From positions 1-27,130 of the IMG/VR virus record IMGVR_UViG_3300009370_000145: a stretch of 27,130 bases of DNA; one strand, given 5' to 3'. Shown here one piece after another: positions 1 to 27,130 of the stretch. The position numbers and the translations under genes were made by a program. Position 1 is the stretch's first letter, and each line of letters begins with the position of its first letter. Below the pieces are notes generated by a model. It ran no database searches. It saw only the letters and a program-made list of their open reading frames with translations, and was not told where the DNA came from. This stretch comes from a virus.

Positions 1-898
1 CCCCGCCACCAAGGGTTGCCACCCTCTTCGCTTCGTAGGCACCAAGGAGGTTCTCAAGTTCCCCCTGATTCACCTGTGAGAGGGGAGATGTCTTGCCAGG
101 GAAGCCTCGTCCCAGGTCATTGATCTTCTGGAGATGAGTCATAACCAGCGAAGTGGTGCCTGGGATGTTCATGTCTATCATCTGCTTCTGCATCGCATGC
201 AACATATTGACTTGGCGCATCTCGGCATACATTGGCTCACCAAAGTCCTCAAGTGCCTTCTTCAGCGTCTTCGCGTCAAAGAGCTTGGTACTGGCAAGCG
301 TTTCCTGAAATTCCTTCGCCTCCCTTAGCTTCTCGGCATCGGGCTGCGCCATCCACGCCGCCAAGCCGTCCGCTTCGTGTTCAGCGATGCCCCTGGTGCG
401 AGGGTCTACATCCCCCCAATCCCATGTGTGTGCGGGGATCATTCCCGCGCCATGCAATCCGCCCGCCCCTGCGGGGGCTGGAACCTTCCTGGCTCCCGCC
501 ATCATCCTGATCGTATCCGCAGCGGCAGAAATATCGAGGGGTTCCCCCCTTGCGTTAAGCTGCCTGCCGCGAAGGAGGATCTCCCCCTTGAATTTATGTA
601 TATTCCCCTGAATAGCCAAGGGTCCCGATGCCCTATCGGTCAGCGCCTCGTAATAGCCCGTCATCGCCTCCCTCTGGGGGCGCATCTGCTCCATCTCCAT
701 GAACTTCTGGGCAAGACCGCCAAGCGTTCCAACGCCCTGTACGGCTGTCGCAGCCATGTTCCAGGGGGCAAGGCTCTCAGCAGTCTCCGCCCTACTCTTC
801 GAGGCTTGAGCGCCCATACGAGCAGCTTCAGCCTGCGTTGTGGCTGCGGCTGTAGAGCCGAAGTTCCTCATGGGGGCGAACATGTCTGCAAAGGCCAT
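1..898 (-). CDS. Unrecognised virion-type protein, 3' end outside window
   Basis: This is an open frame with no stop from the ATG at 898 to the left edge, giving 299 codons, and it continues outside the window. It begins MAFADMFAPMRNFGSTAAA. The N-terminal 60 residues are rich in Ala, Thr and Gln. The remainder is largely charged and helical-looking, with many Met and Gln residues. GAGGT, formed by the last codons of the upstream gene, lies 7 nt before the ATG. The upstream gene (903-2345) ends 4 nt away, so translation is probably coupled. As one of the last genes after the head and adaptor genes in the late operon, it could be an internal virion, ejection or tail-associated protein. That is inferred from position only; I do not recognise the family. 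Confidence 0.8.
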   Translation of the reverse strand, partial: MAFADMFAPMRNFGSTAAATTQAEAARMGAQASKSRAETAESLAPWNMAATAVQGVGTLGGLAQKFMEMEQMRPQREAMTGYYEALTDRASGPLAIQGNIHKFKGEILLRGRQLNARGEPLDISAAADTIRMMAGARKVPAPAGAGGLHGAGMIPAHTWDWGDVDPRTRGIAEHEADGLAAWMAQPDAEKLREAKEFQETLASTKLFDAKTLKKALEDFGEPMYAEMRQVNMLHAMQKQMIDMNIPGTTSLVMTHLQKINDLGRGFPGKTSPLSQVNQGELENLLGAYEAKRVATLGGG

Positions 899-902
899 CG
901 TC

Positions 903-2345
903 TTACCTCGTCAAGAATCTTCTAAGGAATGGAATATCACTACCTATATCACGCGCACCGCCCATGAAGCTCTGGAAAGCGGGAGCCGCAGGGGTTACTC
1001 CCTGTCCTGCCCTCCAGATATGCCGCCATGCGGGGATAGCCTGCGATACATCACCGAACAGCTTGTCGGCGTAATTCATCAGGCCTGGTGTCTGTCCCGC
1101 CACTCCCTCTATGGGGAGTGTCGAGGGTACTGTCTCGCCAAGAAGCGTACTAGCATCACTCGGGCGAAGTTGCGAGGTCTGGGAGAAGCCGCTTGGAGTT
1201 CCCATTACCGCAGAGCCTCCCGCCGCATCGTGGTAGGCGAAGGTGGGGCTTGGAGTGGGAGTACCAAAATCTGTCAGGGGGACATCCGCTACCGGACTTC
1301 CAAAAGGAGTCGGCTGTGCGCCTCCAACAGGCCGCACCATATCTATGTAATTGGGTGCTGTCGAAGGGACCCCTACTACAGGTGGCGGTTGCACGCCAAG
1401 GGATGCACCCATTCCGGGGTGTGGTGGTGCGGCCCCAATAGGGCCGCCAAGCAGTTGTGATCTCAGGTCAGAGGCGGTAGCCGTAGGCCCACCCTTGAAC
1501 ATCTCTACAAACTCTGCCGGTGTAGAGGGGGCAGAGAATCCAGCCGTAGCCGGAGCAGGGGCAGGAGCCGCAGGGGGAGCGCCTATTCCAGGGACATAAG
1601 CGCCTGTATTCGCCAGCCGTTCCATTCCGGTAACAGCCTTCCCTGCCGCCTCCTCGGCAGCCGTAGTCGCTATCTCGGCAGGCATAGCGCCCTGGATCTG
1701 CGTAGCTCCCTTGGCAGCAGCCTCGGCCATCTTCGTGCCAGCCTGCGCCGTACCCTCGGTGGCGAGTTTCTTGGCAGCCTCTTTCGAGCCAGCCTTGGCA
1801 GCTTCAGCCACACCCTGTTCAGCGGCGGCTGAACTCAGGGCGCTGCTTCCAAGGCTTACAGCGGTATTTATACCGCTGAGTACCTTGCTGGTGGTGTCAA
1901 GGATATCAGCCACCTCCTGCGCGGCCTCGTAGCCCTTAGAGGCTTTCGCAAGAGCCTTCTCTCCACCACCTGCACCAGCGGCGTACATCGAGGCACCAGC
2001 GCCGGGGGCTTGGCTGAAGGGATGAGCCATCTGTATGTCAGCCCGTGTCTTCTCGACTTCCTTCTGCGCTTTCTTGCTGACACCGGGGAGAAGTTCACCC
2101 ATAGCCAACTGCTGTCCGGCAGTAACTATTGGCTCAAGGAGAAGACTCGCACCGCCCGTAAACGGTGCGGCAACGAGCGCCCCGACTTTGTTGAGTATGC
2201 TCCCCCCTTTCATAATCGAAGACGTATCCTTAGCCTTGTCCACGCCCTTAGCAAGCCTGCGAAGGGCCTCCTGGTACTTACCATGCTTCCCCGCCTGGAC
2301 TATCGGGTTTGTCGCCCCCCAAGGGGCCTGTGTGTTCATAGCCAT
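903..2345 (-). CDS. Ala/Pro-rich virion-type protein of unknown family
   Basis: 480 aa. Residues 1 to about 235 are Ala/Lys/Glu-rich and helical-looking, with a small Gly/Ala hydrophobic stretch near residue 55 (VGALVAAPFTGGASLLLEP). Residues about 240-420 are low-complexity and rich in Pro, Ala, Gly and Thr (for example GAPPAAPAPAPATAGF), probably disordered. The C-terminus is short and basic (FLRRFLTR). The composition fits podovirus internal virion or ejection proteins, but there is no family signature I can name. Its ATG at 2345 follows GGATAGGA. It lies 9 nt after the upstream 282-aa gene and 4 nt before the edge gene. A 9-bp perfect inverted repeat (1859-1878) lies within the coding sequence. 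Confidence 0.85.
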   Translation of the reverse strand: MAMNTQAPWGATNPIVQAGKHGKYQEALRRLAKGVDKAKDTSSIMKGGSILNKVGALVAAPFTGGASLLLEPIVTAGQQLAMGELLPGVSKKAQKEVEKTRADIQMAHPFSQAPGAGASMYAAGAGGGEKALAKASKGYEAAQEVADILDTTSKVLSGINTAVSLGSSALSSAAAEQGVAEAAKAGSKEAAKKLATEGTAQAGTKMAEAAAKGATQIQGAMPAEIATTAAEEAAGKAVTGMERLANTGAYVPGIGAPPAAPAPAPATAGFSAPSTPAEFVEMFKGGPTATASDLRSQLLGGPIGAAPPHPGMGASLGVQPPPVVGVPSTAPNYIDMVRPVGGAQPTPFGSPVADVPLTDFGTPTPSPTFAYHDAAGGSAVMGTPSGFSQTSQLRPSDASTLLGETVPSTLPIEGVAGQTPGLMNYADKLFGDVSQAIPAWRHIWRAGQGVTPAAPAFQSFMGGARDIGSDIPFLRRFLTR

Positions 2346-2354
2346 ATTACTATC

Positions 2355-3203
2355 CTATCCGCCGTGAGTAACAGCGCCGACAGGCATCATCCGGCCTCTG
2401 GCACCATCAGGCATATCAACCATCAGGGCGCTGAGATCAGGCATGGTGATCGGCTGTTCGATAGCCAGTCTCGCAAGGGCTTCCCTCGCACCAAGGTCCA
2501 CCTCGCTCAAGCCGCCCAATATGCCAGCACCCGTACCGTATGCCTGGTCCTGTAGCTGCTGCTGCTGCCCTCGCAGGTCAGCCAACTGACCTGCAAGTGT
2601 TTGTCTCTGTGACTGTCCAAGAAGCGCCTGCTGGTACTCAGCGAGGTTCCCGCCAATGCCACGGTTCGCTGCCTGCGCTGCGAGTTGAGCCTGCGCCATT
2701 CCAGCAGCACCAGCACCCTGCCCTCTGAGGGCGGATGCAAGGCGATCAAAGGTCGCCCTACGAGCATCGGGGTCCATGAGTTGCTGCGCCGCGCCCTGCG
2801 CCATCCTGTAAGCCTCGGGCCTCTGTCCAAGGTGTGAGAGGGCCTGTGGGCGCTCTCGCATGACATTCTGAAGCCATGTCTGCATGGCGAGATCGGTCTG
2901 GATGCCGGGAACGTCCTGCCGTGACAACATGGTTCCCTGCGGGAACATGCTCATCAGGGTAGGCATGGTCATGCGCTGACGGCGTGCTGCGTTCTGAAGA
3001 GCCTCCCGATTCCACCCCGATCCAACAGGCCCAGGCTGGTAGCCGCCACCGGGAAAGCCTTGGAACGGGCCAAAGTCCTGCCCTCGACCACCAAGTACGT
3101 TGCCATCCCTATTTATAGTCTGATCCTGAATATCGTCCCTACGCTGCGTTGGAGCATCGTCTTGTCCCTGCCCCCATCCGGGCCATGTGAATTGTTCAGG
3201 CAT
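2355..3203 (-). CDS. Gln/Ala-rich virion-type protein of unknown function
   Basis: 282 aa. The N-terminal 70 residues are Gly/Gln/Asp/Pro-rich and likely disordered. Residues about 75-235 are Gln/Ala/Leu/Arg-rich and helical, including a GQQQQLQDQ run near residue 215. The C-terminal 45 residues contain several Met-Pro pairs. The ATG at 3203 is preceded by AAAGGAAAG. It sits in the late operon between the 183-aa and 480-aa genes with short gaps. Its Gln-rich helical character is compatible with a minor virion or internal head protein. That is inference from composition and position; I recognise no family. Confidence 0.83.
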   Translation of the reverse strand: MPEQFTWPGWGQGQDDAPTQRRDDIQDQTINRDGNVLGGRGQDFGPFQGFPGGGYQPGPVGSGWNREALQNAARRQRMTMPTLMSMFPQGTMLSRQDVPGIQTDLAMQTWLQNVMRERPQALSHLGQRPEAYRMAQGAAQQLMDPDARRATFDRLASALRGQGAGAAGMAQAQLAAQAANRGIGGNLAEYQQALLGQSQRQTLAGQLADLRGQQQQLQDQAYGTGAGILGGLSEVDLGAREALARLAIEQPITMPDLSALMVDMPDGARGRMMPVGAVTHGG

Positions 3204-3214
3204 TTATCTTTCCT

Positions 3215-3766
3215 TTATGTATCAGCACAGTGTTCCGTTACAAACACCCACCAGTCGCCCTCCGGCAGGGTTATTGACGATGAGTAATGATTCGTAACTA
3301 CGGCGTACAGTTCGCCTGTACCGCCACCGGCAGTCTGAAAGTCGATGAAGGACGACAGTTGCATATCTACAACATTCGGAGGCTTCATCATATTAGTACG
3401 GGTTACAACCACATTATCACCAGGGGTGAGATTATTCAAAGGATGGTCGTCATCCCCTGTAACAATTTGCTTTGTAATCGTATGGCCAGAGGATAAAGCA
3501 GAGAAGGCGGGGCTGGTTATCTGGTATCTCTTGTAGCCACAAATTTCTCGAACCGCACTCCCCACCCCGACTTTCAAACTCTGGACCGTTTCCGGTCCAG
3601 AGGTCACTCGGCTCTTGTGGTCGTCAACAGAGGCCCCTGTCCCGTCGATCTGGTGGGCTGCAAGCTCCTTGCTTGCCATTGTCTGCAAGAAGTTATAGAG
3701 CCGGTCAAGCTCAGTCCTGAGACCTGGAACAGAGTTGTACTGGTGTAATCTGCCAAGAACCGCCAC
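3215..3766 (-). CDS. Hypothetical structural-module protein, GTG start
   Basis: 183 aa starting with GTG at 3766. The last base of the upstream TAG stop is the first base of the GTG (TAGTG), which argues for re-initiation. The N-terminal 40 residues are helical (LHQYNSVPGLRTELDRLYNF). The rest has alternating hydrophobic and polar residues typical of beta-rich proteins, and it ends with WWVFVTEHCADT. The gene directly follows the beta-propeller tail protein, so a tail-accessory role is possible. The family is not recognised. The coding sequence contains a perfect 10-bp hairpin at 3579-3602. Confidence 0.82.
   Translation of the reverse strand: MAVLGRLHQYNSVPGLRTELDRLYNFLQTMASKELAAHQIDGTGASVDDHKSRVTSGPETVQSLKVGVGSAVREICGYKRYQITSPAFSALSSGHTITKQIVTGDDDHPLNNLTPGDNVVVTRTNMMKPPNVVDMQLSSFIDFQTAGGGTGELYAVVTNHYSSSITLPEGDWWVFVTEHCADT
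3579..3602 (-). repeat. Perfect intragenic hairpin, 10-bp stem
   Basis: The arms CTCTGGACCG and CGGTCCAGAG flank TTTC on the plus strand. In the mRNA sense (minus strand) the loop is GAAA, a GNRA-type tetraloop. It lies inside the 183-aa gene. It is one of a set of intragenic perfect hairpins described in the findings. Confidence 0.9.
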
Positions 3767-5709
3767 TAGACAACCCTCCCCGCGAGTGAAGCCTCGATAC
3801 CCATAGTGATAATCTCGACAGGTTCTACGTCCTTCTGGTAGAACTCCAGCCTCAGATCCCTACTGCGCTCCCTAAGACGTACATAATCAGTAGGTTCTTG
3901 AGGGTCGATAGTATCGGCCAACTCGTACTCAGTATCAGCATTTCGGTAATATCTCAATTCCAGGTCGGAATAGTTGTCCTGCTTCGTTTGCTCAACGAAA
4001 GCCGTAGCCCACGCCTTATTCCGTAACGGCGCTCCGCCGTCGATCTTGCCTGTGCGCCACTTGAATATAATGCTCCCCGTACCAGCGTCAGCGTTCCCGC
4101 CAGCCTCTCCAATCACATCGTCAAAGAACCCGTAGTACAGGTTCTTCTCGCCCGTAACGTCATTGGTTGTGACGGTTGCCGCCGAAACAAGGGAGACAGC
4201 CGTAGAACTGGCGTTATAGAACGTCCACGGACACCATGAGGCACCGCCTACGTCCTTCGAGTTGCCGTAGAAGAACACCAGCGTGCTGTCGTTCTGGGTG
4301 CTTGTGCCGGTGGCGAAGGCCCAGATGATCGCCTGCCGGTCCTTGTCGTCCACGCCGAACACGAACTTGTCCCGCTGCCTGTTTCGGGCCAGGACCTCCG
4401 GTGAGACAGCCCTGCTGATAAGCTCGGCGCTTGTCCCGTTGAAGGCGTAGAAACCGTCCTCCCCCATGAAGTAGAGGACATTATCGGTAGCCACGATTGA
4501 ATGACCTCCCACACAACCCACCCCCCTGACAAGGGGTTGCGCGGTGAAGGTCTGGTCGGTAAGTCCATCGAGCGCCCAGATAGAATCGTCTTTGAAGACA
4601 TAGAGAAGCCCTCGCCAACTTACCAACCCTGTAATTCTGCCCTGTTCGCTATCACCGCCAAGGGTCAGTGACTTGGTGATGCTCAGGGGCTTGTCGGGCA
4701 GACTGTAATAAAGATCGTCAGTATCACCGGCCAGAAACATGACCCCCCGGTGATTCTCGATATATCTGAAATCTGGGAAAGTGAGCGCCACGCTTAACGG
4801 GGCGCGGTCAAGAAGGCTCACATCGTCATCGTGTACATCGTCGATGAAATCGGCTTCTTGCGTGCCGCCAGCACCCTGCCGGACGGCCTCGGTGGTAGAA
4901 CCTGAAGCCGTACCTCCATCATGCCCCTTCGGATAGTTCGGCAGAGTACCAACCAGATACCAGTCAACCTCACCCCTGGTGAGGTTGCGCCTGTAGATCC
5001 GCACAAAATCAACCCTCTCATCGGTAGAGCGAGGGACATCTATCAGCCGTAACGACCTGTTCCGAACTGCTGTACCACCCTCTGAGTTCCCATCGGAATC
5101 TACCGGCGTTTGCCACGCCGTAGAAGGGCTTTCCATCTGCCATGTAGAGGAATAATAGGTGATCTTATAGTCATATTCGCCATTCAGGGGGCCGCCAGCC
5201 ACCCCGCCGCCTGCAAGAGTAGGGGTCGGCTCATCATCCTTGACGTCGATTGATTCTGTATTAACCGTCTGTGCCGCTACAACCGGCGCTCCAAGGGTCG
5301 GGTGACTCACCGTGGTCCCGTCTGTGACCTTGAACGTGTCCATGTCCACAATATAGCAACGGTCTTTATATACCGCGAAGTCAGCTAACCGATTAGCGGT
5401 AAAATGAGCGCCTAAATTTGTCCATGATTCAGCCGTAATATCCTTCTTCCACAGATAGCCGCCTATCTTGGCGAGGATCTGTGTTTTGCGTTCAGCCGAA
5501 GCACTGTCACGCTGCCAGCCGAAGATCCCCAGGACACCGCCTTCCCCTGTTGCCTCCTTATGCACCTGCGTGTAGCCATCCCGCTTCTTGATCGTACCCT
5601 TGTTCAGGTTCACGTTCAGAGCCGAAGATGCTTCCTGCGCCGTGAGGTCGCTTGCATCGGCATGGCTGTTCATGCCTACGAACTTGGGTTTGGCTATTAT
5701 GGTGGGCAT
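3766..5709 (-). CDS. Beta-propeller tail-hub/stabilization-like protein
   Basis: 647 aa, probably a tail-tube or hub protein like the packaged-DNA stabilization proteins (P22 gp10 type) that close the portal channel. This is by resemblance only. Supporting features are repeated blade-like segments (GLVSWRGLLYVFKDDSIWAL near residue 365 and NVLYFMGEDGFYAFNG near 415), a start that maps sequence elements onto the genome-standard opening NLNKGTIKKRDGYTQV, and a segment ENHRGVMFLAGDTDDLYYS around 315. Such repeats of aromatic and Gly-Asp residues are typical of phage hub propellers. The ATG at 5709 overlaps the upstream TGA (TGATG). The order adaptor then propeller matches podovirus neck genes. 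It could instead be a tail-fibre-like protein. Confidence 0.8.
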   Translation of the reverse strand: MPTIIAKPKFVGMNSHADASDLTAQEASSALNVNLNKGTIKKRDGYTQVHKEATGEGGVLGIFGWQRDSASAERKTQILAKIGGYLWKKDITAESWTNLGAHFTANRLADFAVYKDRCYIVDMDTFKVTDGTTVSHPTLGAPVVAAQTVNTESIDVKDDEPTPTLAGGGVAGGPLNGEYDYKITYYSSTWQMESPSTAWQTPVDSDGNSEGGTAVRNRSLRLIDVPRSTDERVDFVRIYRRNLTRGEVDWYLVGTLPNYPKGHDGGTASGSTTEAVRQGAGGTQEADFIDDVHDDDVSLLDRAPLSVALTFPDFRYIENHRGVMFLAGDTDDLYYSLPDKPLSITKSLTLGGDSEQGRITGLVSWRGLLYVFKDDSIWALDGLTDQTFTAQPLVRGVGCVGGHSIVATDNVLYFMGEDGFYAFNGTSAELISRAVSPEVLARNRQRDKFVFGVDDKDRQAIIWAFATGTSTQNDSTLVFFYGNSKDVGGASWCPWTFYNASSTAVSLVSAATVTTNDVTGEKNLYYGFFDDVIGEAGGNADAGTGSIIFKWRTGKIDGGAPLRNKAWATAFVEQTKQDNYSDLELRYYRNADTEYELADTIDPQEPTDYVRLRERSRDLRLEFYQKDVEPVEIITMGIEASLAGRVV

Positions 5710-6350
5710 CAGTCCATGACTTGTACGAAACCGGGGCCTTGCCTTGTGCGTGATTCAACAAACGTCAGGAGTTGCTTCTGCTGCTCCTGACGGATCTGTT
5801 CAAGATCCTTCGGGAAATCCCGCTGCTCTATGGCAAAGCCTCGCTTGGCCGCCTGGAGCGCGATCAGGTCGTGATAATCAGCGGGTATCTCAGGCGTATC
5901 CGACTTACTACTCAGCCTGGGCAACACCTTGGAATAGGTGTATCGCAGCGTGAAGCTCGATGAGGGCTTCACAATCCCGATCTTGTTACCTCGAATATAC
6001 CACTCAGGCGGGGGTGCAAACCCCGCCGGTATAAAGCGACTGTCGAAGGTCGGGTGGCGAGTCTGATAGTTCACCTGCACACCTGGAAGTGGAGGACTCT
6101 GGGAGGTGTTCTCCACATGGATAATCTTCGAGACATCCGATGCAAGCGTTTCCTCCTGCACATCGTCAGAGGACGATACAGATATGGTCGCCTGGTTCGA
6201 GAAGAATGTCTCGTCAACATCCTCAACGATACGCTTAACGTCATCCATCCCCGCGTTAACCAGGGACGTAATCAGCGGCGGCTGGTGCCGCCTGCCGTTA
6301 GGATCGTCCAGATACTCCAGTGTCAGGGTGATGAGATCATCGAGTGTCAT
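5709..6350 (-). CDS. Head-tail adaptor/connector protein
   Basis: 213 aa. It starts with a helical segment MTLDDLITLTLEYLDDPNGR followed by LITSLVNAGMDDVKRIVEDV, then a beta-rich middle. It closes with the helix DYHDLIALQAAKRGFAIEQRD and a Gln-rich helix. This helical-beta-helical layout, with a conserved-looking IPADYHDLIALQAA segment, is typical of phage head-completion and adaptor proteins that dock on the portal and receive the tail. The ATG overlaps the upstream stop by 4 bases (ATGA) and its own stop overlaps the propeller gene start by one. Neck function is inferred from fold-type features and gene order rather than from a catalytic motif. Confidence 0.78.
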   Translation of the reverse strand: MTLDDLITLTLEYLDDPNGRRHQPPLITSLVNAGMDDVKRIVEDVDETFFSNQATISVSSSDDVQEETLASDVSKIIHVENTSQSPPLPGVQVNYQTRHPTFDSRFIPAGFAPPPEWYIRGNKIGIVKPSSSFTLRYTYSKVLPRLSSKSDTPEIPADYHDLIALQAAKRGFAIEQRDFPKDLEQIRQEQQKQLLTFVESRTRQGPGFVQVMD

Positions 6351-6889
6351 ACTACCTGCCGCTTGGGTTTCCTGCGGTTGTCAACCTTTTCGCCAAAGCC
6401 GCTGAAGCTCATCCTGCCCCGGCAGCACCAGCCAGCATCCTTGGCGAACTCATCTGTGAGGTGGTCCTGCCTCCTGGCCTTCGCCCTGTCCGCTTCGTAT
6501 TCACGATTCAGCAGGTCGTCGTCAAGGAGAGTGCCAGCCCTCTCATAGGTGGTCGTGCCGTACTTACGGCAATAGTCGTTGTCCTGAATCCAGTGGATCA
6601 GCCACTCACCAGGCTCCCTGTAGTTCTTCTGGTCGTCCTCGCAAAGTTTTACGAGGGCGAGAGAGTCGCCACAGGGGGTAGTTCCAGTCTCGGTCAAACG
6701 ATAGCAGCACCACCGTTGTCTTACGGGGTGCCATATCATTTCGAGCGAGGGGTCCTGATTTTTCAGACGACGAAGGAACGCCACGCCAGGTTTCTTCGGA
6801 GGAGAGCCTGCGGGCAAATCACACCTACGAGTGAACGCCCTGGCGATGACGCTTCTTCGCCTTCTGTCTTGTTCTGCAAATCTTAGCAT
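6347..6889 (-). CDS. Hypothetical protein between capsid and adaptor
   Basis: 180 aa, basic at the N-terminus (MLRFAEQDRRRRSVIARAF). It has a central segment LEMIWHPVRQRWCCYRL, a Trp-rich part (GEWLIHWIQDNDYCRKYG) and a Lys/Arg-rich C-terminus. Five Cys residues are present without a clear zinc spacing. The ATG at 6889 follows GGAG by 9 nt, immediately after a G/C hairpin. The frame is supported by the 4-base overlap with the adaptor gene. An equally long ORF exists on the opposite strand but has no operon context. I do not recognise the family. Confidence 0.78.
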   Translation of the reverse strand: MLRFAEQDRRRRSVIARAFTRRCDLPAGSPPKKPGVAFLRRLKNQDPSLEMIWHPVRQRWCCYRLTETGTTPCGDSLALVKLCEDDQKNYREPGEWLIHWIQDNDYCRKYGTTTYERAGTLLDDDLLNREYEADRAKARRQDHLTDEFAKDAGWCCRGRMSFSGFGEKVDNRRKPKRQVV

Positions 6890-6902
6890 ATTAACAATCT
6901 CC

Positions 6903-6928
6903 GGGTGGGGGGCCTAAACCCCCCACCC
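6903..6928 (-). repeat. Strong G/C hairpin after the capsid gene
   Basis: A perfect 10-bp inverted repeat, GGGTGGGGGG and CCCCCCACCC, with a 6-nt loop. On the minus strand it lies 25 nt after the capsid stop and directly abuts the GGAG of the next gene. No U-tract follows. A role in ending or damping the abundant capsid transcript, or in protecting its 3' end, is plausible. Confidence 0.8.
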
Positions 6929-6953
6929 AGATAGAAGAAGGCGTTACGATTTA

Positions 6954-8375
6954 TTAGAAGATACCGCTTACACGCGAACAGGCGTTCGGGCGAGTAACGA
7001 TGAAGTTCCAGTAAGCCTTCATAAAGGCTTCGTAGGTGTCCACCGCACCAGAACCAACACCGGAACGCACCACGACACCACCAGTATCCTCCCAAGCCAG
7101 TTCCTCAAGGATCTGGAACTCAAGGGCGCTCTGGGGCAAGAGGTAAACATCCTGGAACGCGGTCTTTTGGGTCTGAGGAGTATCAGCAAGGGCCGTCAAC
7201 ACAGTCGGGTTTCCGGCCTTGTGAGCGTGCCTGTCAGCAATAACCACTGAGTTATTGAACTTGAAACCACTCCAGCCAGCGGCGATCTCCTGCTCATCTC
7301 CGATACGACGAGCAGCCGTCATCAGGCCAGCCAGTTTCCGGCGGATCAGATGGCTCGTCAGGATCAGGCCGGGTACGGCCTCACCCTCGATCTCGGAGTC
7401 ATCATAAGCGGCTTGGAGAGCGTCGAAGGCGACCGTCTGGGCCGCAGTACAATCACGCACATTGGCCTGCCAGTAAGAGTTACTGGCTCTGGCGATTCCA
7501 CCAACAAGTCCGGCGGAGTTGCCACTCAAGGATACGCCTGCGGCGACTCCAAGGCCACCACCCCATCCAAGAGCAGCCGCATCGTCATGGGTCGGGTCGG
7601 TGTTGTTAATGAGAGCATCGAGACCCCACATCTGGAGGGGTTTACCCCAATCGGTAGTCGCGTCATCAATGTTGGCTGCCTTGCTGGTAAGGCTAGGCCC
7701 TACTCGGGAACCTTCAAGGAAGACGGAGTAATCCTCATCGCCACTTGTTACGGCGGTAGCGAGGTTAGCCGACAAGGTGAAAGTAGTGGCTGAATCAACG
7801 GAGGCTACCGTTATATCTTTATCAGCCAGAATCTCGCCATTTCTCTTGGCGATAAAGATAGGCATCCCGACTTCGAGGAACCTTGTGGACAGGCAGGTAA
7901 TGACCGCCTGGCCCGTAGCGTTGGTGGCTCCAACGGAGGTGTCATCAACGTCCGTCAGACGGCCTGAGCCGTCTGACCACAGACAGCGGTTGACAGTCTG
8001 GGAGAGGTCCTTCTGGAGACCGCGCATTTCAGTGTCGAGGGCGCGGGCAAAGGAACCCTTGTCCTGTGAACTGGCTGCAATGGTCTGACCAGTAAGCTGA
8101 ATACGACCATAGAGGTAGGTCATATTGTAAGTGGCCTGCGCGAAAGCCTGGTTTCCGGCGGTTGGAAGGGTCGAACCCTCGTCCGCGAAAGCCCGACCTA
8201 CGTTACGTCCGGTGTGAACCGGGATGATGGCTTCCTTACCGTGGAAGGCCGTCCGGCTTACGTCTTTTTTTAGAACGCTCGTAAGTACGTTGCTCTGATT
8301 AAGCTGCTCCCGAATAGGTCCTTGATAGTCCTGCTTCAGGATATTAGACAGCGTGGTGAGTGTTACACCTGCCAT
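6954..8375 (-). CDS. Major capsid protein, HK97-like fold
   Basis: 473 aa. The N-terminal region reads like phage major capsid proteins: LSNILKQDYQGPIREQLNQS, then AFHGKEAIIPVHTGRNVGRA, then ADEGSTLPTAGNQAFAQA, ending with TRPNACSRVSGIF. A beta-rich stretch around residues 150-235 (VITCLSTRFLEVGMPIFIAK onward) looks like a domain inserted in the HK97 core. It lies directly after a scaffold-like gene and before the neck genes, the classical position. AGGAG is about 9 nt before the ATG at 8375. A 10-bp perfect hairpin (7954-7977) and a long-arm stem-loop (7814-7860) lie within the coding sequence. The function is secure; only the exact subfamily is uncertain. Confidence 0.92.
   Translation of the reverse strand: MAGVTLTTLSNILKQDYQGPIREQLNQSNVLTSVLKKDVSRTAFHGKEAIIPVHTGRNVGRAFADEGSTLPTAGNQAFAQATYNMTYLYGRIQLTGQTIAASSQDKGSFARALDTEMRGLQKDLSQTVNRCLWSDGSGRLTDVDDTSVGATNATGQAVITCLSTRFLEVGMPIFIAKRNGEILADKDITVASVDSATTFTLSANLATAVTSGDEDYSVFLEGSRVGPSLTSKAANIDDATTDWGKPLQMWGLDALINNTDPTHDDAAALGWGGGLGVAAGVSLSGNSAGLVGGIARASNSYWQANVRDCTAAQTVAFDALQAAYDDSEIEGEAVPGLILTSHLIRRKLAGLMTAARRIGDEQEIAAGWSGFKFNNSVVIADRHAHKAGNPTVLTALADTPQTQKTAFQDVYLLPQSALEFQILEELAWEDTGGVVVRSGVGSGAVDTYEAFMKAYWNFIVTRPNACSRVSGIF
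7814..7860 (-). repeat. Nested stem-loop in the capsid gene
   Basis: The arms TATCTTTATC (7814-7823) and GATAAAGATA (7851-7860) are perfectly complementary over 10 bp. They enclose 27 nt that contain a second complementary pair (CGCC and GGCG). It encodes part of the inserted beta-rich region of the capsid protein. Confidence 0.75.
7954..7977 (-). repeat. Perfect intragenic hairpin, 10-bp stem
   Basis: GTCAGACGGC and GCCGTCTGAC flank CTGA (TCAG in the mRNA sense). It lies inside the capsid gene. Confidence 0.9.
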
Positions 8376-8439
8376 AGATCCGGCTCCTAAAAACTAAATA
8401 CCCTCTGCCGCAGGACAGAAAAAAAAATGATTAAAATTA

Positions 8440-9189
8440 CTACTCAGAACTAGTTAAACGCGCAGTCACCGATTTGAGGAGATCGCCTGTTCGCCAGTCC
8501 TTAGCCGACAAGGGCTTGGTCTGACCAGGGGCTTTCCCTCCAGTACCTTCAACGGCGGAAGCTGAAGCGGTTAATTTCTTCGTAAGCCACTTCTGCCGTT
8601 CACCACCGATCACCTGTGAGTATTTATCCTCAACCATCTCAAAGGCTTTCTCGGAAGTGATATTATCCTGCACCGCCTTATTGTATATCTCACGGCGGAC
8701 TTCGTTCAACAAGCCGTCTGATTCATCGAGTTGGCTCATTGCCTTAAATACAGGACTGGAATTGAGTTGCTTCTCTACCTCGGTCCTGATTTTCTCACTT
8801 TCCGCATTCACAACCGTGTTGTGTAACTGCTGTTCAAGCGAGGTGATACGATCCGTCATAGCCGATACGGGGTCAGGCAACGAAGGCTCGTTCTCGGAAG
8901 AGGCTTCCTTGCTGTCGCCCTCGGCGGGTTCAGCGGCTTCAGGCTGCGCCTGGGCCTGCTGTGAAGCGATCAGGGACTTGGCACCAACCTGCGCCAGGTA
9001 CTCGTACTCTGCTCGGCTGATCTTCTCAACCCTGCCGTCTACGGCAATCTCCACTTCATCGGAGAGGGAAGAATCCGTGGCCTCCGCAGGAGCCGCTTCC
9101 TGCGGTGCCTCCGAATAGGACTCAGAACTCTCAGGGGCGGATTCAACTACTTCAGCCGGTTCGGCGGCTTCATTGACTTCTTCTGACAT
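8440..9189 (-). CDS. Capsid scaffolding protein
   Basis: 249 aa, strongly acidic in the first 110 residues (Glu, Ala, Ser and Pro runs such as EEVNEAAEPAEVVESAPESS). A central helical coiled-coil candidate follows (MTDRITSLEQQLHNTVVNAE). The C-terminus is basic and rich in Lys, Thr and Ser (KWLTKKLTASASAVEGTGGK). That layout, plus a position between portal and capsid genes, is characteristic of phage scaffold proteins that guide procapsid assembly and then leave. The ATG immediately follows the portal stop (TAAATG). Its AGGAGG Shine-Dalgarno is formed by the last portal codons, implying coupled synthesis. Confidence 0.85.
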   Translation of the reverse strand: MSEEVNEAAEPAEVVESAPESSESYSEAPQEAAPAEATDSSLSDEVEIAVDGRVEKISRAEYEYLAQVGAKSLIASQQAQAQPEAAEPAEGDSKEASSENEPSLPDPVSAMTDRITSLEQQLHNTVVNAESEKIRTEVEKQLNSSPVFKAMSQLDESDGLLNEVRREIYNKAVQDNITSEKAFEMVEDKYSQVIGGERQKWLTKKLTASASAVEGTGGKAPGQTKPLSAKDWRTGDLLKSVTARLTSSE

Positions 9190-11502
9190 TTAAACGCCTC
9201 CTTCTGGCGGTAACATCTGGGACATAATAGTCATTAACTCTTCATCACTAATCGGCGGCATACCGCCCGGAGGCGGCGCTCCCGGTGGTATTCCACCTGG
9301 GCCACCACCCTGCGCCAGCGCCATAAGCACTTCGGGGGGCAGGTCGCCACCCGGCATACCACCCGGCATAGCGCCCGGAGGTGGAGGCGGCATCATACCA
9401 CCTTCCATCTCTGGTTCAACGGGAACCTCCTCTTCAGGCCCTAATGGGCCTGGAGGTGACATGCTACCCTGCAACCTCTCGGCGTGTGCAGCGATATGTA
9501 ATTCAAACATCTGGTGAATATCCCCATCGGCACCACCCTTTTCAATCAGGATCTTGCCGTACTCAGGGGTCTTCTGGAACTCTCGGTGAGCGTCGATATG
9601 AAGCTCATCGTCGTCAAACTCCCAGATATCGGAGATCGCTCCCTGCGCCATCTCCTGGTTCTCTCGGCGTGCGTTGGCGACATCCATCGTGCCTGGGCTG
9701 ATCGCCGTGGGATCTTTCTTCAACTCAAGCAGTTCAAGGATACGCTCCTTGTCGCCCTTGAGTTGGGGATTGAGGATACCGAACTGAGCCAGCGAGATAG
9801 CGAGTTCACGCCTTGCCGCTGGCGACAGCGGCAAGTTAGCCCCCATCTCCACCGTCACATCAAAGTAATCCACACCGGCCTTGTTGGAGTTGTTTCCCAC
9901 AAGGTCCTGCCCCTTGAAGTGCCGCACATCAATCAGGTGGTTCTCGCCCACGATCTTGATAATGCGTTCCTCGTCCACCATCTGCGAGGCCATCTTCAGG
10001 AGGTTAGAGCCAACAACCGACAGGGCGCTGGCGGTAATACTCGTAGCGGGAGCGAGGATCGAGTCGTCCTGCTCCATGAGCGAGGCCAGCCCCACGCCTG
10101 AGTCCACGCGGCCAGGGGCCATGCCCTGCTGCGCTTCGTGCTGGCTGGAGATGTCCTGCATGTCACGAATCAACTGAGATACGTTGTGGTGATTGGTCTG
10201 CGGCAGATCGCCGGGGCGTGAAAGCTCCGGCTTCATCGGCCATGTGTAGAGGATCTTCTCGCCGGGTTCGCCCGTAAACGAGGTCTCCTTGATACCACCG
10301 CCCTTGGGGATCAGCCACGCGGGACGGGTGACGGTGTTCACATGCTCAATGATCTGGCTGCGGGCGCGGTTATAGGCCACCTGTACAGGGATCGCCTGCT
10401 CCAACACACAACTGCCCCAGAGTCTCCCGCTGACGGGAACCTCCTGCACATGCACATAGGGGAAGGTGGGATAGCCCTTCTTGTTTCGATCCTTGCGTAC
10501 AACCTTGTCGTTGACGACCACCGCCCACCAGCCGGTAGGCTCCTTGGGCGTAGGTTTCACATAGACCGAAAGAACGTCAACCATGTCGCTATCGCCGCCA
10601 AGGCTGTTCTGTCCACCTGTAGAGCCACCCCATGTGGGGGAGTCGAGGTTGCGGATCTGCTTCTGGTAGTATGACTTAGTGTTGGAATCGCTACCTGTGC
10701 CAAGTTCCTCCTCGGCCATGCCATAGCGTTCCATGACATATTCTTTCGAGCGTTGCCGTACATCCACCACCCACTCGGCCTTGTCAAAGGTATCGGCGTT
10801 CGGGTCGGGGTAGATATGGAACGGGGAGATAACCTCCACATCGCAGTCGCCCATCGCAACGGACACGCTATCGCTGGTGTCTTCAGGCCCCATGAGGCCC
10901 TTTTTCTTGAGGTACTTACGACCCGCCTTACGGAGCTTCTTCTTGTCGTCCTTGTTCTTTGCGACCTTGCCGGAAGCCTCGCTCACATCGGAGACCACTC
11001 GCTCACCCTTGTGCGGGTCCCAGAAGCAGCGCATGAAGACGTTGCCACAGGTAGAGCGCCACTTGATAAGATCCACCAACTTGTCATCCATGCTCAGGTT
11101 CCGCCACATGTACTTGAGGTAACTGGTAGCGACCTGGCTGGTGATCTGGTCCTCGATCTCAGCCGTGGCTGGCGAAACCACCCACTGTGGTTTCGCCCTG
11201 ATGGTCATGGAGATAATTCTCCTGACGATGGGCATGAGGCGATTAACGACAATCCTCTGCCTGTGGCGTGGAGCGTAGGGCAGGTAGAGCCTGCGTGCGT
11301 GCGGGTCCCACTGGAGGTATTGGTGTCCAAGGAAGTAGGCGATATTGAGATACCACTGGCGTTCCAGCTTCTCCCTGCCTGAGTTACTCTTGGTCTGGTG
11401 CGCTACGAAGTTGGCGATATCCTGGTCATTGTCATAATTGAGCTTGCCGGGATTCTCAGCTTCTACGCGGTTGCCGTTATTCTTTATCGAGATATTAGCC
11501 AT
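9190..11502 (-). CDS. Portal protein
   Basis: 770 aa. It forms the dodecameric channel at the capsid vertex through which DNA is packaged. Typical portal segments are REKLERQWYLNIAYFLGHQY near residue 43, RHRQRIVVNRLMPIVRRIIS near residue 78, and a wing/stem region VQEVPVSGRLWGSCVLEQAI around residues 352-371. The C-terminal 80 residues are low-complexity, rich in Pro, Gly and Met. The length fits large podovirus-like portals such as P22 gp1 (about 725 aa). Its ATG overlaps the TAA of the preceding small membrane-protein gene by one base (TAATG). Two long perfect hairpins (9812-9835 and 11171-11197) are embedded in the coding sequence. Confidence 0.92.
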   Translation of the reverse strand: MANISIKNNGNRVEAENPGKLNYDNDQDIANFVAHQTKSNSGREKLERQWYLNIAYFLGHQYLQWDPHARRLYLPYAPRHRQRIVVNRLMPIVRRIISMTIRAKPQWVVSPATAEIEDQITSQVATSYLKYMWRNLSMDDKLVDLIKWRSTCGNVFMRCFWDPHKGERVVSDVSEASGKVAKNKDDKKKLRKAGRKYLKKKGLMGPEDTSDSVSVAMGDCDVEVISPFHIYPDPNADTFDKAEWVVDVRQRSKEYVMERYGMAEEELGTGSDSNTKSYYQKQIRNLDSPTWGGSTGGQNSLGGDSDMVDVLSVYVKPTPKEPTGWWAVVVNDKVVRKDRNKKGYPTFPYVHVQEVPVSGRLWGSCVLEQAIPVQVAYNRARSQIIEHVNTVTRPAWLIPKGGGIKETSFTGEPGEKILYTWPMKPELSRPGDLPQTNHHNVSQLIRDMQDISSQHEAQQGMAPGRVDSGVGLASLMEQDDSILAPATSITASALSVVGSNLLKMASQMVDEERIIKIVGENHLIDVRHFKGQDLVGNNSNKAGVDYFDVTVEMGANLPLSPAARRELAISLAQFGILNPQLKGDKERILELLELKKDPTAISPGTMDVANARRENQEMAQGAISDIWEFDDDELHIDAHREFQKTPEYGKILIEKGGADGDIHQMFELHIAAHAERLQGSMSPPGPLGPEEEVPVEPEMEGGMMPPPPPGAMPGGMPGGDLPPEVLMALAQGGGPGGIPPGAPPPGGMPPISDEELMTIMSQMLPPEGGV
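9812..9835 (-). repeat. Perfect intragenic hairpin, 10-bp stem
   Basis: CTTGCCGCTG and CAGCGGCAAG flank the tetranucleotide GCGA on the plus strand. It lies inside the portal gene. Confidence 0.9.
11171..11197 (-). repeat. Perfect intragenic hairpin, 11-bp stem
   Basis: GGCGAAACCAC and GTGGTTTCGCC flank five bases. It lies inside the portal gene and is tied with 12617-12642 for the longest perfect intragenic stem I found. Confidence 0.9.
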
Positions 11503-11822
11503 TATTCAGCCGATGGTGAGAGGTCTCCGTTTGCACGCTCGAACTCGCGGGCAAGGTTCTCCGCGTCGAGCATGATATCTTCTGACGTTCTCGCCACAGG
11601 TGTTGCGGCTGTTGGTTTCTCGTAGGGTCGGTTCGCCATCCAGTCAGTTTCCTGGACACCGTGATACACCTGCAAGTCATGTGAACTGACATGCTTGAAC
11701 ATGTAGTGTAGTTGTTCGAGGAGAGGGGCTGTGGCCCTCTCCTGCGCCCTGATACCGATCCACGCGCCAACGAGCATAAACGCAAAGCAGGCGATAACGC
11801 AGAATACTAATTCAAATATCAT
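11502..11822 (-). CDS. Small single-pass membrane protein
   Basis: 106 aa. Residues 2-26 form one hydrophobic segment (IFELVFCVIACFAFMLVGAW), followed by a hydrophilic tail with no charged repeat. The ATG overlaps the upstream TGA (ATGA), and its TAA shares a base with the portal start. The single N-terminal membrane anchor between terminase and portal genes could mark a lysis-accessory (spanin- or holin-like) or inner-membrane protein, but there is no diagnostic motif. Function unknown. Confidence 0.75.
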   Translation of the reverse strand: MIFELVFCVIACFAFMLVGAWIGIRAQERATAPLLEQLHYMFKHVSSHDLQVYHGVQETDWMANRPYEKPTAATPVARTSEDIMLDAENLAREFERANGDLSPSAE

Positions 11823-12073
11823 TTCTTCTTAGCCTTTTTCTTATCGGCCTTCTTCTCGGCCTTCTTAGTTTTAGCTTCGGCCTTCTTCGCTTCAGCCGCA
11901 GCCAGTTCAGCATCCATGACAGCGCCTTCAACAGATCGGCAGCGGTCTCCACCAGCGGCCCTCCAGGCTTGATAGCAGGAATGGCGGACACCATCAGATG
12001 TCCCGCAGCATGAAGATAGCTGGTTTCCTGTAAATCCCCAGAAGTCGCCAAAGGTTTCATGTTTAACGGCCAT
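11819..12073 (-). CDS. Small protein with Cys cluster and Lys/Ala/Glu tail
   Basis: 84 aa. The N-terminal half has Cys residues at 22, 23, 34 and 45 and a His at 32 (possible metal or disulfide cluster). The C-terminal 30 residues are an AEAKKAEAKTKKAEKK-type Lys/Ala/Glu helix. The frame is chosen because its start shares a base with the upstream TAA (TAATG) and its stop overlaps the next ATG (ATGA), as elsewhere in this operon. An overlapping ORF in another frame (11812-12060, 82 aa) has a plausible hydrophobic middle. A frameshift between the two is therefore conceivable. Function unknown. Confidence 0.6.
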   Translation of the reverse strand: MAVKHETFGDFWGFTGNQLSSCCGTSDGVRHSCYQAWRAAGGDRCRSVEGAVMDAELAAAEAKKAEAKTKKAEKKADKKKAKKK

Positions 12074-12420
12074 TACTTGTTCTCCTGTTCCAATTTGGAA
12101 AGTCTTATTTCGATTATTGAAAGATCGCGTTCAAAAGCGGCGGTGTGAGGAAGCCCACTACGGCCGCGATTAACGTGATCCTGCAAGCGTGTTTCAATTT
12201 GTCCCAACCTGAGTCCCATTCGACTAAGCTCGGAACGCACAGATCGCTCAGTAAAATTAGAGTTTGCCTGTACGCTCTTGATAGTAGTCGCATTATCCTT
12301 AATTCCACTCGATAGTTGGATCTGGGACGAGAAGTACGCCGCCGCCCCTGCACAGATCGGTACAACGAGCGTGAGGAGTCCCTGGAGTGCTTTGGTCCCA
12401 ACTGGAAGGTCATATCTCAA
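12073..12420 (-). CDS. Membrane-anchored coiled-coil protein, TTG start
   Basis: 115 aa starting at TTG 12420, nine bases after the upstream stop, with GGTGGGG upstream. No in-frame ATG precedes the membrane segment. Residues about 10-32 (KALQGLLTLVVPICAGAAAY) form a transmembrane helix. The remainder is a likely coiled coil with heptad-like hydrophobics (SRMGLRLGQIETRLQDHV and DLSIIEIRLSKLEQENK). The anchor plus periplasmic-type coiled coil is reminiscent of i-spanins, but no partner is evident. Function inferred only. Confidence 0.68.
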   Translation of the reverse strand: MRYDLPVGTKALQGLLTLVVPICAGAAAYFSSQIQLSSGIKDNATTIKSVQANSNFTERSVRSELSRMGLRLGQIETRLQDHVNRGRSGLPHTAAFERDLSIIEIRLSKLEQENK

Positions 12421-12428
12421 GAAGCGGT

Positions 12429-12755
12429 TTACCCCACCTTTGCCCTTACTTTTCGTCTAAATTTCTGTGAAGTGTAGACGGCAGTTCCCGATACGCCAGA
12501 ATCCGACAAGTAAAACTCGAACTCTAACACGCCCTGCTCATCAATCGCCCCCGAACCTGAAGCGGGAAACCTGTAAACAGCGACTCCGCCATCGCCAGCC
12601 GCCTCTGTCATCGCAGTCTCAACGGCGGTTTCGCCGTTGAGAGAAGTACGGATATAGACCGTATAAGTGTCTACTCCCGGTGATAAATCAATCACGCTGC
12701 CGTCTTCTTTGAACGTGACCGATAGCAGCGGCCTGTCGCCTACAACGTATTGCAT
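12429..12755 (-). CDS. Small beta-sandwich protein, BppU-N-like
   Basis: 108 aa beginning MQYVVGDRPLLSVTFKEDG. The ORF is open further upstream, but the ATG at 12755 shares a base with the large terminase TAA (TAATG), the junction type used throughout. Alternating beta-strand patterns (DTYTVYIRTSLNGETAVETA and GVLEFEFYLSDSGVSGTAVY) resemble the N-terminal Ig-like domain of baseplate upper proteins (BppU-type). That family usually occurs at the start of longer receptor-binding-complex proteins; here it stands alone. A capsid-decoration or virion-accessory role is possible. The coding sequence has an 11-bp perfect hairpin (12617-12642). Confidence 0.72.
   Translation of the reverse strand: MQYVVGDRPLLSVTFKEDGSVIDLSPGVDTYTVYIRTSLNGETAVETAMTEAAGDGGVAVYRFPASGSGAIDEQGVLEFEFYLSDSGVSGTAVYTSQKFRRKVRAKVG
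12617..12642 (-). repeat. Perfect intragenic hairpin, 11-bp stem
   Basis: TCTCAACGGCG and CGCCGTTGAGA flank GTTT (AAAC in mRNA). It lies inside the 108-aa gene. Confidence 0.9.
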
Positions 12756-14383
12756 CAGTATTGATTCCCCAGGTAGGTGTTCTTGGGTAGAGAGGGGCCT
12801 TGCTTCACCCGCTGCATAAGATTCCTCCAGCTTTCCTGCACACGCGCTTCGGCAACGCTGGTAGCTTCGCCTTGAACGACAGGACAACTATAATCGTCGA
12901 GTTCTTCCTGTTCCACAGGAATCTCCTGGCGCACCCCTCCGGCGATAACATATCGGGTGGCATCCATAAGGTGATCGTGCTTCTTTACGGGGCTTGCCCG
13001 GCGCTCCGCGTTCTCCCTTCCGAAGGTATTAGGGCTGCGCCTGCGGTACTTTGCGCGTTCCTTAAGCCAGTTGGTGCAGGTGCTGAAGACCTGGAGGCGG
13101 GGTTCGCCGTCATAGCCTGACTGGAGGTATCTTTTTACCATCTCGATACCCACCTCGACGTTGTTATTGGCGGGAATGACGCTCAGGCCGTGATCTCCGG
13201 CCAATAGGTTGCCCACCTTGAGTGAGCCGGAGACATTATGCCCGAACTCGGCGGGATCTATCCACCGCAGGGAGATCGGCTCGGAGTTATTCTTGTCATA
13301 GAGCCATTTCCCGTTGTAATCCCCTGTCCCATCGTCCTGCCAGTGGGTATTTGGCAACCAGCCCTCGCAGGCGTAGATTTTATCGGCAATATCGTGGCAG
13401 GTGGTGGCATGTTCGTAGAGTTCCCGATAGACATAGAGCTTATCGTCGGGCGAGAGGGCGATCCACACCGCCGCAAAGACGTTCCAGCCGGGGTCGAGAG
13501 CCATGAAGCGGGGCCATTCACGAGGTATCTCGAAGGGGGCGCACACATGGTTAGGCCCGAACTCGGTATAGATCAGCCCTGACTGCCTGAGCGTCTTTCC
13601 ATGCACACGAACGTCGATCTCTTCCTTGGTAGACCCCGCGATCATGTCGGTAAGGACCTGTTTATCAACATGTCCGCAATCGGCAGCCCTCATGGTGCTA
13701 AAACGGAAGAGGTCCACATTGGAATCTCCCGACTCAAAGCGTTCTTCAAGGCCCAGGACCCACTCAACCGACTCAATGGCGGTCAATGAGTAAACGGCTG
13801 GCGCTCCATGCGCCAGTCGTCGCGGCTCCAACTCCTTAAACAGGGCATCGTCTATCTCTTCATCCACCACCACCAAGTCGATAGCGGCGGATTGGAGCTT
13901 CCTTCGGGCCGTATTAGCGCCGACTGCGGACAAAAACTTAACTTTCCCCCCATTATGGGTGGTGATGTAGGAGGGGATGGAGGAGTGAGGGATCATCTGC
14001 CCCCTGCGGGCGATCTCCCACGGAGGCAGGAGGTTCTGTAGATGCCGCCAGATACCCTCCTCGATGGTATTGTAGGCGGCGGAGATCACCCATATCTGCG
14101 GCGCATCGGGTGTTTCCTGGTAGGGGTGGTTTCCAAGCAGCCACCAGCGGACCTCCTGCGCTGCGGCTCGGGTCTTGCCACTCTGGTTGCCTCCAAGGAT
14201 GAGCCGGTGCATAGACGTAGACTCATGGAAGGATCTCTGGTTTCGCTCGGGGTTGTCATCCGGTACATAATCTTTACCGGGGTGCATGAGGACCTCATGC
14301 GCCAGCCTGCAAGGCTCGAAGATAGCTTGCAGCACTTCAGGGGTAGCGAGATCAGTCGCCTTCAGGCTCTTTGTCAAATTCAA
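12755..14383 (-). CDS. Terminase large subunit
   Basis: 542 aa: the ATP-driven packaging motor and headful or site-specific nuclease that loads DNA through the portal. Visible motifs are Walker A GGNQSGKT at residues 64-71, Walker B LVVVDEE at 170-176, the RNase H-like nuclease start MALDPG with Asp297, and the C-terminal catalytic KHDHLMDATRY at 468-478. The length is normal for the family. The reading frame begins at a TTG at 14383, inside the end of the small-subunit gene, with GGAG only 2 nt upstream; the next in-frame ATG is at residue 33. The start is therefore uncertain, although the N-terminal text looks coding. It ends with a TAATG overlap with the 108-aa gene. Confidence 0.95.
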   Translation of the reverse strand: MNLTKSLKATDLATPEVLQAIFEPCRLAHEVLMHPGKDYVPDDNPERNQRSFHESTSMHRLILGGNQSGKTRAAAQEVRWWLLGNHPYQETPDAPQIWVISAAYNTIEEGIWRHLQNLLPPWEIARRGQMIPHSSIPSYITTHNGGKVKFLSAVGANTARRKLQSAAIDLVVVDEEIDDALFKELEPRRLAHGAPAVYSLTAIESVEWVLGLEERFESGDSNVDLFRFSTMRAADCGHVDKQVLTDMIAGSTKEEIDVRVHGKTLRQSGLIYTEFGPNHVCAPFEIPREWPRFMALDPGWNVFAAVWIALSPDDKLYVYRELYEHATTCHDIADKIYACEGWLPNTHWQDDGTGDYNGKWLYDKNNSEPISLRWIDPAEFGHNVSGSLKVGNLLAGDHGLSVIPANNNVEVGIEMVKRYLQSGYDGEPRLQVFSTCTNWLKERAKYRRRSPNTFGRENAERRASPVKKHDHLMDATRYVIAGGVRQEIPVEQEELDDYSCPVVQGEATSVAEARVQESWRNLMQRVKQGPSLPKNTYLGNQY

Positions 14384-14642
14384 TCTCCAGGCCGAAGATC
14401 CCCTTGAGGACAGGCCCCACGGTAGTTCTTACGAGTTGCAGGCGGTCATCGCCCGACATGCGCTCGAAGTTATGCGATTCCTTGAACCCCATCATTTCCC
14501 CGATCTGCCGCAGGGCGTTGAGGCGTGCGTGCGGATCGCGGGTGGCATCGCCCGCGATACTCTCAAGGCTTTCAAGCCACACCTCCTTGGTCCGAATCTG
14601 CTTCTTGGTGAGCTTCTTGGTCTTCTTTTTCGCCTTGGGCAT
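14352..14642 (-). CDS. Probable terminase small subunit
   Basis: 96 aa. The Lys-rich N-terminus (MPKAKKKTKKLTKKQIRTKE) is followed by helical segments (VWLESLESIAGDATRDPHAR and LNALRQIGEMMGFKES). Its stop overlaps the start of the large subunit by about 32 bp. Position and size fit the DNA-recognition subunit that brings the large terminase to the genome. It is shorter than many small subunits, and the helix-turn-helix is not sharply defined, so this call rests mainly on position. No strong Shine-Dalgarno is seen before the ATG at 14642. Confidence 0.68.
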   Translation of the reverse strand: MPKAKKKTKKLTKKQIRTKEVWLESLESIAGDATRDPHARLNALRQIGEMMGFKESHNFERMSGDDRLQLVRTTVGPVLKGIFGLEIEFDKEPEGD

Positions 14643-14656
14643 GAAGAGAGTTTATC

Positions 14657-14684
14657 TTGCACTATGTAGTAATTGCAACATAAT
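14657..14684 (+). promoter_or_regulatory. Possible rightward sigma70-type promoter
   Basis: TTGCAC and CATAAT are separated by 16 bp in the 77-bp gap between the divergent terminase small-subunit gene and the 125-aa plus-strand gene. The -10 matches consensus in 5 of 6 bases, but the -35 in only 3. It is the best candidate to drive the lone plus-strand gene. Confidence 0.35.
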
Positions 14685-14719
14685 GGCCGAAACAAGAATT
14701 TACTTTACCGGAGGAGAGG

Positions 14720-15097
14720 ATGCCTAAAGTGAAGGAACAAAGTGTTTCCGACAGTATCGACCTGGAGCTTGTACGAGAGAGATATACGCCGATGGCGGAG
14801 GCCGGGTACAGATTTGTCGATCCGGCGGGGCAAACGATTCTCTGGGACAAGCGTGGCGGGCAGATATGCGAGTTCTCTCTTTTCTACCCCAACGGTCAGG
14901 AGTACGCAGAGGCTCCCGAACTGGTCCTGGATCTTCTCGACCTGATCGAGGCAGGCACGACAGAATCCGACAAATCGGAAAAGTTAGCCGACAGCTACGA
15001 GAAGATCCTGAAGCAGCAGGAAAAAGAGATGCTTGAGCTTCGCAAGAGGGTAGGGACAGCGGAGGCAAAGTTAAAGCTCTCCCAGAAGTCTACTTAG
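14720..15097 (+). CDS. Lone plus-strand hypothetical gene with C-terminal coiled coil
   Basis: 125 aa with a strong GGAGGAGAGG immediately upstream of the ATG. Residues 1-80 are mixed, with several aromatic and Gly segments (YRFVDPAGQTILWDKRGGQ). Residues about 85-120 form a Lys/Glu-rich coiled coil (SYEKILKQQEKEMLELRKRV). It is the only plus-strand gene inside the minus-strand block, and its last eight bases also contain the stop of the convergent metallophosphoesterase gene. The isolated orientation suggests a separately expressed gene, possibly early or a late acquisition. Family not recognised. Confidence 0.8.
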   Translation: MPKVKEQSVSDSIDLELVRERYTPMAEAGYRFVDPAGQTILWDKRGGQICEFSLFYPNGQEYAEAPELVLDLLDLIEAGTTESDKSEKLADSYEKILKQQEKEMLELRKRVGTAEAKLKLSQKST

Positions 15098-15989
15098 CCC
15101 TCTCTATATCGAAATCCAGTTCATTAAGGTCCCAATGGACTCGCAGCCAGGCCGCGCCTATTGGCGCGGGCGGCATACCCTTTTCGATAGCCCACTCCCC
15201 GTAGGAGTACCCGTCCTTGAACGAGTCCTTGTAGCTCGGGATCTGGATATGCCACTGAGTATCCTGGTACACCCTGCCCTTGGGACTCACCCTCATACGC
15301 TGAATGGGCAGATAGAACTCCTGATGGGTATGCCCACTCAAGACGATGTTAGCGTCAGGCGTATAAACAGCCCTTCTCGCCGTCTGGATCGTACCCTTGG
15401 TAACAGGCGCAGCGCCGCCGTAGCCGTGAGTCCGCCACAGGCGGATAAAGCCGTTAGTAGAGCTATTTTTGGATTTACGGTTCATCCTGATAAAGACCCA
15501 CCCTGTATAAGATCCTTCATAGATCGGCTGGTTGGTCTTAGTTCTCAGGCGTTCCACAAGGCGTGTAGTGAGATTAGTCTCATGGTGCTTGAGGATACCC
15601 GTTTCGTGGTTCCCTGTCCCCACAACGGCAAGTTGAGAGGCGTAGGGTTCGAGAAAATCGGCATAGGTAGACACTAGGGCATCCAGGTAGTCGTCTACCT
15701 GATGTTCAGGTTTCAGCGCGGACTTATCAGATCGCTTGTCCCATCGCCCCTGCATGGCGCAGAAGGCATCTCCATTGTCGATTACAGCGGCACCGCGCTC
15801 CTTAGCCTGCTGTAGGTGTTTTTCTTCCAGTTCATTGTCGCTTGATGGATTGTCATGGTGAGCATCTGAGCGCAACAGTATCCAGCCAGCACCTTTTCTT
15901 GATGTGCCTGTGAAGGTGATCTGGTGTACGTTGCGCCCAAGCTGCTCTACAGTCCAGGGAAGCGACTTCTCAACTTCCTTGCTGCTCAT
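15090..15989 (-). CDS. Calcineurin-like metallophosphoesterase
   Basis: 299 aa. The metal-binding set of the calcineurin-like phosphoesterase superfamily is complete in order: D-x-H at 42-44 (SDAHHD), D74 (NGDA), GNHE at 126-129, H188 (THGYGG) and GHTH at 219-222. A two-metal hydrolase acting on a phosphodiester or phosphomonoester is therefore well supported; the substrate is not known. It has no signal peptide, so it is probably cytoplasmic. It is translationally coupled to the dockerin-like gene (ATGA overlap at 15986-15989). It converges with the 125-aa gene, sharing 8 bp. The dockerin partner makes an accessory or host-interaction role possible, but a nucleic-acid-processing role is equally open. 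Confidence 0.9.
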   Translation of the reverse strand: MSSKEVEKSLPWTVEQLGRNVHQITFTGTSRKGAGWILLRSDAHHDNPSSDNELEEKHLQQAKERGAAVIDNGDAFCAMQGRWDKRSDKSALKPEHQVDDYLDALVSTYADFLEPYASQLAVVGTGNHETGILKHHETNLTTRLVERLRTKTNQPIYEGSYTGWVFIRMNRKSKNSSTNGFIRLWRTHGYGGAAPVTKGTIQTARRAVYTPDANIVLSGHTHQEFYLPIQRMRVSPKGRVYQDTQWHIQIPSYKDSFKDGYSYGEWAIEKGMPPAPIGAAWLRVHWDLNELDFDIERAK

Positions 15990-16306
15990 TCAATAACCAC
16001 CGGATAGCACTCTATCGGGCAATCCTGGATGAAATCACCATAAAACAGGTGTCTCAACGAAAGAATCGCGTCACTGACGTTGATATCGCCCGAACGGTCC
16101 ACATCCGCCGCATCCTCACAGGGCAACTCCTGGCCACCCCTCCAGAGATAGAAAATGATGGCAACGCTATCATCAAAGCAGATAGCCCCGTCACCGTTCA
16201 CATCCCCGTTCTGAACCGGCTCCCTCGCCACCTCATAGCCGTAGTCCTGAGCGTAGAGGGCAGCCGCCAATAGGCATAAAGCCACCGTAATAAAGAGTTT
16301 ATTCAT
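15986..16306 (-). CDS. Secreted dockerin/EF-hand-type protein
   Basis: 106 aa. Residues 1-20 form a signal peptide (MNKLFITVALCLLAAALYAQ). Two tandem Ca-binding loops follow: DVNGDGAICFDD at 35-46 and DVDRSGDINVSD at 68-79. Each is followed by a helix (SVAIIFYLWRGG and AILSLRHLFYGD). The C-terminus has C96 and C100. The two-repeat pattern, with a Leu-x-x-Leu-Phe-x-Gly ending and a DAAD-type linker, matches the dockerin-like module widespread in planctomycete secreted proteins. In classical cellulosomes, dockerins bind cohesins. Here it is the whole protein after the signal sequence, which is unusual for a phage and suggests an acquired gene. It is upstream of and coupled to the metallophosphoesterase gene. 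Confidence 0.88.
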   Translation of the reverse strand: MNKLFITVALCLLAAALYAQDYGYEVAREPVQNGDVNGDGAICFDDSVAIIFYLWRGGQELPCEDAADVDRSGDINVSDAILSLRHLFYGDFIQDCPIECYPVVIE

Positions 16307-16372
16307 GTCTCGCTTCCTTACAACAATGAATAGTTCTCTTTCATGTTTGAACAGACTTCCCCCATATTCAAT

Positions 16373-16406
16373 AAAAATGCGATCCTGGGCCTAAGCACAG
16401 GATCGC
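16373..16406 (-). terminator. Intrinsic terminator after ssb
   Basis: GCGATCCTG and CAGGATCGC form a 9-bp stem with a 10-nt loop. On the minus strand it is followed by ATTTTTATT. It lies downstream of the ssb stop and upstream of the dockerin gene, so the two are probably separate transcripts. Confidence 0.85.
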
Positions 16407-16470
16407 AAGAGAAAGGGGGTAGCGTATTTAGCGTACTATTTGGAATAGAATGGGTCTGAAGAGAAGGACG

Positions 16471-16857
16471 CTATCTGCCATTGGGGATGGCGCGCTGCTT
16501 GTTGTAACCCCGCTTTTCCCTGTTCTTTTTAGATGCAACAAACTGGAAGTTTTCCCCCACAATCCGCAGTTTATCCTGCTTTTTGCCGTCCTTATCCTCC
16601 CAATACTCTCTCGAAAGGTGCGCCTCAACATGCAAAGGATCACCCTTCTGAAGGTATTTAGCCAGGGTCTCGGCTCTACGCCCCCAGAAGGTAACATCCA
16701 GAAAGGTAGCCTTCTCCTGCACCACCCCGTCCTTATCCTTCCATGAACTGTTCAGCGCCATTCCAAGGTCGAGAACGGAACGCCCATTCATTGTGTATCT
16801 CAGTTTGGGATCGCGGGTCAAACGCCCCAAGAGGATCACTCGATTGTAACTGTTCAA
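16471..16857 (-). CDS. ssb: Single-stranded DNA-binding protein
   Basis: 128 aa OB-fold SSB that coats single-stranded DNA during phage replication and recombination. The family signature is plain: YNRVILLGRLTRDPKLRYT near the start, ATFLDVTFWGRRAETLAKYL around residues 51-70, and VEAHLSREYWEDKDGKKQDK at 77-96. The coding sequence begins at TTG 16857 with AGGAGAAGG just upstream. The C-terminus ends NKQRAIPNGR and lacks the acidic tail used by bacterial SSB to recruit partner proteins, so interactions may differ. It is followed by its own intrinsic terminator. Confidence 0.95.
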   Translation of the reverse strand: MNSYNRVILLGRLTRDPKLRYTMNGRSVLDLGMALNSSWKDKDGVVQEKATFLDVTFWGRRAETLAKYLQKGDPLHVEAHLSREYWEDKDGKKQDKLRIVGENFQFVASKKNREKRGYNKQRAIPNGR

Positions 16858-16874
16858 GCCTTCTCCTAACTGGA

Positions 16875-16897
16875 GAAGGGCCGCTTAACGGCCCTTC
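16875..16897 (-). repeat. Hairpin between the 38-aa gene and ssb
   Basis: GAAGGGCCG and CGGCCCTTC with a 5-nt spacer form a perfect 9-bp stem just after the stop of the 38-aa gene and next to the ssb ribosome-binding site. No U-tract follows on the minus strand. Confidence 0.78.
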
Positions 16898-16899
16898 GG

Positions 16900-17016
16900 T
16901 CACTTCTTGTACTTAACAGTCTTGCCAGCCGTCTTGGCATACGCAGCCGCTTTCTTCTTCCCAGATGCGGTATAGCCAAACTTCTTCTTCTTCCTACCCT
17001 TGCCCACTGTCGGCAT
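16900..17016 (-). CDS. Tiny basic peptide (38 aa)
   Basis: An ORF of 38 codons with AAGGAGAG upstream of the ATG at 17016. The translation runs MPTVGKGRKKKKFGYTASGK then KKAAAYAKTAGKTVKYKK. Lys and Arg make up about 37% of residues and no acidic residue is present. Such peptides resemble DNA-condensing or nucleic-acid-binding tails of phages, but this is by composition only. It overlaps the end of the 65-aa gene by 23 bp and is followed by a hairpin before ssb. Confidence 0.78.
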   Translation of the reverse strand: MPTVGKGRKKKKFGYTASGKKKAAAYAKTAGKTVKYKK

Positions 17017-17191
17017 AGCGTCTCTCCTTAATAGTCTTAGCCATAGCGTGATTAGCGTCCCGTAACAGCCCTACTTCAACACGTATGCGATCTAAGTCAA
17101 GGGCAAGGTCCCGAAGAGCGTCAGTAAGCACCTGGAGCTTCTCAGTGGTGATCCTGATATCAGAAGAACTGAATAATGGTTTTTGGGTCAT
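16994..17191 (-). CDS. Small helical protein of unknown function
   Basis: 65 aa beginning MTQKPLFSSSDIRITTEKLQ, largely helical with heptad-like Leu/Val spacing (VLTDALRDLALDLDRIRVEV). The ATG at 17191 is chosen with AGGAACTGG upstream. A longer frame open to a TTG at 17368 exists but runs through strong inverted repeats and looks noncoding. It is the first gene of the leftward cluster leading to the basic peptide and ssb. Function not known. Confidence 0.65.
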   Translation of the reverse strand: MTQKPLFSSSDIRITTEKLQVLTDALRDLALDLDRIRVEVGLLRDANHAMAKTIKERRYADSGQG

Positions 17192-17377
17192 GTGGGTCCA
17201 GTTCCTAATTACCGCTATTATATAGTAGTTGGGGGGCCGGGCCTGGGGGTCGTACCCCCTGCCACACACGCACGCGAATCGCGGGCGTTCCTGCTGGCTG
17301 TGAATTGGAAACGCGACAAGCATAGCTTGTCGTAGTGCTAACTCGATAGCCTTCTCTCGCACTATCAATTACCTTGT

Positions 17378-17494
17378 CTATTTATGCTTCTTCTTCCCGT
17401 ACCATTTCCCGTCCGCCCATTCCCATTCTCTGCACTCTAATAGCGCATACAATAAACTATTTTTATTTTGTCCTAAGTTGCTGCCTGGCGACAA
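17378..17494 (-). CDS. Possible tiny ORF without ATG
   Basis: A frame open from an upstream stop, with a possible TTG start at 17494 and a TAG at 17378-17380. The C-terminal part, ECREWEWADGKWYGKKKHK, looks like real protein (Trp-rich, then Lys-rich). No Shine-Dalgarno precedes the TTG, and no ATG or GTG is in frame. It may be a degraded or non-canonical gene. Confidence 0.3.
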   Translation of the reverse strand: MSPGSNLGQNKNSLLYALLECREWEWADGKWYGKKKHK

Positions 17495-17518
17495 CTTATC
17501 AATCTGTGGACTTTACTA

Positions 17519-17546
17519 TTGACAAGCTTTAAATAGTCGGTAGAAT
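17519..17546 (+). promoter_or_regulatory. Sigma70-type promoter for the right-hand gene array
   Basis: TTGACA (17519-17524), a 16-bp spacer and TAGAAT (17541-17546). The -35 matches the consensus fully and the -10 in 5 of 6 bases. The predicted start, near 17553, is followed by a hairpin-forming segment (GCTGTCC...GGACAGC at 17547-17568) and a run of 10 Ts (17594-17603) before the first gene. The leader therefore has attenuator-like elements. Confidence 0.75.
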
Positions 17547-17627
17547 GCTGTCCTTCGGACAGGACAGCGGGCGGCGGCAACGCAGCCGAGACATTTTTTT
17601 TTTCCACATTTCTACAAGGAGGTCAAC

Positions 17628-17921
17628 ATGACCACAAAGGAACGTATCGCGAATCTCGAAAAGGAAAACCTGCGACTAAGGGAAAAGCTTGCAAGCGTTC
17701 AATGGATCAAGCCTGCGCCCGATACATTCGCAGTCCACGTTATATGCGGCTCGCATATGTATAGTGCGGAACCAGGCGCAGATTCTGAATACGGGTTTTT
17801 CGAGAGCGTACACGGACCTTGCACGCCTGAAAATCAGCGTGGGCAGATCGATGCGCATACAATCCTGAGCGTTATAGGCGAATCATTACCCGATTGTTAT
17901 CGGGATTCATTTGGTCGCTAA
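17628..17921 (+). CDS. First gene of the rightward array, unknown function
   Basis: 97 aa. It starts with a short coiled coil (ERIANLEKENLRLREKLASV) and continues with a domain containing C40, C65 and C89 (HVICGSHMYSAEPGADSEYG). AAGGAGGTCAAC precedes the ATG. As the first gene after the strong promoter it is probably expressed early. I recognise no family. A 7-bp perfect hairpin (17742-17758) lies inside. Confidence 0.78.
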   Translation: MTTKERIANLEKENLRLREKLASVQWIKPAPDTFAVHVICGSHMYSAEPGADSEYGFFESVHGPCTPENQRGQIDAHTILSVIGESLPDCYRDSFGR

Positions 17922-17950
17922 TTTTCCACAATTTGAAGGAGGGTCACACA

Positions 17951-18268
17951 ATGACCGAAACGAAAAGCCTTTTCCCCAGTAAAGATATTATTGAGGGGGT
18001 TGATTTTGCGAGCTTCTATCTAACCATACAGGAGCAGGCACCGATCATGTACACGGAGGCGACATTGGACCAACTAGGTAGGGCCTATATCGAAAGCGAT
18101 TATCGCTCGACGATAGCAGTTGGCAAGCTTGCGTGGATACTGCACACGGAGGCAGAATTGATCGTCGAAGACTTCGATTCTTCGGACAATCCCGTCTATA
18201 CTTGTGAGGCTAAAATCTCAGCTATCTTCGATGAGGCTCGTGAGATCATCGGACATACCAACTTCTAA
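17951..18268 (+). CDS. Second gene of the rightward array, unknown function
   Basis: 105 aa, acidic, starting MTETKSLFPSKDIIEGVDFA. The ATG at 17951 has GGAGGG upstream. A longer open frame upstream begins within the previous gene and is less likely. It appears to be a compact alpha/beta protein without a recognisable motif. The gene is followed by two intrinsic terminators, so this two-gene unit is set apart from the cassette array. Confidence 0.78.
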   Translation: MTETKSLFPSKDIIEGVDFASFYLTIQEQAPIMYTEATLDQLGRAYIESDYRSTIAVGKLAWILHTEAELIVEDFDSSDNPVYTCEAKISAIFDEAREIIGHTNF

Positions 18269-18282
18269 TCCCAACCAACACC

Positions 18283-18315
18283 AAGCCCTGCGAGAAATCG
18301 CAGGGCTTTTTTTTT
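18283..18315 (+). terminator. Intrinsic terminator 1
   Basis: AGCCCTGCGA and TCGCAGGGCT with a 4-nt loop form a 10-bp stem followed by nine Ts. It is a textbook rho-independent terminator 15 nt after the stop of the second gene. Confidence 0.95.
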
Positions 18316-18340
18316 GTCTGCATTTTCCAGGCTGATATTA

Positions 18341-18377
18341 AGACCGCCACAATTCGCCTGTGACGGTCTTTTTTTTT
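18341..18377 (+). terminator. Intrinsic terminator 2
   Basis: AGACCG and CGGTCT form the outer stem, with CACA/TGTG pairing inside after a C/A mismatch, followed by a run of nine Ts. The tandem terminator indicates that readthrough into the array is strongly limited, so the following genes need their own promoter. Confidence 0.88.
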
Positions 18378-18691
18378 CTATGGGTATGGGATCATGTAAT
18401 TCTTTTGCGTTGCTTGTGGGGGATTGTCGGCAGTCTGAAAGCTATCCCGTAAGCTTGAAGCCTTGCCGCAAGATTGAAAGACGGCCGATTGTCACCAATT
18501 GGGAGAGCCTTCAAGATATTGCCTTCATCCGCACACCCAGGCACACGCGCACGCGCGTGTAATCGACTGCGCGCTTGGTTGGCTGGCAAGATCCCACCGG
18601 CTGAACTCCCCCTTTTCTCTCTCTTCTTTCTGAAGAGAGAAAAGGGGGAGAGAATGGAACAATTTTTCACCGCAACATTGGAGGTTTTCTA
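18378..18691 (+). other. 314-bp gap without a convincing gene
   Basis: Between the terminators and the 123-aa gene. It contains a palindrome ACACGCGC-AC-GCGCGTGT (18543-18560) and the first long cassette hairpin (18606-18650). I expect a promoter for the downstream array here but found no pair close to consensus. The open frames crossing the region lack Shine-Dalgarno sites and begin at weak codons. Confidence 0.55.
18606..18650 (+). repeat. Cassette hairpin 1
   Basis: A 16-bp perfect stem with a pyrimidine-rich 5' arm (CTCCCCCTTTTCTCTC) and a purine-rich 3' arm. It is followed by ACAATTTTTCACC and then TTGGAGG before the 123-aa gene. It is the first of the intergenic hairpins that separate genes of the array. 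Confidence 0.9.
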
Positions 18692-19063
18692 ATGGCGAAT
18701 ATCGAAGATATTATCGGCAGCGGCTTGAACCATAGGTTCGGGATCATCATTCCGTCAACCCAGGGGGTTGCCGGGCAAGATATTGACGGAAAATCCAACA
18801 AATGGACGCGAATTGCTCAAGAGCAATTTTCAAACTGGTTTGGTGGTGCAACTACCAGCCAGGGAGAAGGGGCTTGGATGTCCGAGTCCGAAGGACTCGT
18901 TACCGAGCAGGTTGTGACCGTAAACGGTCACACAAATGCCGATGGAATTAAGGATAGAATCCGCGATGTTGCGGGATTAGCGCAAGAGATTGCCGCAGAC
19001 ATGCAGCAAGAGGCCGTCACAATTATCGTAGATAATTCAATGCACTTTATCGAAGCGGCATAA
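18692..19063 (+). CDS. Hypothetical phage protein of the gene array
   Basis: 123 aa. RFGIIIPSTQGVAGQDIDGK is followed by FGGATTSQGEGAWMSESEGL and a helix ending QQEAVTIIVDNSMHFIEAA. The order (beta-start, FGG-x-T and a G-x-W before an acidic segment) loosely resembles the small secreted-type DUF3574-like proteins, but this is a weak resemblance. The Shine-Dalgarno is TTGGAGG, 7 nt before the ATG. It carries internal perfect hairpins at 18811-18828 and 18913-18932. Confidence 0.75.
   Translation: MANIEDIIGSGLNHRFGIIIPSTQGVAGQDIDGKSNKWTRIAQEQFSNWFGGATTSQGEGAWMSESEGLVTEQVVTVNGHTNADGIKDRIRDVAGLAQEIAADMQQEAVTIIVDNSMHFIEAA
18913..18932 (+). repeat. Perfect intragenic hairpin, 9-bp stem
   Basis: TGTGACCGT-AA-ACGGTCACA inside the 123-aa gene. 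Confidence 0.9.
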
Positions 19064-19108
19064 CCCCTATTCCCTTCACTGAACGTAGTGAAGTGAAGGA
19101 AATAGGGG
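19064..19108 (+). repeat. Cassette hairpin 2
   Basis: The outer stem CCCCTATT/AATAGGGG (8 bp), one mismatch, and the inner stem CCTTCACT/AGTGAAGG (8 bp) close a loop GAACGTAGTGA. An alternative smaller stem CACT/AGTG can form inside. It is followed by ACAATTTTTCACC, as in hairpin 1, and by GGAGG before the next gene. Confidence 0.9.
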
Positions 19109-19144
19109 AGAGTAGGACAATTTTTCACCACAACGGAGGTTTTC

Positions 19145-19489
19145 ATGTCAAGACGTAGCAGATCCGCTCCCACAAGGGCTTTCCGTACCGACACCGGCCA
19201 GGATTGGCTGGACGATAACTCTAAAGAGTTATCGGAAAAACGCACTAATCGGGTAGCGAAGGCCGCGATCCAGGCCGAACGGGAATTTAGGAAATTCCCC
19301 CATAGGTCTGAAGTTGTCGCGGATTCCAACGGAATCCAGATTTATCGTTGGGAACCTTATAAAAGGTTCCGCAAGCTTGGTACTCGATTCTTCGCTGTAG
19401 ATACCCGTAGCACCCTGGCATACGGCGAAATCGTGATCACCGGTCAGTATAAACTGACCAAGTACGGAAGCTGGAAGCAAGTGGCCTAA
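19145..19489 (+). CDS. Basic hypothetical protein, hairpin-dense gene
   Basis: 114 aa, strongly basic (MSRRSRSAPTRAFRTDTGQD), no Cys. It ends with a strand-rich region (GTRFFAVDTRSTLAYGEIVI). No recognised family. The gene carries five perfect short hairpins: 19213-19234 (10 bp), 19281-19299 (8), 19321-19337 (7), 19351-19370 (8) and 19442-19459 (7). That is remarkable in a 345-bp gene. GGAGGTTTTC precedes the ATG. Confidence 0.75.
   Translation: MSRRSRSAPTRAFRTDTGQDWLDDNSKELSEKRTNRVAKAAIQAEREFRKFPHRSEVVADSNGIQIYRWEPYKRFRKLGTRFFAVDTRSTLAYGEIVITGQYKLTKYGSWKQVA
19213..19234 (+). repeat. Perfect intragenic hairpin, 10-bp stem
   Basis: CGATAACTCT-AA-AGAGTTATCG inside the 114-aa gene. Confidence 0.9.
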
Positions 19490-19499
19490 CCGAATATCT

Positions 19500-19544
19500 C
19501 CCCTCTCTCTCTCACTGAACATAGTGAAGTGAGAGAGTGAGGGG
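19500..19544 (+). repeat. Cassette hairpin 3
   Basis: The outer 6-bp stem CCCCTC/GAGGGG, a mismatch, and a 10-bp inner stem ending CACT close the loop GAACATAGTGA. It is followed by AACAACCACAACC and CTGGAGG before the zinc-ribbon gene. Confidence 0.9.
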
Positions 19545-19571
19545 GGAAACAACCACAACCCTGGAGGTAAC

Positions 19572-19751
19572 ATGAAAAACACCGATTGCGTTTGTCCCGT
19601 TTGTTCTGAAGTCTTCGACGGCGAAGAAGGTATGACGGCATACCTTCCGGTCGGTGTGGATCTCCTGGAGCAGGATCTAACCTGGGTATGCAAGTCTTGC
19701 GGCCCGGAAATTGAGGTAGAAAATCGGGAAAATCTGGTTTGGAAATCTTAA
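19572..19751 (+). CDS. Small zinc-ribbon protein
   Basis: 59 aa. The two CxxC knuckles CPVC (8-11) and CKSC (40-43) are about 29 residues apart, which is zinc-ribbon spacing. CTGGAGG lies 6 nt before the ATG. A small regulatory or host-interaction role is common for such phage proteins, but the partner is unknown. A 9-bp perfect hairpin (19626-19647) lies inside. Confidence 0.78.
   Translation: MKNTDCVCPVCSEVFDGEEGMTAYLPVGVDLLEQDLTWVCKSCGPEIEVENRENLVWKS
19626..19647 (+). repeat. Perfect intragenic hairpin, 9-bp stem
   Basis: GAAGGTATG-ACGG-CATACCTTC inside the zinc-ribbon gene. Confidence 0.9.
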
Positions 19752-19754
19752 CCA

Positions 19755-19772
19755 TTAAACCTGGAGGTTTAA
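19755..19772 (+). promoter_or_regulatory. Palindromic Shine-Dalgarno, copy 1
   Basis: TTAAACC-TGGA-GGTTTAA. The GGAGG core is divided between loop and stem, so folding would mask the ribosome site. It lies one base before the ATG of the 55-aa gene. The same element recurs at 21750 and 21996. Confidence 0.85.
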
Positions 19773-19773
19773 C

Positions 19774-19941
19774 ATGGAATGGAAACAGACAAGTTATGAC
19801 GCATGGTATCAGGAAGACGACCTGGAGCCGGAAGGCTGGTTTTACCAGATAACCGGCGATGTCCCTTCGGGACCGTTCAGAACTGAAAAGGCTGCTATGC
19901 AGCATCTCGATGACACTATCGAAGATCGGAGGAAAGCATGA
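19774..19941 (+). CDS. Small acidic protein (55 aa)
   Basis: 55 aa beginning MEWKQTSYDAWYQEDDLEPE, rich in aromatic and acidic residues, then GWFYQITGDVPSGPFRTEKA. The start follows the palindromic Shine-Dalgarno. Its TGA overlaps the next ATG (ATGA), so the two are translated together. Function not recognised. Confidence 0.75.
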   Translation: MEWKQTSYDAWYQEDDLEPEGWFYQITGDVPSGPFRTEKAAMQHLDDTIEDRRKA

Positions 19942-20237
19942 AAGTTTTTGCACTATGGCACGGCGGCTCCAGCTATTCTCAAGGTTCCCTGGAGAAGTAC
20001 CTGGAAACCTTCGATAGCCTGAAGGCTGTGAAAGAAGAACTGCGCGACAGGTATGATGGCAAGGCATATCAGACCTGGGCAAGCGGCCAAACTCCGAACT
20101 GGTGTTATACACCTACGGTGTCCGACAATTCGAGTTTCTGGGTCTGGATCGAAGATCCCCGCGACATGGATGATCCGTATCCAGATCGGATCGTGTCCTT
20201 CGGTCCCAAAATGGGAGTGCGGATCGAACGAGCTTAA
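19938..20237 (+). CDS. Conserved-type small phage protein
   Basis: 99 aa: MKVFALWHGGSSYSQGSLEK, then YLETFDSLKAVKEELRDRYD, then TPNWCYTPTVSDNSSFWVWI. The layout (ALWHGGSSY near the start, a segment with F-x-S and an AVxEEL helix, and a later TP-x-V) is like small proteins seen in other phages; the function of the family is unknown. CGGAGG is in the preceding codons. Several short perfect hairpins (arms of 5 bp) occur within. Confidence 0.78.
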   Translation: MKVFALWHGGSSYSQGSLEKYLETFDSLKAVKEELRDRYDGKAYQTWASGQTPNWCYTPTVSDNSSFWVWIEDPRDMDDPYPDRIVSFGPKMGVRIERA

Positions 20238-20239
20238 CT

Positions 20240-20280
20240 CCCTTCTTCTCTCTCGCTTTCTGCGAGAGAGAGAAGAAGGG
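20240..20280 (+). repeat. Cassette hairpin 4
   Basis: The CCCTTCTTCTCTCTCGC 5' arm pairs with a 19-nt GA-rich 3' arm that has a 2-nt bulge. The loop is TTTCT. It is followed by ACAACGGCAACCACAACC and AGGAGG before the 121-aa gene. Confidence 0.9.
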
Positions 20281-20314
20281 AAACAACGGCAACCACAACC
20301 ACAGGAGGTTCAAC

Positions 20315-20680
20315 ATGAACCAATATCGTGACAGGATTTTGCCCGATACACTGGTCGGAATGGGCGAACACCAGCAGGAACAGTACCGGCAGGGCCAGGC
20401 GGCAGCCAGGGCGCTGGTCGATGGGGTAAATGCAATGTGCAACGACACCTTCAACCAGGGCTTCCTTGCAGAGCTTGACGATTCTCACCGTACTCTTCAG
20501 CAGAAGAGTACAGAACTGCTGGCTCAATGGCTGCAAGTATTGAAGCAGAAGCGCACCGGAGAGTACGATGGGCGTAACGAATTTTCCGTAAAATTCGCTC
20601 AAGATGTCTGGAGGATGCTGGAAGAGAACGACTCGTACTATGTACGAGATGACCAGGCTATCGGATTCCCGTATATCTGA
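20315..20680 (+). CDS. Helical hypothetical protein
   Basis: 121 aa, predominantly helical and Gln/Glu/Leu-rich (HQQEQYRQGQAAARALVDGV and RTLQQKSTELLAQWLQVLKQ). No recognised family. AGGAGG lies upstream with ordinary spacing. It carries perfect hairpins at 20490-20511 (9 bp), 20578-20597 (8 bp) and 20632-20648 (7 bp). Confidence 0.75.
   Translation: MNQYRDRILPDTLVGMGEHQQEQYRQGQAAARALVDGVNAMCNDTFNQGFLAELDDSHRTLQQKSTELLAQWLQVLKQKRTGEYDGRNEFSVKFAQDVWRMLEENDSYYVRDDQAIGFPYI
20490..20511 (+). repeat. Perfect intragenic hairpin, 9-bp stem
   Basis: GTACTCTTC-AGCA-GAAGAGTAC inside the 121-aa gene. Confidence 0.9.
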
Positions 20681-20689
20681 AACACTACT

Positions 20690-20734
20690 CCCCTCTCACC
20701 CTCACTGAACATAGTGAAGTGAGGGCGAGAGGGG
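20690..20734 (+). repeat. Cassette hairpin 5
   Basis: The outer stem CCCCTCTC/GAGAGGGG (8 bp), a mismatch, and an inner 8-bp stem ending CACT close the loop GAACATAGTGA, the same loop as hairpin 3. It is followed by CTAACCACAACC and CTGGAGG before the next gene. Confidence 0.9.
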
Positions 20735-20763
20735 GAACTAACCACAACCCTGGAGGTACTGAC

Positions 20764-20925
20764 ATGGCTGAATGGGAAATATCTATCTGGCATGGAGAAA
20801 GCGGCACCATCTGGTATGTGGTGCATGAGGACCACGACACGATGGAAAATAGCTGCTCTACTTTCAACGGCGAAACCATCGAAGATGCCCGGAAATTGCG
20901 GAACCTATTGAATGGAGGCGAATGA
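20764..20925 (+). CDS. Small protein (53 aa) of the array
   Basis: 53 aa starting MAEWEISIWHGESGTIWYVV. CTGGAGG is 7 nt before the ATG. The first 20 residues are beta-like, the last 15 helical. It overlaps the next gene's start by 4 bases. Function unknown. Confidence 0.72.
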   Translation: MAEWEISIWHGESGTIWYVVHEDHDTMENSCSTFNGETIEDARKLRNLLNGGE

Positions 20926-21746
20926 TGACCGATATTTTTGCTGAAATGCTGACGGAAAACACGGGAAAGCACTTTCTCGATTCCGGCGGCTCTACTGGTA
21001 GAGCCTGGCAGAAGAACAAGGAGCGCGACTTCTTGCAGGAGCCGGAGGCTTGGCTCAACTTCTCGAAACACGGCGAACACAATTATCTGGAGTACACCAA
21101 GAATATCTACTGGTTCCTTCGGAACCGGCTGGAGCTAAACGAAGATTGGGACCGTGAGTTTCATGCCTTCGTGGATTCCCTGGACGAAGACAAGGCGTGG
21201 AATGGCTACCTGTCTGCCGCTAATGACTGGCTTGAACTGCTCTCTGAGCAGGGAGCAATCGACGGTCATGGCCCCTATGGGGAAAGCGATGAACCCTGCT
21301 GTGTCAACACCTACAACGGAGAGGATCTACTGTCACAAGTGATCCTTTATCACTTGTTTGAGCGAGAAGGATGCGAAGCGTACATACTGCAAGTGCATGG
21401 TGGGGCTGACGTTAGGGGAGGATACACAAAGCCGCGAGTCTTTGAAGCGAACGGCAATTATGAATTGGCCCTGCTCGATAATGCCAGGGGAACAATCGCC
21501 TGTCCGAAGTGTAACGCCAACTGGTACACCGATGACGGCTACCATTGGTATTTTGACGGTGGAGGCAGCAACGATCTCCCTGAAAGGGAGTGGATCACTA
21601 CACCGGAATCTTGGAAGCCCAACGATGCCGTAGGAATGGGGAACCTTTGGGTTCCCGAAGTGTCTGACGACAAGCTGTGGATCACTGAAGAGGGCGCGGC
21701 CTGGTGTCCCTGCTGCGCTAAAGCGAAGCTGGAAGCATACGACTAA
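20922..21746 (+). CDS. Conserved phage protein with zinc-binding knuckles
   Basis: 274 aa (272-274 depending on start; ATG codons at 20922 and 20925, the latter at better spacing from GGAGG). LDSGGSTGRAWQKNKERDFL near residue 19 and HGGADVRGGYTKPRVFEANG around residue 158 are typical of a phage family of unknown function with an S-G-G-x-x-G-R-x-W/Y core. Two CxxC-type knuckles, CPKC near residue 193 and CPCC near 263, suggest a zinc site. It is the largest gene of the right-hand array. Perfect hairpins occur at 20988-21005 (8 bp), 21335-21357 (9 bp) and 21639-21656 (7 bp). Confidence 0.85.
   Translation: MMTDIFAEMLTENTGKHFLDSGGSTGRAWQKNKERDFLQEPEAWLNFSKHGEHNYLEYTKNIYWFLRNRLELNEDWDREFHAFVDSLDEDKAWNGYLSAANDWLELLSEQGAIDGHGPYGESDEPCCVNTYNGEDLLSQVILYHLFEREGCEAYILQVHGGADVRGGYTKPRVFEANGNYELALLDNARGTIACPKCNANWYTDDGYHWYFDGGGSNDLPEREWITTPESWKPNDAVGMGNLWVPEVSDDKLWITEEGAAWCPCCAKAKLEAYD
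21335..21357 (+). repeat. Perfect intragenic hairpin, 9-bp stem
   Basis: ACAAGTGAT-CCTTT-ATCACTTGT inside the 274-aa gene. Confidence 0.85.
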
Positions 21747-21770
21747 CCATTAAACCGGAGGTTTAACATG
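21729..21770 (+). repeat. Direct repeat A, copy 1
   Basis: A 42-nt unit covering the last codons of the 274-aa gene (LEAYD and stop), the palindromic Shine-Dalgarno and the next ATG. It recurs at 21975-22017 with one extra base (a T between CC and GGAG). Confidence 0.9.
21750..21766 (+). promoter_or_regulatory. Palindromic Shine-Dalgarno, copy 2
   Basis: TTAAACC-GGA-GGTTTAA, one base before the ATG of the 74-aa gene. Confidence 0.85.
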
Positions 21771-21992
21771 CGAACGCCGAAGGAAGTCATTAAGAGTCTT
21801 AACCCCGAGCAGCAATCGAGAATAAAACGCCTGATGATGGGCGACAAGATAGCCCGTCTGGAGGCAAGGCGGGCCGATCTGCGAAGGGCTGTGAAAGAGG
21901 CAGAGAAATTATTGGAAGATAAAAGCTCCCAATTGTCAAAAACAGACGAGCGGATTAGCAAGCTAATGGCAGAACTGGAAGCATACGACTAA
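21768..21992 (+). CDS. Coiled-coil protein bounded by direct repeats
   Basis: 74 aa, Lys/Glu/Arg/Leu-rich coiled coil (DKIARLEARRADLRRAVKEA), ending in LEAYD exactly as the preceding gene does. The matching ends are part of a 42-43 nt direct repeat at 21729-21770 and 21975-22017. Recombination between copies would delete the gene cleanly. Function unknown. Confidence 0.78.
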   Translation: MRTPKEVIKSLNPEQQSRIKRLMMGDKIARLEARRADLRRAVKEAEKLLEDKSSQLSKTDERISKLMAELEAYD

Positions 21993-22017
21993 CCATTAAA
22001 CCTGGAGGTTTAACATG
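21975..22017 (+). repeat. Direct repeat A, copy 2
   Basis: A 43-nt second copy of the repeat at 21729. It spans the last codons of the 74-aa gene, its stop and the next start. Confidence 0.9.
21996..22013 (+). promoter_or_regulatory. Palindromic Shine-Dalgarno, copy 3
   Basis: TTAAACC-TGGA-GGTTTAA, one base before the ATG of the 127-aa gene. It is identical to the copy at 19755. Confidence 0.85.
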
Positions 22018-22398
22018 TCAAAAGTATACCACGTAAAATCTGAGAAGTTCGGGGGCAGGGTAAACACACCGGCATACCCCGAGTACACGCTTAATTTTCC
22101 CGATGACTATGACCTGGTTGCCCACGTTCACAGCCACGAACTGCGTCAAGTGTACGAGTACACCAACAGCATTGACAAAAGCTGGACGGAGAATCGCGGC
22201 AAGTTGCTACCACTTGGGTCCACTTCTCACAGATCCACCTCCGTAGGAGATGTGATTGTCACCAGGGAGGGAGTCTTTGAGGTCGCCCCGGTGGGGTTCA
22301 GGAACCTTCACGGTGAAGGCCAGCCTTTTGAAGCGCCGCCAGTGCCCGGAGAGGTTGTACGATATATAAACGACCGGCTTTTTGAGGAGATCGGCTAA
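22015..22398 (+). CDS. Conserved small phage/plasmid-type protein
   Basis: 127 aa. The segment VYEYTNSIDKSWTENRGKLL followed by HRSTSVGDVIVTREGVFEVA is a recognisable conserved core (TNSID-x-SW then RSTSVGDV) of small proteins found on phages and plasmids; no function is established for it. The palindromic Shine-Dalgarno precedes the ATG. A 7-bp hairpin (22305-22319) lies within. Confidence 0.78.
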   Translation: MSKVYHVKSEKFGGRVNTPAYPEYTLNFPDDYDLVAHVHSHELRQVYEYTNSIDKSWTENRGKLLPLGSTSHRSTSVGDVIVTREGVFEVAPVGFRNLHGEGQPFEAPPVPGEVVRYINDRLFEEIG

Positions 22399-22404
22399 CC
22401 GACA

Positions 22405-22455
22405 GTTCTCTCCCTCACTCTCTGAACATAGTGAAGAGAGTGAGGGAGAGAGAAC
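22405..22455 (+). repeat. Cassette hairpin 6
   Basis: The GTTCTCTCCCTCACTCTCT 5' arm pairs with a purine 3' arm with a 2-nt AG bulge; the loop begins GAACATA. It is followed by AACAACCACAACC. Confidence 0.9.
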
Positions 22456-22465
22456 AACCACAACC
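22438..22465 (+). repeat. Direct repeat B, copy 1
   Basis: 28 nt: the end of the purine arm of hairpin 6 plus the CAACCACAACC leader. It is identical to 22711-22738. Confidence 0.9.
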
Positions 22466-22485
22466 TTAAACCTGGAGAACGAAAC

Positions 22486-22510
22486 GTGGATCGCCACACT
22501 CTCACACTGA
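22486..22510 (+). repeat. Direct repeat C, copy 1
   Basis: 25 nt encoding VDRHTLTL, starting exactly at the GTG start. It is identical to 23082-23106 inside the 63-aa gene. Confidence 0.9.
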
Positions 22511-22716
22511 ACAAAAAAGAGGCTCTTGATCTTCTCGCTACCTTGCGGGACTGGAGAACAAGCCTTCTTGACCCCAACAACCCCAATGATACGACGAAAG
22601 GATTTCTCGTGGACCCGGACGACAAGAAAGACGGCCTCACAGTAGAGCGATTCAACGCTATTGCTCAAAGGCTGGAGCAGTTCACGGCGAAGCCCCTTCC
22701 CCGCTTCACGGAGTGA
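22486..22716 (+). CDS. Small protein with GTG start, flanked by direct repeats
   Basis: 76 aa starting with GTG: VDRHTLTLNKKEALDLLATL, then a variable middle with several Asp/Pro, ending PLPRFTE. The Shine-Dalgarno is CTGGAGAACG. Its stop TGA sits inside the second copy of the 28-nt repeat (22711-22738). The gene thus ends within a copy of the preceding hairpin's 3' arm. Its first 25 bases are repeated inside the gene at 22977. Function unknown. Confidence 0.72.
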   Translation: MDRHTLTLNKKEALDLLATLRDWRTSLLDPNNPNDTTKGFLVDPDDKKDGLTVERFNAIAQRLEQFTAKPLPRFTE

Positions 22717-22738
22717 GGGAGAGAGAACAACCACAACC
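22711..22738 (+). repeat. Direct repeat B, copy 2
   Basis: 28 nt identical to 22438-22465, here without the matching 5' arm, so only half of the hairpin remains. It contains the stop of the 76-aa gene. Confidence 0.9.
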
Positions 22739-22752
22739 ACAGGAGGCACGAC

Positions 22753-22980
22753 ATGACGAAAGACCTGGCGAAGCGGATCAAGGAAGCGGAAGCAGCCTTC
22801 AAGAAGGCTGATGGAGAGTGGGGCATCCTGCACATGACCGTCGATCACTCGACAGCAAGCGGGAAGGCTGCAATCGGAGCGGCACTAGCCAAGTATGAGC
22901 AGGCAGAAGCGGATCTCGATGCAGCGTATGACGAAGCCGGACTCGATATCACAGCCGGAGAACAGGAGGATGACGAATGA
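22753..22980 (+). CDS. Small helical protein
   Basis: 75 aa, Ala/Glu/Lys/Asp-rich (MTKDLAKRIKEAEAAFKKAD), acidic at the C-terminus (GEQEDDE). AGGAGGCACGAC precedes the ATG. It overlaps the next gene by 4 bases. An 8-bp perfect hairpin (22793-22810) lies within. Function unknown. Confidence 0.78.
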   Translation: MTKDLAKRIKEAEAAFKKADGEWGILHMTVDHSTASGKAAIGAALAKYEQAEADLDAAYDEAGLDITAGEQEDDE

Positions 22981-23168
22981 CATGGCAGGAATATCAGACG
23001 GGAATGTGGGAGTCAGGCGATGAGCGTTGGCGCATTGTGCAGACTCGCTTCTGCTTTCCCGCTTTCGATGTACATGAGAAGGTGGATCGCCACACTCTCA
23101 CACTGAGGCAGAAGAACCTGGCATCTTTAGATGCCGCAATCGAATGGATAGGAGGCAAGGATGACTAA
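22977..23168 (+). CDS. Small protein sharing VDRHTLTL with gene 22486
   Basis: 63 aa: MTWQEYQTGMWESGDERWRI, then FDVHEKVDRHTLTLRQKNLA and a short helical end. The peptide VDRHTLTL matches the start of the protein at 22486 and is encoded by an identical 25-nt sequence. The start overlaps the upstream stop (ATGA). Function unknown. Confidence 0.72.
   Translation: MTWQEYQTGMWESGDERWRIVQTRFCFPAFDVHEKVDRHTLTLRQKNLASLDAAIEWIGGKDD
23082..23106 (+). repeat. Direct repeat C, copy 2
   Basis: 25 nt identical to 22486-22510, internal to the 63-aa gene. Confidence 0.9.
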
Positions 23169-23418
23169 GCGTACTGACGACCTTTTGCAGACGGGTATGA
23201 ATTTTCTCAAGGGTGCGATGTGGTACGAGTTCAACACACCACACCAGGAGATCGTGGAGGTGATCTTCGGAGAAGGACACCATGACAACTACTACGAGGA
23301 GAAGCTGGAGAAGATCCACAAGCGAGGTCTCCTCTTCCTTTACGGAGAGGTCGACGGGGCTGGCCGCAAGCGGCTGGTGGAAGCGATCTTCGACAGGTAC
23401 GGCAAGGACTTCGACTGA
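23161..23418 (+). CDS. Small hypothetical protein of the array
   Basis: 85 aa, MTKRTDDLLQTGMNFLKGAM then FGEGHHDNYYEEKLEKIHKR, ending acidic. It starts 8 bp before the end of the previous gene; GGAGGCAAGG precedes the ATG. No recognised family; helical overall with a His/Asp-rich middle. Confidence 0.75.
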   Translation: MTKRTDDLLQTGMNFLKGAMWYEFNTPHQEIVEVIFGEGHHDNYYEEKLEKIHKRGLLFLYGEVDGAGRKRLVEAIFDRYGKDFD

Positions 23419-23423
23419 TTACT

Positions 23424-23466
23424 ATATCTCTCTCCTCCCCCTTTAGGGTGAGGAGAAGAGAGATAT
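23424..23466 (+). repeat. Cassette hairpin 7
   Basis: The arms ATATCTCTC and GAGAGATAT (9 bp), with a CCTC/GAGG inner stem separated by an internal loop. It is followed by ACACCACAACCC and ATGGAGG before the next gene. Confidence 0.82.
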
Positions 23467-23493
23467 AACACCACAACCCAATGGAGGTACGGC

Positions 23494-23694
23494 ATGACCA
23501 CATACTACATAGTGCGGAGTTATTTCGAGGACGGAGTGCGGAACAAGCGGATCAAGGAGGGCCTGACGCGAGAAGAAGCGCAGGAACACTGTAGCGATCC
23601 CGAAACAAGCTCAAGCACCTGCACTGAGGACGCAGGCATTGAGCATACGGAGAAATATGGACCCTGGTTTGATGGATTTGAAAGCGAGGAATAA
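23494..23694 (+). CDS. Small conserved-type phage protein
   Basis: 66 aa: MTTYYIVRSYFEDGVRNKRI, then LTREEAQEHCSDPETSSSTC and a PWFDGFESEE end. The EEAQEHCSDPETSS segment followed by GPWFDG is typical of a small family common in actinobacteriophages and other phages, of unknown role. TGGAGG is upstream. Two nucleotides separate it from the start of the next gene's ATG. Confidence 0.8.
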   Translation: MTTYYIVRSYFEDGVRNKRIKEGLTREEAQEHCSDPETSSSTCTEDAGIEHTEKYGPWFDGFESEE

Positions 23695-23695
23695 C

Positions 23696-24013
23696 ATGAC
23701 TGACGACAAGAAAGTACCCGAATGGGTTGGAACAGTAAGCCATGCGACTATGAGGTGGGAGGATCTGATCCCTGCGTTCACGGATTTCCTGCGGGAAATC
23801 GGGCAGGGAAATGTGTTCAGCAAGGAGGAATGTCCGAACCACCAGCAGGCAGAGCGCAGCGTGGGGACTGTCTATGCGGATCTCGATGAGATCCTGAACG
23901 ACCTGTTCGATGCGATTGACGACTATGTACCCGAAGGCTATTACTTCGGCGCTCACCCTGGCGATGGATCTGACTACGGCATCTGGCCTGTAGAGGAGGA
24001 GGAGGACGAATGA
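23696..24013 (+). CDS. Acidic conserved-type protein
   Basis: 105 aa, MTDDKKVPEWVGTVSHATMR to YVPEGYYFGAHPGDGSDYGI and WPVEEEEDE. The FGAHPGDGSDYGxW segment near the acidic C-terminus recalls other phage and prophage proteins of unknown function. GAGGA precedes the ATG. Its stop overlaps the next ATG (ATGA), coupling it to the lysozyme gene. A 7-bp hairpin (23783-23800) lies inside. Confidence 0.77.
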   Translation: MTDDKKVPEWVGTVSHATMRWEDLIPAFTDFLREIGQGNVFSKEECPNHQQAERSVGTVYADLDEILNDLFDAIDDYVPEGYYFGAHPGDGSDYGIWPVEEEEDE

Positions 24014-24477
24014 AAATTATAGTAACGATCTGGTGGATTCTATTCTTTATCCTGATCCTTGGCCCCTTTGCGTATCACCTGTTCGGTGCGCCACCGGCTT
24101 ACACCTGGCGGCAGACGCTCGACGCGATCCGGCAGGTAGAGACCGGCGGCTGCGAGAACGAGGGACGAGGTGCGAAGGGCGACAAGGGCAAAGCCCTTGG
24201 TCCCTACCAGATATGGAATATCTACTGGCAGGATGCGGCAGTTCCCGGCAGGGAATACCGTGAGGTGCTGCACGATAAGAAGCTCTCTGAGCTTGTTGTC
24301 GAGAGATACATGCAAAGGTATGCAAGGGAGTCCTTGCGGCGCTTACAGCGTGGCACAGGGACTCTGAAGGACGTTGAGGTGGTAGCCAGGATACATAATG
24401 GTGGCCCGAAGGGAAACCAGCGTAAATCTACGCTTGGCTACTGGAACAAGGTACGGAAGGAGGTACGGAATGACTGA
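24010..24477 (+). CDS. Membrane-anchored i-type (destabilase-like) lysozyme
   Basis: 155 aa. Residues 3-24 (IIVTIWWILFFILILGPFAY) form an N-terminal signal or anchor helix. The mature part matches the invertebrate-type lysozyme/destabilase family: a catalytic-type Glu44 in VETGG, D58 in KGDKG, GPYQI at 64-68, ARIHNGGPKG at 126-135 and YWNKV at 144-148. In i-type lysozymes the Glu and a following Asp are the catalytic pair, so cleavage of peptidoglycan glycan chains is likely; the anchor fits a SAR-type or inner-membrane endolysin. The pattern of paired Cys seen in animal i-lysozymes is absent. It is coupled to the upstream gene by ATGA and overlaps the next gene by 8 bp. Confidence 0.8.
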   Translation: MKIIVTIWWILFFILILGPFAYHLFGAPPAYTWRQTLDAIRQVETGGCENEGRGAKGDKGKALGPYQIWNIYWQDAAVPGREYREVLHDKKLSELVVERYMQRYARESLRRLQRGTGTLKDVEVVARIHNGGPKGNQRKSTLGYWNKVRKEVRND

Positions 24478-24682
24478 CGATTATAGCCCGTTCGAGAACT
24501 GGACACCTGAAAAGGGGGATCAAATCATGGCTCTTGTCGAGAGCATTTGCGAGGACGAGGTGGATGCAGCCGCCCACCTGGCCTCCTGCCTGTTGGCGCT
24601 GATCCCTGATGGGGATAGTGCAATCAGCTTAGTCCGGTATCTCTACACCCAATTCGCCCTCTACGAGGCGGAGAGCAACTAA
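24470..24682 (+). CDS. Small protein downstream of the lysozyme
   Basis: 70 aa: MTDDYSPFENWTPEKGDQIM, then LVESICEDEVDAAAHLASCL, helical. The ATG at 24470 follows AAGGAGGTACGG, which is encoded by the last codons of the lysozyme gene, so the two are coupled. A longer frame upstream overlaps the lysozyme and lacks a Shine-Dalgarno. It could be a lysis partner, but it has no transmembrane helix. Confidence 0.72.
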   Translation: MTDDYSPFENWTPEKGDQIMALVESICEDEVDAAAHLASCLLALIPDGDSAISLVRYLYTQFALYEAESN

Positions 24683-24684
24683 CA

Positions 24685-24735
24685 GTTCTCTCCCTTTCTT
24701 CCGTAACAAAGTGAAGGAAGAAAGGGAGAGAGAAC
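24685..24735 (+). repeat. Cassette hairpin 8
   Basis: The GTTCTCTCCCTTTCTTCC 5' arm pairs with a purine 3' arm with the same 2-nt AG bulge as hairpin 6. It is followed by AACAACCACAACC and AAGGAGG. Confidence 0.9.
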
Positions 24736-24758
24736 AACCACAACCAAGGAGGTACGAC

Positions 24759-25010
24759 ATGACTGATACGGAACTGCGCGAGGCACTTGTTGATCTCGCA
24801 GCGTTTATTCTCTACGCCCTGGAGAACGGAAAGAACGACAACTTCAGGGTGTCTATGGACGAGCGAGACATATTCGCCACGGTGGGGCATGACGTAAACG
24901 GCCTGATCCGCAGGCTGCAACCAGTGAACCCTGACGAGTTCTTCGTACCCCGCAGCGCGGGGTACGGTAAGGAATTTAAACCTGGGGCTAAGGAAGCTCC
25001 ACCATTTTAA
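24759..25010 (+). CDS. Small hypothetical protein
   Basis: 83 aa: MTDTELREALVDLAAFILYA, a hydrophobic helix, then MDERDIFATVGHDVNGLIRR. AAGGAGGTACGAC precedes the ATG. It contains a perfect 10-bp hairpin (24944-24966) near its 3' end. Family not recognised. Confidence 0.75.
   Translation: MTDTELREALVDLAAFILYALENGKNDNFRVSMDERDIFATVGHDVNGLIRRLQPVNPDEFFVPRSAGYGKEFKPGAKEAPPF
24944..24966 (+). repeat. Perfect intragenic hairpin, 10-bp stem
   Basis: CGTACCCCGC-AGC-GCGGGGTACG near the 3' end of the 83-aa gene. Confidence 0.9.
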
Positions 25011-25021
25011 GGAGGTAACTG

Positions 25022-25210
25022 ATGGCTGAACTGAAGACGTATACGGTTGAACTGGAGACAGTCACGACCATGCAGTATGAATTTGAGATCGAGGCCAAGA
25101 CCGCCAAGGAGGCTGAACGCATGGCGGAAGACCGTGAGCGTGGCCCCTGGGACGGGGATGTGCAGGACCAAACCATTGAAGTTCTCGATTGCTATGAATC
25201 TGACGATTAG
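25022..25210 (+). CDS. Small beta-hairpin protein, DpnD/PcfM-like
   Basis: 62 aa: MAELKTYTVELETVTTMQYE then a Lys/Glu-rich helix (KTAKEAERMAEDRERGPWDG) and a closing strand (DQTIEVLDCYESDD). The strand-helix-strand layout loosely matches DpnD/PcfM-like small domains; function unknown. AAGGAGGTAACTG precedes the ATG. Confidence 0.7.
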   Translation: MAELKTYTVELETVTTMQYEFEIEAKTAKEAERMAEDRERGPWDGDVQDQTIEVLDCYESDD

Positions 25211-25219
25211 AATGTCTGC

Positions 25220-25606
25220 ATGGACTTCGCGGACATTAACCCACTGACTACACGCAGCGTTGCGAAAGCGTGCGATGGCGACAGCATAATGCCTCCCGCA
25301 TGGTTACAGGACTATGGTGTGCCGGAGCCGCTGGCGGAACTTTGCGTAAAAGAGTACAGATCCAACTATGACAACTACGCTATGACCATCTTCGATGAAG
25401 ATGGAACACCTGTAGATGTCTTTGATGGGGTATGGACTCTTGATTTACTGTTCAAGATTGCGGAGGATCTTGGTGCCTGGGAAAGCGTGAACTCCGCATT
25501 GTCCCTGACGGAACGATGCGGACAGGCAAGAGTCCTGAAGCATGGGATCATGCGTAACTTGAATGACATTTTTTTATTTGAAGGAGGCACTGATGAACGA
25601 CACTGA
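25220..25606 (+). CDS. Hypothetical protein of the array without clear RBS
   Basis: 128 aa, MDFADINPLTTRSVAKACDG to FEGGTDERH. The start is the ATG 10 nt after the previous stop; no Shine-Dalgarno precedes it, so translation probably depends on coupling. It overlaps the 38-aa gene at its end. Globular, no recognised family. Confidence 0.66.
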   Translation: MDFADINPLTTRSVAKACDGDSIMPPAWLQDYGVPEPLAELCVKEYRSNYDNYAMTIFDEDGTPVDVFDGVWTLDLLFKIAEDLGAWESVNSALSLTERCGQARVLKHGIMRNLNDIFLFEGGTDERH

Positions 25607-25709
25607 AATGAAGAGAGTTGTGACGCTTATCAAACATAGACTTCTTGACGAGGCAATTGCCCTGCTCGAAGAGAAGATTTCAATAATCGAATGGGCGCAA
25701 GGACGCTAA
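25593..25709 (+). CDS. Tiny helical protein (38 aa)
   Basis: 38 aa: MNDTEMKRVVTLIKHRLLDE then AIALLEEKISIIEWAQGR. AAGGAGGCACTG precedes the ATG at 25593. It is helical with an amphipathic pattern. It overlaps the end of the preceding gene by 14 bp. Function unknown. Confidence 0.68.
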   Translation: MNDTEMKRVVTLIKHRLLDEAIALLEEKISIIEWAQGR

Positions 25710-25721
25710 GAAGGAGGCTAA

Positions 25722-26129
25722 ATGCGAATCATTTACCGAAAGCGTTGGGGGTTCTCCCTTATCTCGTATCCAGTTGAAGGCTCGACCCCAGGCTCTATGC
25801 AGGGATACCGCGCTGGTATCTTTGACGACAGCGACCTATGGTGGTACGCCGAAGAGACTTACGACACGCCTGAGAAAACCAAGTCGGACGCTTATCGCGG
25901 CTGGCTGGAGATCCTGAGCGAGTTCGAGAACCACCAGCCACATTTCCCTGACGGGAGCAACCCGTCGAAGGCAGACCTTGCGACTGAGCGTGAGGTCGCG
26001 GAACGTATGATTGAAACCCAGGAGGTTTTCAAACTTGAATCCACGGCAGAAGAAGATTCAAAGCTATTACAAGCGGAGAGCGAGGGCGATGGTAGCGTGC
26101 GAAAAGCTCTTAAAGGAGCAAATAAGTGA
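25722..26129 (+). CDS. Hypothetical protein with acidic C-terminus
   Basis: 135 aa: MRIIYRKRWGFSLISYPVEG then YRAGIFDDSDLWWYAEETYD and a helix. The C-terminal 40 residues are Glu/Ser/Lys-rich. AAGGAGGCTAA precedes the ATG. Its last 95 bp overlap the TTG-started gene in another frame. Family not recognised. Confidence 0.72.
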   Translation: MRIIYRKRWGFSLISYPVEGSTPGSMQGYRAGIFDDSDLWWYAEETYDTPEKTKSDAYRGWLEILSEFENHQPHFPDGSNPSKADLATEREVAERMIETQEVFKLESTAEEDSKLLQAESEGDGSVRKALKGANK

Positions 26130-26295
26130 GGTCATTACCCACCTGGGCTACGAGAGTCCGGGCCTTGATCTTCCGCCTGAGCAGATAGACGAACTGGTGT
26201 GGCGCTTGGCGGCGTATATCTCCAAGAACGAGCCTATCCAGGACGCTATGTATATTTCGGCAAGCGAACGCTATGCTGAAAATTGTTTTGACTAA
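26035..26295 (+). CDS. Helical protein, likely TTG start
   Basis: 86 aa if it begins at the TTG at 26035, which has GGAGGTTTTC nine bases upstream; a later ATG at 26089 lacks a good site. It begins with a basic helix (NPRQKKIQSYYKRRARAMVA) and continues EQISEVITHLGYESPGLDLP. It overlaps the previous gene's last 95 bp in another frame. Function unknown. Confidence 0.6.
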   Translation: MNPRQKKIQSYYKRRARAMVACEKLLKEQISEVITHLGYESPGLDLPPEQIDELVWRLAAYISKNEPIQDAMYISASERYAENCFD

Positions 26296-26300
26296 TCCAT

Positions 26301-26331
26301 TACTGGCCCCATCCTACGGGTGGGGCCAGTA
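26301..26331 (+). repeat. Strong hairpin before the tandem genes
   Basis: TACTGGCCCCA and TGGGGCCAGTA form a perfect 11-bp stem with a 9-nt loop. There is no U-tract. It sits between the stop of the 86-aa gene and the GGAGG of the next gene. Confidence 0.88.
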
Positions 26332-26346
26332 TCTATTGGAGGTTAC

Positions 26347-26371
26347 ATGGAAATCATTATCTACACAGACA
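26347..26371 (+). repeat. Direct repeat D, copy 1
   Basis: 25 nt at the start of the first tandem paralog, identical to 26736-26760 at the start of the second, encoding MEIIIYTD. Confidence 0.9.
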
Positions 26372-26736
26372 GCCTACAGGCTTGCCTGTATGTCCAGGTG
26401 TTTATGCGTTACCCCGAAGGGGTAACGGCTCCAGGGGCGTGGTCGCGGGAGCAGTTAGAAGAGAAGTATCCGGCGGTGCTGCTTGCCAGCGGGGGGCAGC
26501 ATCTATTCGACAGCGAGATGCTTGTTCGTGAGGTGAAGCATCACGACCCATTGGGGTTCAGGGATGAGTTGCTTGCGAGGGACCCTCGCCCAAGAAATCT
26601 AAAGGTTGCTATCGGCCTTAGTCGATATGACCTAGACTTCCTTCTGTATAGATATTTAGCAGGTGGGGCGGCTTCGGTAATGGGAAAAGACGTTCCCGGC
26701 AAAACGTGGGAAAAGAATCAGGGCGAGGACGCGTAA
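26347..26736 (+). CDS. Tandem paralog, copy 1
   Basis: 129 aa: MEIIIYTDSLQACLYVQVFM, then PEGVTAPGAWSREQLEEKYP, then VAIGLSRYDLDFLLYRYLAG. It is paralogous to the following gene: shared PEGVT, GAW, LLAS and the L-S-R-x-D/H-x-x-x-L-L-Y pattern. TTGGAGG is 5 nt before the ATG. Its TAA shares a base with the next ATG (TAATG). No known function. A 9-bp hairpin (26407-26427) lies inside. Confidence 0.82.
   Translation: MEIIIYTDSLQACLYVQVFMRYPEGVTAPGAWSREQLEEKYPAVLLASGGQHLFDSEMLVREVKHHDPLGFRDELLARDPRPRNLKVAIGLSRYDLDFLLYRYLAGGAASVMGKDVPGKTWEKNQGEDA
26407..26427 (+). repeat. Perfect intragenic hairpin, 9-bp stem
   Basis: CGTTACCCC-GAA-GGGGTAACG inside tandem paralog 1. Confidence 0.9.
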
Positions 26737-26760
26737 TGGAAATCATTATCTACACAGACA
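26736..26760 (+). repeat. Direct repeat D, copy 2
   Basis: Start of the second tandem paralog; identical to 26347-26371. Confidence 0.9.
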
Positions 26761-27130
26761 ATATGCAGGTCAGCTTTGTAGCCAGCCTGTTTGATCGTAT
26801 GCCCGAGGGGGTAACTTGTCGCGGGGCGTGGACCCACGAACAAATGAAGGACAGGTTCCCAGGAGCCTTGCTTGCCTCGCGGGGGCAGGACATGTATGAA
26901 AGCAAAATGCTTTCAAGGAATATACAGGTCTTCAATCCGATTAAATTCAAGGAGGAGGTGGAGGCGGCTCGTTCCCACCCTAACGGCATACAGGTACACT
27001 TCGGACTCTCTCGACATGATTACGAGTACCTGCTCTACTACTTCGGCGGTTATGGCCGCCGATCCTACAACCTGAAAGGCAAGGGAATGAAGGTTGCGGG
27101 CCGGTTCTGGGGGTTCTGGAAGGACGTGGG
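26736..27130 (+). CDS. Tandem paralog, copy 2 (runs off the right edge)
   Basis: At least 131 codons, beginning MEIIIYTDNMQVSFVASLFD and reaching NLKGKGMKVAGRFWGFWKDV. The first 25 bases are identical to those of the upstream paralog. No stop appears before the right edge, so it is partial. The pair most likely arose by duplication followed by divergence. An 8-bp hairpin (26897-26915) lies inside. Confidence 0.82.
   Translation, partial: MEIIIYTDNMQVSFVASLFDRMPEGVTCRGAWTHEQMKDRFPGALLASRGQDMYESKMLSRNIQVFNPIKFKEEVEAARSHPNGIQVHFGLSRHDYEYLLYYFGGYGRRSYNLKGKGMKVAGRFWGFWKDV

What the first reader, a model, noticed from the sequence alone, without database searches (positions are those of the whole stretch)
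18606..24735. Repeated intergenic module: Py/Pu hairpin, unstructured ACAACCACAACC leader, then GGAGGT and start
At least eight junctions of the right-hand gene array (18606, 19064, 19500, 20240, 20690, 22405, 23424 and 24685) share one layout after the stop codon. First comes a long stem-loop whose 5' arm is pyrimidine-rich and 3' arm purine-rich. Then comes a 10-15 nt leader rich in A and C (ACAACCACAACC and variants), then GGAGG and ATG or GTG. Arm sequences differ between copies while pairing is kept: at 20240, 22405 and 24685 with the same 2-nt AG bulge, at 19064, 19500 and 20690 with one central mismatch and a conserved loop GAACATAGTGA (GAACGTAGTGA at 19064). None of the hairpins is immediately followed by a U-tract, so they are not standard terminators. 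Covariation with a conserved shape suggests a functional RNA element: RNase III or RNase E processing, transcript stabilisation, or insulation of each ribosome site from the upstream gene. It could be a previously undescribed intercistronic RNA family.
Basis: partly seen in the sequence, partly recalled or inferred. Interest (0 to 1): 0.9.

Follow-up and report, generated by a model that had tools for sequence, protein, structure and literature searches.

The report
Capped hairpins between phage genes
Between the small genes of this uncultured phage sits a repeated RNA-type hairpin followed by an unstructured ribosome landing strip, and the same capped hairpin recurs in the same position in about a dozen otherwise unrelated phage groups, so it looks like an undescribed boundary element of phage messenger RNAs whose exact job still has to be tested.

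Summary
Seven junctions and one leader in the right-hand array carry a 16-21 bp hairpin, an A/C-rich G-poor leader, a Shine-Dalgarno and a start codon. Four hairpins share the apical sequence CUGAAC[A/G]UAGUGAAG: tandem G·A pairs, two base pairs and a triloop. That cap recurs in 117 stretches of IMG/VR; a control with the G·A steps inverted finds none, and only 15 occur in 257 Gb of bacterial genomes. Of 71 distinct hits, 70 have all four flanking positions Watson-Crick paired, although pairing was not required. A covariance model built without the window finds the four window copies at E 1e-11 to 3e-9. Copies occur in about 13 protein-unrelated phage groups with the same layout, all on one strand within each genome. 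They are not terminators, not a known Rfam family and not general N4-type promoters. Best explanation: an RNA-level boundary (insulation, protection or processing) between translation units. The mechanism is inferred. Nearly pure Watson-Crick arms leave a DNA-level role or template-switch correction open.

The parts
18606..18650 (+). Hairpin 1 (UUUCU loop, CU bulge in 5' arm) in the leader of gene 18692-19063; leader and GGAGG follow to 18691
   Evidence: (z -3.9)
19064..19108 (+). Hairpin 2, cap CUGAACGUAGUGAAG, one C·A mismatch, directly after stop codon 19061-19063
   Evidence: E 8e-10 with a model that excludes the window
19109..19144 (+). Leader with GGAGG and ATG at 19145
19497..19547 (+). 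Hairpin 3, cap CUGAACAUAGUGAAG, one U·U mismatch
   Evidence: z -5.9; E 6e-10
19548..19571 (+). A/C leader AACAACCACAACCCTGGAGGTAAC before ATG 19572
20239..20281 (+). Hairpin 4 (UUUCU loop, AG bulge in 3' arm)
   Evidence: z -6.2
20282..20314 (+). A/C leader with AGGAGG before ATG 20315
20689..20735 (+). Hairpin 5, cap CUGAACAUAGUGAAG, one A·C mismatch
   Evidence: z -5.2; E 3e-9
20736..20763 (+). A/C leader with GGAGG before ATG 20764
22406..22452 (+). Hairpin 6, cap CUGAACAUAGUGAAG, AG bulge in 3' arm
   Evidence: z -6.2; E 1.5e-11
22453..22485 (+). A/C leader with GGAG before GTG 22486
22705..22752 (+). Truncated module: 3'-arm-like GAGTGAGGGAGAGAGAAC plus ACAACCACAACC leader and AGGAGG, without a 5' arm; does not fold
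   Evidence: (z -0.4)
23423..23467 (+). Hairpin 7 (different cap, 3-nt bulge in 3' arm)
   Evidence: z -2.8
23468..23493 (+). A/C leader with GGAGG before ATG 23494
24686..24732 (+). Hairpin 8, variant cap GUAACAAAGUGA, AG bulge in 3' arm
   Evidence: z -5.1; E 0.002
24733..24759 (+). A/C leader with AAGGAGG before ATG 24760
26301..26331 (+). Ninth junction hairpin (TACTGGCCCCA...TGGGGCCAGTA) after stop 26295, followed by GGAGG and ATG 26347; no conserved cap
   Evidence: (weak, E 0.45)

Best explanation
The module is a transcript-level boundary between translation units of phage operons. Right after the stop codon the RNA folds into a 16-27 bp hairpin. In many copies a compact cap closes it: C-G and U-A closing pairs, tandem G·A/A·G, A-U and C-G pairs and a triloop (RUA, GAA, AAA). 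A 17-41 nt G-poor, mostly A/C leader follows, so the next Shine-Dalgarno and start codon stay unpaired just outside the hairpin. Proposed action: the hairpin stops upstream RNA from pairing with the next ribosome site and stops 3'-5' exonucleases from running from one unit into the next; in hosts with a suitable RNase III it may be cut there. Shown: structure, layout, sense-strand placement, recurrence in unrelated phages, absence of a U-tract. Inferred: that the transcript is the acting molecule, insulation, protection and processing.
For: Layout in 61 hairpins: 60 with a start downstream, 42 with both an upstream stop and a start; most stops 0-12 nt before the hairpin; leader G 9% against 25% background. 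Predicted folds leave leader and SD largely open. Orientation: a full sense layout in 17 hits against 1 antisense, and the same strand for all copies in each of 13 multi-copy contigs. Cap needed in the GA form: 117 hits against 0 for the swapped control. Triloop and closing-pair variants keep GA..GA in most cases in copies not selected for it. In the window, hairpins start units whose inner genes are joined by short overlaps or short gaps. Not terminator-like, while a real terminator with a T8 run sits at 18283-18308.
Against: Arms are almost free of G·U (6 of about 1250) and G·U does not clearly exceed A·C, which is unlike helices kept only by RNA selection. The same cap, as its reverse complement, lies inside phage replication genes, where the sense RNA does not have the G·A form. 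No transcript data exist. L004 shares genes but has no modules. Four of eight window hairpins lack the exact cap.
Confidence: 0.55

Rival explanations
1. RNase III processing sites of the phage T7 kind: the hairpins are cut to give separate, stable mRNAs (a specific form of the best explanation).
For: Helix length of 16-27 bp with small bulges suits RNase III; position between genes matches. One carrier contig (G012, locus L265) encodes a T7-type RNA polymerase and has its three hairpins upstream of that gene on the same strand.
Against: Host unknown; no cleavage data; no conserved internal loop at a fixed place; a conserved apical cap is not a known RNase III determinant (own knowledge).
Confidence: 0.3
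2. DNA-level element: a ssDNA or cruciform hairpin with a very stable GA/GNA-like tip, used as a promoter (as in N4 early promoters), a primosome site or an origin.
For: Nearly perfect Watson-Crick arms without wobble excess. The same tip, inverted, in the linker of phage replication initiator genes. N4 vRNAP promoters use a hairpin whose 3-base loop forms a sheared G:A pair (PMC4496689).
Against: No T7/N4-type RNA polymerase in 19 of 20 carrier contigs, though several are fragments. Always sense and tied to stop-leader-SD-start layout. N4 stems are short; these are 16-27 bp.
Confidence: 0.2
3. Mutational by-product: palindromes kept perfect by template switching during replication and spread between junctions by recombination, with little function.
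For: Arms change wholesale but stay perfect. 22405 and 24685 share outer arms, and 22705 is a 3'-arm-plus-leader copy, so recombination has moved pieces.
Against: Does not explain an uncorrected GA·GA cap shared by unrelated phages, a G-poor leader, constant sense orientation, or the absence of the GA-swapped control.
Confidence: 0.12
4. Binding site for a phage or host RNA-binding protein that recognises the cap.
For: A specific apical sequence is enriched with variable stems.
Against: About 13 groups without shared close protein relatives carry it, so a common phage protein is unlikely; a stable cap explains it as well.
Confidence: 0.12

Closest known systems
Phage T4 intercistronic CUUCGG hairpins (Tuerk et al. 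1988; own knowledge, paper not held)
   Same: Stable hairpins with a special cap placed between phage genes, several copies per genome
   Different: Cap is GA/AG plus triloop, not C(UUCG)G; followed by an A/C leader; found across many unrelated uncultured phages
Phage T7 RNase III sites (own knowledge)
   Same: Intercistronic hairpins of similar length in the early and middle region
   Different: T7 sites carry an internal loop that directs cleavage; these carry a conserved apical cap and nearly perfect arms; cleavage untested
SAS/ESAS repeats of cluster K mycobacteriophages (PMC3203893)
   Same: Inverted repeats just upstream of ribosome sites of small non-structural genes in the right half of the genome
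   Different: ESAS arms have a conserved sequence per subcluster and the authors found little support for mRNA hairpins; the SAS 13-mer is absent here
N4 virion RNA polymerase promoter hairpins (PMC4496689)
   Same: Hairpin tip with a sheared G:A pair, upstream of genes
   Different: Short stem, fixed sequence, DNA-level, needs vRNAP; no such polymerase in 19 of 20 carriers
Intrinsic terminators
   Same: Stem-loop after a stop codon
   Different: No U-tract; followed directly by the next ribosome site

Membership tests
Intrinsic terminator | U-tract within a few bases of the stem | tested here: not met
   None of the junction hairpins is listed as terminator-like on the + strand with its full stem; 18283-18308 is; leaders are A/C-rich
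Any Rfam 15 family | Covariance model score at or above gathering | tested here: not met
   Window region: only sub-threshold matches, nearly all miRNA precursor models; five carrier loci: no match at a module
T4-type CUUCGG hairpin | C(UUCG)G loop on the hairpin | tested here: not met
   CTTCGG occurs in the window but not at any of the junction hairpins
Cluster K SAS/ESAS | GGGATAGGAGCCC next to start codons | tested here: not met
   Best matches have 3 mismatches, at chance level and not at the junctions
N4-type hairpin promoter | Single-subunit T7/N4-type RNA polymerase in the phage | tested here: inconclusive
   1 of 20 carrier contigs has PF00940, but several contigs are fragments; the window record itself is only 27 kb and was not shown complete
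T7-type RNase III site | Cleavage by RNase III in the hairpin | not testable with these tools
   Needs biochemistry or RNA-seq
Capped-hairpin set defined here (models R1/R2) | Cap CUGAAC[R]UAGUGAAG with complementary variable arms, sense strand | tested here: met
   R2, built without window copies, finds 19069, 19505, 20695 and 22412 at E 1.5e-11 to 2.8e-9; the four other window hairpins only weakly

The most novel reading that the evidence does not exclude
A phage-specific RNA boundary element, found by convergence or exchange in at least a dozen unrelated phage groups, that cuts polycistronic phage mRNA into independent translation units with one standard capped hairpin plus landing-strip leader; the same tip is used at DNA level inside phage replication initiator genes.
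Probability: 0.3. Interest if true: 0.8.

Novelty: new variant of a known kind. Interest (0 to 1): 0.6.

Why it matters
Phage operons with dozens of small genes must give each gene its own ribosome access and mRNA stability. A recurrent, model-searchable module that seems to mark such boundaries in unrelated uncultured phages would give a handle on operon layout in viral dark matter, and a ready-made insulator part to test in reporters. The strong bias to viruses (117 stretches in IMG/VR against 15 in 257 Gb of bacterial and archaeal genomes) makes it a viral signature.

Tried and rejected
Rfam scan of the region: only sub-threshold matches, nearly all to miRNA precursor models. Leader motif alone: 61 loci, none with the hairpin, so the leader by itself is not diagnostic. 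Relatives through the major head protein: none. Named phages: no nucleotide relative of the window array beyond an 85-base match, and none for three carrier loci; a probe set of capped hairpins gave one weak hit (Acetobacter phage phiAX1). Orthologous junctions in L004: no module. Pyrimidine/purine arm polarity: not general; carriers such as L202, L230, L234 and L265 have mixed arms, so it is a habit of this lineage. G·U against A·C wobble test for RNA or DNA: inconclusive, 6 against 4. T7-type polymerase as a common partner: 1 of 20. Literature search for the exact sequences: none in the library.
Full report
What is in the window. The window is a 27,130-base IMG/VR virus record. The left half is a minus-strand structural cluster (terminase, portal, major head protein). 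From about 18.7 kb a plus-strand array of small, mostly unknown genes follows. The nearest portal relatives in named phages are Arthrobacter phages at about 25% identity; no near relative was found.

The observation. All eight hairpins are present, with 16-21 pairs each in the single-strand fold and shuffling z-scores from -2.8 to -6.2. Seven follow a stop codon by 0-8 nt; the one at 18606 is the leader hairpin of the first gene of the array, downstream of a true terminator with a T8 run at 18283-18308. The A/C leader motif is far above chance (10 against 1.45). Every gap longer than 70 nt between 18.7 and 24.8 kb has the module, and the remaining junctions are overlaps or gaps of 2-36 nt. A ninth hairpin lies at 26301-26331, and at 22705-22752 a 3' arm plus leader stands without its 5' arm.

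The cap. Four hairpins (19064, 19500, 20690, 22405) share CUGAAC[A/G]UAGUGAAG at the tip; 24685 has a variant. Drawn out it is C-G, U-A, tandem G·A and A·G, A-U, C-G and a triloop. ViennaRNA gives the same paired positions; the sheared geometry is inferred from established knowledge of tandem GA.

Recurrence. The pattern YYYYCTGAACRTAGTGAAGRRRR finds 117 stretches in viral contigs, 15 in 257 Gb of bacterial and archaeal genomes, and the same pattern with GA turned to AG finds none in viral contigs. The pattern demands pyrimidine opposite purine but not complementarity, so each flank pairs by chance about half the time; 70 of 71 distinct hits pair at all four positions, where about 4 would be expected. 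A GAA triloop version finds 55 stretches.

Two settings. The hits fall into two groups. Group A is intercistronic: stop, hairpin, leader, often a Shine-Dalgarno, start. Group B lies inside 160-390 aa reading frames on the opposite strand and encodes [S/P/T]SLRS followed by E, G, V, D or A in one constant frame, 51 of 51; four tested proteins match phage replication initiation or helicase loader families.

Group A statistics. 34 distinct copies aligned on the cap: all ten flanking pairs show changes on both sides, covariation score 0.557 against 0.161 in shuffles and at most 0.207 in slid versions. The four innermost pairs were selected for pairing when the set was made, so the weight rests on the outer pairs and on the 70 of 71 count. 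A model without window copies (R2) finds the four window copies at E 1.5e-11 to 2.8e-9 and 24692 at 0.002. Carriers form 13 groups that share no protein at 40% identity or more, the window being one; two of them (L220, L257) lack the layout and were left out of the layout count. At a looser cut-off (E below 1e-8) some groups join, the window among them. Relaxed copies found by the model keep GA..GA and AC..GU in most cases with triloops RUA, AAA and GAA or two- and four-base loops.

Layout. Over 61 hairpins, 43 have an upstream stop in range, mostly 0-12 nt away, and 60 a start, mostly 17-41 nt after the hairpin; leader minus SD zone is A 0.42, C 0.28, G 0.09, T 0.21 against an even background. 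Group A was chosen partly by context, so the unselected orientation test matters: full layout is on the cap's strand in 17 cases and on the opposite strand in 1. In 13 contigs with several copies all copies lie on one strand. Genes after the module are mostly of unknown function.

Mechanism. A hairpin that starts at the stop codon, ends just outside the footprint of the next initiating ribosome (footprint size is established knowledge) and is followed by G-poor RNA is best read as a boundary that keeps the next ribosome site open and separates RNA segments. Whether it is cut by RNase III, blocks exonucleases, or only insulates cannot be told from sequence. One carrier (G012) has a T7-type polymerase, and T7 is the known case of RNase III cutting between genes (own knowledge).

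Caveats. Arms are almost purely Watson-Crick: 1242 pairs, 6 G·U, 4 A·C. Helices kept by RNA selection usually carry more G·U (own knowledge), so DNA-level function or correction of palindromes by template switching remains possible; but such correction would also tend to remove the G·A steps of the cap, and they persist. The module goes with genomes, not with genes: L004 shares two genes and has none. No isolate-level or transcript evidence was available; the literature library holds none of the exact sequences.

Known relatives. T4 CUUCGG hairpins and T7 RNase III sites are the nearest in working; SAS/ESAS of cluster K mycobacteriophages the nearest in layout, but their authors found little support for mRNA hairpins (PMC3203893) and the SAS is absent here.

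Noticed in passing
L006, L010, L023, L042, L045 and about 46 further loci (group B): The same 15-mer, reverse-complemented, with complementary flanks lies inside phage replication initiator / helicase-loader genes, always in one frame, encoding PSLRSG, SSLRSE or TSLRSV in the linker; the residue pairs P-G, S-E, T-V follow DNA complementarity, which suggests a nucleic-acid hairpin (perhaps an in-gene origin, as in lambda gene O).
   Followed up: partly
window 19752-19773, 21747-21767, 21993-22014: A second junction type: CCATTAAACC(T)GGAGGTTTAACATG, the Shine-Dalgarno sits inside a 7-bp palindrome (TTAAACC/GGTTTAA), three copies.
   Followed up: partly
window 18283-18308 and about 18342-18379: Two tandem terminator-like hairpins with long T runs close the gene upstream of the array (the second seen by eye only).
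   Followed up: partly
window 24010-24477: Protein matches Pfam Destabilase (lysozyme-like) at E 8e-10 after an apparent N-terminal hydrophobic segment; a likely lysis gene within the array.
   Followed up: no
window 26347-27130: Two neighbouring genes start with the same peptide (MEIIIYTD), an apparent tandem duplication.
   Followed up: no
L323 8520-8596: Type II hammerhead ribozyme (Rfam RF02276, above gathering) about 280 nt upstream of a capped hairpin module in this viral contig.
   Followed up: no
L063 1380-1461 (-): Short stretch scoring above gathering for tmRNA although only 82 nt long; may be a tRNA-like remnant or a phage tRNA-like element.
   Followed up: no
L186 (Verrucomicrobiia MAG) and L188 (SAR116): Two of the 15 cellular-genome hits have long stems (21 and 15 bp); may be prophage or host use of the element.
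   Followed up: no
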